A stretch of DNA of 64,000 nucleotides, taken from positions 1 to 64,000 of the forward strand of contig JAAYDW010000050.1 in NCBI GenBank assembly GCA_012729055.1, given 5' to 3'. Positions within the stretch are counted from its first letter, which is position 1; the number at the start of each line of letters is the position of its first letter. Shown here piece after piece: positions 1-64,000 of the stretch. This DNA is from Deltaproteobacteria bacterium. GTDB taxonomy: Bacteria > Desulfobacterota > Syntrophia > Syntrophales > Smithellaceae. The notes beneath the pieces were generated by a model that had not been told where the DNA came from, ran no database searches, and saw only the letters and a program-made list of their open reading frames with translations. A program made the position numbers and the translations under genes.

Positions 1-145
1 AACGGATGCAAGGCATCCAAATGACCCCCTAAAAACGTAGGCACACGACCAAAAATCGACCATCGCGTAAATGAATGCAATGACTCAGCTATCACCGAAT
101 CGTTTGCCTAGCACTGTCGAACCCGGGGGAAAGAAAGGATTTTCC

Positions 146-3136
146 ATGAGGTCCGCGTCCGCCCTGCAATTGCGTTTCCACAACTGGGCGGTCATTGCTC
201 TGCTTTGTTTTATGGGAGCGATTACCGCCTCAATTCTGGTGGCCGTCAACAGCAAGTTTGAAAGCATCGCCTCCGACCACGCGGGTCAAAATCTTCAGCT
301 GGTGATGCAAAACACCCTGGAGCGGTTGACCCATCTGGTTGACGGCGCCTGCCGCGATGTTGCGCTGGAGGCCGGTGCGGGGCGTCATTTCTTCATCCAT
401 GGGGAAGGCATCAATGACCGGGACATGGAAAAGACTTTCCTGTTGCGTCTTTCCGGCGAAGAAAGCCTTTACTCCCTTTATTTCGGTCTGGACAACGATG
501 ATTTTTTCCAGGTGATCAACACCGGCGGCAATCCGGGCCTTGCGGCGTCGCTTGCGGCTCCGCCCGAAACCCGTTTCGCCCTAAGAGTCATCTCTCGAAC
601 ACCGGAAGGAAAGCGCATTGAGCGCTGGCGATTTCTTTCCGCCGGGCGGAAGGTTCTCGGTTCGCAAAAAACGCAGACGTCGTATTTTCCGACGAAGCGG
701 CCGTGGTATCGGCAGGCCGTGCAGACCTCATCTGTCGCCATGACCCCCCCGTATCTTTTTGCTTCCTCCGGCGAAGCGGGGCTCACGGTTTCCAGCGTTC
801 TGGAAGGAGGAAGGGGGGTCCTGGGCGCCGATCTGAGCCTGGCTTCGCTGCAAACCTTTCTGGCAAAGATTCCTCTCACGCCGGGCGGTGCGATCGTGGT
901 GTCCGACCGGGACAACCGGATTCTGGCGCTCTACAGCAAATTCGCGGACTACCGTTTTGCGGAGATTCCCGCGCTTGAGGTTCTGTCCCGCGCCGGAAAT
1001 CCCCAACTTGCCGTTCTGGGGGCCTGGCCGGCTAAGGCCGGTGAAACGACGCCGCGCATCGTCGATATCAAAGGGGACGCATTTGTTTTTGCGCGCAGCG
1101 ATTATACCGCCGCGTCGGGCGCGCTGTTCCGAATCGGCGTTTTCGCGCCGCTTGGCGACTATTCCGCTTCGATACTCGAGGCGCGCAACAGAATTCTCTA
1201 CGTCACCCTCGTTTTTCTCTTGATTCTGATTCCGCTGGCCGTTTTCGGAGCGCGCCGGGTGGGCCGTTCGCTTGCCACTCTTGCCGGCGACGCCAGGCGG
1301 ATTTCCCGGCTGGATTTCAGCGGCGACGTCGGGCGTCTGCCGACCATCCTTCAGGAAGTGGACGTCCTGGGGCAGGCGCATGCGATCATGAAAGACACGA
1401 TCCGAAAACGCACGCGGGCGCTGATGGACGCCGAGCACAAGCTGGCCAGCCTGGTCGAAGACGGAATTTTGCTGACGAAAGAGCGCGACCGGCAGCAGCT
1501 CCTGCGCCACATTCTGCACAGCGGCAGGCAGCTTTGCAACTGTGACGCCGGAACCATCTATCTGAAAACCAATTCCAACACGTTGTCCTTCGCCCTGCGC
1601 ACCAAGGACGATAAACTGCCCCAGACGGAGATTCCGCTTGCGGATCCGCTGACCGGCGAACCCAACGAACGCTACGTCTCCGCCTACGCGGCGCTGCACA
1701 ACGAAACCGTCGTCATCGACGACGTCTATGCCGAAACGCGCTTTGACCTGTCCCACCGCTACGACGAAAAGACCGGCTACAAAACACGTTCTCTCCTGAC
1801 GGTTCCCATCTCGCCGCGTGAAGGCGAAGTGATCGGCGTCCTGCAGTTCATGAACGCCCTGGATCCGGACGACGGCGGCGTCATTCCGTTCCGGAACGAA
1901 CTCGTCGGCTTCGTCGAAGCGCTGGCCTCTCAGGCGGCCGTCGCGCTGGAAAACCATCAGCTGCTGGAGGCGCAGCAGGCGTTGATGGATGCGCTGATTC
2001 AGCTTGTCGCGAGCGCCATCGATGCCAAAAGCCATTATGCCGGCGGACACTGCGAGCGTGTGCCCCAGCTGGCGATTCTGCTGGCCGAGGAAGCCGCCCG
2101 GGTGCAGGAAGGGCCGCTGGCCGCTTTCGGTCTCTTCACGGAGGAAGAATGGCGGGAATTCCGGGTGGGCGCGTGGCTGCATGACTGCGGGAAGGTTACG
2201 ACGCCCGAGTTTGTGGTGGACAAAGCCGCCAAGCTGGAAACACTCTACAACCGGATTCATGAGGTGCGCACTCGGTTTGAAGTGCTGCTGCGCGACGCAG
2301 AAATCACCCGCCTCGAGTCGCTGCAAAACGGGGAAGCCGCTGATGAAGCGGATCGCCGCTGCTGCGAACGCCGACGGCAGTTGACGGAAGACTTCGCCTT
2401 TGTGGCCCGGTGCAATATCGGCGGAGAGTTCATGCCCCCTGCGGACATCGCGCGTCTCAGGAGAATTGCCGGGGAAACCTGGCTTCGTCATTTCGACGAT
2501 CGCCTCGGCCTGTCCGAGGAAGAAAAGCAGCGGTTTGAAAGGACGCCCGTCGCATCGCTGCCGGCGGTCGAACATCTGCTGGCCGATAAGCCGGGCCATA
2601 TTGTCGAACGCAGCGGCGCGCAAGAGGTTGATCCCCGCCACGGATTTCAGATGGAGGCGCCCCGGCATCTTTACAACTTCGGCGAGGTGTACAACCTGTC
2701 GATCGAACGCGGCACCCTGACCGAAGAGGAACGCTTTAAAATTCGCGAGCACATCATCCAGACCGTTGTTCTGCTGAACGCTCTGCCTTTTCCCCGTGAA
2801 CTGCGGAGAGTTCCCGAGTATGCAGGCGCGCACCACGAGGCGCTGGACGGGTCCGGTTATCCGCGGGGGCTTTCGAAGGACGATCTGTCGCTGCCGGCGC
2901 GCATCATCGCCATCGCGGATATTTTCGAGGCTCTTACGGCCTCCGACCGCCCTTACAAAAAGGCCAAAACGCTTTCCCAAGCGATCGATATTCTCTATGT
3001 CCTCAAGAAGGGCGGACAAATCGATCCCGATCTGTTCGATCTCTTTTTGCGCTCGGGCGTTTATCTGCGCTATGCCGAGCGGTACCTCGCTCCGGGGCAG
3101 ATCGACCGGGTTGATGTCGGAAGGTATCTGGATTAA
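146..3136 (+). CDS. Membrane sensor with Cache-like, GAF and HD-GYP domains
   Basis: Predicted membrane-bound cyclic-di-GMP phosphodiesterase, 996 aa. Order: TM helix near residues 15-37, periplasmic Cache-like sensor to about 345, second TM about 350-370, HAMP-like linker, GAF about 445-615, then HD-GYP. The HD pair is in WLHDCGK (H679, D680), a further metal-ligand candidate is H869 in IREH, and the signature HHEALDGSGYP is at 896-906, so the catalytic core looks intact. The HD-to-H869 distance (189 residues) is far longer than the usual ~30, indicating an insertion of about 160 residues. An in-frame ATG at 71 exists, but the ATG at 146 has an AGGA 6 nt upstream and puts the TM helix at the N terminus, so it is preferred. 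It converges on the kinase gene that follows. Domain call is secure; c-di-GMP as substrate is inferred from the family. Confidence 0.9.
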   Translation: MRSASALQLRFHNWAVIALLCFMGAITASILVAVNSKFESIASDHAGQNLQLVMQNTLERLTHLVDGACRDVALEAGAGRHFFIHGEGINDRDMEKTFLLRLSGEESLYSLYFGLDNDDFFQVINTGGNPGLAASLAAPPETRFALRVISRTPEGKRIERWRFLSAGRKVLGSQKTQTSYFPTKRPWYRQAVQTSSVAMTPPYLFASSGEAGLTVSSVLEGGRGVLGADLSLASLQTFLAKIPLTPGGAIVVSDRDNRILALYSKFADYRFAEIPALEVLSRAGNPQLAVLGAWPAKAGETTPRIVDIKGDAFVFARSDYTAASGALFRIGVFAPLGDYSASILEARNRILYVTLVFLLILIPLAVFGARRVGRSLATLAGDARRISRLDFSGDVGRLPTILQEVDVLGQAHAIMKDTIRKRTRALMDAEHKLASLVEDGILLTKERDRQQLLRHILHSGRQLCNCDAGTIYLKTNSNTLSFALRTKDDKLPQTEIPLADPLTGEPNERYVSAYAALHNETVVIDDVYAETRFDLSHRYDEKTGYKTRSLLTVPISPREGEVIGVLQFMNALDPDDGGVIPFRNELVGFVEALASQAAVALENHQLLEAQQALMDALIQLVASAIDAKSHYAGGHCERVPQLAILLAEEAARVQEGPLAAFGLFTEEEWREFRVGAWLHDCGKVTTPEFVVDKAAKLETLYNRIHEVRTRFEVLLRDAEITRLESLQNGEAADEADRRCCERRRQLTEDFAFVARCNIGGEFMPPADIARLRRIAGETWLRHFDDRLGLSEEEKQRFERTPVASLPAVEHLLADKPGHIVERSGAQEVDPRHGFQMEAPRHLYNFGEVYNLSIERGTLTEEERFKIREHIIQTVVLLNALPFPRELRRVPEYAGAHHEALDGSGYPRGLSKDDLSLPARIIAIADIFEALTASDRPYKKAKTLSQAIDILYVLKKGGQIDPDLFDLFLRSGVYLRYAERYLAPGQIDRVDVGRYLD

Positions 3137-3163
3137 AAAAAGGAAGTTGCCGGCGGAGGGAAG

Positions 3164-4363
3164 TCATTCCTGCGGAATTTCCAGGCAAAAGCAGCTGCCC
3201 GTTCCCGAAGGCCCGTCTTCGACCCAGATGACGCCGCCGTGCGCTTCCACCGCCATCCGACAGAAGGTCAGGCCCAGCCCCGTGCCGCCCGGTTCCCTGT
3301 GGGCCGTGTCTTTGACGCGAGTGAATTTGTCGAAAATGCGTTCGCGCTCCGCAACCGGCACGCCGGGGCCAGAGTCGATGACGCTCATCCGGACGGCGCG
3401 GTTGTGCAGGACCTGCACCGCCAGGTCGATCCGGCTCGCCGGAGGCGAGAATTTCAGCGCATTCTCCAAAAGATTGGCAATCACGCGATGAAGCACATCG
3501 CGGTCGGCTTTGATGACCAGGCCGGAGGGCGCATGATTGGCGATCCGGACGGATTCCTTCGCCGGCGATTGCTGCGCTGCGATCACTTCCGCGAAGAATG
3601 CGGCCAGCTCGAATTCCCGGATGTTCAACACCAGCTTGCCCGCTTCCATCCGGGCGATGTCCAGCAGGGTGGAAATAAGACCGGACATGCGTTCCGCGCC
3701 GTTTTTGGCGAGCGTCATGATGCGATCGAAGGTTTCCGGGTCCCTGAACTGATCTTTCAGAGAGTCCAGTAAATCCAGCGAGATTACTACCGCGTTCAAC
3801 GGATTGCGCAAATCATGGATCATCATGGATTCCAGCTCTTCACGCAGGCGCAGCAGCTCCTCGAGCTGTTCTTTTTCCTCCCCCAGACGGGCAAGGCGCT
3901 TCTGCATTTTCTGGTAGGTTTTTCCGAATTGAACCCGCGCCTGATCCGCAGATAACAAATGCGCGCGGCTGGTCAGGGTCATGCTTTCCACCAGGGATGC
4001 CTGACCTGCGAGAAGCGCATGGAAACGGGACGTGGAAATGGCGGAGAGATGGACTACGGAGCCGGCCACCAGCGTGGCAGACCGGGGCTGCCCGGTGATG
4101 GCCCCCAGTTCGCCGACCATTTTTCCCGCATCGATTTCATTGAGGAGGACGGGCCCCGCTTCCCCGCCGTCCGCATAAACCATCAGGTTGCCGCTCAGCA
4201 CATAGTACACGGCGTCGCTGGCTTCACCCTGGTGAAACAGGACATCCCCCGCCCGCAGGGTGATTTTTTTACCCTGGTCGTTAAAGAGGCGCTCAATTTC
4301 TGAAGCAGTCGTCAAGGGCGTTTCCTTTCCCGGCGCGGTCTCCAAAAGCGAAGGAATTTTCAC
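3164..4363 (-). CDS. Soluble histidine kinase with N-terminal cyclic-nucleotide-binding domain
   Basis: Cytoplasmic sensor kinase, 399 aa, with no membrane segment. Residues about 20-130 form a CAP-type cNMP-binding fold (GELGAITGQPRSATL resembles the phosphate-binding cassette). A charged coiled coil (about 150-178) follows, then HisKA with phospho-acceptor H183 in MIHDLRNPLNAV. The HATPase domain has an N box (NLLENALKFS), DSGPGV and GTGLGL. It starts with GTG 12 nt after the acylphosphatase stop, so it is probably last in the hypothetical-ligA-acyP-kinase operon. No response regulator lies beside it. The ligand and partner are unknown; the N-terminal domain could bind cAMP, cGMP or nothing. 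Confidence 0.9.
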   Translation of the reverse strand: MKIPSLLETAPGKETPLTTASEIERLFNDQGKKITLRAGDVLFHQGEASDAVYYVLSGNLMVYADGGEAGPVLLNEIDAGKMVGELGAITGQPRSATLVAGSVVHLSAISTSRFHALLAGQASLVESMTLTSRAHLLSADQARVQFGKTYQKMQKRLARLGEEKEQLEELLRLREELESMMIHDLRNPLNAVVISLDLLDSLKDQFRDPETFDRIMTLAKNGAERMSGLISTLLDIARMEAGKLVLNIREFELAAFFAEVIAAQQSPAKESVRIANHAPSGLVIKADRDVLHRVIANLLENALKFSPPASRIDLAVQVLHNRAVRMSVIDSGPGVPVAERERIFDKFTRVKDTAHREPGGTGLGLTFCRMAVEAHGGVIWVEDGPSGTGSCFCLEIPQE

Positions 4364-4375
4364 ATAAACCGCGCG

Positions 4376-6944
<2,569 letters not shown>

Positions 6945-7051
6945 GGAACAAATTTTAGCGTGGCCGCGAAGCAAAGTCAAACCGCTTTTTGATCGGGGCC
7001 TGCAAATAACACTTGTATTTTTTTTGCCATACCGTTAATAATCCGGAAAAG

Positions 7052-7549
7052 ATGATGAAGCAAAATACAGTCAGGATCGGCGTCGTATCCGATACGCATG
7101 TTTCCGGTTTTGACCAGACTCTCAAGAACAATATTGACGAGCATTTTTCCGACGTCGATCTGGTGTTTCATGCCGGCGATCTGGTTGATTTATGTGTGCT
7201 TGATCTTTTTGGAGACAAGGATGTCCGGGCGGTCTGCGGCAACATGGACAACCGCCGGGCGCAAGAGGAGCTGCCCGAACAGCGGGTAATGGAAATCGGC
7301 GGATTCCGGATCGGCCTCATTCACGGTTGGGGATCGCCCGAGGGGCTGGAAAGAAAACTGGCGGACAAACTGGGAAAGGTGGACTGCATCGTCTTCGGCC
7401 ACACCCATTACCCAATGAACAAAAGGGTGAACGGAATTTATTTCTTCAATCCGGGGTCCGCGATGGACAAGCGCCTGGCCAGGTCCAGGAGCCTCGGCAT
7501 TCTGGAAATCGGCGAGGACATCACAGGCCGAATCATTCTCCTGAAATGA
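7052..7549 (+). CDS. YfcE/MJ0936-type metallophosphoesterase
   Basis: Cytoplasmic phosphodiesterase of the small calcineurin-like family, 165 aa. All metal-binding blocks are visible: VVSDTH, HAGDL, GNMD, IHGWG and FGHTHYP, followed by FFNPGSA. Family members hydrolyse model phosphodiesters; the physiological substrate is generally unknown. Start is ATG 7052 (or the adjacent ATG 7055) behind GGAAAAG; a TTG further upstream has no ribosome site. First of a tight run with the HIT, LapA-like and Mut7-C genes. Confidence 0.93.
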   Translation: MMKQNTVRIGVVSDTHVSGFDQTLKNNIDEHFSDVDLVFHAGDLVDLCVLDLFGDKDVRAVCGNMDNRRAQEELPEQRVMEIGGFRIGLIHGWGSPEGLERKLADKLGKVDCIVFGHTHYPMNKRVNGIYFFNPGSAMDKRLARSRSLGILEIGEDITGRIILLK

Positions 7550-7570
7550 AGCGGATTCCGGCGGATTGGA

Positions 7571-8074
7571 ATGAAACGTATGGAAACGATGTTTGCCCCC
7601 TGGCGGATGGAGTATCTGGTGAGTAAAAAACCCGAAGGATGCATTTTCTGCAAATGTTCGATTCGCTGCGACGATTACATCGTGTATGAGGGGAAAACCT
7701 GTTTTGTGATGCTCAACCGCTATCCCTATGTGAACGGTCATTTGATGATCATTCCCGTCCGCCACCTGGGCGGCGTCGAGGAGATGACATCCGCTGAGCG
7801 GCTGGAAATGTTTTTCCTGCTCGACGTGGCCATCAAGGTTATGCGGGAAAATCTGAATCCCGATGGATTCAATGTCGGCATGAATCTGGGCAGGGCCGCG
7901 GGGGCCGGCGTCGCCGAACACGCTCATCTGCACGTCATTCCACGCTGGGAAGGCGATACCAATTTCATGAGCGTCGTCGGCAACGTGCGCGTCGTTCCGG
8001 AGGATCTTGCGGTGACTGCCGCGAAATTCGCTCCTCTGTTTCAAAAATATGCCGGGGAGGGTGAAAATCGATGA
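7571..8074 (+). CDS. HIT-family nucleotide hydrolase/transferase
   Basis: 167 aa HIT protein with the catalytic triad AEHAHLHVIPRW and the N-terminal APWRMEYL block typical of the Ap4A phosphorylase-like branch. CIFCKCS near residue 24 gives a possible zinc site with downstream histidines. Predicted to act on dinucleoside polyphosphates or nucleoside phosphoramidates in the cytoplasm. The start could be ATG 7571 or 7580. Its stop overlaps the next gene (ATGA). Confidence 0.93.
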   Translation: MKRMETMFAPWRMEYLVSKKPEGCIFCKCSIRCDDYIVYEGKTCFVMLNRYPYVNGHLMIIPVRHLGGVEEMTSAERLEMFFLLDVAIKVMRENLNPDGFNVGMNLGRAAGAGVAEHAHLHVIPRWEGDTNFMSVVGNVRVVPEDLAVTAAKFAPLFQKYAGEGENR

Positions 8075-8391
8075 AGATTTTTTATCTGATACTGACCATT
8101 TTGTTTGCGTTCTTTATTGTGACTTTTTCCCGATTCAACGAGCAGAGTGTTACGATCAAATATTACTACATTCAGGACATCGTCGTGCCGGCCTATATGC
8201 TGATTTTTGTCGCCCTGCTGGTGGGGGTGGTCATTACGGGCCTCTTGGGAGTCGTGGAAAGATTTCGGCTCAACCGCACGATCAGCCGCCTCAACAAGAC
8301 CATCCGCGATTTGCGCAAGGAGCTCCGCGACAGCGAAGCGCCGCCCATGATCGACGACCGAAAGAAAGTTCCCCCGCCTCCCACGCCATGA
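8071..8391 (+). CDS. LapA/DUF1049-like small membrane protein
   Basis: 106 aa with two TM helices (about residues 3-20 and 40-65), a short periplasmic loop and a basic, probably coiled-coil cytoplasmic tail ending in a proline run (PPPPTP). Resembles the LapA (YciS) domain family, which in E. coli acts with LapB in lipopolysaccharide assembly. No lapB is adjacent, so that role is inferred from the fold only. Overlaps the HIT gene and the following RNase gene by ATGA junctions. Confidence 0.85.
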   Translation: MKIFYLILTILFAFFIVTFSRFNEQSVTIKYYYIQDIVVPAYMLIFVALLVGVVITGLLGVVERFRLNRTISRLNKTIRDLRKELRDSEAPPMIDDRKKVPPPPTP

Positions 8392-8858
8392 CGGGCGGAT
8401 TCATCACCGACGCATCGCTGGCCGGGCTGGCCCGGTGGCTGAGGCTCTTGGGCTACAACACGGTGGTTTATCCGGGAGCTGCGGGCCGGCCGATGCTGTG
8501 CCGCGCCGCCAGGGAGGGCCGGATCGTGCTCACGCGCCGCCGGGACCTTCCCGACCGGCAGTTTTCCGGCCGGGTGGAACTGGTGCCGGAGCAGGATGTG
8601 GGCCGTCAGCTCCACCATGTCGTTGCCGGACTTGCTCTTGAGATTTCCCCGCAGCGGATGTTCAGCATCTGCCTTTCCTGCAATTGCACCCTTACCCCTG
8701 TCGGGCGCGAAGAGGTTCGCGATCGGGTGCCGGCCTATGTTTTCGAAACCTGCGGGAGTTACAACCGGTGCGATTGCTGCGGAAAAATTTTCTGGCAGGG
8801 CACGCATGTCTTACGGGCCCTGCAGTTTCTCGAAAATCAGAACATTAAAATAAAGTAG
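8388..8858 (+). CDS. Mut7-C RNase domain protein with zinc ribbon
   Basis: 156 aa. N-terminal PIN-like Mut7-C fold with GFITDASLAGLARWLRLLGY and an LTRRRDLP block containing the acidic/basic residues of the family. The C-terminal zinc ribbon has CLSCNC and CDCCGKIFWQGTH. Predicted RNA-binding nuclease; the biological substrate is unknown. Start ATG 8388 overlaps the previous stop by four bases, so it is translationally coupled. The conserved N terminus rules out longer in-frame starts. Confidence 0.9.
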   Translation: MTGGFITDASLAGLARWLRLLGYNTVVYPGAAGRPMLCRAAREGRIVLTRRRDLPDRQFSGRVELVPEQDVGRQLHHVVAGLALEISPQRMFSICLSCNCTLTPVGREEVRDRVPAYVFETCGSYNRCDCCGKIFWQGTHVLRALQFLENQNIKIK

Positions 8859-8881
8859 GGAAAGGCCGGCGGGGCGGACCG

Positions 8882-9376
8882 TTACAAAGGCGTCGCGCAG
8901 TCGCGGTCGTCGCCCTGGATTTTTTCCATGGCATGCGTCAGGGCGGGCAAAACGACGGACAGGTTTTCCCGCGCGCCCTTGGGGCTGCCGGGGAGGTTGA
9001 TGACGAGCGAGCGGCCGCGAATGCCGGCCAGCGCGCGGGAGATCATGGCGTGCGGCGTTATCTTCATGCTCTCGGCCCGCATGGCTTCCGCCAGCCCGGG
9101 AATTTCCTTGTCCAGCACCTGACGGGTGGCGTCCGGCGTCAGATCGCGAGGGCTGACGCCCGTGCCGCCGGTCGTCAGGATCAGATCCAGTTTGTCGATA
9201 TCCGCAAACGAAATAATGGCCCCGGCGATTTGTTCGACTTCGTCGGGGATGATGACCGTTTTCACGACGGAAACGGCGGCGCCCGCCAGCATTTCAGCGA
9301 TGACGGGCCCGCTTTTGTCTTCCCGTTTGCCCTGTGAGCCTTTATCGCTCACCGTGATGATGCCCGCACGAAACAT
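8882..9376 (-). CDS. mog: Molybdopterin adenylyltransferase-like (MogA/MoaB family)
   Basis: 164 aa MoCF-fold protein that adenylates molybdopterin before metal insertion in Mo/W cofactor synthesis. Visible motifs: ITVSDKGSQG at the N terminus, TTGGTGVSPRDLTPDA, and NLPGSPKGARENL. Length matches MogA/MoaB rather than multi-domain MoeA. Five bases separate it from the upstream EF-G-like gene on the same strand, suggesting co-transcription with no obvious functional link. Confidence 0.93.
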   Translation of the reverse strand: MFRAGIITVSDKGSQGKREDKSGPVIAEMLAGAAVSVVKTVIIPDEVEQIAGAIISFADIDKLDLILTTGGTGVSPRDLTPDATRQVLDKEIPGLAEAMRAESMKITPHAMISRALAGIRGRSLVINLPGSPKGARENLSVVLPALTHAMEKIQGDDRDCATPL

Positions 9377-9381
9377 AAGCC

Positions 9382-11463
9382 TTATTCTTCCGCGTTTTTC
9401 TTGGCTTCCGCGATGATCTTCTCGGCGATGAACGCCGGAACTTCCTCATAGTGCGAATGGGTGTAGGTGAAGTTGCCGCGTCCGCTCGTCATGGACCGCA
9501 GATCGGGGGCGTACTTCAGAATTTCCGCGAGCGGAACCTGGCCCTTGATGACCTGGTTGGTTCCGTTGGTGTCCATGCCCTGAACGCGCCCGCGCCGGCT
9601 GTTGAGATCGCCGATGACGTCGCCCATGTATTCATCCGGCACTTCGATGGCAATATTCACAATCGGTTCGAGCAGCACCGGCTGGCATTCCATGACGCCT
9701 TTCTGAAAGGCCATGGATCCGGCGATCTTGAAGGCCATTTCCGAAGAGTCGACGGTGTGGTAGGAGCCGTCCACCAGGGAAATGCGGAAATCGACGACCG
9801 GGTAGCCGGCGATAACACCCTTGGCGGCCGCTTCGACAATGCCTTTTTCCACGGCGGGGCGGTACTGGCCGGGGATGACGCCGCCCACGATTTTATCCAG
9901 GAACTCGAAGCCCGCGCCGCGCGCCAGGGGTTCGATGTCGATCCAGCAGTCGCCGAACTGGCCGCGTCCGCCGGATTGCTTCTTGTAGCGGCCTTGCACG
10001 TTGGTCTTACTCTTGATGGTTTCCAGATAGGGAACTTTGGGCGTATTGAGGTTGACCTCAACGCCGAATTTTCGCTTCATTTTTTCAATGTTGACTTCGA
10101 TGTGCACCTGTCCCATACCGGAGAGGATCATTTCCCTGGTCTGCGTATTGCGCGTAAAGACGATCGTCGGATCTTCTTCCATCAGGCGGTGGATGGACGA
10201 GGCGATCTTGTCTTCATCGCCGCGGGACTTCGGTTCGACGGCAAAGGACATGATGGGCGGCGGAACCTCCACCCGGGCGAAGAGGATGGGGGATTTTTCG
10301 TTGCACAGGGTGTCGCCGGTGACGGTCTCCTTGAGTTTGGCCACACCGGCGATGTCGCCGGGAATCAGCACTTCCGCCTGTTTCTGGTTTTTGCCTTCCA
10401 GAAAGAAAATGTGACCGAATTTTTCCGTGATTTTTTTCGAGGAGTTGTAAACCGCGGAATCCGAATTGAGCTTTCCGGAATACACCCGGAACAGCGTCAG
10501 ACGGCCCGCGTAGGGATCGGCGATGGTTTTGAACACGACGGCGGAGAAGGATTCCTCTTCCGACGGTTTTCTTTCCTCGACGTCCTGGGTTCCCGGTTTC
10601 GTCCCCTTGACCGGCCCGCGGTCCACCGGCGACGCGAAGGAAGTGACGACCAGCTCCATCAACAGCGTTATCCCGATACCTTTGGAAGCCGATCCGCAGA
10701 TCACCGGAACGATGCTGCCGGCAATGACGCCCTTTCTTAAGCCCGCCTTGATTTCCTCCGGGGAGAGTTCGCCTTCTTCCAGGTATTTGTTCATGAGGTC
10801 TTCATCCGCTTCCGCGATGTCCTCCACCATGGAAGAACGAAGCGTGTTGGCTTCTTCGAGAAGATCGGCGGGGATATCGACGGCTTTGCCGGCGCCTTTG
10901 TTGTCGGCAAACGTGTAAGCCTTCATGGCGATCAGGTCCACAATGCCCTGAAACTTGTCTTCCGCGCCGATGGGCAGGCAGACGGGGGTGCCCTTCTTTT
11001 TCAGTTTTGACTTGACGCTTTCCAGCGCCTTGCCAAAGTCCGCGCGCTCGCGATCCATGCGATTGATGAAAATCAGGCGGGGCAGCGCATAGGCATCCGC
11101 GATTTCCCACACCTTCTGCGTCTGGAATTCCACGCCGCCCACGGAATCGATCACGACCACGGCATTGTCGACGACACTCAGCGAACAGGTGATGTCATAG
11201 GTGAAATTGGAGTCGCCCGGAGTGTCCAGCAGGTTGATTTTATGTTTGTCCCACTCGACGAAGTTAGCCGCCGAGGAAATGGAGACATGCCGTTTTTGTT
11301 CTTCCGGCTCGTAATCCATGCTGGAAGTGTTGTCGTCCACGCGGCCGAGCCGTTCGTTTTTACCGGAAACATACAAGAGCGATTCACAAAGGGAGGTTTT
11401 GCCTGTGCCCCCGTGGCCGATGACGGCGAGATTTCTGAGCTGTTTGGATTCGTACTTTGCCAT
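9382..11463 (-). CDS. EF-G-like translational GTPase (EFG-II type)
   Basis: 693 aa with EF-G domains I-V. GTPase motifs: GHGGTGKTSL (G1, in place of the AHIDAGKTT of ordinary EF-G), DTPGDSNF (G3), NRMD (G4). Domain IV has YKKQSGGRGQFGDC and the C-terminal fold is intact. The P-loop and switch style match the EFG-II group (as in Thermus EF-G-2), whose cellular role is poorly defined. The canonical-role EF-G in this window is at 15806. ATG 11463 lies behind AAGGAG, a strong ribosome site. Confidence 0.93.
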   Translation of the reverse strand: MAKYESKQLRNLAVIGHGGTGKTSLCESLLYVSGKNERLGRVDDNTSSMDYEPEEQKRHVSISSAANFVEWDKHKINLLDTPGDSNFTYDITCSLSVVDNAVVVIDSVGGVEFQTQKVWEIADAYALPRLIFINRMDRERADFGKALESVKSKLKKKGTPVCLPIGAEDKFQGIVDLIAMKAYTFADNKGAGKAVDIPADLLEEANTLRSSMVEDIAEADEDLMNKYLEEGELSPEEIKAGLRKGVIAGSIVPVICGSASKGIGITLLMELVVTSFASPVDRGPVKGTKPGTQDVEERKPSEEESFSAVVFKTIADPYAGRLTLFRVYSGKLNSDSAVYNSSKKITEKFGHIFFLEGKNQKQAEVLIPGDIAGVAKLKETVTGDTLCNEKSPILFARVEVPPPIMSFAVEPKSRGDEDKIASSIHRLMEEDPTIVFTRNTQTREMILSGMGQVHIEVNIEKMKRKFGVEVNLNTPKVPYLETIKSKTNVQGRYKKQSGGRGQFGDCWIDIEPLARGAGFEFLDKIVGGVIPGQYRPAVEKGIVEAAAKGVIAGYPVVDFRISLVDGSYHTVDSSEMAFKIAGSMAFQKGVMECQPVLLEPIVNIAIEVPDEYMGDVIGDLNSRRGRVQGMDTNGTNQVIKGQVPLAEILKYAPDLRSMTSGRGNFTYTHSHYEEVPAFIAEKIIAEAKKNAEE

Positions 11464-11638
11464 GAAAACTCCTTTCCATATCTCAACAAATCCGCAAAAG
11501 ATCTGATGAAACGGGTCATTGCAGAATGCGGGCTTGTTTAGCCTATCCGGCGACTAAAATCAAGATAATTTTCGGCTTCTGACGATGGAGCGCCCCTCGG
11601 AAACCGCGGTATCCGCCGCCCGGCGGGACGCTGCGCGT

Positions 11639-13327
11639 TTATCGGGAAAGCAGATGCTTTTCACCGGCTCTCATGGAGGAAACGACCGCGAAGACGCAGA
11701 GGAGCAGGGCCAGGGCAAAAGACAGGAGAAACCACGCCATGGACCAGAAGGAAAAGCCGCGCCCGTGTATTCGCGCCATGAAGATTTTGTACACCGGGCC
11801 GGCCTCCAAAGCGATGACCAGCGCGATGAGGCCGAAACTGAGCAGCATGAAAAGAACGCCGCCGAAACTGGTCGCCGACAGGGCCGGATTTTCCGATTTG
11901 AAATCGGGAAAACGGGCTCCCAGCCCTACGGCCAGCGCGACAATGGCCGGAACCAGACAAAAGATCGTTATCGCCGACAAAACCATCATGAACGGCGTAA
12001 CGCCCAGAAGCAGGTTGGAGGCGACAATCAGGAGTTCCGACAGGATCAGCAGCGGGAAGGAATAGAGAAAGAATTTGATCCAGAGGAAAGTTTTCAGAGA
12101 GACGGGGGCGGCCCGGATGATCCAGAAGGCTTCTCCTTCCATGCTCACGGCCGGGAAGACAAAGCGGGCGGCGATGGCTGAAAGCACGAAGGCGGCAAGC
12201 CCCACATTCAGGAAGGAAAAGACGTTTTGGAGATAAACGGATGAAATCGGCGTCCGGTCCAGCGGCAAAACGGAAAAGTTATAAAGGTAAACCACAATGA
12301 GGGCGCAGATCAGAAAAAGCTGAGGCCACTGGGTGGAGTCGCGGAAAAAGGAGCGGATTTCCTTGACGGCAAAGGCCCGGGCCGGCCGGGAAAGAAAGCC
12401 CAGCAGATGCTCCCAGCTAAGTCCCCTGTATTGCACCGGCGCGAAAAGTCTCTTGGCCGCGGTCTGGGCGCGGGAAAATCCACGGAAGTAAACGAGGCGG
12501 GCGGTAGTATCGTTCAGGAACAGGAGAAAGAGAAAACAACTGGCGGAAAGCGCCAGGTTGAACAGGGAAAGTCCCCATTCGTTTTTCAGCGCCAGGCGGA
12601 TTCCATCCGTGATCCACGTGGTGGGCAGGTAAGGCCGGTCGAGCGCCTGCAGAGAATTCAGATACAGGACCGCCGAGGCGAAACTGTCCGGATTCACGAG
12701 CTGTTCGGGGCGGATCATCCGAAGGACCAAAACCAGCAGGAGCGCCAGCAGGACGCCCAGAATGACAAAGAGCGTGCGGATTTTTCCCGCCGGCAGCAAG
12801 GCCGCGCCGCAAAGAACAATCAGGCTGCTTATGCCCGCGGCAATTACACACAGGCAAAGGACAGCCCCGGCAGCCGCCAGGTAAAAACCGGGTCCCGCTT
12901 TGAAAACCATGCCGTAGGACAGAAGGACGGGAAGGCTGAAGGCCATCACCATCCACGAGGAGTCAAAGGCGCTGCCAAGCCAGCGGGACAGAAAAATATG
13001 CCGGATCGAAACGGGCAGGGAATGCACCAGCGAAAGATCGCGGCTCAGATACAGGTGCGACAGGCTGTTGATGATGCTGCTGAATAAAAGCAGCGTGAAG
13101 AACGTGAGAATCATCATGGACAAAAGCTTCATGGCCAGGATATCGCCGAAATCCTGCACGCTCTGGAAGTAGGTAAGAACACGGTAAAAGATCAAAAAGG
13201 AGCCGATCCAGAAAACGAGGCCGATTACGAAAAAAATCAGGAGGCGCACGCCGGAGGCGCGCGACCTGAATCCGTTGGCGGCGCCAATGAGCCTGGGCTG
13301 CAAAAGTGTCAAAACGGCATTGTACAT
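11639..13327 (-). CDS. ABC-2-like exporter permease
   Basis: 562 aa integral membrane protein with about a dozen hydrophobic segments (for example LLIFFVIGLVFWIGSFLIFY and MMILTFFTLLLFSSI). It follows the ATPase gene with a 4-nt gap, so the pair forms an ABC exporter. The substrate cannot be read from sequence. It ends about 175 nt before the EF-G-II-like gene on the same strand. Confidence 0.88.
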   Translation of the reverse strand: MYNAVLTLLQPRLIGAANGFRSRASGVRLLIFFVIGLVFWIGSFLIFYRVLTYFQSVQDFGDILAMKLLSMMILTFFTLLLFSSIINSLSHLYLSRDLSLVHSLPVSIRHIFLSRWLGSAFDSSWMVMAFSLPVLLSYGMVFKAGPGFYLAAAGAVLCLCVIAAGISSLIVLCGAALLPAGKIRTLFVILGVLLALLLVLVLRMIRPEQLVNPDSFASAVLYLNSLQALDRPYLPTTWITDGIRLALKNEWGLSLFNLALSASCFLFLLFLNDTTARLVYFRGFSRAQTAAKRLFAPVQYRGLSWEHLLGFLSRPARAFAVKEIRSFFRDSTQWPQLFLICALIVVYLYNFSVLPLDRTPISSVYLQNVFSFLNVGLAAFVLSAIAARFVFPAVSMEGEAFWIIRAAPVSLKTFLWIKFFLYSFPLLILSELLIVASNLLLGVTPFMMVLSAITIFCLVPAIVALAVGLGARFPDFKSENPALSATSFGGVLFMLLSFGLIALVIALEAGPVYKIFMARIHGRGFSFWSMAWFLLSFALALLLCVFAVVSSMRAGEKHLLSR

Positions 13328-13331
13328 CCGG

Positions 13332-14057
13332 CTATCCTTCCCTGACCAGCGTCAAAAAGACTTCTTCGAGACCCGCGTCGCCCGTTTTGGCGGCCCGGTT
13401 CAATTCGGCGACGGTGCCCTCTGCGAGGAGCGCGCCCTTGGAAATGACGCCAATCCGGTCGCACAGGTCTTCCGCCAGACTGAGCGTATGGGTGGAGACG
13501 AACACAGTGACGTTATTTGCGGCCAGCCCCCTGAGAATATCCCTGACCATGCGTACGCCCTCCGGGTCCAGGCCGACCATCGGTTCGTCAATGATCATCA
13601 CCTTCGGGTCGTGGAGCAGCGCCGCGGCGATGATCAGTCGCTGCTTCATGCCGTGCGAGTAGGATTCGATGATTTCATTGGCCCAGTCCCACAGCGTAAA
13701 CTGCCGGAGAAGCTCCTCCGCCCGGCGCATCAGAATCCGCGGCGCGACGGCATATAGATCGGCGACGAATTTGAGAAACTCCAGGCCGGTGAGCTTTTCA
13801 TAGAGAAACGGCCGGTCCGGAACGAAACCGATCATTTTTTTGGCCGCCACCGGGTCTTTTCTCAGATCGATGCCGCCGATGGCAATGTGGCCCGAGGTGG
13901 GTTCAATGATGCCGCCCATCATGCGGATGGTCGTGGTTTTGCCCGCTCCGTTGGGGCCGATGAAGCCGTAGATTTCCCCGGCGGGAATTCTTAAGTTCAA
14001 GCGGTTGACGGCCAGTGTTGTTTTGTAATCCTTGGTTACTTCAAGAAGTTCAATCAT
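13332..14057 (-). CDS. ABC transporter ATP-binding protein
   Basis: 241 aa nucleotide-binding subunit with Walker A GPNGAGKTTT, signature ESYSHGMKQRL (degenerate LSGGQ), Walker B MIIDEPMVGLDP and a switch histidine in STHTLSLAED. Typical of ABC-2 exporters of the CcmA/NatA class. Start overlaps the transglutaminase-like gene by 8 nt and its stop is next to the permease start: a three-gene operon. Confidence 0.95.
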   Translation of the reverse strand: MIELLEVTKDYKTTLAVNRLNLRIPAGEIYGFIGPNGAGKTTTIRMMGGIIEPTSGHIAIGGIDLRKDPVAAKKMIGFVPDRPFLYEKLTGLEFLKFVADLYAVAPRILMRRAEELLRQFTLWDWANEIIESYSHGMKQRLIIAAALLHDPKVMIIDEPMVGLDPEGVRMVRDILRGLAANNVTVFVSTHTLSLAEDLCDRIGVISKGALLAEGTVAELNRAAKTGDAGLEEVFLTLVREG

Positions 14058-15516
14058 GTTTAAAGGACAAGACCTCCAGGTGAATTTTGCCCAGAACGCC
14101 CAGCAGGGAGAGTTCCTGTCCGCCTTCGCCGCGCGCCAGGCGGATGTGGGTCACGTCGGCCGGGATCTGGTTCATGACGGCATCCGCCGTCACCCAGCGG
14201 CCGATATAGGCGAGGTTCCAGGCATGGTAGTAAAATCGTCCGTTTTGATAAACCAGGCCGGTCTCGATTTGCGCGGGAACGCCGGCCGCGCGCAAAAGCG
14301 CGGCGGTAAGCACCGCGTGTTCGTTGCAGTCGCCCGCTTTCAGGTTCAGTACTTCCAGGGCGTTGGGGACCGACAGGACCGGTTTTTTCTCCAGATTCCG
14401 GTATACCCAGGAAACGATTTTCTCGAGCCGGACCTTCCGGCCGTCCGTCGCCCGGACAATTTTTCCGGCCTGTTTTTTTATGTCTGCGGCGTCGGACTGC
14501 GCCAGCGCCGACGGCTTTAAAAACAGTGCGACAGCAGGCGGCAGAGCCGCCGCCGGTTCCTCGTCCGGCAGGATTTCACGCGTAATCGTGAGAACGTTTT
14601 GATCCCGTTGCTGGCGGCCGCCGGAGAGCAGCAAAAACACGCCGTTGATGCCGCCGATTTTCAGCTTCAGTTCCGTAAGCGCGCCAGGGTCGGCAATCTC
14701 CCGGTTGGAAGGAATCGAGGCGATCTTTGTGAAATCTACGCTTGAGCCGGCGGCGAGGCCTTCGGCGGCAGCGGCCGGGCTTACCTTTTCCATAGAAAGC
14801 CCGAGGAGACCGGTTTCCTTCAAAATCTCGCCGGTTTTGTCGAGCCAGGCGCAGTTGCGGGCGCCCAGGAATTCGGCGCAGTATTTTTGAGTGAGGACGC
14901 GTTTTCCCATGATCGGGATGACTTCATCCGCCTCTCGGGTGACGGAAACGGAGCGGATGCCCAGTGTGGACGGATCGAAGAGGTTGAATTTCAGGGACGT
15001 GTGCGTTTGAGGCGCGCTGCGGAAAGCCGATTCATAAATGTTGCCGCTTACGTATAGATTTTCCCGGAAGGGCAGAACCGTTTTTTGCTGGGCGGAAGGC
15101 AGGCCGCTGAAAATGATCAGCCGGTCTTTGCTGCGGAAACCGCGGGCGGAGAACCGAAACAGGCTGGAAGTCAATTCAAAGGTGAAGGAAGAAAAAGACA
15201 AATCCGGATTCAGTTCCGTTTCCGTGGCCACGTGCAGGACCTGCGGAATACCCATCGTGTTGAGCGCCAGGGTGACTTTTTCTGCCGTCTGGAAGCGCCC
15301 GCTCGTGAGTTGTCTGAACTCACGGTGGATCACGCCGATTTTTTTCCTGTTCTGGTAGATATTCATCCAGGTTTCCGGAAGCCGGACCGTCGCGGTTTTT
15401 GTGTCCGCCACGGGGCGGACCTCTTCCTCAAAGACGCCCAGACGCACCGCCAGCAGTCCCGCGAAAAGAAGCGTCGCGACCGCGCCGAAAACAAGAGACC
15501 ATTTTATTTTTGCCAT
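14050..15516 (-). CDS. Membrane-anchored transglutaminase-like protein
   Basis: 488 aa. One N-terminal TM/signal-anchor (about residues 5-27) and a large extracytoplasmic part. The C-terminal transglutaminase-like (papain-fold) domain shows a plausible triad: Cys about 396 in AGDCNEHAV, His about 431 in YYHAWNL, Asp about 443 in TADAVMNQ. It could act as a protease, peptidase or amide transferase in the periplasm. It heads the operon with the ABC exporter behind a near-consensus promoter. The substrate is unknown. Confidence 0.87.
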   Translation of the reverse strand: MAKIKWSLVFGAVATLLFAGLLAVRLGVFEEEVRPVADTKTATVRLPETWMNIYQNRKKIGVIHREFRQLTSGRFQTAEKVTLALNTMGIPQVLHVATETELNPDLSFSSFTFELTSSLFRFSARGFRSKDRLIIFSGLPSAQQKTVLPFRENLYVSGNIYESAFRSAPQTHTSLKFNLFDPSTLGIRSVSVTREADEVIPIMGKRVLTQKYCAEFLGARNCAWLDKTGEILKETGLLGLSMEKVSPAAAAEGLAAGSSVDFTKIASIPSNREIADPGALTELKLKIGGINGVFLLLSGGRQQRDQNVLTITREILPDEEPAAALPPAVALFLKPSALAQSDAADIKKQAGKIVRATDGRKVRLEKIVSWVYRNLEKKPVLSVPNALEVLNLKAGDCNEHAVLTAALLRAAGVPAQIETGLVYQNGRFYYHAWNLAYIGRWVTADAVMNQIPADVTHIRLARGEGGQELSLLGVLGKIHLEVLSFKHD

Positions 15517-15556
15517 GAACGCGAAACTTTCCGAATCTTCCCGTTAAATTTTACTC

Positions 15557-15585
15557 AATATAATGGCCGCGACCGGCCCCGTCAA
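15557..15585 (-). promoter_or_regulatory. Promoter of transglutaminase-ABC operon
   Basis: On the minus strand TTGACG, 17 nt spacer, TATATT: five of six matches in each hexamer. It lies about 40 nt upstream of the ATG at 15516. Confidence 0.75.
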
Positions 15586-15624
15586 CAAGCCTCTTGAAAA
15601 AGCAGCGTTTTGTTCAAATTTTTC

Positions 15625-15651
15625 TTGACAAAGCGCCGTAAAGAATATAGA
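15625..15651 (+). promoter_or_regulatory. Probable promoter of the EF-G leader transcript
   Basis: Perfect -35 TTGACA (15625-15630) followed by TATAGA at a short 15-nt spacing; TAGAAG at 17 nt is the alternative -10. The start of transcription would leave a leader of about 150 nt before the EF-G ATG. Confidence 0.55.
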
Positions 15652-15691
15652 AGGCCGAACCTTGTTCATCAGGCTCGATTTTTCGGTGAAT

Positions 15692-15733
15692 CCCCCATCT
15701 GGCAGAGATTCTTCCAATTGCGGGGGTTTTTTT
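15692..15733 (+). terminator. Intrinsic terminator inside the EF-G leader (possible attenuator)
   Basis: Outer stem CCCCC (15692-15696) with GGGGG (15722-15726), inner pairs TGG/CCA and AGA/TCT around a GAT loop, then seven T. The gene on the other side is divergent, so on this strand the only transcript it can stop is the EF-G leader. That makes it a candidate attenuator. Confidence 0.65.
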
Positions 15734-15805
15734 ATAGCAAAACGACAGATTATCCGGTGAAGGAAAAAATTCCTATTTTTTTCAGGTTTGAGAGAGGAAA
15801 GCATC

Positions 15806-17893
15806 ATGAAGTTCGACGATCAGAAAATACGCAATATCGGAATCAGCGCGCATATCGATTCCGGTAAAACAACGCTGAGCGAAAGAATTCTTTATTACAC
15901 GAAGCGAATTCATGCCATTCACGACGTGAAAGGAAAAGACGGCGTGGGCGCCACCATGGATTCCATGGATCTGGAGAAGGAGCGCGGCATCACCATTGCG
16001 TCGGCGGCCACCTACTGCGAATGGAAGGGCTATGAAATCAACATTATCGACACGCCCGGCCACGTTGATTTCACGATCGAAGTCGAACGGTCCCTGCGGG
16101 TGCTCGACGGGGCGATTCTGGTGCTTTGTTCCGTCGGCGGCGTTCAGTCGCAGTCCATCACCGTCGATCAGCAGATGAAGCGCTACAAGGTTCCCTGCAT
16201 CGCGTTCATCAACAAATGCGACCGCAGCGGCGCCAATCCCTTCCGCGTGATCGAACAGCTGCGGACCAAGCTGGGTCATAACGCCGTCGCCATGCAGATT
16301 CCCATCGGACTTGAAAATGAACTGCAGGGGGTTGTGGATCTGGTGACCATGAAAGCGGTTTATTTCGACGGTGACAGCGGAGAGACGGTCCGGGTGGAGG
16401 AAGTTCCCGCCGGCCTGCTCGCGCAGGCCCGGGCCAAGAGAGAAGAGCTGATCGATGCGGCATCGCTGTTTTCCGACGAGCTGACGGACGCCATTCTGGA
16501 AGAAAAGGACATTGCCCCCGAACTGCTCTACGCCGCCGTCCGCAAGGGCGCGCTCAAGCGTGAGATCACGCCGGTCTACATGGGCTCCGCCTATAAGAAT
16601 AAAGGGGTCCAGCCGCTGCTCGACGGAGTGACCTACCTGCTGCCGACGCCTTCCGAAGTGGAAAATATCGCGCTCAACATGGACCGCAACGAGGAGCCGG
16701 TCGTTCTGACCTGCGACCCGGCCAAACCCATCATCGCGCTCGCTTTCAAGCTCGAAGACGGCCAGTACGGCCAACTCACCTACATCCGCGTTTATGAAGG
16801 CACCGTCGAAAAAGGTTCGACGATCGTTAATGTCCGCAACGGCAGGAAAGTCAAGGTGGGCCGCGTCGTGCGCATGCACGCCGATCAGATGGAGGATGTG
16901 GACGCGCTCAAGGCCGGCTACATCGGCGCGCTGTTCGGCATCGAATGCGCCTCCGGCGACACGTTCGTTTCTCCCGGCCTCAACATGACGATGACCTCGA
17001 TGTATGTCCCCAAACCGGTCATCTCGCTGGCCATCGTTCCCAAGGACAACAAGTCGCAGATGGCGATGTCCAAGGCGCTCAACCGCTTCTCAAAGGAAGA
17101 TCCGACCTTCAAGACGCATGTCGACCCGGAAACCAACGAGACCATCATCGAAGGGATGGGCGAACTCCACCTGGATATTTACGTGGAGCGCATGAAGCGC
17201 GAATACAACGCCGAGGTGACCACCGGCAATCCCCGCGTCGCGTACCGCGAAACCATCACCCAGCGGGCGGACTTCAATTACACGCACAAAAAACAGACGG
17301 GCGGCGCGGGACAGTTCGGCCGCATCGCCGGCCATATCGAGCCGATTTCCGATGAGGAGTTCGTTTTTGAAAATCAAATCTTCGGCGGCGCGATTCCCAC
17401 GCAGTATATTCCCGCCTGTGAAAAAGGATTCCGGGAGAGCATGGCCAAGGGGCCGAAACTGGAATTCCCGATCACCGGCGTAAAAGTCGTCATCAATGAC
17501 GGCGCCTCGCACGCTGTCGATTCTTCGGATATGGCCTTCCAGGCCGCCGCGCGCGGCGCTTTTCGGGATGCCTATCTGCGCGCCAAACCGGTCATTCACG
17601 AACCGATCATGAAAGTGGTCGTGGAGACACCCACGGAATTTCAGGGATCGGTCATGGGGCTCCTCAATCAGCGCCGCGGCATGATCATCGGATCGCAGGA
17701 CGAAGGCGTCATGTGCGTGATCGAGGCGCAGGTGCCGCTGGCGGAAATGTTCGGATTCTCGACGGTGTTGCGGTCTGCCACGCAGGGCAAGGCTCAGTTC
17801 ACCATGGAATTCGCCCTGTACCGCCAGGTGCCGCAGTCGATCGCCGAAAGGATTGCCCTGGAAGTCGCCCACAACAAAAAGACGGCGGCGTGA
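15806..17893 (+). CDS. fusA: Elongation factor G, spd/mitochondrial EF-G1 type
   Basis: 695 aa translational GTPase that drives ribosome translocation. G1 [10 protein letters not shown] (15-24), G3 [10 protein letters not shown]4 NKCD. Domain IV contains [16 protein letters not shown]. The switch I region ([19 protein letters not shown]) matches mitochondrial EF-G1 and the spirochaete/planctomycete/delta spdEFG1 group, not the usual HDGAATMDWM bacterial form. Start ATG 15806 is behind GAGAGGAAAG. Members of this group are thought to specialise in translocation, with a separate EF-G for recycling; no second spd-type gene is in the window. Confidence 0.95.
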
Positions 17894-17981
17894 ATAGGCT
17901 GTCAGGCTGTAGGGAAAGATGGTTTTGGGACGAGCGATAAGATACGACGGCAATGTTATCCATTTAGCTTATGAGGATATA

Positions 17982-18683
17982 ATGATGATCAAGAAAGAAA
18001 TTCTGGAAAGAAATCCGCTGCTCAAACTCGGATTTAAAAACGAGTATATTTTGCCCGACGGCGGCTTCGGCGCCGTCCTGGCGCACGCCGGCGTCGGCAA
18101 AACCGCCCTGCTTGTTCAGATGGCGCTCCACGCGATGATGCACGAACAGCCGGTTTTGCATGTCAGCCTCAACGATGCGGTGAGCAAGGTGGATGTCTGG
18201 TACCGCGAGTTGTTCAGCGATATGGCCAGCCGGTATGATACGGCCGAAACAACGGAATACTGGGAAACTCTTCTCAATTACCGTTTTATCATGACGTTCC
18301 GCGTCGAAGGATTCAGCGTGCCGAAGCTGGAGGAACGCCTGTCGGATCTGATGCAGCAAAACATTTTCAAGCCCAACGTCGTGATCCTCGACGGATTGAA
18401 GTTTGATGAATCGGGCCGCGGACTGCTCATCGAACTTCGGGAAATGGCCCAGAAGTATGCCATGAGCATCTGGTTTACCGTGCATACGCACCGCCATGAG
18501 CCGCCCAAGGAAGACGGGCTGCCCTTATCCTTTCTGCATGTGGCGGATCTGTTCGACGTCCTGGTGCAGCTCGCCGCGCGGGGACCGGAAGTCTGCATCA
18601 AAGCACTTCGGGGTCAGTCGCCCGACGCCGGAGCCGATGAACTGCTGCTCGATCCGGCAACCATGCTGATCAAAAAACGCTAG
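17982..18683 (+). CDS. Unknown RecA/KaiC-fold ATPase
   Basis: 233 aa soluble protein. Walker A is AHAGVGKTAL (about 34-43) and a Walker B-like strand is PNVVILDGL (about residue 145). VHVSLND-like and IWFTVHTHRH segments follow the order expected for a RecA-superfamily core. No partner domain is recognised. It starts at ATG 17982 (GAGGAT upstream), 88 nt after fusA, with a bidirectional terminator after it. Function unknown; position suggests co-transcription with EF-G. Confidence 0.8.
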   Translation: MMIKKEILERNPLLKLGFKNEYILPDGGFGAVLAHAGVGKTALLVQMALHAMMHEQPVLHVSLNDAVSKVDVWYRELFSDMASRYDTAETTEYWETLLNYRFIMTFRVEGFSVPKLEERLSDLMQQNIFKPNVVILDGLKFDESGRGLLIELREMAQKYAMSIWFTVHTHRHEPPKEDGLPLSFLHVADLFDVLVQLAARGPEVCIKALRGQSPDAGADELLLDPATMLIKKR

Positions 18684-18695
18684 CACGGCGTTTTT
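18673..18695. terminator. Bidirectional terminator between convergent genes
   Basis: AAAAACGC (18673-18680) pairs with GCGTTTTT (18688-18695) across a 7-nt loop, so U-rich tails occur on both strands. It overlaps the stop of the RecA-fold gene and lies just past the acetyltransferase gene. Confidence 0.6.
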
Positions 18696-18712
18696 GTAAA
18701 AAACGGTTGCAC

Positions 18713-19858
18713 TTAAAGACTGGCCTGTTCCAGGTAGGAAATTCCCGGCTCGATGGCGTCGAGCGCTTCCGGATGGCGCCAGGAGAAGGCGTAGATGTCC
18801 GTTTGCGTAGGGAAGTGCAGATACTTTTTGAGATGCGGCAAAAGCGGGTCGCTTTCCATCAAACTCACCAGAAGACAAAAGAAGCCAGTATCGTGGCGGC
18901 CGCAAAGCGCCGTGCCGAGCAGAGCCGTGAAAATACGCGGATCATTTTCCTCCACCGCCAGGCAGGCGGCGTAAAGATTACGCAACGGCCGGCCCGGAGC
19001 GGGGATGGGCGCCAAACGCAGAGCTTTAACGAACGGTGCGACCAGAAACCTGAACGCTCGCAGATAGCCCGCATATCCGGCAACGAGAATCCTTTTGAAG
19101 GGCAACTGGTTCCAGCAGGCCAGAACGCCCCGAATCCGGCCCTTTTCCAGAACCACATAAAAATCCTCCAGGCCCAGGCCGCGCAGGACTCCCTCATCGT
19201 TTTGAATATCTTCCGCAGTGTACACGGGGAAAAATTGTTTTTCCCGTCCGACGCGCTCAAGGAAAGCGGCAATTTCGCCGGCGCCCACGTCAACGCCCCG
19301 CGCCATGCGCAGGCCGGGCGGCACGGCTGGCTTTGGGCGGGGGATCAGGGGAAGGGCGGCGGTGTAGAGTTTTCCGACATGCCGGTAGGCCGGCCATCCG
19401 CCCTGACCGCCTTTCAGAACATTTTGGGCGCGGGTGTTGTCTCCGAGAATGGCGCAAAGATAAAAGGGGACGCCAAACGTTTCCTCATGCCACTGCTTGA
19501 CGACTTCAACCCCCTGATAGACGATTGTCTTGCCGCGGTAAGGGGGATCGAGACGAACGCTGCCGATGTACCCCACCTCCGTGGGCCTTCCGTTGAAAAA
19601 AACCTTCCGCGCCGATACCAGTCCGACGCCGACGATCTCCCGTCCGGATTCAGCGAGGATGGCGCGTTGTCTGTATCCTTCAACGGTTGCCGCGTCAAAA
19701 AAGCTGGGCGAGCAGTCGGAGGTGAGAGAAATGCGTCCAGGCATGGCGTTGCGTCTCATGACCGCGCAGATCTGCCCGTTGTCCTCGGGACGGGCCTCGC
19801 GCAGAATCAAGGCTTGCCGGTTTGGTGCGGTGTCGATTTTCTCTTTGCCGGATGTCAT
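18713..19858 (-). CDS. GNAT-fold acetyltransferase-like protein, two-domain
   Basis: 381 aa. The N-terminal half has GNAT features: ILREARPEDNGQICAVM at the start, YIGSVRLDPPYRGKTI (acetyl-CoA loop region) and NTRAQNVLKGG. The C-terminal half (about 190-381) may be a second, degenerate GNAT fold (FYVVLEKGRIRGVLACWNQ). Substrate unknown. ATG 19858 has AAGGGG upstream; a longer in-frame start lacks one. A near-consensus promoter lies directly upstream. Confidence 0.8.
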   Translation of the reverse strand: MTSGKEKIDTAPNRQALILREARPEDNGQICAVMRRNAMPGRISLTSDCSPSFFDAATVEGYRQRAILAESGREIVGVGLVSARKVFFNGRPTEVGYIGSVRLDPPYRGKTIVYQGVEVVKQWHEETFGVPFYLCAILGDNTRAQNVLKGGQGGWPAYRHVGKLYTAALPLIPRPKPAVPPGLRMARGVDVGAGEIAAFLERVGREKQFFPVYTAEDIQNDEGVLRGLGLEDFYVVLEKGRIRGVLACWNQLPFKRILVAGYAGYLRAFRFLVAPFVKALRLAPIPAPGRPLRNLYAACLAVEENDPRIFTALLGTALCGRHDTGFFCLLVSLMESDPLLPHLKKYLHFPTQTDIYAFSWRHPEALDAIEPGISYLEQASL

Positions 19859-19880
19859 TCTTTTCCCCTTCAGAAAAAGA

Positions 19881-19909
19881 CTTATAAGGAAGACCCGATG
19901 GGCTGTCAA
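19881..19909 (-). promoter_or_regulatory. Promoter of the GNAT-like gene
   Basis: Minus strand TTGACA, 17 nt, TATAAG: six of six and five of six matches, ending about 22 nt upstream of the ATG. Confidence 0.8.
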
Positions 19910-19980
19910 TGCATTTTGCCTCAAGGAACGAGCGCGACTGCGGCGCTCCCGCGCCAACCGGTCGGAAAATGATAAATCCG

Positions 19981-20009
19981 TTGCAATCCGCCATCGATTC
20001 TACTATCTT
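19981..20009 (+). promoter_or_regulatory. Possible promoter giving a leaderless hydrolase transcript
   Basis: TTGCAA, 17 nt, TATCTT. Transcription would start almost exactly at the ATG at 20016, which has no visible ribosome site. Four of six matches in each hexamer, so only a candidate. Confidence 0.35.
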
Positions 20010-20015
20010 CGCTCC

Positions 20016-20981
20016 ATGAAGACATCAGCCGTTCTCCTGGTAGGGATCCTCGCAGGCATTGTGCTCATTTTTGCCGCAGTTCTTTATTTTTCCGCGCCGA
20101 AAGCGCCGGCGGGGCTTGCGGCGCTCGACGCGCCTTTCCGGACGATGGATTTTTCGACGCTGCCGCCGGTCGGATACTGGACGGCGCGGGACAAAACAAA
20201 GCTCGCCTATCGCGCTTATCCGGCCGCCCTGGCCCGGCAGACGGTAATTCTGATTCACGGATCGACCGCGTCGAGCCGATCGATGCATGCGCTGGCCGAA
20301 TATCTGCGGAAAAACGAAATGGACGTTTACGCGCTCGACGTGCGCGGACACGGCGACTCGGGACGCAGGGGGAACATTGATTACATCGGCCAGCTCGAAG
20401 ACGATCTGGAAGATTTCATGACGCAATTCTTCCGGGGCAGAAAAGACGTCGCCCTGGTCGGATTTTCATCAGGCGGCGGCTTTGTGTTGCGGTTTGCGGC
20501 AAGCGGCCGCCGGGAGCTTTTTCACCGCTATATCGTTCTTGCCCCGTTTATCCGCCATGACCACCCGACGACCCGTCCCGACAACAGCCGGCAAGCGCAA
20601 GCCGGCGTTTTGCGCATCGCCGCCATCACGCTCCTGGACGGACCGGGACAAAAACTTCTGGGGCATCTGCCTGTCGTCGCTTTCGGCGTCCCTCCGGAGA
20701 TGGCGCCTTATCTGACGCCAAGGTATTCCTATCGTCTCTGGGCCAATTTCGGCATGCGCAGGGATTATTCCGCCGATCTGAAAAGCATCACTTCGCCTCT
20801 GGCGCTGCTGGTGGGAGCAAAAGACGAACTGTTTTATCCGCAAAAGTATCTGGAGACCCTTGCCGCATGTCAGCCTCACGCGGAAATCCGGATTGTTCCG
20901 GGAGTCGGGCATACGACGCTTCTATCCGAACCGGAGGGCCTGGCGGCGATTGCGGAGGTTCTGGAGGAAAGAAACGAATGA
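20016..20981 (+). CDS. Alpha/beta hydrolase with N-terminal membrane anchor
   Basis: 321 aa. TM helix about residues 4-24 ([19 protein letters not shown]), then an alpha/beta-hydrolase fold: oxyanion strand [10 protein letters not shown], nucleophile elbow GFSSGGG, acid in VGAKDELFY and catalytic His in GVGHTTLL. Lipase/esterase-like, probably monoglyceride-lipase related; substrate unknown. No clear ribosome site precedes the ATG. Its stop overlaps the next gene (ATGA). Confidence 0.85.
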
Positions 20982-23056
20982 AAGCCAACCGCCTCATCAA
21001 CGAAAAAAGCCCCTATCTGCTCCAGCACGCGCACAATCCTGTGGACTGGTATCCGTGGGGCGAGGAGGCGTTTGCCCGGGCCGGCCGGGAGGACAAACCG
21101 ATCTTTCTGTCCATCGGCTACTCCACCTGCCACTGGTGCCATGTCATGGAGCGGGAATCGTTCGAGGATGCGGAAGTGGCCGCCCTGCTCAACGATACCT
21201 TCATCAACATCAAGGTGGACCGCGAGGAGCGCCCGGACATCGACGCGGTTTACATGAAGGCCTGCCAGTTCATGACCCAGAGCGGCGGATGGCCGCTGAC
21301 GGTCATGATGACGCAGGATCTCAGTCCCTTTTTCGCCGCCACCTACATTCCCCGGGAAACCCGCTATGGAAGGGTGGGGCTCCTCGACATGATCCCGCAG
21401 GTTCGAACGCTCTGGCGGACCAAGCGCGCGGAGGTCCTGGTCGCGGCCGATGAAATTACCGCCGCCCTGCGGCGTCCGGAATCCGGCCGCGCCGGCGATG
21501 TCGGTGAGGACCTGCTGCACCGGACCTACCGATCCTTTATGATGAGCTTCGATGCGACATTCGGGGGATTCGGCGAAGCGCCGAAATTTCCTTCGCCGCA
21601 CAACTTGTTCTTTCTCCTGCGCTACTGGAAGCGCGCCGGCGAGGAAGAGGCGCTGAGGATGACGGAGCAGACGCTGCAAAATATGCGGCGCGGCGGGATA
21701 TACGATCAGATCGGGTTCGGTTTTCACCGCTATTCTACAGACGCGCGCTGGATCGTGCCGCACTTCGAGAAGATGCTCTACGACCAGGCGCTTACAGCGC
21801 TGGCATATCTCGAGCTTTACCAGGCGACAGGCAAGAAGGAATATGAAAAGACGGCGCGCGAAATCTTTTCCTATGTCCTGCGCGATATGACGGATGCCCA
21901 GGGGGGCTTTTACTCCGCCGAAGACGCGGACAGCGAAGGCCAAGAAGGAAAGTTCTACCTGTGGACGGAAAAGGAACTCCGCTCTCTTCTGTCCCCGGAA
22001 GAGGCGGACCTGTACCTGTCCATTTATCGCCATACGGACGACGGGGAACTGCCGGGCATGAGGGAAATTCCCGCGGGGCATTTTATCCCCCACCGCGCGA
22101 CCGTGTACGGCGAAGGGGACCGGGATTTCCCGATGGCGGAGGAAGAAGGCCTCGAGGCCATCCGGAAGAAACTGTTTGCCGCGCGCGAAAAGCGGGTTCA
22201 CCCCCATAAGGACGACAAGATCCTCACCGACTGGAACGGGCTCATGATCGCGGCCCTTGCCCGCGGCGCGCAGGTTCTGGACGACGCGGCTTATAGCGCG
22301 GCCGCGCTGCGGGCGATGCATTTTATCACGGAGAAGATGACGCGGGCGGACGGCGGCCTCTGGCACCGGTATCGGGAGGGACAGGCGGCCGTCGACGCTC
22401 ACATCGACGATTATGCCTTTATGGTCTTTGCGCTTCTGGAACTCTACGAAGCGACGCTGGATGCCGGGCACCTGCTTCGGGCGCTGGAACTTCAATCCCG
22501 CCTGGCGGCCTTTTTCCGGGACGGGCAAAACGGTGGATTCTTTTTCACGTCTTCCGAGGCGGAAAGGCTGCCGGTGCGTCCCAAGGAGCTTTATGACGGG
22601 GCGATTCCATCGGGGAATTCCGTTTCCTTCCTGAATGCGCTGCGCCTGTCGCGCATCACGGGTGACGCGGACCTGGACAGACAGGCGCACGAGATCTATC
22701 GGGCCTTTTGTGCGCCGGCGGGGGCGATGCCCAAAGCCTTCACCTATTTTCTCTGCGGGCTGGATTTTGCCGTCGGACCGGTCGCGGAAGTGGTCATTGC
22801 CGGAGGCGAAGGACTGCCCGATACGCAGGCCATGCTCGCCGCACTGAGGCGGCATTACGCCCCCAACACAGTGGTGATATTCCATCCCGACGGAGAAGCC
22901 GAAACGGAGATCGCAACGATCGCTCCCTGGATACAGGGGCATTCGGCGCCTGAAGGACGCGCTCGGGCTTTCGTTTGCACGAATTTCACCTGCGCGCTGC
23001 CCACCTCCGATCCGGAGGAGATGATCCGCCTCATTGATCCTGAGCCGGCCGGATGA
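20978..23056 (+). CDS. YyaL/SSP411-type thioredoxin-domain protein (DUF255)
   Basis: 692 aa. The N-terminal thioredoxin-like domain starts with [21 protein letters not shown] and carries [10 protein letters not shown] (CxxC). A long (alpha/alpha)6-barrel part resembling glycosyl hydrolase/AGE folds follows. Widespread in bacteria and mammals (spermatogenesis-associated protein 20) without a firm biochemical function. ATG 20978 overlaps the hydrolase stop and has GAGGAAAG upstream. Confidence 0.93.
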
Positions 23057-23123
23057 GTTCCCGCCTTTTTCCCCGCGCCATGGCAGGTGCGGGCAAAACA
23101 TCCGGCGGAGGCGATTGGATCCT

Positions 23124-23486
23124 TCATTTGCCCCGGCAATCGGACGGTCCTTTGCCGCGGCCGATGGCGCTTTCCCGGACCACGACGCCGTCCTCGAAAG
23201 TCAGCGCGTAAATGTAATCACGGTCGCCGCAGTTGTAGTACCAGACTTCCGCCTTCCCCGGGCATTTTCGGGAGCGCGCGGTTTTGCCGCGCCGGTCGGA
23301 CTCCAGGACGTTTGCGGAATTTGTGCAGACCTTTTCCTTCGACGTCGGGTTCCCGCAGGTTACCATGACCTGCATCCTGGTGTCGCCGCTGGTGACCAGG
23401 CCGTCGCCGCAGCGAAACGCCAAGGAATCGGCTGCGGAAAATGCAAGCAGGTAGAGCAGGAAAACAGAGATGAAGCCGGGTTTCAT
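23124..23486 (-). CDS. Exported DUF2845-like protein
   Basis: 120 aa with a signal peptide (about residues 1-23, ending AADSLA) and a mature part starting FRCGDGLVTSGD, characteristic of the DUF2845 family. Five cysteines in the mature part suggest disulfides. Periplasmic, function unknown. Four bases downstream of the methyltransferase gene on the same strand. Confidence 0.85.
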   Translation of the reverse strand: MKPGFISVFLLYLLAFSAADSLAFRCGDGLVTSGDTRMQVMVTCGNPTSKEKVCTNSANVLESDRRGKTARSRKCPGKAEVWYYNCGDRDYIYALTFEDGVVVRESAIGRGKGPSDCRGK

Positions 23487-23490
23487 GTTA

Positions 23491-24435
23491 TTATCCTTTC
23501 TTCAAAGAATCGGAAATGAACACCAGATATTCATATTTATACAAATCGTAAATAAACTGCTGCAGGATTTCCTGCTCGTCGGAAAGCGGCGCACCTGAGC
23601 GCATGGCGGTCCGGACCCGGTCGTTAAGAGCCAGCGGCAGGATGTCGACATACTGGCCGCGGATTACTTTATAGCGGAACGCCCGGGCAATGGCTACCAG
23701 ATGAGAAAATTTGACGGTGTATTCCGTATGGCCCTTAAGCGGAATTTTTTCCGGTTTCCCCGATCCCTGAAAATGATGCCGGGGAAAATTCGGATTCTGC
23801 ATGGATGCCTCACAGCTGTGTTCGCTTAAGTAAATGTAGGGAATCCGCGCGCCGCAGAGCTTTTCCACGATGCACAGGGCGCCGATGTTGATGCTTTCCC
23901 CATCGTCGAGGTCCAGTGAAAATTCTTCCTCGATATCGTTGATTTTGTCCACCCAGTACCGTGTTTCCGCATCGGCGTCCCCCCGCGCGTCGCGATCGGT
24001 CACCAGGGTGGGAAAATCGCCCAGGTTTTCGTTTAAGATCACCAGCTCGAACGGCTTGAGATCGCTGATGGACATCGTGAGAAAATCGGCCCGGCCGAAT
24101 CGGACGGAACGGTTCGCCAGCGTTTCTTTTTGCTTTTGCAGGAGGTAGGGCGAAATGTCGAGCATAGAGGCAGACAGATGCGGAGCCAGCGACAGAAAAT
24201 CACGCATCAGGTAACCCAGACCGCCGCCGACTTCCAGGACGGTCCGGAGGTCGGAAAAGGGGACAAAGCGCTTGAGAAAATGAAAGAGTTGCACGCCGAA
24301 GGTGCCGGGATTGCGCAGCGCGCCGCGGCAGGGGCTGTTCGGGGGTTCCAGCGCGTTGCAGACGGTCAGCTCCCAGCCCAGCGTCTCCAGAGCGTTTACG
24401 TGGTAATCATCCGTTGTATTAAGCACGTAGTTCAT
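23491..24435 (-). CDS. Class I SAM-dependent methyltransferase
   Basis: 314 aa. SAM-binding motif I is VLEVGGGLGYL, with an acidic strand after it (SASMLDISPYL) and a post-motif strand FELVILNENLGDF. The flanking N- and C-terminal parts are not recognised, so the substrate (small molecule, lipid or protein) is unknown. Divergent from recC with 80 nt between the starts. Confidence 0.82.
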   Translation of the reverse strand: MNYVLNTTDDYHVNALETLGWELTVCNALEPPNSPCRGALRNPGTFGVQLFHFLKRFVPFSDLRTVLEVGGGLGYLMRDFLSLAPHLSASMLDISPYLLQKQKETLANRSVRFGRADFLTMSISDLKPFELVILNENLGDFPTLVTDRDARGDADAETRYWVDKINDIEEEFSLDLDDGESINIGALCIVEKLCGARIPYIYLSEHSCEASMQNPNFPRHHFQGSGKPEKIPLKGHTEYTVKFSHLVAIARAFRYKVIRGQYVDILPLALNDRVRTAMRSGAPLSDEQEILQQFIYDLYKYEYLVFISDSLKKG

Positions 24436-24515
24436 CGGCCTTTAAAAAAAACATCTCAGACTTTGGGAATTTATGATATCTGACCTTTTAATTCAGGAAA
24501 GCGGAAAAATCAATC

Positions 24516-27500
24516 ATGAAAGTTTTTGTCGGCAATAATCTGGAGAAACTTGTCCGCTGCCTGGCCGAGCGGCTGGCGGAATCTCCCGAAGAAAATCCGC
24601 TTGCGGCCCAAACCGTCGTGGTGCAGAGCGCGGGGATGGCCAAATGGATTCTGCTTAAGCTGGCGCGGCTGCACGGCATTGCCGCAAATTACCGTTTCCC
24701 CTTTCCCCGCAAATTTCTGGAGGAAGTCTTTGCGGCGTTTATCCCCGGCTATGCGTCCGATCCTTATTTTGACGTCTCCGTCATGACCTGGACGCTTCTG
24801 GAAATGCTGCCCGGTCAGGCCGGAAAGGAGGACTTCGCAGAAATCGCCCGCTATCTGGGCGAAAAAGACGATCCGTTGAAAAGGTATTCGCTCGCCGGGC
24901 AAATCGCCCACGCCTTCGATCAGTATCTGATTTTCCGGCCGGAGATGATTCTCGGCTGGGAAGAGGGGCGCATCGGGGATTCCGGCGAAGCCTGGCAGGC
25001 CGCGTTGTGGCGGATGCTTGTCGCCGCCCGTCCGCAGGGGATGCACCCGGCCCGGGCAAGACGCCTTTTTTTGTCAGCGGTGAAGAAAGGGCCGTGCCGG
25101 CCGGACGCGCTGCCCTCGCGGCTGTCCGTATTCGGAATTTCCTATCTGCCGCGCGCTTTTCTGGAAATGTTCTTTCTGCTTTCGACCCATCTGCCCGTCG
25201 ATTATTATTACTGGAATCCCTCGCCCGAGTTCTGGGCGGACATCCGCTCAAAACGGGAAATCGGTTCGGTTCTCGGCCGGGCGCCGGGCGGGATTTCCAC
25301 GGCGGACGACGACCTCCTGCACCTGGAAAGCGGCAATGCGCTTCTGGCGTCCTGGGGCGCACAGGGCCGGGACTTTTTTCACCTCATGAGCGGTCTTGGC
25401 GCGGAGGTCAGGGAGGTGTTTGAAGAGCCTGCCGGCGACCGGTTGCTTGCCGCGGTGCAAAGGGATATTTATCGGCTCGAGGAACCGCATACCTGCGGCG
25501 GCGCGCCGGATATTTTTCCCGCGGGCGACGATTCTCTCCAGATTCACGCCTGCCACAATGCGTTGCGCGAAGTGGAAGTGCTGCACGACGTTTTGCTGAG
25601 CCTGTTTGAAAAAGACAAAGCGCTGACGCCGGAGGACGTGCTCGTGATGACGCCGGATATCGAAGCTTACGCGCCCTTTATCGAAGCGGTCTTTGAAACG
25701 CGCGCGCCGAAGATTCCCTATGCGATCGCCGACCGCGGGCTGCTTTCCGCAAGCGTTGTCTGCCGGGGCTTTCTGTCGCTTCTGGATCTGGCTTTCGGAC
25801 GCTTTCCCGCCGGGGAAGTGTTGTCCTTGCTGGAAAATGCCGCCATTGCCGAGAAGCAGTCGATTACGCCGAAAGATCTGGAGCTCATCCGTCACTGGAT
25901 CTTGCGGACGAACATCCGCTGGGGCATCGACACGGCGCACCGGCAGGAGTTCGATCTGCCTCCTTTCGACCAGAATACGTGGCAGTGGGGGCTGAACCGG
26001 CTGTTTGCGGGTTTTGCCCTGGACGGCCGCCGGGAGGAACTGTTTGCGGATATTCTTCCCTGGGGCGAGATCGAAGGCCCGCACGCGGAAGTGCTCGGCC
26101 GCTTCCTCGCCTTCTGGAAAAAGCTTGTCGACTGGAAAGATGTTCTGCGGCAGGCCCGCCCGCTGGCCGACTGGTGCGTTGTCCTGAAAGGAATGGCGGC
26201 GGATTTTCTGCCGTCTGCCGATTCGTACCGGTCAGAAATGTACGTTTTAAACCAGGCGATCGCCTCTCTGTCCGAGGATGGCCGGAACGCCGGCAGCCTC
26301 GCGCCGATCGACGCGTCGATTATCAGAAATTATCTGGAGCGGATCCTTGCCGGCCAGGGCGGCGCCGCGCGTTTTCTGGCGGGCGGCGTTTCGTTTTGCG
26401 CGCTGGTGCCGATGCGCAGCATTCCCTTCGACGTCATTTGCCTGGCGGGCATGAATGCCGACGCATATCCGCGACGGGACAGGCCTTCGGGATTCAATGT
26501 CATGGAGACCCGGTGGAGGACGGGAGACCGTTCCCAGCGGCGGGACGATCAGTATCTGTTCCTCGAATCGCTGCTTTCAGCCGGCACGTATCTGATCGTC
26601 AGCCACATCGGTCGGAGCGCAGAGGACAACAACGACATCCTGCCTTCGGGCCTGGTTTCGGAACTTCTGGATTATCTGGACCGAAATTATCCGCTGGAAA
26701 ACAAAAAGGCGCGCTCCTCGGAAATCACGCGCCGACATCCGTTGCACGGATTTTCGGCGGAGAATTTCAAAGCAAAAGAAAACTTCACAAGTTATTCCCG
26801 GCAGGATTACGAAGCGGCGCGGGCGCTTCTCGACGGGAGGGAAACAACGGCACAATTTGCGTCAGGCGAGCTTCCGGAAGCGGAGGCTTTGCCCCGGGTC
26901 ATTACGATTGCCGATTTGACGGCGTTTTACCGCAATCCGGCCAGGGCGTTTCTGGAAGGCCGCCTGGGGCTCAGACTACCTCCGGCGCTCCGTCCGGACC
27001 CGGACGACAGCGAACCTTTCGACCTCGACACGCTCGGCGGCTACCGGATTCGTCAGGATCTGGTGGAGAGCTTTCTCGGCAACGAAAGCGAGGCCGCCGT
27101 GCTGCGGCGCAAGCGGGCTGAAGGCGTCCTGCCGGTGGGCGCCGCTGGAGACTATTATTTCAACAAGCTGGCCTCGGCCGCCCGGGTATTCGCCGGGCGC
27201 GTGGCAGCCTGTCGCAGCGGCCCCCTGGAAGATCTTTTTGTCGATATCGCCGTCGGCGATTATCGACTGACCGGCAGGCTGGATCGCCTCTACGAAGCGC
27301 ACCGCCTGTATTACCGGATGGCGGCGCTCACGGCGCACGATTATTTCAGCGCCTGGATCGCTCACCTGGCGCTCAATGCCGCAAGCGGCGCGGGATATCC
27401 GCGCTCCACTTTGCTGATCGGCGACGGAGCGCTCCGGCGATTTGACCCGGTTGACGACGCCCGGGAAATTCTGGCAAAGCTGATCCGCTACTATTTTGCC

Positions 27501-27776
27501 GGGAGAAACCAGCCGCTGAAATTTTTTCCCCGGACGACATGGGAATTCGCCCGGGCGCTGTGGCTTGACGACAAAACCCGGGCGGATGCGCTTTTCGCCG
27601 CCGGGAAAGCCTGGTGGGGGGAGGACTATGGCCGGGCCCGGGCGGAAAGGGATGAACCTGCCTGCCGGATCTGCTTCGCAGCGGAATTGCCGCTGGACGG
27701 AGAGTTTGAGGCGGCGGCTGAGGAAATCGCAGGGAGTCTTTGCCGGCATCTGAAAAAAACGGAGTCGCTTTCATGA
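24516..27776 (+). CDS. recC: Exodeoxyribonuclease V gamma subunit RecC
   Basis: 1086 aa, close to E. coli RecC length. Inactivated SF1-helicase-like fold of the RecBCD complex that scans for Chi. Recognisable blocks: MKVFVGNNLEKL at the N terminus, VQSAGMAKWI, FGISYLPRAFL, CHNALREVEVLHDVLL, VPMRSIPFDVICLAGMN and QRRDDQYLFLESLLSA. ATG follows AGGAAAGCGG. Overlaps recB by ATGA, so gamma and beta subunits are coupled. Confidence 0.96.
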   Translation: MKVFVGNNLEKLVRCLAERLAESPEENPLAAQTVVVQSAGMAKWILLKLARLHGIAANYRFPFPRKFLEEVFAAFIPGYASDPYFDVSVMTWTLLEMLPGQAGKEDFAEIARYLGEKDDPLKRYSLAGQIAHAFDQYLIFRPEMILGWEEGRIGDSGEAWQAALWRMLVAARPQGMHPARARRLFLSAVKKGPCRPDALPSRLSVFGISYLPRAFLEMFFLLSTHLPVDYYYWNPSPEFWADIRSKREIGSVLGRAPGGISTADDDLLHLESGNALLASWGAQGRDFFHLMSGLGAEVREVFEEPAGDRLLAAVQRDIYRLEEPHTCGGAPDIFPAGDDSLQIHACHNALREVEVLHDVLLSLFEKDKALTPEDVLVMTPDIEAYAPFIEAVFETRAPKIPYAIADRGLLSASVVCRGFLSLLDLAFGRFPAGEVLSLLENAAIAEKQSITPKDLELIRHWILRTNIRWGIDTAHRQEFDLPPFDQNTWQWGLNRLFAGFALDGRREELFADILPWGEIEGPHAEVLGRFLAFWKKLVDWKDVLRQARPLADWCVVLKGMAADFLPSADSYRSEMYVLNQAIASLSEDGRNAGSLAPIDASIIRNYLERILAGQGGAARFLAGGVSFCALVPMRSIPFDVICLAGMNADAYPRRDRPSGFNVMETRWRTGDRSQRRDDQYLFLESLLSAGTYLIVSHIGRSAEDNNDILPSGLVSELLDYLDRNYPLENKKARSSEITRRHPLHGFSAENFKAKENFTSYSRQDYEAARALLDGRETTAQFASGELPEAEALPRVITIADLTAFYRNPARAFLEGRLGLRLPPALRPDPDDSEPFDLDTLGGYRIRQDLVESFLGNESEAAVLRRKRAEGVLPVGAAGDYYFNKLASAARVFAGRVAACRSGPLEDLFVDIAVGDYRLTGRLDRLYEAHRLYYRMAALTAHDYFSAWIAHLALNAASGAGYPRSTLLIGDGALRRFDPVDDAREILAKLIRYYFAGRNQPLKFFPRTTWEFARALWLDDKTRADALFAAGKAWWGEDYGRARAERDEPACRICFAAELPLDGEFEAAAEEIAGSLCRHLKKTESLS

Positions 27777-30700
27777 AGCCTTTCGATGCAGCCACCTGTC
27801 CGCTTGCGGGCGTCAATCTGATCGAAGCCGCCGCCGGTACCGGAAAAACACACGCCCTGGCCGGACTGTACCTGCGGTTTCTTGTGGAAAGAAAACTATC
27901 CGTTCGCCAACTGCTCGTCATTACCTACACCAACGCGGCGACGGCCGAACTGCGCAAACGCATCCGGGAGACGATCATTGTCGCCCGGGACGCTTTTATC
28001 CATGGCAGCGCAAAAAACGACCTGACAGCTCAACTGCTTAAGCGTTTTTCCGAAAGCGGCGAGCGCAAACGAATTGTCCGTGAGTTGGATCTGGCGCTCG
28101 CCGGCTACGACGAGACGGCAATTTTTACCATTCACGGCTTCTGCCGGCGGCTTTTGACGGATCACGCCTTTGCCGGTAAAATGGCCTTCGAGGCGGAATT
28201 GGTTGAAAATCAACAGGCGCTCGAACGCGAGTTTGTCGCGGATTTCTGGCGGCGTCATTTTTACGGCAGTCCCCCGGTGATCGTTGCGCACGCGCTGGTC
28301 CGGAAGGTGGATCCGGAAAGCCTGAGGGCGCTTTTGCGCCTGACCGCTCACGGACCGCAGCTGAACATCATCCCCGATTTTGGTCCGCTCGACGCGGAGG
28401 ATCTGCAACGGGAGCAAGACGAGCTGCGGGAAACCTTTCTGCAGTTTTGCGCTTTGTGGCGTCGGGACAGAGACCCCCTTGCCCGGGCGCTTGCCGATCC
28501 GGCGCTGAGCGCCGTAGTTTACGGCCGAAAAGTGGACGCTCTGGTCCGGGACACGGACGCGCTGGTCTGTGCCGACGATCTTCCCTGGCCGCTCCCTCCT
28601 TTCCTGGAAAAGCTTGGCGCGTCTTATTTAAGAGGCAAAACCAGGAAAAACCGGAAAACGCCCGAGCATCCGCTTTTTGACCTGGCCGAGACCGTCCGGC
28701 GGCAGGCCCGGAAACTTTCCGACAGACTCGATGCCTATCTCGGACGGGTGAAGAAAGAGTTTCTGGAGACGGCTGCGCGTGAATTTCCCCGCCTCAAACA
28801 AAAGCAAAATCTTCTGTATTTCGACGACCTGCTTTTGCGCGCCTACGAGGTGCTTCACGATGCCGGTTCGGAGAAACTGGCCGGAATTCTCCGCGGTCAA
28901 TTTCCGGCGGTGCTGGTGGACGAATTCCAGGATACGGATCCGCTGCAATTCGCCATTTTGCAGTCCGTCTTTGCCGACCGCGGAAACCGGGAGGCGGCCC
29001 TGTTTTACATCGGCGATCCGAAGCAGGCGATATACAGCTTCCGCGGCGCGGATATTTACGCGTACCTGAGAGCGGCCAAGTCCGTCGACCGTGCCTTCAC
29101 TCTAACGACCAACTGGCGTTCGGAAGCGCCGCTGCTGGAGGCGGTGAACATCCTGTTTGAAAAGCCCGAACGGCCCTTCATTTACGAGCAGATTTCCTAC
29201 CGCCGGATCGAACCGGCGGCCAAGGCGCAGATTGAGCCGCTGACGATTGAAGGAGCAAGCGGGGCGGGGCTCGAGTGGTGGTTTGTTCCTGGCAAAGAAG
29301 ACGGATCGGCGCTCGAGATCGGCGCCGCGCGCTTGCTCATCAATCGGGCCGTGGTCGCTGAAATTGCCCGGCTCCTGGCGCTCGGCCGCGCGAAAAAAGC
29401 CATGATCGGCGCGGCGCCGCTTGACGAAAGCCATATCGCCATTCTGGTGCGCAAAAACGCCGAAGCCATGGCCTTCAAAAAGCTGCTTTCGCAGGCCGGC
29501 ATTCCTTCCGTCATCTATTCGTCGGAAAGCGTTTTTACCGCGGACGAAGTCCAGGATTTCCGGCTGCTCATGCTGGGAATGATTCATTGCGAAGAGGAAG
29601 GGCATCTGCTTTCCGCTCTCGCGACGCCTTTTTTCGGTTTGCGCGCCGGAGATATCGCCTTGTGCCTGGAGGACGAAGAGCGTCTGGAGGATTGGCGCAT
29701 CCGTTTCCGCCGCTATGCCGGACTATGGCAGAGCAAGGGTATCCTGACCCTGTTTTTCGCGCTGCTGGAGGAGGAAGGCGCCCGCCGGCGGATCGCCGCC
29801 CTGCCCGGCGGGGAGCGGCGTCTCACCAACTACGGTCATCTGGCGGGGCTGTTGTTTCAGGCGCAGGCGCAGGGCAACCTGAGACCGTCGGATGTGCTCG
29901 GCTGGCTCGAACGCATGTCGGCCGCGCCGGACAATGAAAAGGAAGACCAGCAGCTGCGTCTGGAAACGGACCGCCGGTGCGTCCGCATCGTGACCGTTCA
30001 CAAGAGCAAGGGGCTCGAGTATCCGGTTTGTTTCTGTCCGTTTGCCTGGGAAACGGGGCCGGAACGCAAAGACGGCCTGCCGCTTGCTTTTCACGACGAA
30101 AAAAACGACTGGCGGATCACCGTCGATCTGGGATCGGAGGAGCTCGACCGGCACCGGACGCTCTACGAGCGGGATGTTCTGGCGGAAAACTGCCGCCTGC
30201 TTTACGTAGCGCTGACCCGGGCGAAAAACCGCTGCTATTTCGTCTGGGGCAATATCAGGAACGCGTCCGCCGGCGCCGTATCGCATCTTTTTTACCCGAA
30301 AGGCGGAGCCGGGGAGGCGACGGACGAAGAGATGCCGGCAGCAATGCGTTCCTTCGCGGAAAGATCCCGCGGCGCCATCCGGGCGACGCGTGTGGAGAAT
30401 GTTGAGGAGATTGAAAAATGGACAACGGAAAAGGAAACCGGGCAAATCCTGTACCGCCCCTTTGCGGGGAAAATCGATTCCCGCTGGAAAATCGCGAGCT
30501 ACACCTTTCTCACGCGCGCCGCGCAGGATGACGCCGAATGGGACGAGCAGACGCCGGACTTCCGGCGGTCCGATGCGCTGCCGGAACCTCCGGAGGCGAC
30601 GGGCATTCTCTCCTTTCCGCCGGGTGCAACGTCCGGAATCCTGCTGCACGAGATCCTCGAAAAGATCGATTTTTCCCGCGTGGCGGATGAGCGGACCACA

Positions 30701-31318
30701 TTTGTCGTCACGGATACGCTGGAGAAGTTCGGTTACCCCCTGCAATGGCAGGCGGGCATTTGCCGGATGCTGCGAAATCTCGTGCAAACAAAACTTCCCG
30801 CCGGAAACGGAGAGGAATTCGATTTGTCGCGGCTCGCCCCGGAACACTGCCTGAGAGAACTCGAGTTTTACTTTCCCCTGAAAAATCTTTCTCCGGCAAA
30901 ACTCCTGTCGGTTCTGGAAAGCCGTTCGGCGGATGAACGGCGGACGCTGCATTTCCCCCCCGTTCAGGGATTTTTGAAAGGGTTCATCGATCTGGTCTTT
31001 GAATATGAGGGACGATTCTACCTGGCAGACTGGAAATCCAACGACCTGGGCGGACGCCCGGAGAATTACGAACCGGAAGGGCTGCGGCGGGAAATGATGA
31101 AAGCCTTTTATGACGCGCAGTATCTGATTTACACCGTCGCACTGGACGCTTATCTGGAAAAGCGAAAGCCGAATTACATCTACGACCGGGATTTCGGCGG
31201 CGTGTTTTATTTTTTCCTGCGCGGCCTGGCCGCTCCGCCCCGGAAGGGCGGTGTCTTTTACGATCGGCCGGACGGGGCGTTTATCGCCCGGTTGAAAGAA
31301 GCGCTGCTTGCGTTCTGA
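27773..31318 (+). CDS. recB: Exodeoxyribonuclease V beta subunit RecB
   Basis: 1181 aa UvrD-family helicase-nuclease for double-strand break repair. Walker A EAAAGTGKTHAL near the N terminus, LVDEFQDTDPLQ, YIGDPKQAIYSFRGADI, LTTNWRS, VHKSKGLEYPV and LYVALTRAKNR. The C-terminal nuclease has KGFIDLVFEYEGRFYLADWK, so the catalytic D-x-K is present. Start ATG 27773 overlaps the recC stop; the extra upstream codons lie inside recC. Confidence 0.97.
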   Translation: MKPFDAATCPLAGVNLIEAAAGTGKTHALAGLYLRFLVERKLSVRQLLVITYTNAATAELRKRIRETIIVARDAFIHGSAKNDLTAQLLKRFSESGERKRIVRELDLALAGYDETAIFTIHGFCRRLLTDHAFAGKMAFEAELVENQQALEREFVADFWRRHFYGSPPVIVAHALVRKVDPESLRALLRLTAHGPQLNIIPDFGPLDAEDLQREQDELRETFLQFCALWRRDRDPLARALADPALSAVVYGRKVDALVRDTDALVCADDLPWPLPPFLEKLGASYLRGKTRKNRKTPEHPLFDLAETVRRQARKLSDRLDAYLGRVKKEFLETAAREFPRLKQKQNLLYFDDLLLRAYEVLHDAGSEKLAGILRGQFPAVLVDEFQDTDPLQFAILQSVFADRGNREAALFYIGDPKQAIYSFRGADIYAYLRAAKSVDRAFTLTTNWRSEAPLLEAVNILFEKPERPFIYEQISYRRIEPAAKAQIEPLTIEGASGAGLEWWFVPGKEDGSALEIGAARLLINRAVVAEIARLLALGRAKKAMIGAAPLDESHIAILVRKNAEAMAFKKLLSQAGIPSVIYSSESVFTADEVQDFRLLMLGMIHCEEEGHLLSALATPFFGLRAGDIALCLEDEERLEDWRIRFRRYAGLWQSKGILTLFFALLEEEGARRRIAALPGGERRLTNYGHLAGLLFQAQAQGNLRPSDVLGWLERMSAAPDNEKEDQQLRLETDRRCVRIVTVHKSKGLEYPVCFCPFAWETGPERKDGLPLAFHDEKNDWRITVDLGSEELDRHRTLYERDVLAENCRLLYVALTRAKNRCYFVWGNIRNASAGAVSHLFYPKGGAGEATDEEMPAAMRSFAERSRGAIRATRVENVEEIEKWTTEKETGQILYRPFAGKIDSRWKIASYTFLTRAAQDDAEWDEQTPDFRRSDALPEPPEATGILSFPPGATSGILLHEILEKIDFSRVADERTTFVVTDTLEKFGYPLQWQAGICRMLRNLVQTKLPAGNGEEFDLSRLAPEHCLRELEFYFPLKNLSPAKLLSVLESRSADERRTLHFPPVQGFLKGFIDLVFEYEGRFYLADWKSNDLGGRPENYEPEGLRREMMKAFYDAQYLIYTVALDAYLEKRKPNYIYDRDFGGVFYFFLRGLAAPPRKGGVFYDRPDGAFIARLKEALLAF

Positions 31319-31331
31319 GGTTCACCGGCCG

Positions 31332-32360
31332 TTACCGGGGAAATCTTTTCCGGAGTTCCGGGATCAGCTCATCGCGGATGGCGGGCGCATCGGCATACTT
31401 CTTCGTGTAGGCGCTGGAAAAGCGCAAAAGACAGGTCGGCGTCTGATCAATGTCATACTGCTTGAGAAGGCCGGACCACCGCTTAAAGACCGGCTTGGGA
31501 TCGATGATTTTCAGGGCGACGTTTTTCGATCGGAGCACGGCGGCCAGAACATTTTCCTCGTCCACCTTGCCCTGTTCGGCCAGCGCAAAGAGAAGTCTTC
31601 TGGCTTTCAGGGCGTTGGCGCCGCCCGGATCCGCCGCGGCGGCGGCAAGAAAATATTTTGCATAAAGGGCGCTCCCCCGGTGGCCGGGAAAATCGACGAA
31701 AGTGATCCGGACATTGCCCGTCGCGAGCAGTCTGTCCAGTTCAGGCGCCAGATCATTTTCCACGGATTGGCACGGCGCGCAAAAATAATCCGTGCAGATG
31801 ATCAGTTCCCAGGCGCCCCTGCCGTAAGAGGGCACGCCGGGCGCCTCGGCGGCGTATAAAGGTGTGGCTGAACCGGAAAAGGCAAAACTGACAAACAACC
31901 AGCCGGCGATCATCATCGCCAGCAGGGGCATCCGTGGCCGGTCCACCCAGGGGATTTTCGCGTCGCCGAAAAGATAAACGACGCTGTGGTACCATCGGGT
32001 GGTCATGCCGGAGCGTTCATAGTTGACCACATACATCAGCAGGACCAGGACGCCGAACGTCAGGCAGAAAGGGCAGAACACATTTTCGGAAACCTGGAAG
32101 GACACCAGGAAGACTTCCACGCCGATGCCCGCCGCGACCAGCATGCGCAGCAGGTCCGCCTTCCGCACAAGCGCCAGGAGAATGAGAAGCGCCATGTATC
32201 CCACGCCGACATATTTGAGGTCGACGCCGAGCAGGTCGCCCCGGAGGTAGGAGCAGGCCGTGTCGCAGGTGACGTAGTAAACCATGGTGACGATGCCCGC
32301 AACGGCCAGGACAATGGTGAGGGCCAGGCGGTATCCAACGATTTGACGGTAAAGGTTCAT
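31332..32360 (-). CDS. VKOR-like membrane protein fused to a DsbA/thioredoxin domain
   Basis: 342 aa predicted disulfide-forming enzyme. The N-terminal half is a four- to five-helix VKOR domain with loop cysteines C32/C36 and the quinone-side pair CPFC (96-99). After a further TM helix, the periplasmic DsbA-like domain has YFCAPC (C about 194/197) and cis-Pro in DQTPT. Fused VKOR-Trx proteins replace DsbB plus DsbA in many anaerobes. It lies reversed between recB and recD behind a consensus promoter. The loop pair spacing is unusual for VKOR, so the electron path is an inference. Confidence 0.88.
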   Translation of the reverse strand: MNLYRQIVGYRLALTIVLAVAGIVTMVYYVTCDTACSYLRGDLLGVDLKYVGVGYMALLILLALVRKADLLRMLVAAGIGVEVFLVSFQVSENVFCPFCLTFGVLVLLMYVVNYERSGMTTRWYHSVVYLFGDAKIPWVDRPRMPLLAMMIAGWLFVSFAFSGSATPLYAAEAPGVPSYGRGAWELIICTDYFCAPCQSVENDLAPELDRLLATGNVRITFVDFPGHRGSALYAKYFLAAAAADPGGANALKARRLLFALAEQGKVDEENVLAAVLRSKNVALKIIDPKPVFKRWSGLLKQYDIDQTPTCLLRFSSAYTKKYADAPAIRDELIPELRKRFPR

Positions 32361-32386
32361 GTGTGATCCGGATGAAATTTTTGCCG

Positions 32387-32415
32387 ATTATAAAGATTGC
32401 AGCAACCGATGTCAA
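32387..32415 (-). promoter_or_regulatory. Consensus sigma-70 promoter of the VKOR-DsbA gene
   Basis: Minus strand TTGACA, exactly 17 nt, TATAAT: a perfect match in both hexamers, rarely seen in bacterial chromosomes. Predicted leader of about 20 nt. Confidence 0.9.
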
Positions 32416-32464
32416 TACCATGTTGCACCGTGCTGCATCTGCCGGAGAGCATCGCATTATCACC

Positions 32465-32493
32465 TTGACAGAGCCGGCCGCCTGATTCATAGT
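32465..32493 (+). promoter_or_regulatory. Promoter of recD
   Basis: TTGACA, 17 nt, CATAGT. It sits 31 nt before the recD ATG (32524) and shows recD has its own transcription start, separate from recCB. Confidence 0.7.
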
Positions 32494-32523
32494 CGGTGCG
32501 AAATTGTCGGGGGCGCATTCACC

Positions 32524-34398
32524 ATGGCGAACGGGACCGTTCAAAAAATCCACGAGAGTTTTTCTGTTTTCGACCGCCATCTGGGATCGTTTCTGGCGTC
32601 CATCGTTTCCGCGCATTCCGAGGAGGTGCGGCAGGCCGCCCAACTCGCCAGCCGGCAGTTGAGAGAAGGTCATGTCTGCGTGCGTCTTTCCGACTTTGCC
32701 GGTCATGTCCTGCCTGCGGAAGAAGGGGAGGAGCGTCCCGTTCGTCTGCCGGAGCTGAACGCCTGGGTGCAGGCGTTGCGGCAAGCCTCCTGCGTCGGAC
32801 GGCCCGGCGAGTTCAAACCCCTCATCCTGGACGACGCACAGCGCCTCTATTTCCAGCGCTACTGGCGCTACGAGCGCGACGTTGCCGATTTTATCCTCGC
32901 CCGGCGGAGTCATTCTTTCCACGCGAATCTTTGCCCCGCCGTCGTCCGCGAAAAACTGCGTTTGTTTTTTCCCGAGGTCTGCGCCGATCCGTCATTCGGT
33001 CCCGCCCTTGCCGCTGCTTTGGCGCTCTCGGGGAAATTTCTGGTTATCACCGGCAGCCCGGGAACGGGCAAGACAACCGCCATAACAAAAATTCTGGCCT
33101 TTTTGCTGGATCTGGAAAAACGACCGCAACGCATCGCTTTGTGCGCGCCCACCGGAAAGGCCGCCGCCCGCCTGGAGGAAGCCGTTCGAAAGACAGGAGA
33201 AACGCTTCCGTGCGCGGAGGATATCCGCAAGTTCATTCCCCGGGAGGCAATGACGGTGCACCGCCTCCTGGGCGCCATCCGCCATTCGCCGTATTTTTAT
33301 TATGGGAAGGAAAATCCTTTGCCGTACGATCTGGTGGTGGTGGATGAAGCTTCCATGGTGGATCTGCCGCTTGCCGCCAAGCTCATGGATGCCCTGGCGC
33401 CGGATGCACGGCTTTTTTTCCTCGGAGACAAGGATCAGCTGGCTTCCGTCGAGGCAGGGGCCGTTCTGGGAAGCATTTGCTTTTCTGAATCCCTGAACGT
33501 TTATTCCGCTGCGCTCAAAAAGCAACTCGCAGATATCGGCGGCCTCCTGGCGAAAACTTCGGCAAATGCGCCGGCGGCGGCCGGCAGCATTGTCGAGCTG
33601 ACGCGCAACTACCGATTTTCCGAAAACAGCAGCATCGGCGCCCTGAGCCGCTCCATCAGACAGGGGGATGCCGGACGGGTGCTGGCGATTCTGGAGACCG
33701 GCCGGCGGTCGGATGTTCGTTTTACGGAGCTTTCGGCCGCGGACGATCCGGTTTCGGTGTTGTCGCCCGCTGTGCTGGCGTTTTCTCGCGCCGGTCTGGA
33801 GGCCGCGCTGGAGATTCCCGCCCGCGTCGAGGACGTCTTTGCGCGTTTCGAGGCATTTCGTTTGTTGTGCGCCCTGCGGATCGGTCCGTGGGGCTCCCGG
33901 AACCTGAACGCGGCCGTTGAAAGAATCCTGGCCGGAGCCGGGCTGATCGATTTGCGCACCCCTTTTTACGAAGGGCGGCCGGTGATGATTGTGGAAAACG
34001 ACTACCGTCTCCGCTTGTTCAACGGCGACGTCGGAATTGCCTTGAGGGACCCCGAGACTCCCGAAACCATCCGGGTGTTTTTCCGTGATCCGAAAACAGG
34101 ACTGCGCCGGATATCACCGGAAAGACTTCCTCCGCATGAAACTGTCTGGGCGATGACGGTGCACAAGAGCCAGGGGTCGGAATTCGACCGGGTTGCGCTG
34201 GTGCTGGCCGAAAGCGATGCGCCGGTCCTGACCCGGGAACTGCTTTACACGGGCGTGACGCGCGCGCGAACCGGCGTCGAAATCCTCTCGCCGCGGGACG
34301 TGCTGATCCGGACGGTCTTAAGACGGATTTCGCGCGAGTCGGGCCTCGCGGACGCCCTGAGAGACCCGGACAGAAATGGACGAGGAATATTGCAATAA
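32524..34398 (+). CDS. recD: Exodeoxyribonuclease V alpha subunit RecD
   Basis: 624 aa SF1B 5'-3' helicase, the fast motor of RecBCD. Walker A ITGSPGTGKTTAI, VVVDEASMVDLPL, FFLGDKDQLASVEAG, VHKSQGSEFDR and LLYTGVTRARTG. The N-terminal part (about 1-170) fits RecD rather than the longer RecD2, and recB/recC are adjacent. The frame stays open upstream, but ATG 32524 begins the family-like N terminus. Confidence 0.95.
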   Translation: MANGTVQKIHESFSVFDRHLGSFLASIVSAHSEEVRQAAQLASRQLREGHVCVRLSDFAGHVLPAEEGEERPVRLPELNAWVQALRQASCVGRPGEFKPLILDDAQRLYFQRYWRYERDVADFILARRSHSFHANLCPAVVREKLRLFFPEVCADPSFGPALAAALALSGKFLVITGSPGTGKTTAITKILAFLLDLEKRPQRIALCAPTGKAAARLEEAVRKTGETLPCAEDIRKFIPREAMTVHRLLGAIRHSPYFYYGKENPLPYDLVVVDEASMVDLPLAAKLMDALAPDARLFFLGDKDQLASVEAGAVLGSICFSESLNVYSAALKKQLADIGGLLAKTSANAPAAAGSIVELTRNYRFSENSSIGALSRSIRQGDAGRVLAILETGRRSDVRFTELSAADDPVSVLSPAVLAFSRAGLEAALEIPARVEDVFARFEAFRLLCALRIGPWGSRNLNAAVERILAGAGLIDLRTPFYEGRPVMIVENDYRLRLFNGDVGIALRDPETPETIRVFFRDPKTGLRRISPERLPPHETVWAMTVHKSQGSEFDRVALVLAESDAPVLTRELLYTGVTRARTGVEILSPRDVLIRTVLRRISRESGLADALRDPDRNGRGILQ

Positions 34399-34460
34399 AA
34401 TTGGGATTTTGCTTTCGACGGCGGGCGGCGCATTTTTATGGAGCGCATCTTGGATAAATC

Positions 34461-34489
34461 TTGACAATTAAAGGTCAATCCATTAGCCT
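34461..34489 (+). promoter_or_regulatory. Possible promoter of the PTS operon
   Basis: Perfect TTGACA, 17 nt, then a weak -10 TAGCCT. No sigma-54 site was seen in the 167-nt gap. Confidence 0.35.
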
Positions 34490-34565
34490 GCTACATTGTT
34501 TTTGAAGGTCATGGCCGCCGGTTTGCGAAGGCGGTTATGATTCTCGCTTTTTCAAGGGGGCGACA

Positions 34566-34976
34566 ATGATCGGTGTGCTGATAACCACCCACGGAAACCT
34601 GGGAAACGAACTCATTCATGCGGCGGAGTCCATCAAGGGCAAGTTAAAAGATGTCATGCATGTTTGTGTTGAACAGACCAAGGGCGTTGAGGACTTGAAA
34701 AAGGAAATCCAAAACGCCATCAAGAAGCTGGACAAGGGCAAAGGGGTCCTGATTCTGACGGATCTCTTCGGCGGCACGCCTTCCAACATATCTCTGTCGT
34801 TCATGAAAGAGGGAAAAGTCGAGGTGGTGACCGGCGTCAACCTGCCGATGCTGCTGAAACTGTCCGATGTCAAGGAAGACACCACGCTTAACGAGTTCGC
34901 CAGTTTTATCAAGGACTACGGAAAAAAGAATATTTCACTGGCCAGTGAAATATTGAGCAAAAAGGCAGTCGGGTGA
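34566..34976 (+). CDS. PTS mannose-family EIIA component
   Basis: 136 aa cytoplasmic phosphocarrier. Phosphorylated residue H9 in LITTHGNLG, and LTDLFGGTPSN is the other family signature. It normally accepts phosphate from HPr and passes it to EIIB. First of three genes, 4 nt before EIIB. EI, HPr and HPr kinase are not in the window. Confidence 0.94.
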   Translation: MIGVLITTHGNLGNELIHAAESIKGKLKDVMHVCVEQTKGVEDLKKEIQNAIKKLDKGKGVLILTDLFGGTPSNISLSFMKEGKVEVVTGVNLPMLLKLSDVKEDTTLNEFASFIKDYGKKNISLASEILSKKAVG

Positions 34977-34980
34977 GCAA

Positions 34981-35505
34981 TTGGCGGAATATTACGACAT
35001 CGCTCTGGTGCGGGTGGACAACCGGCTCGTCCACGGACAGATTCTGGAAGCCTGGGTTCCGTTCGTCAAAGCGAAGTGCATTCTGGTCGTCGACAACAAT
35101 TCCGCGAGCGATTTCTTTTGTGAAACGGTCATCCGCATGGCCGTTCCCAGCGACATCGAAGTCAACATCTGTTCGGTGGAGGATTTTGCCGCAAGTTACG
35201 TCTACGCCCAGGGGCAGGGAAAAAAGACCATCGTTTTATTCAGCAACATTGCCGACGCCCTGAAAGCGCATGAGGCGGGCTTTCATTTTGAAAAACTCAA
35301 TATCGGAAACATTCACAACGAGGAATACAAGGTCTGCTGCGCGCCGTCCGTGTTTTTGTGCGAAGCGGACGTTCGGAATGTCTTTCGCCTGCTCGAAGAA
35401 AAGGGCGTTGCCGTCGAACTGAAGCGGGTGCCCAGGGAAAGAGCCGTCAATATTCGGGACGTCCTCAGGGAATCCTGCGACATCGAGCCGTCCGTTGTCC
35501 GGTGA
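34981..35505 (+). CDS. PTS mannose-family EIIB component
   Basis: 174 aa. The phosphorylation site is H18 in VRVDNRLVHGQI. The start is TTG at 34981 (reading MAEYYDIALV), close behind GGGTGA; no ATG fits the conserved N terminus. It lies 4 nt after EIIA and 4 nt before EIIC. Confidence 0.93.
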   Translation: MAEYYDIALVRVDNRLVHGQILEAWVPFVKAKCILVVDNNSASDFFCETVIRMAVPSDIEVNICSVEDFAASYVYAQGQGKKTIVLFSNIADALKAHEAGFHFEKLNIGNIHNEEYKVCCAPSVFLCEADVRNVFRLLEEKGVAVELKRVPRERAVNIRDVLRESCDIEPSVVR

Positions 35506-35509
35506 CGTT

Positions 35510-36208
35510 ATGCTGATCGTTCAAATCCCCCTTATCGCTTTGATCGGGAGCCTCCTGGCTCTGGACCGGATCCTGATTCAAACCATGGTGTCGAGGCCGA
35601 TCGTTGTGGCGCCGGTTGTCGGACTGGCGCTGGGAAATCCCTACGCCGGACTGCTCGTCGGCGCGATTCTGGAACTCTTCTGGATCGACCGTCTTCCCAT
35701 CGGCATTTACATTCCCCCCAACGATTCCCTGGCCGCCGCCGCCGCAACGTCGGCCGCCGTTTGGACGGGGAGCGGTCCGGACGGTGTTACGCCGGAGATC
35801 ATCGCTCTGTCCATTCTCCTGGCCGTTCCGCTGGGGGTGATCGCCCGGGTCATCGAGGTCCGAATTGTGACGGCCAACAACCGGCTTTCCGATCAGGCCC
35901 TGGAAGACGCCAAAAGACTCGATTGGCGGGCCGTCGAACGTAAAACGTATTCCGGGCTGGCCCGGGTCTTTATTTTTTATGTGGTTTTTCTCTTGGCCGC
36001 GCAGACGGTGCTCATCCCCTTGTTGGTTTGGATGTTTCCGAAGCTGCCGGCTCCGGTCGTGAGCGCATTGACGATGGTTTATTATTTCCTGCCGGTTCTG
36101 GGAATCGCGGTGGCGCTGGGCACGCTCAAAATGCGCGGGGCGGTCCCCGTGTTTTGCGCGATATTTCTGGCGGCAGCCGCAGCGATGGAATTTTTTCATG
36201 TCTTCTGA
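35510..36208 (+). CDS. PTS mannose-family EIIC membrane component
   Basis: 232 aa with about six to eight TM helices, including LALGNPYAGLLVGAILELFW and IPPNDSLAAAAATSAAV, typical EIIC (Man) signatures. ATG 35510 follows GGTGA. The partner EIID gene, needed for sugar transport in this family, is absent here: the next gene is rimI, overlapping by 11 nt. It may pair with a distant IID or serve a non-transport role. Confidence 0.88.
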   Translation: MLIVQIPLIALIGSLLALDRILIQTMVSRPIVVAPVVGLALGNPYAGLLVGAILELFWIDRLPIGIYIPPNDSLAAAAATSAAVWTGSGPDGVTPEIIALSILLAVPLGVIARVIEVRIVTANNRLSDQALEDAKRLDWRAVERKTYSGLARVFIFYVVFLLAAQTVLIPLLVWMFPKLPAPVVSALTMVYYFLPVLGIAVALGTLKMRGAVPVFCAIFLAAAAAMEFFHVF

Positions 36209-36671
36209 GCAGACCGCCCATAAAGTCAGCGTCGATCTGATGCAAAGAACGGATCTGCCGGAGATCCTGGCGATCGAGCGCGTTTCTTTTCCGTCGCCCT
36301 GGACGGAAGGGATGTTTCTGGATGAACTTCGCATCCCGCAGGCACAAAAGTGGGTCGTCAAAATTCAGATTGACGGGAAATCTCTGATCGGCGCCTATAT
36401 CGTTTTTTGGCTGGTGGCCGATGAGGCGCACCTCCATAATCTGGCGGTCCGTAAGGAATTCCGCCGGCACGGACTGGCCTACAACCTGCTGCAGTTAATG
36501 AAGCAGACGGCGGCGCAAATGGGCATTGCCAAACGGACGCTGGAAGTGCGCGCGTCAAACCAGCCGGCGATCGGGCTTTACCGGAAGTGCGGATTTGTGA
36601 TAAAAGGCCGGCGTCCGAAATATTACACCGACACGAACGAGGACGCCCTGATCATGTGGGCGGACGGATAG
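36198..36671 (+). CDS. rimI: Ribosomal protein S18 alanine N-acetyltransferase RimI
   Basis: 157 aa GNAT enzyme that acetylates the N terminus of ribosomal protein S18. Acetyl-CoA loop: HNLAVRKEFRRHGLAYNLL. Also EVRASNQPAIGLYRKCGF and IKGRRPKYYTDTNEDALIM at the C terminus, as in RimI. Start ATG 36198 lies inside the EIIC tail. Confidence 0.93.
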   Translation: MSSEQTAHKVSVDLMQRTDLPEILAIERVSFPSPWTEGMFLDELRIPQAQKWVVKIQIDGKSLIGAYIVFWLVADEAHLHNLAVRKEFRRHGLAYNLLQLMKQTAAQMGIAKRTLEVRASNQPAIGLYRKCGFVIKGRRPKYYTDTNEDALIMWADG

Positions 36672-36682
36672 CGGGAAAAGCA

Positions 36683-37498
36683 ATGGCCGGAAACATTTAC
36701 ATTGGGGAAGTCTTCCGAAACGACGAAATCCGGCGGGATTTCTTTCTCATGAAAATCAGGCTGCCTGTGCAGTTTGACCGGCCGCGGCCCGGGCAGTTCG
36801 TGATGGCGCGCATTGCGGGATTGCAGGATCCTTTTTTGTCGCGGCCGTTCAGCATTTACGCCTACGGGAGGGGCCGGGGTGGCTGCGCCATCGAGTTGCT
36901 CTACCGCGTGGCGGGGAAGGGAACACGGATTCTCGCAGGGCTGATCCGGGGATCGCAGGTGGAAATCTCCGGACCGCTGGGCACGGGGTACACGGTCGAT
37001 CCGACAAAAAAGAATATTGTACTCATCGCCGGCGGCATCGGCATTGCGCCTTTGTCGCTTCTGGCGAGAGAACTGCGTCGGACGAACTCCCGCGCCGCGG
37101 ACGCCGTGACCGTTTACCTCGGCGCCCGGACCGGAGAGGCGCTGGTCGGTCTCGAAGAACTGAAAGCCTCCTGCGGCAACGTCATTTTCTGTACGGATGA
37201 CGGGACGCTCGGCGAAAAAACGCTGGTGACGAAAGCTTTCCGGCGGGATCTGAAAAAGTACGATCCCGCGGACACGGCGCTTTACGCCTGCGGACCGAAG
37301 CCCATGATCCGCTCATTGGCCGGCCTGCTCAAGGACGAATACGTTTGCCAGGTGTCGCTGGAAGAACGCATGGCCTGCGGCGTCGGCGCCTGCGCGGGCT
37401 GCGTCGTTGCGGTGAAGGATGCCGCGGGGAACAAAGCCTACCGGCGGGTTTGCGCGGACGGGCCGGTGTTCAATTTGAAGGACATTCTCTGGGAATAA
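36683..37498 (+). CDS. pyrK: Dihydroorotate dehydrogenase electron-transfer subunit PyrK
   Basis: 271 aa FAD/[2Fe-2S] protein that passes electrons from PyrD (class 1B) to NAD+. FAD-binding SRPFSIYAYG, nucleotide-binding LIAGGIGIAPL and YACGPKPMI. Iron-sulfur ligands are in MACGVGACAGC and RRVCADGPVF. Start ATG 36683 (MAGNIYIGEV) after GGGAAAAGC. Partner pyrD follows 85 nt later. Confidence 0.95.
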   Translation: MAGNIYIGEVFRNDEIRRDFFLMKIRLPVQFDRPRPGQFVMARIAGLQDPFLSRPFSIYAYGRGRGGCAIELLYRVAGKGTRILAGLIRGSQVEISGPLGTGYTVDPTKKNIVLIAGGIGIAPLSLLARELRRTNSRAADAVTVYLGARTGEALVGLEELKASCGNVIFCTDDGTLGEKTLVTKAFRRDLKKYDPADTALYACGPKPMIRSLAGLLKDEYVCQVSLEERMACGVGACAGCVVAVKDAAGNKAYRRVCADGPVFNLKDILWE

Positions 37499-37583
37499 AA
37501 AGAGGCGGCCTGCTCCACAGGGGAGCGCGGACAGCCGGGCCTTGATTCCCGCGGTAGCGGAACTCCGGTGGAGGTGTTTTCCG

Positions 37584-38516
37584 TTGAAAAAAAAGAGCAA
37601 GACAGATCCGGCGCTGTCCGTGGACATCGCCGGGCTGAAAATGAAAAATCCGGTGATGACGGCGTCCGGCACTTTCGGCTACGGCGAGGAATATGCCGAT
37701 TACGTGGATTTAAACCGGCTGGGCGGCATTGTGGTGAAGGGCCTGTCCCTTAAGCCCCGCCTGGGCAATCCGCCGCCGCGCATCATGGAGACGGCGGGCG
37801 GCATGCTCAACGCCGTCGGCCTGCAAAACATCGGCGTGGAGGCGTTTATCGCCGAGAAGCTGCCTTTTCTACGCCGGTACGACGTGGCCGTGATCGCCAA
37901 CATCTACGGCGAAAGTTACGCGGAGTATGCCGGGGTTGCCAAACAACTTGCTTCCGCGCCGGGCGTACACGCGCTGGAAGTGAATGTGTCCTGTCCGAAT
38001 GTGAAACAGGGCGGTTTAAGCTTCGGCGCCGATCCGAAGGCTGCGGCGGAAGTCACCCGCCGGGTGAAAGCGGAAACGGATCTGCCCGTCATTGTCAAAC
38101 TAACCCCCAACGTAACCGACATTACGGTGATCGCCCGGGCCGTGGAACAGGCGGGAGCGGATGCCGTCTCGCTCATCAATACGCTGACCGGCCTGGCTAT
38201 CGACCTGCGTACGCGAAAACCGCATCTGAAAAACGTCACCGGCGGCCTGTCGGGACCGGCTGTGAAACCGGTTGCGCTTCGGATGGTCTGGCAGGTGGCG
38301 CAAAGCGTTTCGATTCCGGTTGTCGGCATGGGGGGTATTCTTTCGGCCCGGGACGCGCTGGAATTCATGGTGGCGGGAGCGAATGCCGTGGAAGTCGGCA
38401 CGGCCAATTTCATCAATCCGCTGGCCACCATGGAAATCGTTGTGGGAATGCAGCAGTATCTCAAACAGAACAGATTGAAGAATATCGCGGAAATTGTCGG
38501 AACGCTGCAAGTTTAA
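37584..38516 (+). CDS. pyrD: Dihydroorotate dehydrogenase, catalytic subunit class 1B
   Basis: 310 aa FMN enzyme of pyrimidine synthesis. Substrate loop VNVSCPNVKQGG with the class-1 active-site Cys, FMN-binding PVVGMGGILSARDALEF and VGTANFINP. A TTG at 37584 is chosen because GGAGGT lies 8 nt upstream and the length fits; an upstream TTG (37542) has no such site. Works with PyrK just upstream. Confidence 0.95.
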   Translation: MKKKSKTDPALSVDIAGLKMKNPVMTASGTFGYGEEYADYVDLNRLGGIVVKGLSLKPRLGNPPPRIMETAGGMLNAVGLQNIGVEAFIAEKLPFLRRYDVAVIANIYGESYAEYAGVAKQLASAPGVHALEVNVSCPNVKQGGLSFGADPKAAAEVTRRVKAETDLPVIVKLTPNVTDITVIARAVEQAGADAVSLINTLTGLAIDLRTRKPHLKNVTGGLSGPAVKPVALRMVWQVAQSVSIPVVGMGGILSARDALEFMVAGANAVEVGTANFINPLATMEIVVGMQQYLKQNRLKNIAEIVGTLQV

Positions 38517-38545
38517 GAAGCGGCGCTTTCCAAAGGAAACAGGGC

Positions 38546-39232
38546 ATGCGCAGGGGAAGTGAAGAAATCGTTCAGGGAATATATCTGATCGGCGGGCCGA
38601 ATGTCACACAGGCGGACGATGCGGCCGTTTATCTGATCGATTTTGGAGGTGAGTTGGTGTTGATTGACGCGGGCGCCGGCGGCAGTTCGCCGCAACTGGT
38701 CCGCAATATCGAAATGCTGGGGCTGGACCCGCACGCCCTGTCGCACGTGATTCTGACGCACTGCCACATCGACCATATCGGCTCCGCGCCGTTTTTCCGC
38801 GAAAAATACGGCGCGAAACTGGTTATTCACGAAATGGACGCAAAAGCACTGGAAACAGGAGACTCCGTCAGGACCGCGGCCGACTGGTACGGCGCAACGT
38901 TTCCGCCGACGAAAATCGACCGGAAGTTGGCAGGCGCTAAGGAAACATTGCTCTTCGGCAATGACGCACTCCACTGCCTGCACACGCCCGGCCATACGCC
39001 CGGCTCCATAAGCGTGTATCTGGACCGGGACGGCAGGCGGGTGCTCTTCGGCCAGGACATTCACGGCCCTTTCAACCGGGCCTTCGGTTCCGATCTTTCC
39101 GCCTGGAGAAAATCCATGCAGGCGCTTCTCGCTCTGGACGCCGACATCCTTTGCGAAGGCCACTTCGGCGTGTATCAGCCCCAAAGCCGCGTCCGGGCCT
39201 ACATCGAACGCTATCTCGAAGAGTACGCGTGA
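38546..39232 (+). CDS. Metallo-beta-lactamase-fold hydrolase
   Basis: 228 aa. Metal motif THCHIDHIG (HxHxDH), then HTPGHTPGS, GQDIHGPF and CEGHFGVY with the later metal ligands. Glyoxalase-II-like or lactonase-like; substrate unknown. Start ATG 38546 after AAAGGAAACAGGG, 29 nt from pyrD. Confidence 0.9.
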   Translation: MRRGSEEIVQGIYLIGGPNVTQADDAAVYLIDFGGELVLIDAGAGGSSPQLVRNIEMLGLDPHALSHVILTHCHIDHIGSAPFFREKYGAKLVIHEMDAKALETGDSVRTAADWYGATFPPTKIDRKLAGAKETLLFGNDALHCLHTPGHTPGSISVYLDRDGRRVLFGQDIHGPFNRAFGSDLSAWRKSMQALLALDADILCEGHFGVYQPQSRVRAYIERYLEEYA

Positions 39233-39268
39233 GTCCCGATCGGATGCCGCTCACGACAGAAAAGATCA

Positions 39269-40408
39269 TCAGATGAGCGCCAGGCTGTCCGCGACCGCCA
39301 GGCCGGACAGCGTCGGACTGAGCCGGCCGTCCCGAATTTCCACGAGGCCGTTTTCCACCAGTTGCCCCAGAGTTTGCTTCTTTGCCGTGAGCAGATCCAC
39401 GCCATACAACGCCTGATATTGTTCCAGGTCGATGCCGTCTTGGGTGCGCAGGCCCAGAAAAAGAGCTTCCAGGGCCAGTTGTTCTGCCGAAAGCTCCTCG
39501 GATTGCCGGACCGGTGTTTTGCCCTCGAAGAGGTTTTGAATATAGGCGGCGACGTCCGCCGTGTTCCACCAGCGCCGCCCAGCGCAAAACGAATGAGCGG
39601 AAGGACCGAGCCCCAGGTAGGGAATATGCCGCCAGTATTTCATGTTGTGGCGGGACCGGAAAGAATTCCCGCGGGCGAAGTTGGACACTTCGTAATGCCG
39701 GTAGCCGGCTTCGGCGAGCCTGTGCGAGGTCGCGAAAAAGAAATCCAGCGCCTCGCTTTCCGCGGGCAGGCTGAGGCCTTCCGACCGGTAGCGGCCAAAG
39801 AGGGGCGTTTGCGCCTCCACCGAAAGCTGATAGCAGGAAAGGTGCTCCGGAACAAACGACAGGGCTCTTTCCAGGGTTTCGGTCCACAGGCGAATATCCT
39901 GGCCGGAAATACCGTAGATTAAATCGAGGCCGATATTGTAAAAGCCGGCCGCGCGCGCCGCATCGATTGCGCAAACCGCTTCCCGGGCCGAATGCCTGCG
40001 TCCAAGAAACTTCAAAATGCCGTCGTCAAAGGATTGTACGCCGATGTTCAGGCGGTTCACTCCCCAGGCGCGCAAATTCCGCAAATACTCCGGTGAAACA
40101 TTGCCGGGATTGAGTTCCATCGTGACTTCCGCCTGACGGTCGATGACAAACGCGGAATTAACGGCATTCATTATTTCCTGTATTTGTCCGCCCAAGAGCA
40201 GAGAAGGGGTTCCGCCGCCGAGATAGATTGTGTCAAAGCCCTGGCCGGGAAGGGATGACGATTTCCAGAAAGCCATCTCCCGCAGGAGGGCCTTGATAAA
40301 TTCAGGAATCAGATTCGGAGCGGCAATGGAGTAAAAGCTGCAATACGCGCATTTACTCAAACAGAAGGGAATGTGAATGTAAAGACCGGCCTGTTCATTC
40401 TTAATCAT
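39269..40408 (-). CDS. hemW: Heme chaperone HemW (radical SAM)
   Basis: 379 aa. The radical SAM site is CLSKCAYC (CxxxCxxC) at the N terminus, with GGGTPSLL and the C-terminal [19 protein letters not shown] block characteristic of HemW, not HemN (which has a longer N-terminal extension). Acts as a heme-binding chaperone. ATG overlaps the lepA stop by 8 nt. Confidence 0.95.
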
Positions 40409-42197
40409 TGTCCGACTTCAGAACCGCTAAAAACGCGCTTTGCGGAATGCTTACCGACCCGATCATCTTCATGCGCTTCTTGCCTTCCTTTTGCTTTTCC
40501 AGAAGCTTTCTCTTGCGCGTAATGTCGCCGCCGTAGCACTTGGCCGTGACGTCCTTGCGGAACGCGCTGATCGTGCTGCGGGCGATGATTTCCGATCCGA
40601 TGGCGCCCTGGATGGCGATCTTGTACATCTGGCGCGGAATTTCGTCCTTGAGACGATCGCAGGCGTTGAGCGCCCGGGCGCGGGCGCGTTCGCGGTGGAC
40701 GATCTGGGAAAGCGCATCGACCTTTTCGCCGTTGACCAGAATATCCATCAACACGAGGCTGCTTTCGCGATAATCGAGGACGTCGTAGTCGAAAGAGCCG
40801 TAGCCCTGCGTGACGGATTTGAACCGGTCGTAGAAATCAAAAATGACTTCGGCCAGCGGCATTTCGTAGGAAAGCTCCACGCGACCGGGGCCGGTGTAAT
40901 TCATGTTGGAATTGACGCCGCGCTTTTCCATGCAAAGCTTCATGACGCTGCCGAGATAACGCTCCGGCAGCATCATGGAGGCGCGGATGTAGGGTTCTTC
41001 TCCCTTGGCGATTTCGGCCGGGTCGGGGTAGTGCGTCGGATTATCGACGTAGAGCACGCTGCCGTCCTTGAGGGTGAAGCGGTAACGGACGCTGGGAACC
41101 GAAAGAATAATTGACAGATCATATTCCCGCTCCAGTCTCTCCTGAACGATGTCCAGGTGCAGAAGCCCCAGAAAGCCGCAGCGAAATCCCTGGCCCAGCG
41201 CGGCAGAGGAGTCTTTCTCGTAAATGAAGGACGCGTCGTTGAGTTTATACTTTTCCAGCGAATCGGCGAGATCCTGATAATCGTCCGACGCGATGGGATA
41301 GATCGACGCGAAAACCACCGGTTTGACCTCCTTGAATCCCGGCAGCGGCTGAAGGCAGGGCCTGTCCTGATGGGTGATCGTATCGCCCGTGCGCACGTCG
41401 GAGACAGTCTTGACGCCGGCGATGATGTAGCCCACTTCACCGGCGGACAGTTTCTCGCGTTTGGCGCGCTGAAGAAGGAAATGGCCGACTTCTTCCACCT
41501 TGTAGGTTGAGTTGTTGTACATGAAGCGGATGATGTCGCCGGCCTTGACGGCTCCTTCAAAAACGCGGCTGTGGATGACCGTTCCGCGGTAGGCGTCGTA
41601 TTTCGCGTCGAAGATGAGCGCCGCGAGCGGATTATCCCCGCTGCCCGTGGGCGGCGGAATGCGCAAGACGATCGCTTCGAGGATTTCTTCGATGCCCGTT
41701 CCCTCCTTGGCGGAGGCCTTGATGTGCGTGTCCGGGTCCAGCCCCAGTTCCGAATCGATTTCCTCCAGCACGCGGTCGATGTCGGCCGACGGAAGGTCGA
41801 TTTTGTTGATGATTGGGATGACCTCCAGATTGTGCTCCATCGCGAGGTACAGGTTTGCCAGCGTCTGGGCCTGGACGCCCTGGGCCGCGTCGATCAGAAG
41901 CAGCACGCCTTCGCAGGAAGCAAGCGACCGGGAAACTTCGTAGGAAAAATCGACATGCCCGGGTGTATCGATCAGGTTCAAAGTATAGGTTTGCCCGTTC
42001 TGGGCGCGGTAGGGCAGGGAGATGGCGTTGCTCTTGATCGTGATACCCCGCTCGCGCTCAATGTCCATGTTGTCGAGCAGCTGATCCTGAAAATTTCTTT
42101 CGTTGCAGACGCCTGTGAACTGGATCAACCGGTCGGCCAGCGTAGACTTGCCGTGGTCGATATGCGCGATGATGCTGAAGTTTCTAATATTTTCCAT
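40401..42197 (-). CDS. lepA: Elongation factor 4 LepA
   Basis: 598 aa translational GTPase that acts in ribosome back-translocation/assembly. G1 [11 protein letters not shown]3 [16 protein letters not shown]. The C-terminal domain ending [11 protein letters not shown] is characteristic. Start ATG 42197 follows the adk terminator, and hemW is co-transcribed downstream. Confidence 0.97.
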
Positions 42198-42207
42198 ATT
42201 GTGTTAA

Positions 42208-42239
42208 AAAAAGCCCTCCAAAGGTTCTGGGGGGCTTTT
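42208..42239 (-). terminator. Intrinsic terminator between adk and lepA
   Basis: On the minus strand GCCC-C-CCA pairs with TGG-A-GGGC (one mismatch) and a run of seven T follows. It should stop adk transcripts before lepA; no clear lepA promoter was found in the short gap. Confidence 0.75.
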
Positions 42240-42263
42240 ATCCTAAAATCTTTCCGGGTGCAA

Positions 42264-42938
42264 TCAACTCAGTTTTTTCATCAGGTCTTCGGAAACTTCC
42301 TTGACGCCGGCGCGGCCGTCCACCACAATCACCTTGGTTCTTTCCCTGAAGAAGCTGACGGCGGCGAGCGTTCCGGTTTTCGTGTCGTAATAAATGCCGT
42401 GGCGCTTGTCGATGGCGGCTGCATCCTGGTCGTCGGCGCGGGTGGAAAGTTCCTCGCATCCGCACACGCGGCAGACTGTTTTGCCGTCGTGCGTATGGGG
42501 CATGATGGCGTCGATGTAGACATTGTTCGGATGGTTGTTGTCCATCTTGCACAGCCTCCGGCCCATGATGCGCTTCTTGGAGGTTTCACGGTCCAGGTCG
42601 ATCTCGATCACGATGTCCAGTTTGATGTTTTCCTTCTGCAGGGCGGTCCACAGCGCCTCGGCCTGCGCGAGGTTACGGGGGAATCCGTCCAGCAGCCAGC
42701 CGTTTTTGGCGTCATCTTCCTTCAGGCGGTCGAGAATCATGGGAATGGTGATATCGTCGGGAACCAGTTCGCCGCGGTCGATGAACGCTTTTGCTTTTTC
42801 TCCCAACGGAGTTTTCTTGGAGATGTTCTGGCGGAAAATCACACCCGTTTCAATGTGAGGAACGCCGTATTTCTTCTGCACGATGGCACCTTGCGTGCCC
42901 TTGCCGCTGCCGTTGGGGCCGAATATTAAGATATTCAC
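42264..42938 (-). CDS. adk: Adenylate kinase (zinc-lid form)
   Basis: 224 aa. P-loop FGPNGSGKGTQ, DGFPRN. The lid carries Cys residues (CKMDN..., CRVCGCEELS), the zinc-type lid. Catalyses ATP + AMP to 2 ADP. Starts with GTG at 42938 behind AAAGGAG. Not in the usual secY operon context. Confidence 0.93.
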   Translation of the reverse strand: MNILIFGPNGSGKGTQGAIVQKKYGVPHIETGVIFRQNISKKTPLGEKAKAFIDRGELVPDDITIPMILDRLKEDDAKNGWLLDGFPRNLAQAEALWTALQKENIKLDIVIEIDLDRETSKKRIMGRRLCKMDNNHPNNVYIDAIMPHTHDGKTVCRVCGCEELSTRADDQDAAAIDKRHGIYYDTKTGTLAAVSFFRERTKVIVVDGRAGVKEVSEDLMKKLS

Positions 42939-42977
42939 TGTATGGGACTCCTTTCAAAAAAATGTTTGAACGGAGCC

Positions 42978-43006
42978 CTTATAATGTATTGTCGGATTTT
43001 TCGCAA
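42978..43006 (-). promoter_or_regulatory. Promoter of adk
   Basis: Minus strand TTGCGA, 17 nt, TATAAG, about 40 nt before the GTG start. Confidence 0.6.
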
Positions 43007-43061
43007 TGATAAAGATTGACCGGCAGTTAAGGAATAAAAAATTGTTATTAAAGAGCTTTTG

Positions 43062-44501
43062 TCAGAAATATTTCGTTTCGGCAGGCGGAGTCCCGGCAGG
43101 TTTTCCGGCCTTTCCGGCATTCAATTGCCGGATGGCTTCGGCAATGGAGACGGCCCGGGGCGATCCTTCGGGAAAATAGGCCAGCGCTTTTTGAAAGTGG
43201 AAAAGCGCGCTGTCGATTTTTTTTTCTTTCTTGAAATACTGGCCGAAATGGTAGTGGGACTCACCGGGTTGATTCATTTTTCCGTATGACATGGCGATAT
43301 GGTACGTGATGTCCGCATTATCGAAGGTCCTGTCCTGCAGTTTCAGGAAGCAGGTCAGCGCGTTTTGAAAGTCTCCCACGGCGTAATGCGCTTTTCCCAG
43401 CGACAGAAGGATTTGTCCGTCCCCGGGAGCGCTTCTCTGCGCCTGCAGAAGGTAATAGCGGGCCTGGCCGGCTTCGCCGGTTTTCATATAAATCAGGCCG
43501 ATGCTTCTCAGAATGTCAGTATCCTGTGGCTTGCGGGCGAGCGCTCGTTCAAGATAGTCGAGGGCGGTTTTGGTCCGGCCGAGTTGGTCTTCGACAAGTC
43601 CCATGGCATAGAGCAAATCGACGTTTTGCGGATCTTTTTCCAGGGAGGAAAGAAGCTGCCCGCGGCGTTTGTTGAGATCGTTTGTGTTCATGACGATCAG
43701 GGCCTGCATACGGACGAAGTTTCCGACGATGTCGGCAAGTCCTGTTGTCCGGCGGTACTGGGTCTGTAGCAGGCTGTCCAGATAAAAAATCCGGTCGTCC
43801 GTCCCCGGATGCGTCCGCAGGTAGGACGGAATGGACTTGGAGAAAAATTCATACTGTTTGATGATTCTGAGGAACTCGACCATCGCCGCCGGGTAATAGC
43901 CTGCGTCCACCAGCGTCGCGATGCCCAGGCGGTCGGCTTCTTCCTCGTGCTCTCTCTGGTACTTGAGGCTCATGGACGAAGCGCCTGCCATGGAAAAAGC
44001 GGCGATGGCCGCCGAGGCTTCTCCGCCGCCCCCGATGAACGCTCCCGCGATAATGGCGGCCAGCATAGCGATGTTAAGTTTTTGCGACTTCTCAATGATG
44101 CTGGCAACGTGCCGGCAGTTGGCGTGGGCGATTTCGTGGGCCATGACGCCGGCCAGCTGCGCTTCGTTTTCCACCGCGGTGACGAGGCCGCTGTTGATGT
44201 AGATGTAGCCGCCCGGCGTTGCGAAGGCGTTGATGCCGGAGCTGTTGAAAATCGAGAACGTGAAGACAAATGGCGCTTTCGCGCTGTGCGCCAAGAGCCG
44301 GTTGCCGATCTGGGTGACATAGGCGTTGAGTCTTTGGTCTTTGAGCAAAAACTGGTTGCGATCAAGCTTGTCGTAAATTTCCTGCCCCAGCTTTTTTTCA
44401 TCCTCGATCGTGACGGCCGACCACGCGTTCGGGACGACAAAAAAGGCCAGGCACAGGACCAGAACAAAAGAAAAATATTGCTTTTGAATCATTTTGCACA
44501 T
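43062..44501 (-). CDS. M48 zinc metallopeptidase with TPR repeats (BepA-like)
   Basis: 479 aa secreted/periplasmic protein. Signal peptide about residues 1-28 (VLCLAFFVVPNAWSA). The catalytic zinc site is HEIAHANCRH, with EEEADRLG supplying a further ligand. A hydrophobic segment about 150-170, then tetratricopeptide repeats (about 290-460). BepA-type proteins check outer-membrane protein assembly; that role is inferred. Alternative start three codons later. Confidence 0.92.
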   Translation of the reverse strand: MCKMIQKQYFSFVLVLCLAFFVVPNAWSAVTIEDEKKLGQEIYDKLDRNQFLLKDQRLNAYVTQIGNRLLAHSAKAPFVFTFSIFNSSGINAFATPGGYIYINSGLVTAVENEAQLAGVMAHEIAHANCRHVASIIEKSQKLNIAMLAAIIAGAFIGGGGEASAAIAAFSMAGASSMSLKYQREHEEEADRLGIATLVDAGYYPAAMVEFLRIIKQYEFFSKSIPSYLRTHPGTDDRIFYLDSLLQTQYRRTTGLADIVGNFVRMQALIVMNTNDLNKRRGQLLSSLEKDPQNVDLLYAMGLVEDQLGRTKTALDYLERALARKPQDTDILRSIGLIYMKTGEAGQARYYLLQAQRSAPGDGQILLSLGKAHYAVGDFQNALTCFLKLQDRTFDNADITYHIAMSYGKMNQPGESHYHFGQYFKKEKKIDSALFHFQKALAYFPEGSPRAVSIAEAIRQLNAGKAGKPAGTPPAETKYF

Positions 44502-44528
44502 AATTAAAACCTGTTTTTTGTACGCTGT

Positions 44529-44557
44529 TTTATACCCGCTTTGCCGTCAATAGGCAA
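44529..44557 (-). promoter_or_regulatory. Promoter of the M48 gene
   Basis: Minus strand TTGCCT, 17 nt, TATAAA, within the 112-nt gap shared with cmk. Confidence 0.6.
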
Positions 44558-44613
44558 GCCGTGATTGCCGGGTCATTGCCGGTGTGAAAAAAGGAAGGAA
44601 GAAGGCGCAGCCC

Positions 44614-45315
44614 ATGAATAAAGTAATCACGATCGACGGACCCGCCGGCGCCGGAAAAAGCACGGTCAGCAAGGCGCTGGCGGCAAGGCTGGGTTACGTT
44701 TATCTGGACACGGGGGCGCTATACCGGGCGCTGGCCTACAAGGCGATAAGAAATCGCGTAGCCATCGACGATCCGGACGCGCTTGCGAAGTTGTGCGCCA
44801 CGACGGACGTCGCGCTGCAAAATATCAACGGGCGCATGACGGTCTATGTGGACGGCGAAAACGTCGGCGGAAAAATCCGCACGGAAGAAGTGGGCTTGGC
44901 CGCTTCCGCCATCTCCGCCTTTCCCGTTGTCCGGGAGAAGCTGCTCTCGCTGCAACGAAACGCGGGCGAGCGGGGAGGCATTGTGGCGGAGGGCCGGGAC
45001 ATGGGCTCGGTTGTTTTTCCCGACGCGGCGTTCAAGTTTTTCCTGGATGCCGACCTGGAGGAAAGAATCCGGAGACGCACGCTGGAGCTTGCAGACGGGA
45101 AAGGGAAGGCTAAATCCGCTTGTGTGGCGAGGGATATGCAGGCCAGAGATCAGCAGGATTCGCAAAGGAAAATTGCGCCCTTAACCGCGTCTCCGGACGC
45201 CCTGATCATCAACTCGACCTCTTTGTCCGTTGACGAGGTTGTCGACAGGATTCTCGAACGGATGGCGGCTGCCGGGCAGCGGCGTCCGAACGGCCGTAAA
45301 CCAAACGGCGCTTGA
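44614..45315 (+). CDS. cmk: Cytidylate kinase
   Basis: 233 aa (d)CMP kinase. P-loop IDGPAGAGKSTVSKALA, YLDTGALYRALA, and the AEGRDMGSVVFPDA strand typical of Cmk. Start ATG 44614 follows GGAAGGAAGAAGG. Upstream of rpsA as in many Proteobacteria. Confidence 0.96.
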   Translation: MNKVITIDGPAGAGKSTVSKALAARLGYVYLDTGALYRALAYKAIRNRVAIDDPDALAKLCATTDVALQNINGRMTVYVDGENVGGKIRTEEVGLAASAISAFPVVREKLLSLQRNAGERGGIVAEGRDMGSVVFPDAAFKFFLDADLEERIRRRTLELADGKGKAKSACVARDMQARDQQDSQRKIAPLTASPDALIINSTSLSVDEVVDRILERMAAAGQRRPNGRKPNGA

Positions 45316-45316
45316 T

Positions 45317-45345
45317 TTGTCTTGCTATTTAATTTTCAGTATGTT
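45317..45345 (+). promoter_or_regulatory. Promoter of rpsA
   Basis: TTGTCT, 17 nt, TATGTT in the AT-rich 81-nt gap after cmk; rpsA starts about 50 nt downstream. Confidence 0.55.
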
Positions 45346-45396
45346 AGGCAGCAAAAATTAAAATTTGTCTTATAAAAATTAGGGGGTATCACGTTA

Positions 45397-47148
<1,752 letters not shown>

Positions 47149-47149
47149 C

Positions 47150-48049
47150 ATGCGAAAACATCCGGTCATTCTGGGATTGGTTTTGCTGATCGCGATTGCC
47201 GCCGTGATTTATCTGGTATTTTACCGGGCGGGCGCCCAGTCCGGACGCTCGGCGAAGCAAAGCTTCTCCTTAAACGACAAGATCGGCGTCGTGCCCGTGG
47301 AGGGCGTCATCACCGAATCCTCGGAAATCAGGGATCACATCGACGATTTTGCGGAGGACTCCTCCATCGTCGCCGTTGTTGTCCGTATCGATTCGCCGGG
47401 CGGCGATGTGGCGGCCTCCCAGGAAATCTACGACGCCATCGTCGCGCTCAAGAAAAAGAAAAAAGTGGTCGTTTCCATGGGATCGATTGCCGCTTCCGGC
47501 GGGCTTCTGATTGCCTGCGCGGCGGATAAAATCGTCGCCAATCCGGGAACGATCACCGGCAGCATCTCCGCCATCATGCAATTTGCCAATCTCGAAGAGC
47601 TTATGAAAAAAATCGGCGTGAAGTCGTCCGTGGTGAAAAGCGGGCAATACAAGGATATCGGGTCGCCGGCCCGGGAAATGACGCCGGAGGAGCGGATGAT
47701 CATCCAGGAACTGGTGGACGATATTTACAACCAGTTTATCGATGTCATCGTCCGGGACCGGAAAATGACCCGGGAACAGGTGGTCGCCATCGGGGACGGC
47801 CGCGTCTTCACGGGTCGCAAGGCCAAGGAATACGGACTCGTCGATCAACTGGGCGATCTGCCCTCGGCCGCAAGACTGGCCAGTGAACTGGCCGGCAAGG
47901 GCGGCCGGTACGACCTGGTCTATCCGAAAGAAAAAAGATCCTCTTTTTTCGATCTCATCATTCAAAACGCGGCTGAACAGTTCGGTAAAACCATTTTCGA
48001 ACAGGTGCAAAAGAAGCGGGGGGGAGTCGGTTATCTGTATGCCCCGTGA
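47150..48049 (+). CDS. sppA: Signal peptide peptidase SppA (short form)
   Basis: 299 aa S49 peptidase, membrane-anchored by an N-terminal helix (about residues 6-26). Nucleophile Ser in GSIAASGGLL, and the Lys of the Ser/Lys dyad is in SGQYKDIGSP. Degrades signal peptides in the membrane. It lies between rpsA (1-nt gap) and the IHF gene. Confidence 0.93.
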   Translation: MRKHPVILGLVLLIAIAAVIYLVFYRAGAQSGRSAKQSFSLNDKIGVVPVEGVITESSEIRDHIDDFAEDSSIVAVVVRIDSPGGDVAASQEIYDAIVALKKKKKVVVSMGSIAASGGLLIACAADKIVANPGTITGSISAIMQFANLEELMKKIGVKSSVVKSGQYKDIGSPAREMTPEERMIIQELVDDIYNQFIDVIVRDRKMTREQVVAIGDGRVFTGRKAKEYGLVDQLGDLPSAARLASELAGKGGRYDLVYPKEKRSSFFDLIIQNAAEQFGKTIFEQVQKKRGGVGYLYAP

Positions 48050-48062
48050 CCGGATGGAGACT

Positions 48063-48347
48063 ATGACGAAAAGCGATTTGATTAAAAAAACGCAGTTGCA
48101 GTTCAGAACCTATTCGCAAAAGGACATCGCCTTGGCCGTGCAGACAATCGTCGATTCCATGATCGGTGCTCTCAAGAAAAACGAACGCATCGAAATCCGC
48201 GGATTCGGAACCTTCTCCATCCGGGAGAGAAAACCGCGGCTGGGGCGCAATCCCAAGTCCGGGGCTCAGGTGGTTCTGGGCGACAGAAGGGCGCCCTTTT
48301 TTAAAACCGGCAAAGACCTCCGGCAGAAGGTGGACGGCAAAAAATGA
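48063..48347 (+). CDS. ihfB: HU/IHF-family DNA-bending protein (IhfB-like)
   Basis: 94 aa. DNA-binding beta-arm region RGFGTFSIRERKPRLGRNPK, with the conserved proline at the arm tip replaced by the family-like SGAQVV segment. Position after rpsA matches ihfB of Proteobacteria. Start ATG 48063 (MTKSDLIKKT) after GGAGA; its stop overlaps the crotonase gene. Confidence 0.9.
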   Translation: MTKSDLIKKTQLQFRTYSQKDIALAVQTIVDSMIGALKKNERIEIRGFGTFSIRERKPRLGRNPKSGAQVVLGDRRAPFFKTGKDLRQKVDGKK

Positions 48348-49117
48348 CCTATAAAAACATTCTTGTCGAAAAAAAGAAATCCTACGCCGTTATAAAATTC
48401 AACCGCGTTCACGAGATGAATGCGCTGTCGAAGGAAATGCGGCTGGAGTTCAACGACGCGCTTCTGGATGTGGAAAACGACCCCGAAATGAGAGCCTTGG
48501 TGATCACCGGCGGAGAATACGTCTTTTCGGCCGGCATGGACATCAAGGAAATGTCGTCTCTGTCCAACGTGGAGATCGACGACTATTTTGAGTCGATGAA
48601 GCGCTATCTGAAAAAAATCTTTTCCTATCCCAAGCCCGTGATCGCCGCGGTGGGCGGCATCGCTCTGGGAGGCGGCTTCAACATCGTTACCGTCTGCGAC
48701 CTCATCGTTGCTTCGGAAAGCGCCATTTTCTGCCATCCGGAGCTGAAATTCGGTTTAAGTCCGCTGTTCTACCCGTTGAGCCAGATTGTGGGCGTGACCA
48801 AAGCCAAGGAAATCGTGATGCTGGGCGAGCCGATCGGCGCCAACGAAGCGGAGCGGATCGGTCTGGTCAACAAAGTGGCGCCCCCCGAAAAATTCATGCA
48901 GGAAGCCGAAAAAATGGCGGAAACCCTGGCCTCGCGGTCGGTCAAGGCTTTTGAGGAACTCAAAAACATCAGCTCCGTCGTACCTCGGATGGATAAAATC
49001 GCCGCGCTGGATATGGAGATGTCCATCGGCGGCATGCTGTTTGCCCGCGATGAACGCAAGATTTTCATGAATGAAGTGCTTTTCCTGGAGAAGCTGCGCA
49101 AGAAAAAGCAGTCGTAG
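48344..49117 (+). CDS. Crotonase-family protein with one catalytic Glu replaced
   Basis: 257 aa enoyl-CoA hydratase/isomerase fold. CoA/oxyanion region VFSAGMDIKEM and GGIALGGGFN. The second catalytic Glu is kept (HPELKFG); the first, expected in GGGCE, is Asn (GGGFN). So an isomerase or other crotonase activity is more likely than plain hydration. Coupled to ihfB by an ATGA overlap, an unusual pairing. Confidence 0.88.
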   Translation: MTYKNILVEKKKSYAVIKFNRVHEMNALSKEMRLEFNDALLDVENDPEMRALVITGGEYVFSAGMDIKEMSSLSNVEIDDYFESMKRYLKKIFSYPKPVIAAVGGIALGGGFNIVTVCDLIVASESAIFCHPELKFGLSPLFYPLSQIVGVTKAKEIVMLGEPIGANEAERIGLVNKVAPPEKFMQEAEKMAETLASRSVKAFEELKNISSVVPRMDKIAALDMEMSIGGMLFARDERKIFMNEVLFLEKLRKKKQS

Positions 49118-49122
49118 CCTGT

Positions 49123-49407
49123 CTAGAGGTTATCCCAGTCATTGCCGGGCGCGGCAAAATCCTTGAGCTGGTCCCGTCTCTTTTTATGCTGAAGCTTTTT
49201 GAGCGCTTTAGCCTCGATCTGGCGAATTCTTTCCCGTGTCACCCCCATCATATCGCCGACTTCTTCGAGCGTAAAAGGGCCGTAATTGCACGCAACCCAC
49301 GTACAATTAAGAAAAGCCTCGTTTTTAAGACGCCACTCGCAGGTGGTGTCGGTGCAGATTTCAGCGATCAGTATTCCTTTTTTCTTGCAGATGTATTGAT
49401 TAATCAT
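49123..49407 (-). CDS. Small cysteine-rich sigma region 4 protein
   Basis: 94 aa. The C-terminal HTH ([20 protein letters not shown]) is a near-copy of sigma-70 region 4.2; regions 1-3 are missing, so it cannot act as an ordinary sigma factor. The N-terminal half has five cysteines (C7, C18, C23, C35, C40). They could bind zinc or sense redox, but this is not established. ATG 49407 is behind AAGGGA; a longer frame upstream is less likely. Confidence 0.82.
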
Positions 49408-49441
49408 CCAATATTCCCTTCGCTTAAAGTGAATCGGGCGT

Positions 49442-49470
49442 AACGTATGGCGGCTTGAATCATTTGTCAA
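49442..49470 (-). promoter_or_regulatory. Promoter of the sigma-4-like gene
   Basis: Minus strand TTGACA, 17 nt, TACGTT; perfect -35 with a weak -10, about 35 nt before the start. Confidence 0.55.
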
Positions 49471-49516
49471 TGCGTAGGATGAAAAATATTTTCAACCCTT
49501 TGCCGTTGCCGCGGCG

Positions 49517-49536
49517 AAAAACCGCCCTGCGGGCGG
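49517..49536 (-). terminator. Terminator of the glutaredoxin-FTR operon
   Basis: Minus strand CCGCCC-GCA-GGGCGG followed by five T. About 25 nt past the FTR stop. Confidence 0.7.
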
Positions 49537-49561
49537 CAGGGGGCCTGTGCAAAAAGCGGCG

Positions 49562-49894
49562 TCAGAGGGAAATTTTATCCGCCGGGCGCCTTTCCGGGAC
49601 GTACTGATGCTCAATCCGATCGTTGTTCCAGTCTTCGGAAACGTAAAGATTGCAGTAGCAGCTGCCGTATTCCTGAACGTCCTCGGCGCGGTAAACGCAG
49701 GGACAGATGATGTCGCGGTCCTTGTCGCGGTCGCCGGACGCCAGACGGCAGGGGCAGGAGGTATAGCCGTAGCGCTCCTTATTGATCAAGAGATCGGTCA
49801 GGATGGACAGCACCCACTGCTTGTCCCGATTAAAAAAGTACCCTTTGGGCTCTTGGGCTTTTCTCAGAAGATCGTAGAGTTCGGCGGCCGTCAT
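49562..49894 (-). CDS. Ferredoxin-thioredoxin reductase catalytic subunit-like
   Basis: 110 aa. The six-cysteine signature is present as CPC (TSCPCR), CPC (IICPCV) and CYC (SCYCNL), which hold the [4Fe-4S] cluster and active disulfide. Spacing (14 and 12 residues) differs from the plant/cyanobacterial 16 and 8. It would use reduced ferredoxin to reduce a thiol partner. Coupled to glutaredoxin by an ATGA overlap, the probable partner. Confidence 0.9.
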   Translation of the reverse strand: MTAAELYDLLRKAQEPKGYFFNRDKQWVLSILTDLLINKERYGYTSCPCRLASGDRDKDRDIICPCVYRAEDVQEYGSCYCNLYVSEDWNNDRIEHQYVPERRPADKISL

Positions 49895-50145
49895 GAGAGC
49901 TCCAGCGCCTCCCGGATGTCCTTTTCCTTGAAACCGATGATGATTTTGTCGCCGATGACGATGGTCGGGAAGGAACGATTCGGATTGTACTGGATCACTT
50001 CGTTGAGCATGGCCTCCCGCGCCGCACCCTCGAGCAGATCGACGTCCGTCGCGTCAAAGGCGATGTTGTTGTCGTTTAAAAATTTCTTCGCCGCCTTGCA
50101 GTGGCTGCATGTGCTGAGCGTGTATATTTTCACTTTTTTGGACAT
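49891..50145 (-). CDS. Glutaredoxin-like protein
   Basis: 84 aa thioredoxin-fold protein with active site TCSHCK and cis-Pro region SFPTIVIG. Start ATG 50145 behind GGAGGG, a strong site. It forms an operon with FTR behind a near-consensus promoter. NrdH- or glutaredoxin-type function; reduction by FTR instead of glutathione is inferred from gene order. Confidence 0.92.
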   Translation of the reverse strand: MSKKVKIYTLSTCSHCKAAKKFLNDNNIAFDATDVDLLEGAAREAMLNEVIQYNPNRSFPTIVIGDKIIIGFKEKDIREALELS

Positions 50146-50172
50146 CTTTTTCCCTCCGGAATTTTTACGTTT

Positions 50173-50200
50173 TATATATGGTTTTCGGCTATCATGTCAA
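50173..50200 (-). promoter_or_regulatory. Promoter of the glutaredoxin-FTR operon
   Basis: Minus strand TTGACA, 16 nt, TATATA, about 30 nt from the start codon. The -35 lies in the loop of the inverted repeat at 50181-50217. Confidence 0.7.
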
Positions 50201-50217
50201 GCTGATAGTCGGAAAAC
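50181..50217. repeat. Inverted repeat between divergent promoters
   Basis: GTTTTCGGCTATCA (50181-50194) and TGATAGTCGGAAAAC (50203-50217) are inverted copies with one bulge and one mismatch, around an 8-nt centre containing the glutaredoxin -35. Possible operator. Confidence 0.55.
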
Positions 50218-50234
50218 GGGCGGACAAAGAATGA

Positions 50235-50263
50235 TTGACAAGCGTCATCAATTCATATATCAA
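50235..50263 (+). promoter_or_regulatory. Promoter of psd-pssA
   Basis: TTGACA, then TATCAA at 17 nt (or TATATC at 15 nt). About 35-40 nt before the psd ATG at 50297. Confidence 0.65.
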
Positions 50264-50296
50264 CAAAACCTCATTTGAGGAAAGAAAAAATACTTT

Positions 50297-50938
50297 ATGA
50301 AACATAATAGTATTATTGCTCACGAAGGCATTCCCTTTATTCTCCTTTCCTTGGTCTTCACTATCCTTGCAGCTTTTTTTTGCGTTGTCTGGCTGACGGT
50401 TCTTCTCGCCGTCCTGACGGTTTTTATCGTGTGCTTTTTCCGCAATCCCGAACGGTCTTATCAGCCGAAGGACAAGCTGGTGATCTCGCCGGCGGACGGG
50501 AAAATTCTGAAAATTGAAGACGTTTCCGTCGACGGCACCATCGCCGGCCGCTTTAAAAAAATCAGCATTTTCATGAATGTCTTTAATGTTCATGTCAACC
50601 GGGCGCCTTACGGCGGAAAGATCGAAAAGATCGGGTATCACAAGGGAAAATTCCTGTCGGCCAATCTGGACAAGGCTTCGGTGGAAAACGAGCGCAACGA
50701 GGTGCTGATCCGGGCCGAAGACGGCCGCGCCATCTGGGTCGTGCAGATTGCCGGTCTCATTGCGCGCCGGATCGTCTGCTGGACAAACGAAGGGGCTGAT
50801 ATTCAAAAAGGCGAACGGTTCGGCCTGATCCGGTTCGGTTCCCGCGTAGAAGTGTTCTTACCCCCCGATTCGAAAGTCATTGTCCAGCCGGGCGATAAAG
50901 TCCGCGCAGGACAAACCCCTTTAGGATACCTCTCATGA
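50297..50938 (+). CDS. psd: Phosphatidylserine decarboxylase (short form)
   Basis: 213 aa proenzyme making phosphatidylethanolamine at the inner membrane. An N-terminal hydrophobic segment (about 15-45), and the self-cleavage/pyruvoyl site in LIRFGSRVEVFLP (G/S). VHVNRAPYGG is the other family block. Overlaps pssA by ATGA. Confidence 0.95.
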   Translation: MKHNSIIAHEGIPFILLSLVFTILAAFFCVVWLTVLLAVLTVFIVCFFRNPERSYQPKDKLVISPADGKILKIEDVSVDGTIAGRFKKISIFMNVFNVHVNRAPYGGKIEKIGYHKGKFLSANLDKASVENERNEVLIRAEDGRAIWVVQIAGLIARRIVCWTNEGADIQKGERFGLIRFGSRVEVFLPPDSKVIVQPGDKVRAGQTPLGYLS

Positions 50939-51711
50939 ATTCCGAACGGCGCATTCGCAATATCCGCATCAAAAAGGGCATTTATGTTTTGCCGAACCTT
51001 TTTACGACCGCCAGCTTGTTTATGGGATTTTATTCGATTATCGCATCGATCCAGGAAAAGTTTTTTCTGGCGGCCATTGCAATTTTTGTCTCCCTGCTGT
51101 TTGACGGTCTCGACGGCCGGGTCGCCCGGATCACGAATTCCACCAGCCGCTTTGGCGCCGAATACGATTCGCTGGCCGACTTGGTTGCTTTCGGCGTTGC
51201 GCCGGCGCTTCTGGCCTACCTCTGGGCCATGTCCTTTTACGGAAAACTGGGCTGGATGGCCGCCTTCATGTTTGTTGCCTGCGGCGCCCTGAGACTCGCC
51301 CGGTACAATATTCAGATCGGCCTTATCGACAGCAAGGTCTTTAACGGACTGCCTATACCTGCCGCCGCCTGCGTCGTCGCCGCGACGGTGATTTTCTTCG
51401 ATTACCTGGGCGTCGAAGGCACCTTTCACAATCCGCAGATGATGGTCCTGGTGGCCATCCTGGCCCTGCTCATGGTCAGTAACATCAAATACTACAGCGG
51501 CAAGGACATGAAACTATTCGCCCGCATGCCGTTTATGACCTTTCTGATTATTCTGGGTGTCTTGCTGGTCATCATCTACAAACCGGAAGTGATGGTTTTT
51601 ATCATTTTTGTGGGCTACGCCCTTTCCGGCCCCCTGTGGTGGATTTTTAAATTCATCAGGAAAATCAGCACAAAAGACGGAAAGACCGGCGGCGCTCCCC
51701 GGCAGGAATGA
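50935..51711 (+). CDS. pssA: CDP-diacylglycerol-serine O-phosphatidyltransferase
   Basis: 258 aa membrane enzyme of the CDP-alcohol phosphatidyltransferase family. Catalytic signature DGLDGRVARITNS then FGAEYDSLADLV with the second Asp pair. About eight TM helices. Makes phosphatidylserine, the substrate of Psd just upstream. Confidence 0.95.
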   Translation: MNSERRIRNIRIKKGIYVLPNLFTTASLFMGFYSIIASIQEKFFLAAIAIFVSLLFDGLDGRVARITNSTSRFGAEYDSLADLVAFGVAPALLAYLWAMSFYGKLGWMAAFMFVACGALRLARYNIQIGLIDSKVFNGLPIPAAACVVAATVIFFDYLGVEGTFHNPQMMVLVAILALLMVSNIKYYSGKDMKLFARMPFMTFLIILGVLLVIIYKPEVMVFIIFVGYALSGPLWWIFKFIRKISTKDGKTGGAPRQE

Positions 51712-51745
51712 ACGGATCGGCATGTGACCATCATAAAGTAATATC

Positions 51746-52300
51746 ATGAGAATTTCCGGAGGTGAGGCAAAAGGAAGAACGCTTAGTTTCCCGGCCCGGT
51801 CGATCCAACGGCCGACCACCGATTTCCTGCGGGAAGCGATTTTCAATCTGCTCGGGGCCCAGTCGGGACGGACGTTTCTCGATGTGTTCGCCGGTTCGGG
51901 TTCCGTGGGAATCGAAGCCCTGAGCCGCGGCGCCCGGGCGGCTGCTTTTGTCGAAAAGAGCAAAATGCTTGCCACCGTCATCCGGGAAAATCTTTGCCGC
52001 TGCGGATACGCCGAAAAAGGCAGGATTATAACCGCCGACTTCCAGTCGGCGTTACGCGATCTTTATAAAAAAAATTGCCGGTATGACGTGATCTTCGCGG
52101 ATCCGCCCTACAACGAAGGCTATATCGAACGGATCCTGCGGGCCCTGGAAGCGTATCCGTCCTTTACTCCGGAAGGCGTCCTGGTTCTCCAGCATTCCGC
52201 AAGAGAGGCGGCGACGAATCCCGGCGTCGGGTGGAGCATCGAAGACCAGCGAAAATACGGCGACAATTTATTAACTTTTCTAAAGGTGGTAGTTGCATGA
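51746..52300 (+). CDS. rsmD: 16S rRNA (guanine-N2) methyltransferase RsmD
   Basis: 184 aa. MRISGGEAKGRTL start, SAM motif LDVFAGSGSVGIEALSRG, and catalytic VIFADPPYN (DPPY). Methylates G966 of 16S rRNA in E. coli numbering. Coupled to coaD (ATGA overlap), the usual pairing. Confidence 0.96.
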   Translation: MRISGGEAKGRTLSFPARSIQRPTTDFLREAIFNLLGAQSGRTFLDVFAGSGSVGIEALSRGARAAAFVEKSKMLATVIRENLCRCGYAEKGRIITADFQSALRDLYKKNCRYDVIFADPPYNEGYIERILRALEAYPSFTPEGVLVLQHSAREAATNPGVGWSIEDQRKYGDNLLTFLKVVVA

Positions 52301-52812
52301 TGCAAGAAAAATTTGAAAACAAAATCGCTATTTACCCAGGTTCATTCGATCCCATCACCAACGGTCATGTCGATATCATCAAACGGGGCAGTCGGATCTT
52401 CGATGAAATTATCGTCCTTGTCGCCTACAATCCGGATAAGTCCTCCTTGTTTACCGTGGAGGAAAGATGCGGGTTCATCCGGGATATCTTTCAGGGACAC
52501 CCGGGGATCCGCGTGGATTCTCACGACGGCCTGCTGATCGACTATCTGAAAAGTTCCGGCGCCAGCACGATTTTACGGGGCATGCGCGCGCTTTCCGATT
52601 TTGAATATGAATTTCAGATGGCGCTCATGAACCGGCGGCAAACCAAGAACGTGGAAACCGTTTTTCTGATGAGCGGATTCCGCTGGTTTTACACCAGTTC
52701 CAAGCTGATCAAGGAAGTGGCCAGCCTGGGCGGATCGGTGAAGGGGCTGGTGCCGGAAAACGTTCATCAGAAGTTACTGGAAAAATTTCATACGACCAAC
52801 AACAGAAAGTAG
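52297..52812 (+). CDS. coaD: Phosphopantetheine adenylyltransferase
   Basis: 171 aa coenzyme A enzyme. YPGSFDPITNGHVDII with the nucleotidylyl HxGH-like site (TNGH), RGMRALSDFEYEFQMALMNR, and TSSKLIKEVASLGG. ATG 52297 (or 52300) behind AAAGGTGG, overlapping the rsmD stop. Confidence 0.96.
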   Translation: MMQEKFENKIAIYPGSFDPITNGHVDIIKRGSRIFDEIIVLVAYNPDKSSLFTVEERCGFIRDIFQGHPGIRVDSHDGLLIDYLKSSGASTILRGMRALSDFEYEFQMALMNRRQTKNVETVFLMSGFRWFYTSSKLIKEVASLGGSVKGLVPENVHQKLLEKFHTTNNRK

Positions 52813-52829
52813 TCGGAAGGAAGAAGAAA

Positions 52830-54233
52830 ATGGGAGGGCTTTTCGGCGTAGTCAGTCGGGACAGTTGCGTTCAGACGCTCTTTTACGGGACGGATTATCA
52901 TTCTCATCTGGGAACCGAGCATGGCGGCATGGCCGTTTACGGCGCCAAAGGATTTTACAACACCATTCACGGCATCTCGCAGGCGCAGTTCAAATCGCGC
53001 TTTGTCGATGACTACAAGAAAATGGAGGGACATTCCGGCATCGGCGCCATTGACGACGACTCGCCGCAGCCGCTGATTTTTCGCTCCAAGTTCGGCATTT
53101 ACGCGGTTGTGGCCACGGGCCTCATCGCCAACAAGAATGAACTGGTCGCCGAACTGCTCAATGAAGGCGCGTCCTTCACGGAAATGGCCGGCGGAGGCGT
53201 CAACAACGCGGAAATCGTCGCGTACCTGATCAACCGCGGAGATAATATCGTCGAGGGCATTGCCTCCATGCGCGGCATCATCGAGGGATCGATCTGTGTC
53301 CTGGTGCTGACGCCGGAAGGCATTTACGCCGCCCGGGACAAGGTGGGCCGTTTCCCGCTGGCCCTGGGGCGAAGCAAGGATCCCGCCCGGAAATCACACG
53401 TCGTAGCCACGGAAGCCAGTTCCTTTGAAAACCTGGGATACGAGCTTGCGAGATTTCTGGGGCCGGGGGAAATCGTCCTTTTGTCCGACGACGGCGTCCG
53501 GCAGCTCAAACCGGAAGGGAACCAGAAAAAAATCTGCTCTTTTTTGTGGATCTATACCGGTTCTCCCTCTTCCGTTTATGACGGCATCAGCGTGGAGCAC
53601 ACCCGCGAACGCTGCGGCCGCTACCTGGCCAAGCGCGACAGCGTCGAAGCGGACTTCGTCGCCGGCGTCCCTGATTCCGGCGTGGGGCATGCCGTCGGCT
53701 ACGCCATGGAATCCGGCATTCCCTACCGGCGTCCGCTGGTCAAGTACACGCCGGGCTACGGAAGGAGCTACACGCCGCCTACGCAGGAAATCCGCGACTT
53801 GGTGGCGACAATGAAACTCGTGGCGGTGCGGGAGGTCATCAACGGCAACCGGATGATCATCTGCGACGATTCCATCGTCCGCGGCACACAGCTCAAGAAC
53901 CTGACCGTCAAGAAACTCTGGGACAACGGCGCCCGGGAAATTCATATCCGCCCCGCCTGTCCGCCCCTGATGTTTCCCTGCATTTACGCCTCCTCCACAC
54001 GGACCACGGCGGAGCTCGCATGCCGCAAGGCCATGCGCGCCCTGGAAGGCCGGGATCTGGACGAGCCGTCGGACTATCTGGACCCGTCATCGGCCAAGCA
54101 TGCGAAGATGGTGGACTGGATCCGGCGCGACCTCAACGTGACGACGCTGAAATATCTGGAAATCGAAGACATGATCGCGGCGATCGGCCTGCCGTCCGAT
54201 CAGCTCTGCCTGCACTGCTGGCTGGGAAAGTAA
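52830..54233 (+). CDS. PurF-like amidophosphoribosyltransferase lacking the glutaminase cysteine
   Basis: 467 aa with the PurF two-domain layout. The N-terminal Ntn-hydrolase domain begins MGGLFGVVSR: the nucleophile Cys that must follow Met in working PurF is Gly. The normal RYPTAG glutamine-binding block is AIDDDSPQP. The PRPP loop MIICDDSIVRGTQ is intact, and the C-terminal CLHCWLGK could hold a [4Fe-4S] cluster. It may use free ammonia, or have another phosphoribosyl role. I recall similar proteins in anaerobes annotated as PurF, unverified. Confidence 0.85.
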   Translation: MGGLFGVVSRDSCVQTLFYGTDYHSHLGTEHGGMAVYGAKGFYNTIHGISQAQFKSRFVDDYKKMEGHSGIGAIDDDSPQPLIFRSKFGIYAVVATGLIANKNELVAELLNEGASFTEMAGGGVNNAEIVAYLINRGDNIVEGIASMRGIIEGSICVLVLTPEGIYAARDKVGRFPLALGRSKDPARKSHVVATEASSFENLGYELARFLGPGEIVLLSDDGVRQLKPEGNQKKICSFLWIYTGSPSSVYDGISVEHTRERCGRYLAKRDSVEADFVAGVPDSGVGHAVGYAMESGIPYRRPLVKYTPGYGRSYTPPTQEIRDLVATMKLVAVREVINGNRMIICDDSIVRGTQLKNLTVKKLWDNGAREIHIRPACPPLMFPCIYASSTRTTAELACRKAMRALEGRDLDEPSDYLDPSSAKHAKMVDWIRRDLNVTTLKYLEIEDMIAAIGLPSDQLCLHCWLGK

Positions 54234-54245
54234 AACGCAAGACAA

Positions 54246-54297
54246 GGCGGCTTAACGCAGGTCGGCAATGCAGGACCGCGGGGCCGCCTTTTTTTTA
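54246..54297 (+). terminator. Intrinsic terminator after the PurF-like gene
   Basis: GGCGGC (54246-54251) pairs with GCCGCC (54283-54288), followed by a run of eight T. The loop is large (31 nt) and may have inner pairing. Confidence 0.65.
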
Positions 54298-54341
54298 TTT
54301 TCGCAAAGCCGTCGGGAATGCCCCTCTTCGCAAAATAGCCG

Positions 54342-54370
54342 TTGCCCGCGGAAGATACACATGTTATAAA
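54342..54370 (+). promoter_or_regulatory. Promoter of ispG-proS
   Basis: TTGCCC, 17 nt, TATAAA, about 30 nt before the ispG ATG (54404). Confidence 0.6.
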
Positions 54371-54403
54371 ATTTCCAAAGGCAAAGATGAAAGCGCCCAG
54401 CTT

Positions 54404-55474
54404 ATGGAAGAAGCCTCACTACGAAGAAGAAAAACCAGAACCATCCGGATAGGATCCGTCCGGATCGGTTCAGATGCGCCGATCGTCGTCCAGTCCATGA
54501 CCAATACGGACACCCGGAACGTCGCGGCAACCGTAAAGCAGATTAACGCCCTCGAAAGGGCGGGCTGCGAAATCGCCCGCGTGGCGATTCCCGATGCGGA
54601 CGCCGTCCGGGCGCTTGCAGACATCAAGAAGGGCATCGCCATTCCACTGATCGCCGATATTCATTTTCAGGCTCAGCTGGCCATCGACGCCATCAAAAAC
54701 GGGGCGGACGGCATCCGGATCAATCCGGGCAACATGGCGAAGGACAGGATCGCCGAAATTGTCCGCGCAGCCAGGGATCATGCGACGGCCATCCGGATCG
54801 GCGTCAATGCCGGTTCGCTGCAAAAGGACCTGCTTGCCGAATACGGTGTTTCGGCCCGGGCGCTTTGCGAAAGCGCTCTGCGCAATGTCGCCCTGTTTGA
54901 AGACCTGGGCTTTGAGCAGATCAAGCTGTCGCTCAAGTCTTCCGACGTGCCGATGATGGTGGAAGCCTACCGCAGCATTGCCGCAAAAACGGATTACCCC
55001 CTGCACCTGGGCGTCACGGAAGCGGGGCCGCTGGTGGATGCGGCGGTCAAATCCGCACTGGGCATCGGCATGCTCCTTTACGAGGGCATCGGGGACACCA
55101 TCCGGGTATCCGTGACGGGCGATCCCGTGCAGGAGCTGCCCATCGCCTACGGCATTTTGCGGGCCCTGAAAATCCGGAAAGTCGGGCCGGAAATCATTTC
55201 CTGTCCGACGTGCGGACGCTGCGAAATCGATCTGGCCGGTCTGGTGTCGCAGGTGGAAAAAGCCCTGGCCGGCCGCAAAGCCTATCTCAAGGTGGCATTG
55301 ATGGGCTGCGTGGTGAACGGCCCCGGCGAAGCGGCGGAAGCGGACATCGGCCTTGCCGGCGGACGCGGCTTCGGCATGATCTTCAAAAAGGGCGTCGCCT
55401 GCAAAAAAGTCGCGGAAAAAGATTTTGTCCCGGTATTACTCGAAGAGATCCGATCCCTGGACAATGAACCATAA
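54404..55474 (+). CDS. ispG: 4-hydroxy-3-methylbut-2-enyl diphosphate synthase IspG
   Basis: 356 aa [4Fe-4S] enzyme of the MEP isoprenoid pathway. Cluster ligands in SCPTCGRCEID and LMGCVVNGPGEA. The TIM-barrel N-terminal part has PIVVQSMTNTDTRN and LIADIHFQ. Start MEEASLRRRK; the ribosome site is weak. It follows a terminator and has its own promoter. Confidence 0.95.
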   Translation: MEEASLRRRKTRTIRIGSVRIGSDAPIVVQSMTNTDTRNVAATVKQINALERAGCEIARVAIPDADAVRALADIKKGIAIPLIADIHFQAQLAIDAIKNGADGIRINPGNMAKDRIAEIVRAARDHATAIRIGVNAGSLQKDLLAEYGVSARALCESALRNVALFEDLGFEQIKLSLKSSDVPMMVEAYRSIAAKTDYPLHLGVTEAGPLVDAAVKSALGIGMLLYEGIGDTIRVSVTGDPVQELPIAYGILRALKIRKVGPEIISCPTCGRCEIDLAGLVSQVEKALAGRKAYLKVALMGCVVNGPGEAAEADIGLAGGRGFGMIFKKGVACKKVAEKDFVPVLLEEIRSLDNEP

Positions 55475-55483
55475 GGAGGAGGA

Positions 55484-57208
55484 ATGCGTTACTCGGAAAT
55501 GCACCTGCCCACCGGACGGGAAGTGCCGTCCGATGCGGAGGTGGTCAGCAATCAACTCATGATTCGGGCGGGAATGATCCGCAAACTCACGAGCGGAATT
55601 TACTCTTATCTGCCGCTCGGCTATCGCGTCATCCGCAAGGTGGAGCAGATCATCCGCGAGGAAATGAACCGGGCCGGCGCCCAGGAAGTGCATTTGCCGA
55701 TGGTGCAGCCGGCGGAACTCTGGCAGGAATCGGGCCGCTGGACCTATTACGGCAAGGAGCTGCTCCGCTTCCGCGACCGCAACGACCGCGACTACTGCCT
55801 GGGGCCCACGCATGAGGAAGTCATCACGGATCTGGTCCGCCACGACATAAAAACCTACCGCCAGCTGCCGCGCAATCTGTACCAGATTCAGACCAAGTTC
55901 CGCGACGAAGTGCGTCCGCGGTTCGGCGTGATGCGCTGCCGGGAGTTCGGCATGAAGGACGCTTACAGCTTTGACGCGGACGAAGCGGGCGCGGAAAAAA
56001 GCTACGACAAGATGTTTGCCGCGTACAACGCCATCTTCAGCCGCTGCGGCCTCACGTATCGCCCGGTGGAAGCGGATTCCGGCAGCATCGGCGGCAGCTT
56101 TTCACACGAGTTCATGGTGTTGGCCGAATCGGGCGAAGATGCCATCGCTTTCTGCGACACATGCAGCTATGCAGCAAATCTGGAAAAGGCGGAAATCGCC
56201 AGGCCGGAAAAGACCGCGCCCAAAGCCTCGGACCGGCCGGCTCTGGAAAACGTGGAAACGCCCGACGTGCGCACCATTGAAGAAGTCAGCGCTTTTCTGA
56301 ACGTTTCTGCAAAGCAGATCGTGAAGACCCTCATCTTCAACGCGGACGGCAAGGCCTGCGCCGTTTTGATCCGCGGCGATCATGAGGTGAACGAAATCAA
56401 GGTGAAAAATTACCTCGGGGCGGCCGAACTGGAACTGGCCGACGACGACATGATTTTCAAGGCCACCGGCGCGCCGCGCGGCTTTGCGGGGCCCGTCGGC
56501 GTCAAAGTCCGCGTGATCGCCGACTATTCGATCCTCCCTCTTGCCGACATGGTGACCGGGGCGAACCGGGAAAATTATCATTTGAAAAACGTGAACCTCG
56601 GCCGGGATTTTACGGTGGAGTCTTTTGCGGATCTGCGCGTGGTCCGGCCGGGCGACGCCTGTCCGCGCTGCGGCGGCGAAATCAAATTCGCCCGCGGCAT
56701 CGAAGTCGGCCACGTTTTCAAGCTGGGCGCCAAGTATTCGAAGGCCATGAAAGCCGTCTACCTGGATCGCGACGGCAAGGAAAAAACCATGATCATGGGC
56801 TGCTACGGCATCGGCGTCGGCCGGACCGTGGCCGCCTGTATCGAACAGAATTTCGATCAAAACGGCATCATCTGGCCGATGCCCCTTGCGCCTTACGCCG
56901 CGATTGTTACACCCGTCAACATCAACGAGCCGGAAGTCATGAAAGCAGCCGAGGAGATCTACGCCGGCCTCCTGGCCGCGGAGGTGGAAGTGATTCTCGA
57001 CGACCGGGATGAACGTGCGGGCGTAAAATTCAAGGACGCCGATCTGATCGGCATTCCCCTGCGCATTGTCGTGGGGCCCAAAAACCTGGCCCAGGGCAAG
57101 GTGGAATTGAAGATCCGCAAAACCGGCGAAAGCCGCCTTTACGCAAAAAGTGACATTGTCGGAGAAGTCCGGGCGATTATTGCCGCGGAGTTGAAGCAGG
57201 CCGGTTGA
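55484..57208 (+). CDS. proS: Prolyl-tRNA synthetase (bacterial type)
   Basis: 574 aa class II aa[15 protein letters not shown] start, motif 2 region [21 protein letters not shown], and a YbaK-like editing insertion (about 225-380). The C-terminal anticodon domain has [24 protein letters not shown] is only 1-2 nt before the ATG, but the N terminus is conserved. The cognate tRNA-Pro lies at 61490. Confidence 0.97.
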
Positions 57209-57233
57209 TTCCCGCGCGGGACTGGAAATCTTC

Positions 57234-59375
57234 ATGTTAAGAATCAATGACATTCTTGATAAAGCTCAAGCCTATCTCCCGGCCGAAGAGCTGGAGATGA
57301 TTCAGAAGGCGTATATTTATTCCGCCACCGTGCACCAGGGGCAGGTTCGTCTGTCCGGCGAGCCTTACCTTACGCATCCCATGGAAGTGGCCGGCATGCT
57401 TGTCGACATGAAGATGGATTCGGCGACAATCATCAGCGGTCTGCTGCACGACACGATTGAAGACACGCTCACCACGCGCGAGCAGATCGAACAGGAGTTC
57501 GGCAAGGATGTCGCTTTTCTCGTCGGCGGGCTGACCAAGCTGAGCCGCATTTCCTTCGGATCGCAGGAAGAACGCCAGGCCGAAAATTTTCGGAAGATGA
57601 TTCTCGCCATGTCGGCGGACATCCGCATTCTGCTGGTTCGCCTGGCCGACCGCATTCACAACATGCGGACCCTCCAGTACCAGAAGCCCGACCGGCGGGA
57701 GTACATCGCCCGGGAAACCATGGACGTCTACGCTCCGCTGGCCAACCGGCTGGGCATCAACTGGATGAAAATGGAGCTCGAGGACCTTGCCTTTCAGTAC
57801 ATTTCGCCCGAAGCCTATCAGGAACTCGACACGCGGGTCGCCAAATCCCAGGAATCCCGCAACCGCTACACGGAGGAAGTCAAGGGCATCATTTTCAGGG
57901 AACTCGAGAAGGTGTCCATCCGGGGGGAGGTCGAGGGCCGGGCCAAGCACCTGTACGGCATTTATAAAAAAATGCACGAACAGCGCATCAACTTCGACGA
58001 GGTATACGACGTCATCGCCTTCCGCATCATTCTGGAGTCGGACATCGACAAGACCTGCTACGAGGCGCTGAGCATTGTCCACGCCCTCTGGAAGCCGGTT
58101 CCCGGCCGGTTCAAGGACTACATTGCCATGCCCAAGGCCAACAACTATCAGTCGCTGCACACCGCGGTGATCGGCCCTTACGGCGAGCGCGTCGAAATCC
58201 AGATCCGTACCCGGAGCATGCACGAGTGGGCGGAAAAGGGCATCGCCGCGCACTGGCGCTACAAGGAAGGACGGGCTTTTCAGGACCACGAGGACAATCA
58301 GATCAAGAAACTGCGCGAGGCGCTGGAGATTCAGCAGGAAATCAAGAATCCGAAAGAGTTCATGTCCAACCTGAAACTGGCGCTCTTTCCGGAGGAGGTC
58401 TACGTCTTCACGCCGCACGGGGACGTCAAATCCTTCCCCAAGGGCGCAACGCCCGTGGACTTCGCCTACAGCATCCACACCGACGTCGGCCACCAGTGCA
58501 CGGGGGCCAAGGTGAACCGCAGCATCGTGCCGCTGCGCTACCAGCTGCAAAACGGCGATCAGGTGGAAATCATCACGCAGGCGGGGCATCACCCGAGCAA
58601 GGACTGGCTGAAGTTTGTGGTGACCTCCCGCGCCATCTCCAAAATCCGCAACTGGGTCAACGCGGAGGAAAAGAACAGTTCGCTTACGCTGGGCAAGGAC
58701 CTGCTGGAAAAGGAATTCCGTCGCAACAACCTGAAGTTTTCGACCTACCTCAAATCGGATGAAATCCGCAAAGTGCTCTCGGAATATTCGCTGCAAACGC
58801 TCGATGACCTGATTTCCCAGGTCGGCTACGGGCGCATTTCCGCCAAACAGGTGGTCAATCATTTCCTGGCGGCGGAGGCGCCGAAGGAGCCGGAAGCGCC
58901 GCCGGACAAGGCCAAAAAGAAATCCGCCGCGCCTTCCCTGGGCATCAGTCTGACCGGCATCGACGACGTCATGGTGAAATTCGCCAAATGCTGCAACCCG
59001 ATTCCCGGCGATGAAATCGCGGGCTACATTTCCCGCGGCCGCGGCATTGTGGTGCACACGCAGAAATGTCCTCATCTGCAGCGGCTTGACGCGGAAAGAA
59101 TCGTCGATGTCAACTGGGACGTCCGGGAGAAACACGCTTATCCCGTGCACATCAAAGTCGTCTGCACCGACCGCAAGGGCGTGATCACTGAAGTGAGCTC
59201 GGCGATTTCGTCCTTTGACGTGAACATCAGCTCTGCCCGCGTCGAGACGACCGACATGATCGCCAATCTGATGTTTGTCATCGATGTTTATGACACACAG
59301 CAGTTGAACGCCATTTTTTCGGCCATCCGGCAGTTGAAAATCGTCCACTCCATCGAACGCATCTCCAAGGGTTGA
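57234..59375 (+). CDS. rel: Bifunctional (p)ppGpp synthetase/hydrolase (Rel/SpoT)
   Basis: 713 aa. The HD hydrolase site LLHDTIEDTL is intact. The synthetase has GRFKDYIAMPK (the RxKD motif of bifunctional enzymes) and VEIQIRTRSMHEWAE. TGS (VYVFTPHGDVKSFPKG), a Cys-containing conserved domain (KFAKCCNPIPGDE) and C-terminal ACT follow. Controls the stringent response. Follows proS by 25 nt. Confidence 0.96.
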   Translation: MLRINDILDKAQAYLPAEELEMIQKAYIYSATVHQGQVRLSGEPYLTHPMEVAGMLVDMKMDSATIISGLLHDTIEDTLTTREQIEQEFGKDVAFLVGGLTKLSRISFGSQEERQAENFRKMILAMSADIRILLVRLADRIHNMRTLQYQKPDRREYIARETMDVYAPLANRLGINWMKMELEDLAFQYISPEAYQELDTRVAKSQESRNRYTEEVKGIIFRELEKVSIRGEVEGRAKHLYGIYKKMHEQRINFDEVYDVIAFRIILESDIDKTCYEALSIVHALWKPVPGRFKDYIAMPKANNYQSLHTAVIGPYGERVEIQIRTRSMHEWAEKGIAAHWRYKEGRAFQDHEDNQIKKLREALEIQQEIKNPKEFMSNLKLALFPEEVYVFTPHGDVKSFPKGATPVDFAYSIHTDVGHQCTGAKVNRSIVPLRYQLQNGDQVEIITQAGHHPSKDWLKFVVTSRAISKIRNWVNAEEKNSSLTLGKDLLEKEFRRNNLKFSTYLKSDEIRKVLSEYSLQTLDDLISQVGYGRISAKQVVNHFLAAEAPKEPEAPPDKAKKKSAAPSLGISLTGIDDVMVKFAKCCNPIPGDEIAGYISRGRGIVVHTQKCPHLQRLDAERIVDVNWDVREKHAYPVHIKVVCTDRKGVITEVSSAISSFDVNISSARVETTDMIANLMFVIDVYDTQQLNAIFSAIRQLKIVHSIERISKG

Positions 59376-59479
59376 AAATACCGGAAGGAATCCTTTTTGA
59401 TTGACAAACGCAGCCACTGTGCGATAAGCAGGCCGAGCCTGCACGGCAGGCCAATGACTCTCCGCGACAGGTGAAAAAA

Positions 59480-60160
59480 ATGCTACGCAACCGGCTGAAA
59501 TATACAGTTTTCTGTTGTTCCGTTCTTGTCCTGTGTTTCTGGACGTTTACCGCTTTTTCCCAGAGCGCGAAGCCCGTCGTGCTTATCGATCCGGCGCACG
59601 GCGGCGCAGATGCGGGCGTGACGGGCATTGACGAGACGGCGGAAAAAGATATCACCCTGGCCATCGCCCTGGCTTTGCAAAAGGAACTGGCGAATGACTC
59701 CTCCGTTGAGGTCGTGCTGACACGGAATTCGGACAAGGTCGTTTCGCTGGAAGAGCGACGCAAAATCATTTCCGAGCGGAAGCCGGCGATAGTTCTCAGC
59801 CTGCACGCCAACGCCGGTTTCGGCAAGTCCGCCTCCGGCTACGAAATGTACTATCCGGGATTCAAAAATATCCAGGCGGGCGGCCGCGACGCCGGGGGAA
59901 AAACCGGCGCGCAACAGCATTTGAACGACGCCGTCAAAATGGCGCGCCTGGTGCAGAAAAATTTCAGCGCGCTCTTCCCGCGCAAGGACCGGGGACTGAG
60001 AGAAGCGGATGTTCCGCTGGCCGTCGGACTGACCGTCCCCGTGCTGACGATTGAGATGGGATTTGCAACGTCGCCGGAAGACAGGAAGAAGCTTTCGTCG
60101 GCCAAAATCCAGACGCAAATCGCCCAGGCCCTGGCCAAAAGCGTCAAATCCTTTTTTTAG
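59480..60160 (+). CDS. N-acetylmuramoyl-L-alanine amidase (Amidase_3)
   Basis: 226 aa exported cell-wall hydrolase. Signal peptide about residues 1-29 (ending TAFSQS). Zinc site: [10 protein letters not shown] (His), [10 protein letters not shown] (Glu), and LSLHANAGF (His); catalytic Glu in TIEMGF. ATG 59480 follows AGGTGA at 5 nt, better than the GTG at 59471. Splits peptide from glycan in the periplasm. Confidence 0.92.
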
Positions 60161-60167
60161 GTGTCCC

Positions 60168-60899
60168 GTGTTTTGCAGATCTTCGAACAGAAAATATGAC
60201 GAGCTCAGACCCGTCTGCATCACCAATCAGTACCTGAGAAATGTTCCGGGATCGGTGCTGGTAGAGTTCGGCCACACGAAAGTGCTGTGCGCGGCCTCTC
60301 TTGACGACAAGACGGCGCCTTTTCTGAAAAACACGGGCAAGGGCTGGCTCACCGCGGAATATTCGATGCTGCCCATGTCCACGCCGGTCCGTTCGGCGAG
60401 GGAAGCCGCCCGGGGCAAGGTAGGGGGCAGAACGCAGGAAATTCAGCGGCTCATCGGCCGGTCGCTGCGGGCGGTGACGGATCTGACCGCTTTCGGCGAA
60501 AGAACCGTTTACATCGACTGCGACGTCCTGCAGGCGGACGGCGGCACGCGGACCGCCGCGATCACCGGCGCCTTCGTGGCGCTGGTGGATCTGTTCCGGG
60601 AAATGAAGCGCCGGGGGCAGATACCGGACATTCCCGTCCGGGATTATGTGGCGGCGGTCAGCGTCGGCATCATTGGGGAGCAGGCGCTTCTTGATCTGGA
60701 ATACGAAGAGGATTCCCGGGCGGACGTCGATATGAACGTCGTCATGACCGGCGCGGGATCCTTTATTGAAATTCAGGGCACAGCCGAACACGTTCCATTT
60801 ACCCGCGTTGAGCTTGACGCCATGACGGCGCTTGCCAGGACCGGCATCGACCGGATCATGGCTTTTCAAAAGGCTGTGGCGGGCGACCTGACGTCATGA
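60168..60899 (+). CDS. rph: RNase PH
   Basis: 243 aa phosphorolytic exoribonuclease for tRNA 3' maturation. N terminus RKYDELRPV, then [25 protein letters not shown] and [20 protein letters not shown]. Starts with GTG 60168, behind AGGTG, so that it directly follows the amidase. Coupled to rdgB by ATGA. Confidence 0.95.
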
Positions 60900-61483
60900 G
60901 AATCGTTTTTGCCACCAGGAATGAAGGCAAGGTCCGGGAAATTCGCGAACTGCTGGCAGCTGAGGACATTGAGCTTTGCTCGCTCAATGCATTTGCGCAG
61001 GCGCCGGACATCGTGGAGGACGGAGCAACCTATCTGGAAAACGCCTTGAAGAAAGCGAAGATCATCTCCGAATTTTCGGGCGAGACGGTGCTGGCCGACG
61101 ATTCGGGGCTTCAGGTCGACGCGCTTGACGGAGAACCGGGCATTTATTCCGCGCGCTATGCGGGTGAGGGGGCGACGGACGAGGAAAACAACGCCAAACT
61201 GCTGGACCGGTTGAAGGATGTGCCGCCCGCGGCGAGAACGGCGGCTTTTCATTGCGCCCTGGTGCTTTACGAACCCGGCGGCCGCTGGCGCGCTTTCGAA
61301 GCCCGCTGGCCGGGGCTGATCATCGACGAACGGCGCGGGACCAACGGCTTCGGCTATGATCCGATTTTCCTGGATCCGAAATATTCCAAGACCGCCGCGG
61401 AGCTGCCGCCTCGGATCAAAAACACCGTCAGCCACCGCGGACAGGCTTTTGCGCTTCTCAAAAGCCATCTCTGCAGTGCATAA
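60896..61483 (+). CDS. rdgB: Non-canonical purine NTP pyrophosphatase RdgB/HAM1
   Basis: 195 aa house-cleaning enzyme that hydrolyses ITP, XTP and d[52 protein letters not shown] and VSHRGQAF are family blocks. Paired with rph as in many genomes. Confidence 0.96.
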
Positions 61484-61489
61484 TCCATA

Positions 61490-61566
61490 CGGGGCGTAGC
61501 GCAGCCTGGTAGCGCGCTTGCTTTGGGAGCAAGATGTCGCAGGTTCAAATCCTGCCGCCCCGACCA
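61490..61566 (+). tRNA. tRNA-Pro (anticodon UGG)
   Basis: 77 nt. Acceptor stem CGGGGCG (61490-61496) pairs with CGCCCCG, discriminator A and an encoded CCA end. Anticodon loop TTTGGGA flanked by CTTGC/GCAAG gives anticodon TGG; T-loop GGTTCAAATCC. It lies directly after rdgB. Confidence 0.97.
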
Positions 61567-61661
61567 TCCGTTTTCCGGGGAAACCGGGCGAAAACGCCGG
61601 CACCATTCTCTTTTGCATACAGTCTTTCCGGACCGAGTGGTCCGCCTGCAGGAACTGCGTC

Positions 61662-61690
61662 TTGACTTATGATACCTCGTTTTCTATACT
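61662..61690 (+). promoter_or_regulatory. Promoter of the PAS histidine kinase
   Basis: TTGACT, 17 nt, TATACT: five of six matches in each hexamer. It gives a leader of about 125 nt. Confidence 0.75.
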
Positions 61691-61764
61691 GATGTCGAAA
61701 CGATAAGCCGGGCTCCGGCCGGTCGGCATCCCGGACATACGGGGAAGCTCAACGCCTGCCTCGC

Positions 61765-61796
61765 TTCCGGTAAGAAAGATGGTCTTTTCCGGTAAG
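61765..61796 (+). repeat. Direct repeat in the kinase leader
   Basis: TTCCGGTAAG occurs at 61765-61774 and 61787-61796, 22 nt apart (two helical turns) and 25 nt before the GTG. Possible binding site or chance. Confidence 0.5.
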
Positions 61797-61821
61797 CAGG
61801 CCGGATGACAGCGGAGAAACT

Positions 61822-63894
61822 GTGAAAAAAACAGGTCGTTCCATCACCGGCACATTGTCTGTCGTGACGGCGGTCATCGCGCTGCTTTCCTTTGTCTTGA
61901 TCCCCACCCTATATTTTGTTTTCGCTTATCAGCAACTGTCCGGCCTTGCGAACACGGAGGCGGAAATTTCCGCCCGTGCCCTGGAAAGACGGATTGCCGG
62001 CCATCCCGCGTCCTGGCGTCTTGAAGCCACACGGTTGCAGGACATGCTGGAGCGCCGCCTGGATTCCACACAGCCGGAAAACCGGACGATTCTTGATTTG
62101 CAGGGAAGCGTGATCGCCGAAGTTCGAAATCCGCTTAAGCCTCCCACGGTGAAATTTCAGAAAGTAATTTACGATTCGGGAAGCGCGGTGGCGTTCATCG
62201 AAATTGAAGAGTCGCTGGCCCCCATTGCCTCCCGCACCGCCGTGGTTGCGCTGTTTGCGGCGGGACTTTCCGCCTTGTTGTTTGCGGCGGTTTATTTTCT
62301 TTCCCTGCGGTTGCAGAGGGCGAAAGGCAGCGCAGCCCGCGACTCCCATGACGCATCCACGCCGTCGATCAGTCCGGTGCATGATCTGGCCGAACGCCGG
62401 CGCAGCGACGAAGCCCTCCGGGAAAGCGAGAACAAGTACCGTCTGCTGACCGAGAAAATGACGGACATCGTATGGACGGCGGACATGAACTTGAAGACGA
62501 CCTATGTGACGCCTTCAGTCGAGGCGGCCCTGGGATATACCCAGGAAGAGCGGATGGCGCAGAGCGTGGATGAACAGTTTACACCGGAATCGCTGGCATA
62601 CGGCCTGGAGGCCATGGCGCGGGAACTTGCCCTTGAAAAGGAGGCAGGGGCGGATCCTGCAAGAAAAGCAACGCTGCTTTTGGAGTATTACCACAAGGAC
62701 GGCTCGACCCGCTGGATGGAGACGATCATCACCGGCCTGCGGGATGAACAGGGAAAACTGGTCGGTCTGCACGGCGTGTCCCGCGACGTTACGCAGCGTA
62801 AGCTGGCGGAAGATGCGCTCCGGGCCAGTGAGGAGCGTTTTAAGTCCATCGTGTCCACGAGCCAGGAATGGATCTGGGCCATGGATTTATCCGGACGCCG
62901 CACATACTGCAACGCCGCCGTGGAGACGATTCTGGGGTACCGTCCCGAGGACACCCTGAAATCGGGCTGGTCGCAGCGGCACCTGCATGAAGAGGACGCG
63001 AAACAAGCCGGGGAGATATTCGATCGCTGCATTCGGGAGAAGAAGGGCTGGACGGGGGTTGTTTGGCGGTGGAAGCATCGGGACGGGACGTTTCGGCATC
63101 TGGAAAGCAATGCCGTCCCGGTTCTGGACCGGTCGGGCCAGCCGGTCGGATTTCAGGGCGCCGACCGGGACATCACCGACCGCATCCGGGCCGAGGAGTT
63201 GACGCGGCAATCGGAGGAAAAATTCCGCAAAGTGTTCATGGCGTCGCCGGACTGCATGGTCATCACGCGCCTCCACGATGGCCTGATTATGGACGTCAAT
63301 GCCGGCTTCGAGAAAATCACCGGCTGGCCGGCCGGTCTGGCGATGGGAAGAACCTCGCTGGACCTTCGCTTCTGGCATCAGCCGGCCGACCGGCAGGCGA
63401 TGATCCAAACACTGACGGCAGGCGAGGATGTTCTGCACCGGGAATTTCAGTTCCGGCGGAAAGACGGCGAAGTACGCATCGGGGCATACGGAGCGCGGAC
63501 ACTCCGGCTCGCCGGCGAAGACTGCCTGATCTTCCATATGCAGGACATTACGGACCGCAGGCGGATGGAAGAGGAGCGTCAGATTCTCGAACAGCGGCTT
63601 TTTCAGGCGCAGAAGATGGATGCCATCGGACAACTGGCCGGCGGCGTCGCTCATGACTTCAACAACATGCTGGGAGTCATCATCGGAAATACGGAAATCG
63701 CATTGGATCATGACGTTACCGTGCCGTCGCTCTGCGCCGCGCTTAAGGACGTCCGAAATGCCGCGCAGCGCTCCGCGGATCTGACCCGTCAGCTGCTGGC
63801 GTTTGCCCGCAAGCAGACCATCCGCCCTCAAGTGCTGGACCTGAACGTCACTGTGACGGGTATGCTCAAAATGCTGCATGTTAGCAGCAAATAG
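61822..63894 (+). CDS. Truncated PAS-domain histidine kinase
   Basis: 690 aa membrane sensor. Two TM helices (about 12-35 and 135-160) flank a periplasmic part. Three PAS/PAC domains follow (about 200-335, 335-450, 465-580). HisKA has GQLAGGVAHDFNNMLGVIIG with the phospho-acceptor His. The frame stops at 63894 within the linker (MLKMLHVSSK), where the ATPase domain should begin; HATPase and any receiver are missing. The last residues probably come from an inserted element. GTG start behind GCGGAG. Not functional as a kinase unless completed in trans. Confidence 0.88.
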   Translation: MKKTGRSITGTLSVVTAVIALLSFVLIPTLYFVFAYQQLSGLANTEAEISARALERRIAGHPASWRLEATRLQDMLERRLDSTQPENRTILDLQGSVIAEVRNPLKPPTVKFQKVIYDSGSAVAFIEIEESLAPIASRTAVVALFAAGLSALLFAAVYFLSLRLQRAKGSAARDSHDASTPSISPVHDLAERRRSDEALRESENKYRLLTEKMTDIVWTADMNLKTTYVTPSVEAALGYTQEERMAQSVDEQFTPESLAYGLEAMARELALEKEAGADPARKATLLLEYYHKDGSTRWMETIITGLRDEQGKLVGLHGVSRDVTQRKLAEDALRASEERFKSIVSTSQEWIWAMDLSGRRTYCNAAVETILGYRPEDTLKSGWSQRHLHEEDAKQAGEIFDRCIREKKGWTGVVWRWKHRDGTFRHLESNAVPVLDRSGQPVGFQGADRDITDRIRAEELTRQSEEKFRKVFMASPDCMVITRLHDGLIMDVNAGFEKITGWPAGLAMGRTSLDLRFWHQPADRQAMIQTLTAGEDVLHREFQFRRKDGEVRIGAYGARTLRLAGEDCLIFHMQDITDRRRMEEERQILEQRLFQAQKMDAIGQLAGGVAHDFNNMLGVIIGNTEIALDHDVTVPSLCAALKDVRNAAQRSADLTRQLLAFARKQTIRPQVLDLNVTVTGMLKMLHVSSK

Positions 63895-64000
63895 AAAAGT
63901 CCTATTTTGTAGCACATGATATGTCCGCTTTTAACGATGTTCAAGGAAAGGGGCGGAGGGCGTAGCCCGCAGCCCCTTTCCTTCGGTTTTGGCCGCGGCG
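63879..64000 (+). mobile_element. Probable left end of an insertion sequence
   Basis: Kinase homology stops near 63878. A TG-starting sequence follows (TGTTAGCAGCAAATAG), with two related subterminal motifs (AGTCCTATTTTG and TGTCCGCTTTTA) and then a long hairpin. The layout resembles IS21-type ends. No transposase is in view, so the family is a guess. Confidence 0.5.
63945..63981. repeat. Perfect 10-bp stem hairpin near the right edge
   Basis: GGAAAGGGGC (63945-63954) pairs with GCCCCTTTCC (63972-63981), and an inner GGGC-GTA-GCCC hairpin sits inside. No T-run follows. It may insulate the element from outside transcription. Confidence 0.7.

Follow-up and report, generated by a model that had tools for sequence, protein, structure and literature searches.

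The window (the whole stretch of 64,000 nucleotides analysed here, contig JAAYDW010000050.1 of the Smithellaceae assembly GCA_012729055.1) carries at positions 52830-54233 of the forward strand a single open frame of 467 aa, the product of which starts with MGGLFGVVSRDSCVQTLFYGTDYHSHLGTEHGG and is identified by its translation, NCBIfam and solved-relative matches as a relative of PurF with glycine at position 2 (hereafter Gly-PurF). PurF, the first enzyme of purine synthesis, catalyses its committed step and is a textbook ammonia-channelling amidotransferase. Position 52830 is the earliest ATG, GTG or TTG downstream of the previous in-frame stop, and a purine-rich, ribosome-binding-like ggaaggaag, picked by eye, precedes the ATG (52815-52823, +). 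The gene is flanked by coaD and ispG and lies outside any purine operon. On its 3' side, at 54244-54299, an inverted repeat followed by a T run appears terminator-like by eye.

Gly-PurF falls below the NCBIfam cut-off for purF (TIGR01134; 218.6 bits, cut-off 350), and GATase_7 was its sole Pfam match at E up to 0.1 (35.6 bits). Among proteins of solved structure, B. subtilis PurF is the closest relative (E 4.6e-61). In an alignment of the two proteins, Cys1 is absent from Gly-PurF and Gly2 of the Met-Gly-Gly start (52830-52838, +) stands beside it; besides, Arg26 is exchanged for Leu27, the Arg-Tyr-Ala-Thr block is lost, Asn102 is changed to Thr96 (giving Thr96-Gly97 for the canonical Asn-Gly; 53115-53120, +) and Asp127 to Asn126 (53205-53207, +). 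We take Arg26, the Arg block, Asn102 and Asp127 of canonical PurF to be glutamine-site residues. Where canonical PurF reads ..LQHRGQ and has its Arg26, residues 22-29 of Gly-PurF form the family hallmark DYHSHLGT (52893-52916, +). The phosphoribosyltransferase (PRT) features are kept, namely the PDS pyrophosphate loop (PDSG, residues 281-284; 53670-53681, +), the flexible loop 305-329 with its invariant K305, R312 and K329 (53742-53816, +) and the DDSIVRGT PRPP loop (DDSIVRGTQ, residues 346-354; 53865-53891, +), in which Gln354 replaces the canonical Thr. So are the four Fe-S cysteine positions: Cys236 as the first ligand (53535-53537, +), Cys384 (53979-53981, +) and Cys460-x-x-Cys463 (54207-54218, +).

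An AlphaFold2 model built on an alignment of 37 family members (pLDDT 91.2, pTM 0.90) predicts an Ntn plus type-I PRT fold across the whole chain, the only segment with a pLDDT below 50 being 308-311 in the flexible PRT loop. Among solved structures, those of PurF from Arabidopsis, Bacillus and E. coli match it best (Z 37.8-41.8, over 419-424 aligned residues). The first modelled strand (3-9) comes immediately after Gly2, and against chains of 1ao0, 1gph and 1ecb the first aligned pair places model residue 2 on chain residue 1; Gly2 therefore takes the predicted place of the nucleophile.

Conservation and phylogeny of Gly-PurF

Relatives came from two sources: a scan of one genome per species, which yielded 79 loci, and 198 genomes sampled from the window's phylum, 33 of which encode Gly-PurF (two of these as pieces or a fragment). 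The nearest named relatives belong to Smithella and Syntrophaceae, the other named members to Clostridia and one Shapirobacteria MAG. Altogether, 127 full-length relatives were extracted: 109 Gly-PurFs (108 without a duplicate), 11 members of a sister group and seven canonical PurFs. Left out of the 108-member set were the truncated L069, L088 and L124, the N-terminal fragment L123, and L004, which is the same gene as L002.

The aligned 108 members begin with M-G-G (94) or M-S-G (14), and because all of them start in one of these two ways, the Met-Gly start is not a sequencing fault. Upstream sequence could be read in 147 rows, some of them duplicates, and none of these offers another in-frame start with Cys after it. 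None of the 108 members retains Arg26 or the Arg block, one retains the glutamine-site Asn (lost in 107/108) and two retain the Asp (lost in 106/108). The 14 Ser2 members likewise lack Arg26 and the Arg block; as judged from the alignment, their serine is a conceivable nucleophile that could in principle act in place of the cysteine. By comparison, P281, D282, S283, D347, S348, V350, R351, G352 and T353 of the pyrophosphate and PRPP loops are present in 108/108, as are Gln354 and all four Fe-S cysteine positions. D22, Y23, H26, G28 and T29 of the hallmark are likewise found in 108/108, and H24 and S25 in 107/108; a few members fetched later differ at residues 28-29. The conservation of DYHSHLGT and Gln354 suggests a new constraint rather than drift.

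A first-pass annotation, made from the letters of the window, had described a PurF-like protein with Met-Gly for the Met-Cys start, without the Arg-containing glutamine-binding block and with the PRPP loop and C-terminal cysteines retained. The alignment, the position of Gly2 on Cys1 in the model and the 108/108 counts for the block, loop and cysteines confirm this description. Its expectation that the enzyme should not use glutamine gains support as well, because the nucleophile and the glutamine-site residues are lost throughout the family.

As the observation that would overturn this expectation, the annotation had named a cysteine at position 13 (52866-52868, +) that might be exposed by processing and then act as the glutaminase nucleophile. 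Cys13 is indeed present in 103 of the 108 members of this first set, but where Gly-PurF is the only PurF found (Gly-only genomes, see below), just 21 of the 37 readable proteins have it, the other 16 carrying A, S, T, M or V. Together with the alignment of the modelled chain from Gly2 on Cys1 and the loss of Arg26 and the Arg block in 108/108, this makes a processed Cys13 nucleophile very improbable.

The loss of several catalytic residues might also be expected of a pseudogene-like decay product of a purF duplication. However, the dN/dS of the window gene against seven close relatives ranges from 0.025 to 0.117 where dS is unsaturated (rough values, with dS often >1), and dN/dS is equally low in the N-terminal half and the PRT half, which contradicts decay. 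Gly-PurF is under purifying selection. Besides, in an unrooted tree of 42 sequences, to be read with a long-branch warning, three groups separate: Gly-PurF (100/100), the sister group that retains Cys (99/95) and canonical PurF (100/100); the family thus forms one group, and it is spread over Deltaproteobacteria, Clostridia and one CPR MAG. We give the pseudogene explanation next to no credence.

The sister clade, found in 11 genomes of the window's phylum, comprises the nearest relatives of Gly-PurF (37-42% identity). Its members, for instance L268:6668-8074, L272:7237-8616 and L273:641-2014, keep Cys1 and HRGQ, have lost the Arg block and the Asn, and carry PMS in the pyrophosphate loop, where Gly-PurF has PDS. 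With the cysteine kept and the Arg block and Asn lost, they might represent a half-way stage, a proposal we make tentatively and jointly with the two-set scheme discussed below.

Gly-PurF beside and in place of canonical PurF

The first-pass annotation had suggested a search of the genome for a second, Cys-containing PurF. Such a gene is present: the window's genome (113 contigs totalling 3.36 Mb, completeness 100) encodes a canonical PurF at G000:C9:207810-209135 (495 bits), with Cys, HRGQ, GHVRYST and HNGN (sequence ...REECGVFAIYGH), behind carA (C9:201879) and carB (C9:204532) and on a different contig from Gly-PurF, which lies on C26. Coexistence is common. In 19 of the 21 Gly-PurF genomes of the window's phylum that were profile-searched, canonical PurF scores over the cut-off; of the other two, one has a fragment at a contig end that narrowly misses it, and one has no match. 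In a Bacillota sample, Gly-PurF occurs in 18/299 genomes, 17 of which also have a canonical PurF over the cut-off. In one of the clostridial genomes the two genes are adjacent on the same strand (G462:C7:63508-66402). Where both coexist, Gly-PurF must be a second enzyme and not a replacement.

Other genomes are Gly-only. Of the 18 genomes behind the chosen loci, 11 have a canonical PurF over the cut-off and seven have no canonical match, and six of these seven encode PurD over the cut-off (53/60 across all genomes searched for PurD). In Acidaminobacter hydrogenoformans DSM 2784, a purL-purC-purM-purN-purH-purD run, with all genes over NCBIfam cut-offs, lacks purF, and the only PurF found is a Gly-PurF elsewhere on the same contig; Catonella morbi ATCC 51271, likewise Gly-only, has a purE-purM-purN-purD run, again with all genes over these cut-offs. 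The seventh genome, the 0.6-Mb Shapirobacteria MAG G198, gave no PurD in the profile search. Its Gly-PurF gene (L070:6001-7398) lies between miaB-like and miaA-like frames, named by eye, in a CPR genome where neither PurD nor canonical PurF was matched, which might reflect transfer, mis-binning or a different role. In the two-PurF genomes G071, G125 and G205, PurD over the cut-off was not found either.

The pattern is clearest in the clostridial family of G209. Its 120 genomes divide into 51 with canonical PurF only, 39 with only a below-cut-off match, 12 with both (the below-cut-off matches being assumed to be of the Gly type, and that of G601 being a fragment), 17 with none and one (G559) with a canonical fragment. 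Canonical and below-cut-off PurF avoid each other in this family (Fisher p = 4e-8, kinship ignored). We fetched 38 of the 39 below-cut-off-only loci, the 39th, G209, being previously known, and 38/38 are Gly-PurF; of the 37 with a readable N-terminus, 31 start with M-G-G, four with M-S-G and two with M-G-A. In 30 of the 38 loci the gene sits within a purine gene run, usually ordered purE-(purC)-GlyPurF-purM-purN-purO-purH-purD, and eight lie outside such runs, two of them on contigs <5 kb. Canonical purF loci of the same family, of which 6/63 were fetched, adjoin purE, purC or purM in all six cases. Gene names in these loci follow the best match to reference proteins named by NCBIfam, or by Pfam for the IMP cyclohydrolase-like gene; the clostridial purC reference protein itself scores below the NCBIfam cut-off. 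Thus, the purF slot of clostridial purine operons looks to have been taken over by a paralogue, Gly-PurF. The Gly-only genomes include many MAGs, in some of which contig breaks may hide a canonical purF: in G559, canonical purF is cut by the contig end within purE-purC-purF (G559:C91; L318:4107-4511), so assembly breaks can hide this gene.

An alternative is that the protein has left phosphoribosylamine synthesis and serves as a PRPP-binding regulator, or couples PRPP to another nucleophile, the DYHSHLGT pocket binding some other ligand. The near-complete invariance of DYHSHLGT and the full invariance of Gln354 in the 108 members would suit such a role, as would the canonical PurF alongside in most genomes of the two phylum samples and the one CPR genome without PurD. 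Yet Gly-PurF occupies the purF slot, some genomes that carry other purine genes yielded no PurF besides it, and its PRPP and pyrophosphate loops are unchanged. We consider this departure from purine synthesis unlikely; the idea of a mere paralogue with an unrelated role is weakened by the Gly-only genomes.

A second CarB that co-occurs with Gly-PurF

The window's genome encodes a second CarB (CarB2) at G000:C107:3807-7004 (L219:3807-7004), away from carA and, with Gly-PurF on C26 and CarB2 on C107, on a separate contig from the former. Among the matches listed, identity to this protein splits at >=62% versus <=56%; CarB2 copies share an identity of 0.64-0.97 within their class and 0.42-0.55 with the other CarB class, and both ATP-grasp E-x-N-P-R motifs are present in the copies checked. 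CarB scoring covered the two or three top-ranking candidates of each genome at E up to 1e-200 and missed CarB fragments. Among the matches listed, CarB2 is present in at least 62/198 genomes of the window's phylum and at least 38/299 of Bacillota.

Again among the matches listed, CarB2 is enriched in genomes with Gly-PurF, both in the window's phylum (24/33 versus 38/165 of the others; Fisher 9e-8, kinship ignored) and in Bacillota (12/18 versus 26/281; Fisher 3e-8, kinship ignored); G158 (a fragment) and G077 (in two pieces) were treated as Gly genomes in these tests. The two genes are direct neighbours in eight genomes of the window's phylum and in G201, G409 (twice), G385, G306 and G226, and sister-clade purF genes lie directly downstream of CarB2 in 10/11 cases. 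The pairing of Gly-PurF and CarB2 is not obligate: 28 of the 62 CarB2 genomes of the window's phylum have neither Gly-PurF nor a sister-clade PurF among the matches listed, and CarB2 was not found among the CarBs read or scored in the clostridial Gly genomes G202, G204, G206, G207, G210 and G462.

Across 50 Gly-PurF genomes, at least 33 encode CarB2, and these 33 have one CarA in 27 cases, none in three (G167, G209, G476) and two in three (G272, G388, G497). A second CarA is found in five CarB2 genomes, the last-named three plus G404 and G380, in which it could serve CarB2. Among the matches listed, CarB2 is the only CarB found in 19 genomes (G415, G500, G305, G474, G312, G458, G341, G357, G370, G387, G476, G209, G010, G033, G084, G150, G158, G159 and G167), of which 18 have no CarA match and four (G158, G167, G209, G476) encode Gly-PurF. 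As these CarB2-only genomes are without an intact CarA, CarB2 seems able, from its genomic distribution, to work without this glutaminase subunit; it might still use CarA where CarA is present. The CarB2-only genome G158 contains a CarA fragment with two stop codons (G158:C144:3183-3458) that looks like decay of the glutaminase subunit.

Proposed function

Dozens of clostridial genomes yielded no PurF other than Gly-PurF, so the enzyme probably takes its nitrogen from free ammonia and not from glutamine. We thus consider it likely, on the strength of sequence and genomic context, that Gly-PurF is a PurF paralogue without glutaminase activity that makes phosphoribosylamine from PRPP and free ammonia via its intact PRT half. 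The possible use of ammonia had already been raised in the first-pass annotation, and the genomic replacement of canonical PurF lends it support. Co-occurrence with CarB2 points the same way, as do E. coli PurF variants without the Cys (see below). On the other side stand the coexistence with canonical PurF in most genomes of the two phylum samples, the position of the window's gene outside a purine operon, the genomes with no PurD over the cut-off and the Ser2 members. PRPP would bind the intact C-terminal site; NH3, the presumed nitrogen source, would arrive at the sugar carbon either from solvent or by way of the remodelled N-terminal domain; and the presumed product, phosphoribosylamine, would be released together with pyrophosphate. 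DYHSHLGT and Gln354 may mark an N-terminal domain that has been re-fitted, perhaps, as we conjecture, admitting NH3 or holding the PRT site closed. In a Smithella-like host, Gly-PurF would offer a route for plentiful ammonium beside canonical PurF.

Amidotransferases with split subunits are known, and by this precedent the PRT half of Gly-PurF could be active on ammonia from a separate glutaminase docking in trans, be it CarA, a canonical PurF subunit within a mixed oligomer or another such enzyme; the window's genome, which encodes canonical PurF as well as CarA, has such donors to offer. Gly-only genomes, however, lack canonical PurF, G209 is also without a CarA match, and no recurring stand-alone glutaminase appeared among the neighbour clusters identified (part of all clusters), so that we deem an in-trans donor improbable and favour the direct use of free ammonia.

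Some clostridial genomes place canonical purF amid other nitrogen genes. In G201, it lies between pyrG-glmS-guaA-purA-asnB-amt(PII)-glnA and carA-carB (NCBIfam and Pfam names; the GSIII name comes from a Pfam match of the G210 copy), and similar clusters holding canonical purF occur in G210, G203, G207 and G441; in the 20 kb read from G208, carA-carB, glmS, pyrG and asnB are present and purF is absent. Matches to canonical purF or carA-carB guided the choice of these six genomes. In the corresponding loci (L241, L239-L240, L242, L243, L245), the ammonium transporter is fused to PII. Canonical purF lies <=12 kb from carA in 6/24 two-PurF Bacillota genomes. In G207, G208 and G210, Gly-PurF is inside a purine operon (L099, L106, L111), a layout compatible, for this group, with a glutamine set serving when ammonium is scarce and a putative ammonia-using PurF serving when it is plentiful. 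A search of eight loci (canonical-PurF clusters and one purine operon) at Rfam gathering thresholds gave no match, and nitrogen control of the canonical-PurF clusters is therefore a putative reading of their gene content.

Tentatively, these observations could be joined into a scheme in which many anaerobes possess two parallel sets for nitrogen entry into nucleotides: a glutamine set (canonical PurF, CarA-CarB) for ammonium scarcity, perhaps clustered in some Clostridia with GSIII, Amt-PII, AsnB, GuaA, PyrG and GlmS, and a glutaminase-free ammonia set (Gly-PurF, CarA-independent CarB2) for plenty, with some lineages having dropped the glutamine PurF. We hold this two-set scheme, the clustering of its glutamine branch included, to be possible but rather doubtful. 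If Gly-PurF has indeed given up glutamine, some anaerobes would start their purines on free ammonia via Gly-PurF in the purF slot, and the enzyme would fall into line with CarB2 in an account of nitrogen economy that is simple and can be checked. On the same condition, similarity-based naming of Gly-PurF proteins as glutamine amidotransferases would call for caution.

Comparison with known systems

Searches of the open-access literature, a scope outside which most subscription journals fall, retrieved no bacterial glutaminase-less PurF family and no CarB without CarA, nor, within the same scope, a replacement of canonical purF in purine operons, a half-way sister clade or a link to CarB2. An ammonia-type carbamoyl phosphate synthetase is known from vertebrates, where CPS1, an amidotransferase relative, uses free ammonia; it is unrelated to Gly-PurF, and the parallel would be a mechanistic analogy only.

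With canonical PurF (EC 2.4.2.14; 1gph, 1ao0, 1ecb), Gly-PurF shares the predicted whole-chain fold, the PRPP and pyrophosphate loops, the Arg and Lys of the flexible loop, the four Fe-S cysteine positions of the Bacillus type, from which a cluster is predicted, and the clostridial purine-operon slot. It differs in lacking the Cys nucleophile, Arg26 and the Arg block, in the almost invariable loss of the glutamine-site Asn and Asp, in Gln354 for Thr, in the DYHSHLGT hallmark and in scoring below the TIGR01134 cut-off. The sister clade shares the loss of the Arg block and Asn with Gly-PurF, yet keeps Cys1 and HRGQ and has PMS for PDS.

In E. coli PurF, according to Brown et al. (2011, PMC3261824), exchange of the Cys for Ala or Ser abolishes the use of glutamine, and ammonia can still be used. 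The same authors describe crenarchaeal PurF', a PurF paralogue without the N-terminal Cys that exists beside canonical PurF, has Ala or Val in many members, is encoded near purF and was proposed to be possibly ammonia-dependent (PMC3261824). As far as this description goes, PurF' is the closest precedent for a Cys-less, ammonia-dependent PurF, there a proposed possibility (PMC3261824), and, if our reading of Gly-PurF is true, cultured bacteria (Acidaminobacter, Catonella) would supply proteins with which to put the archaeal idea of 2011 directly to the test. Compared by description, both lack the N-terminal Cys, and the window's genome has a canonical PurF too. Gly-PurF is set apart, again by description, by its Gly or Ser, by being bacterial and by sometimes being the only PurF found; besides, the window's gene, unlike that of PurF', is not next to purF or purine genes, whereas many clostridial members do adjoin purine genes.
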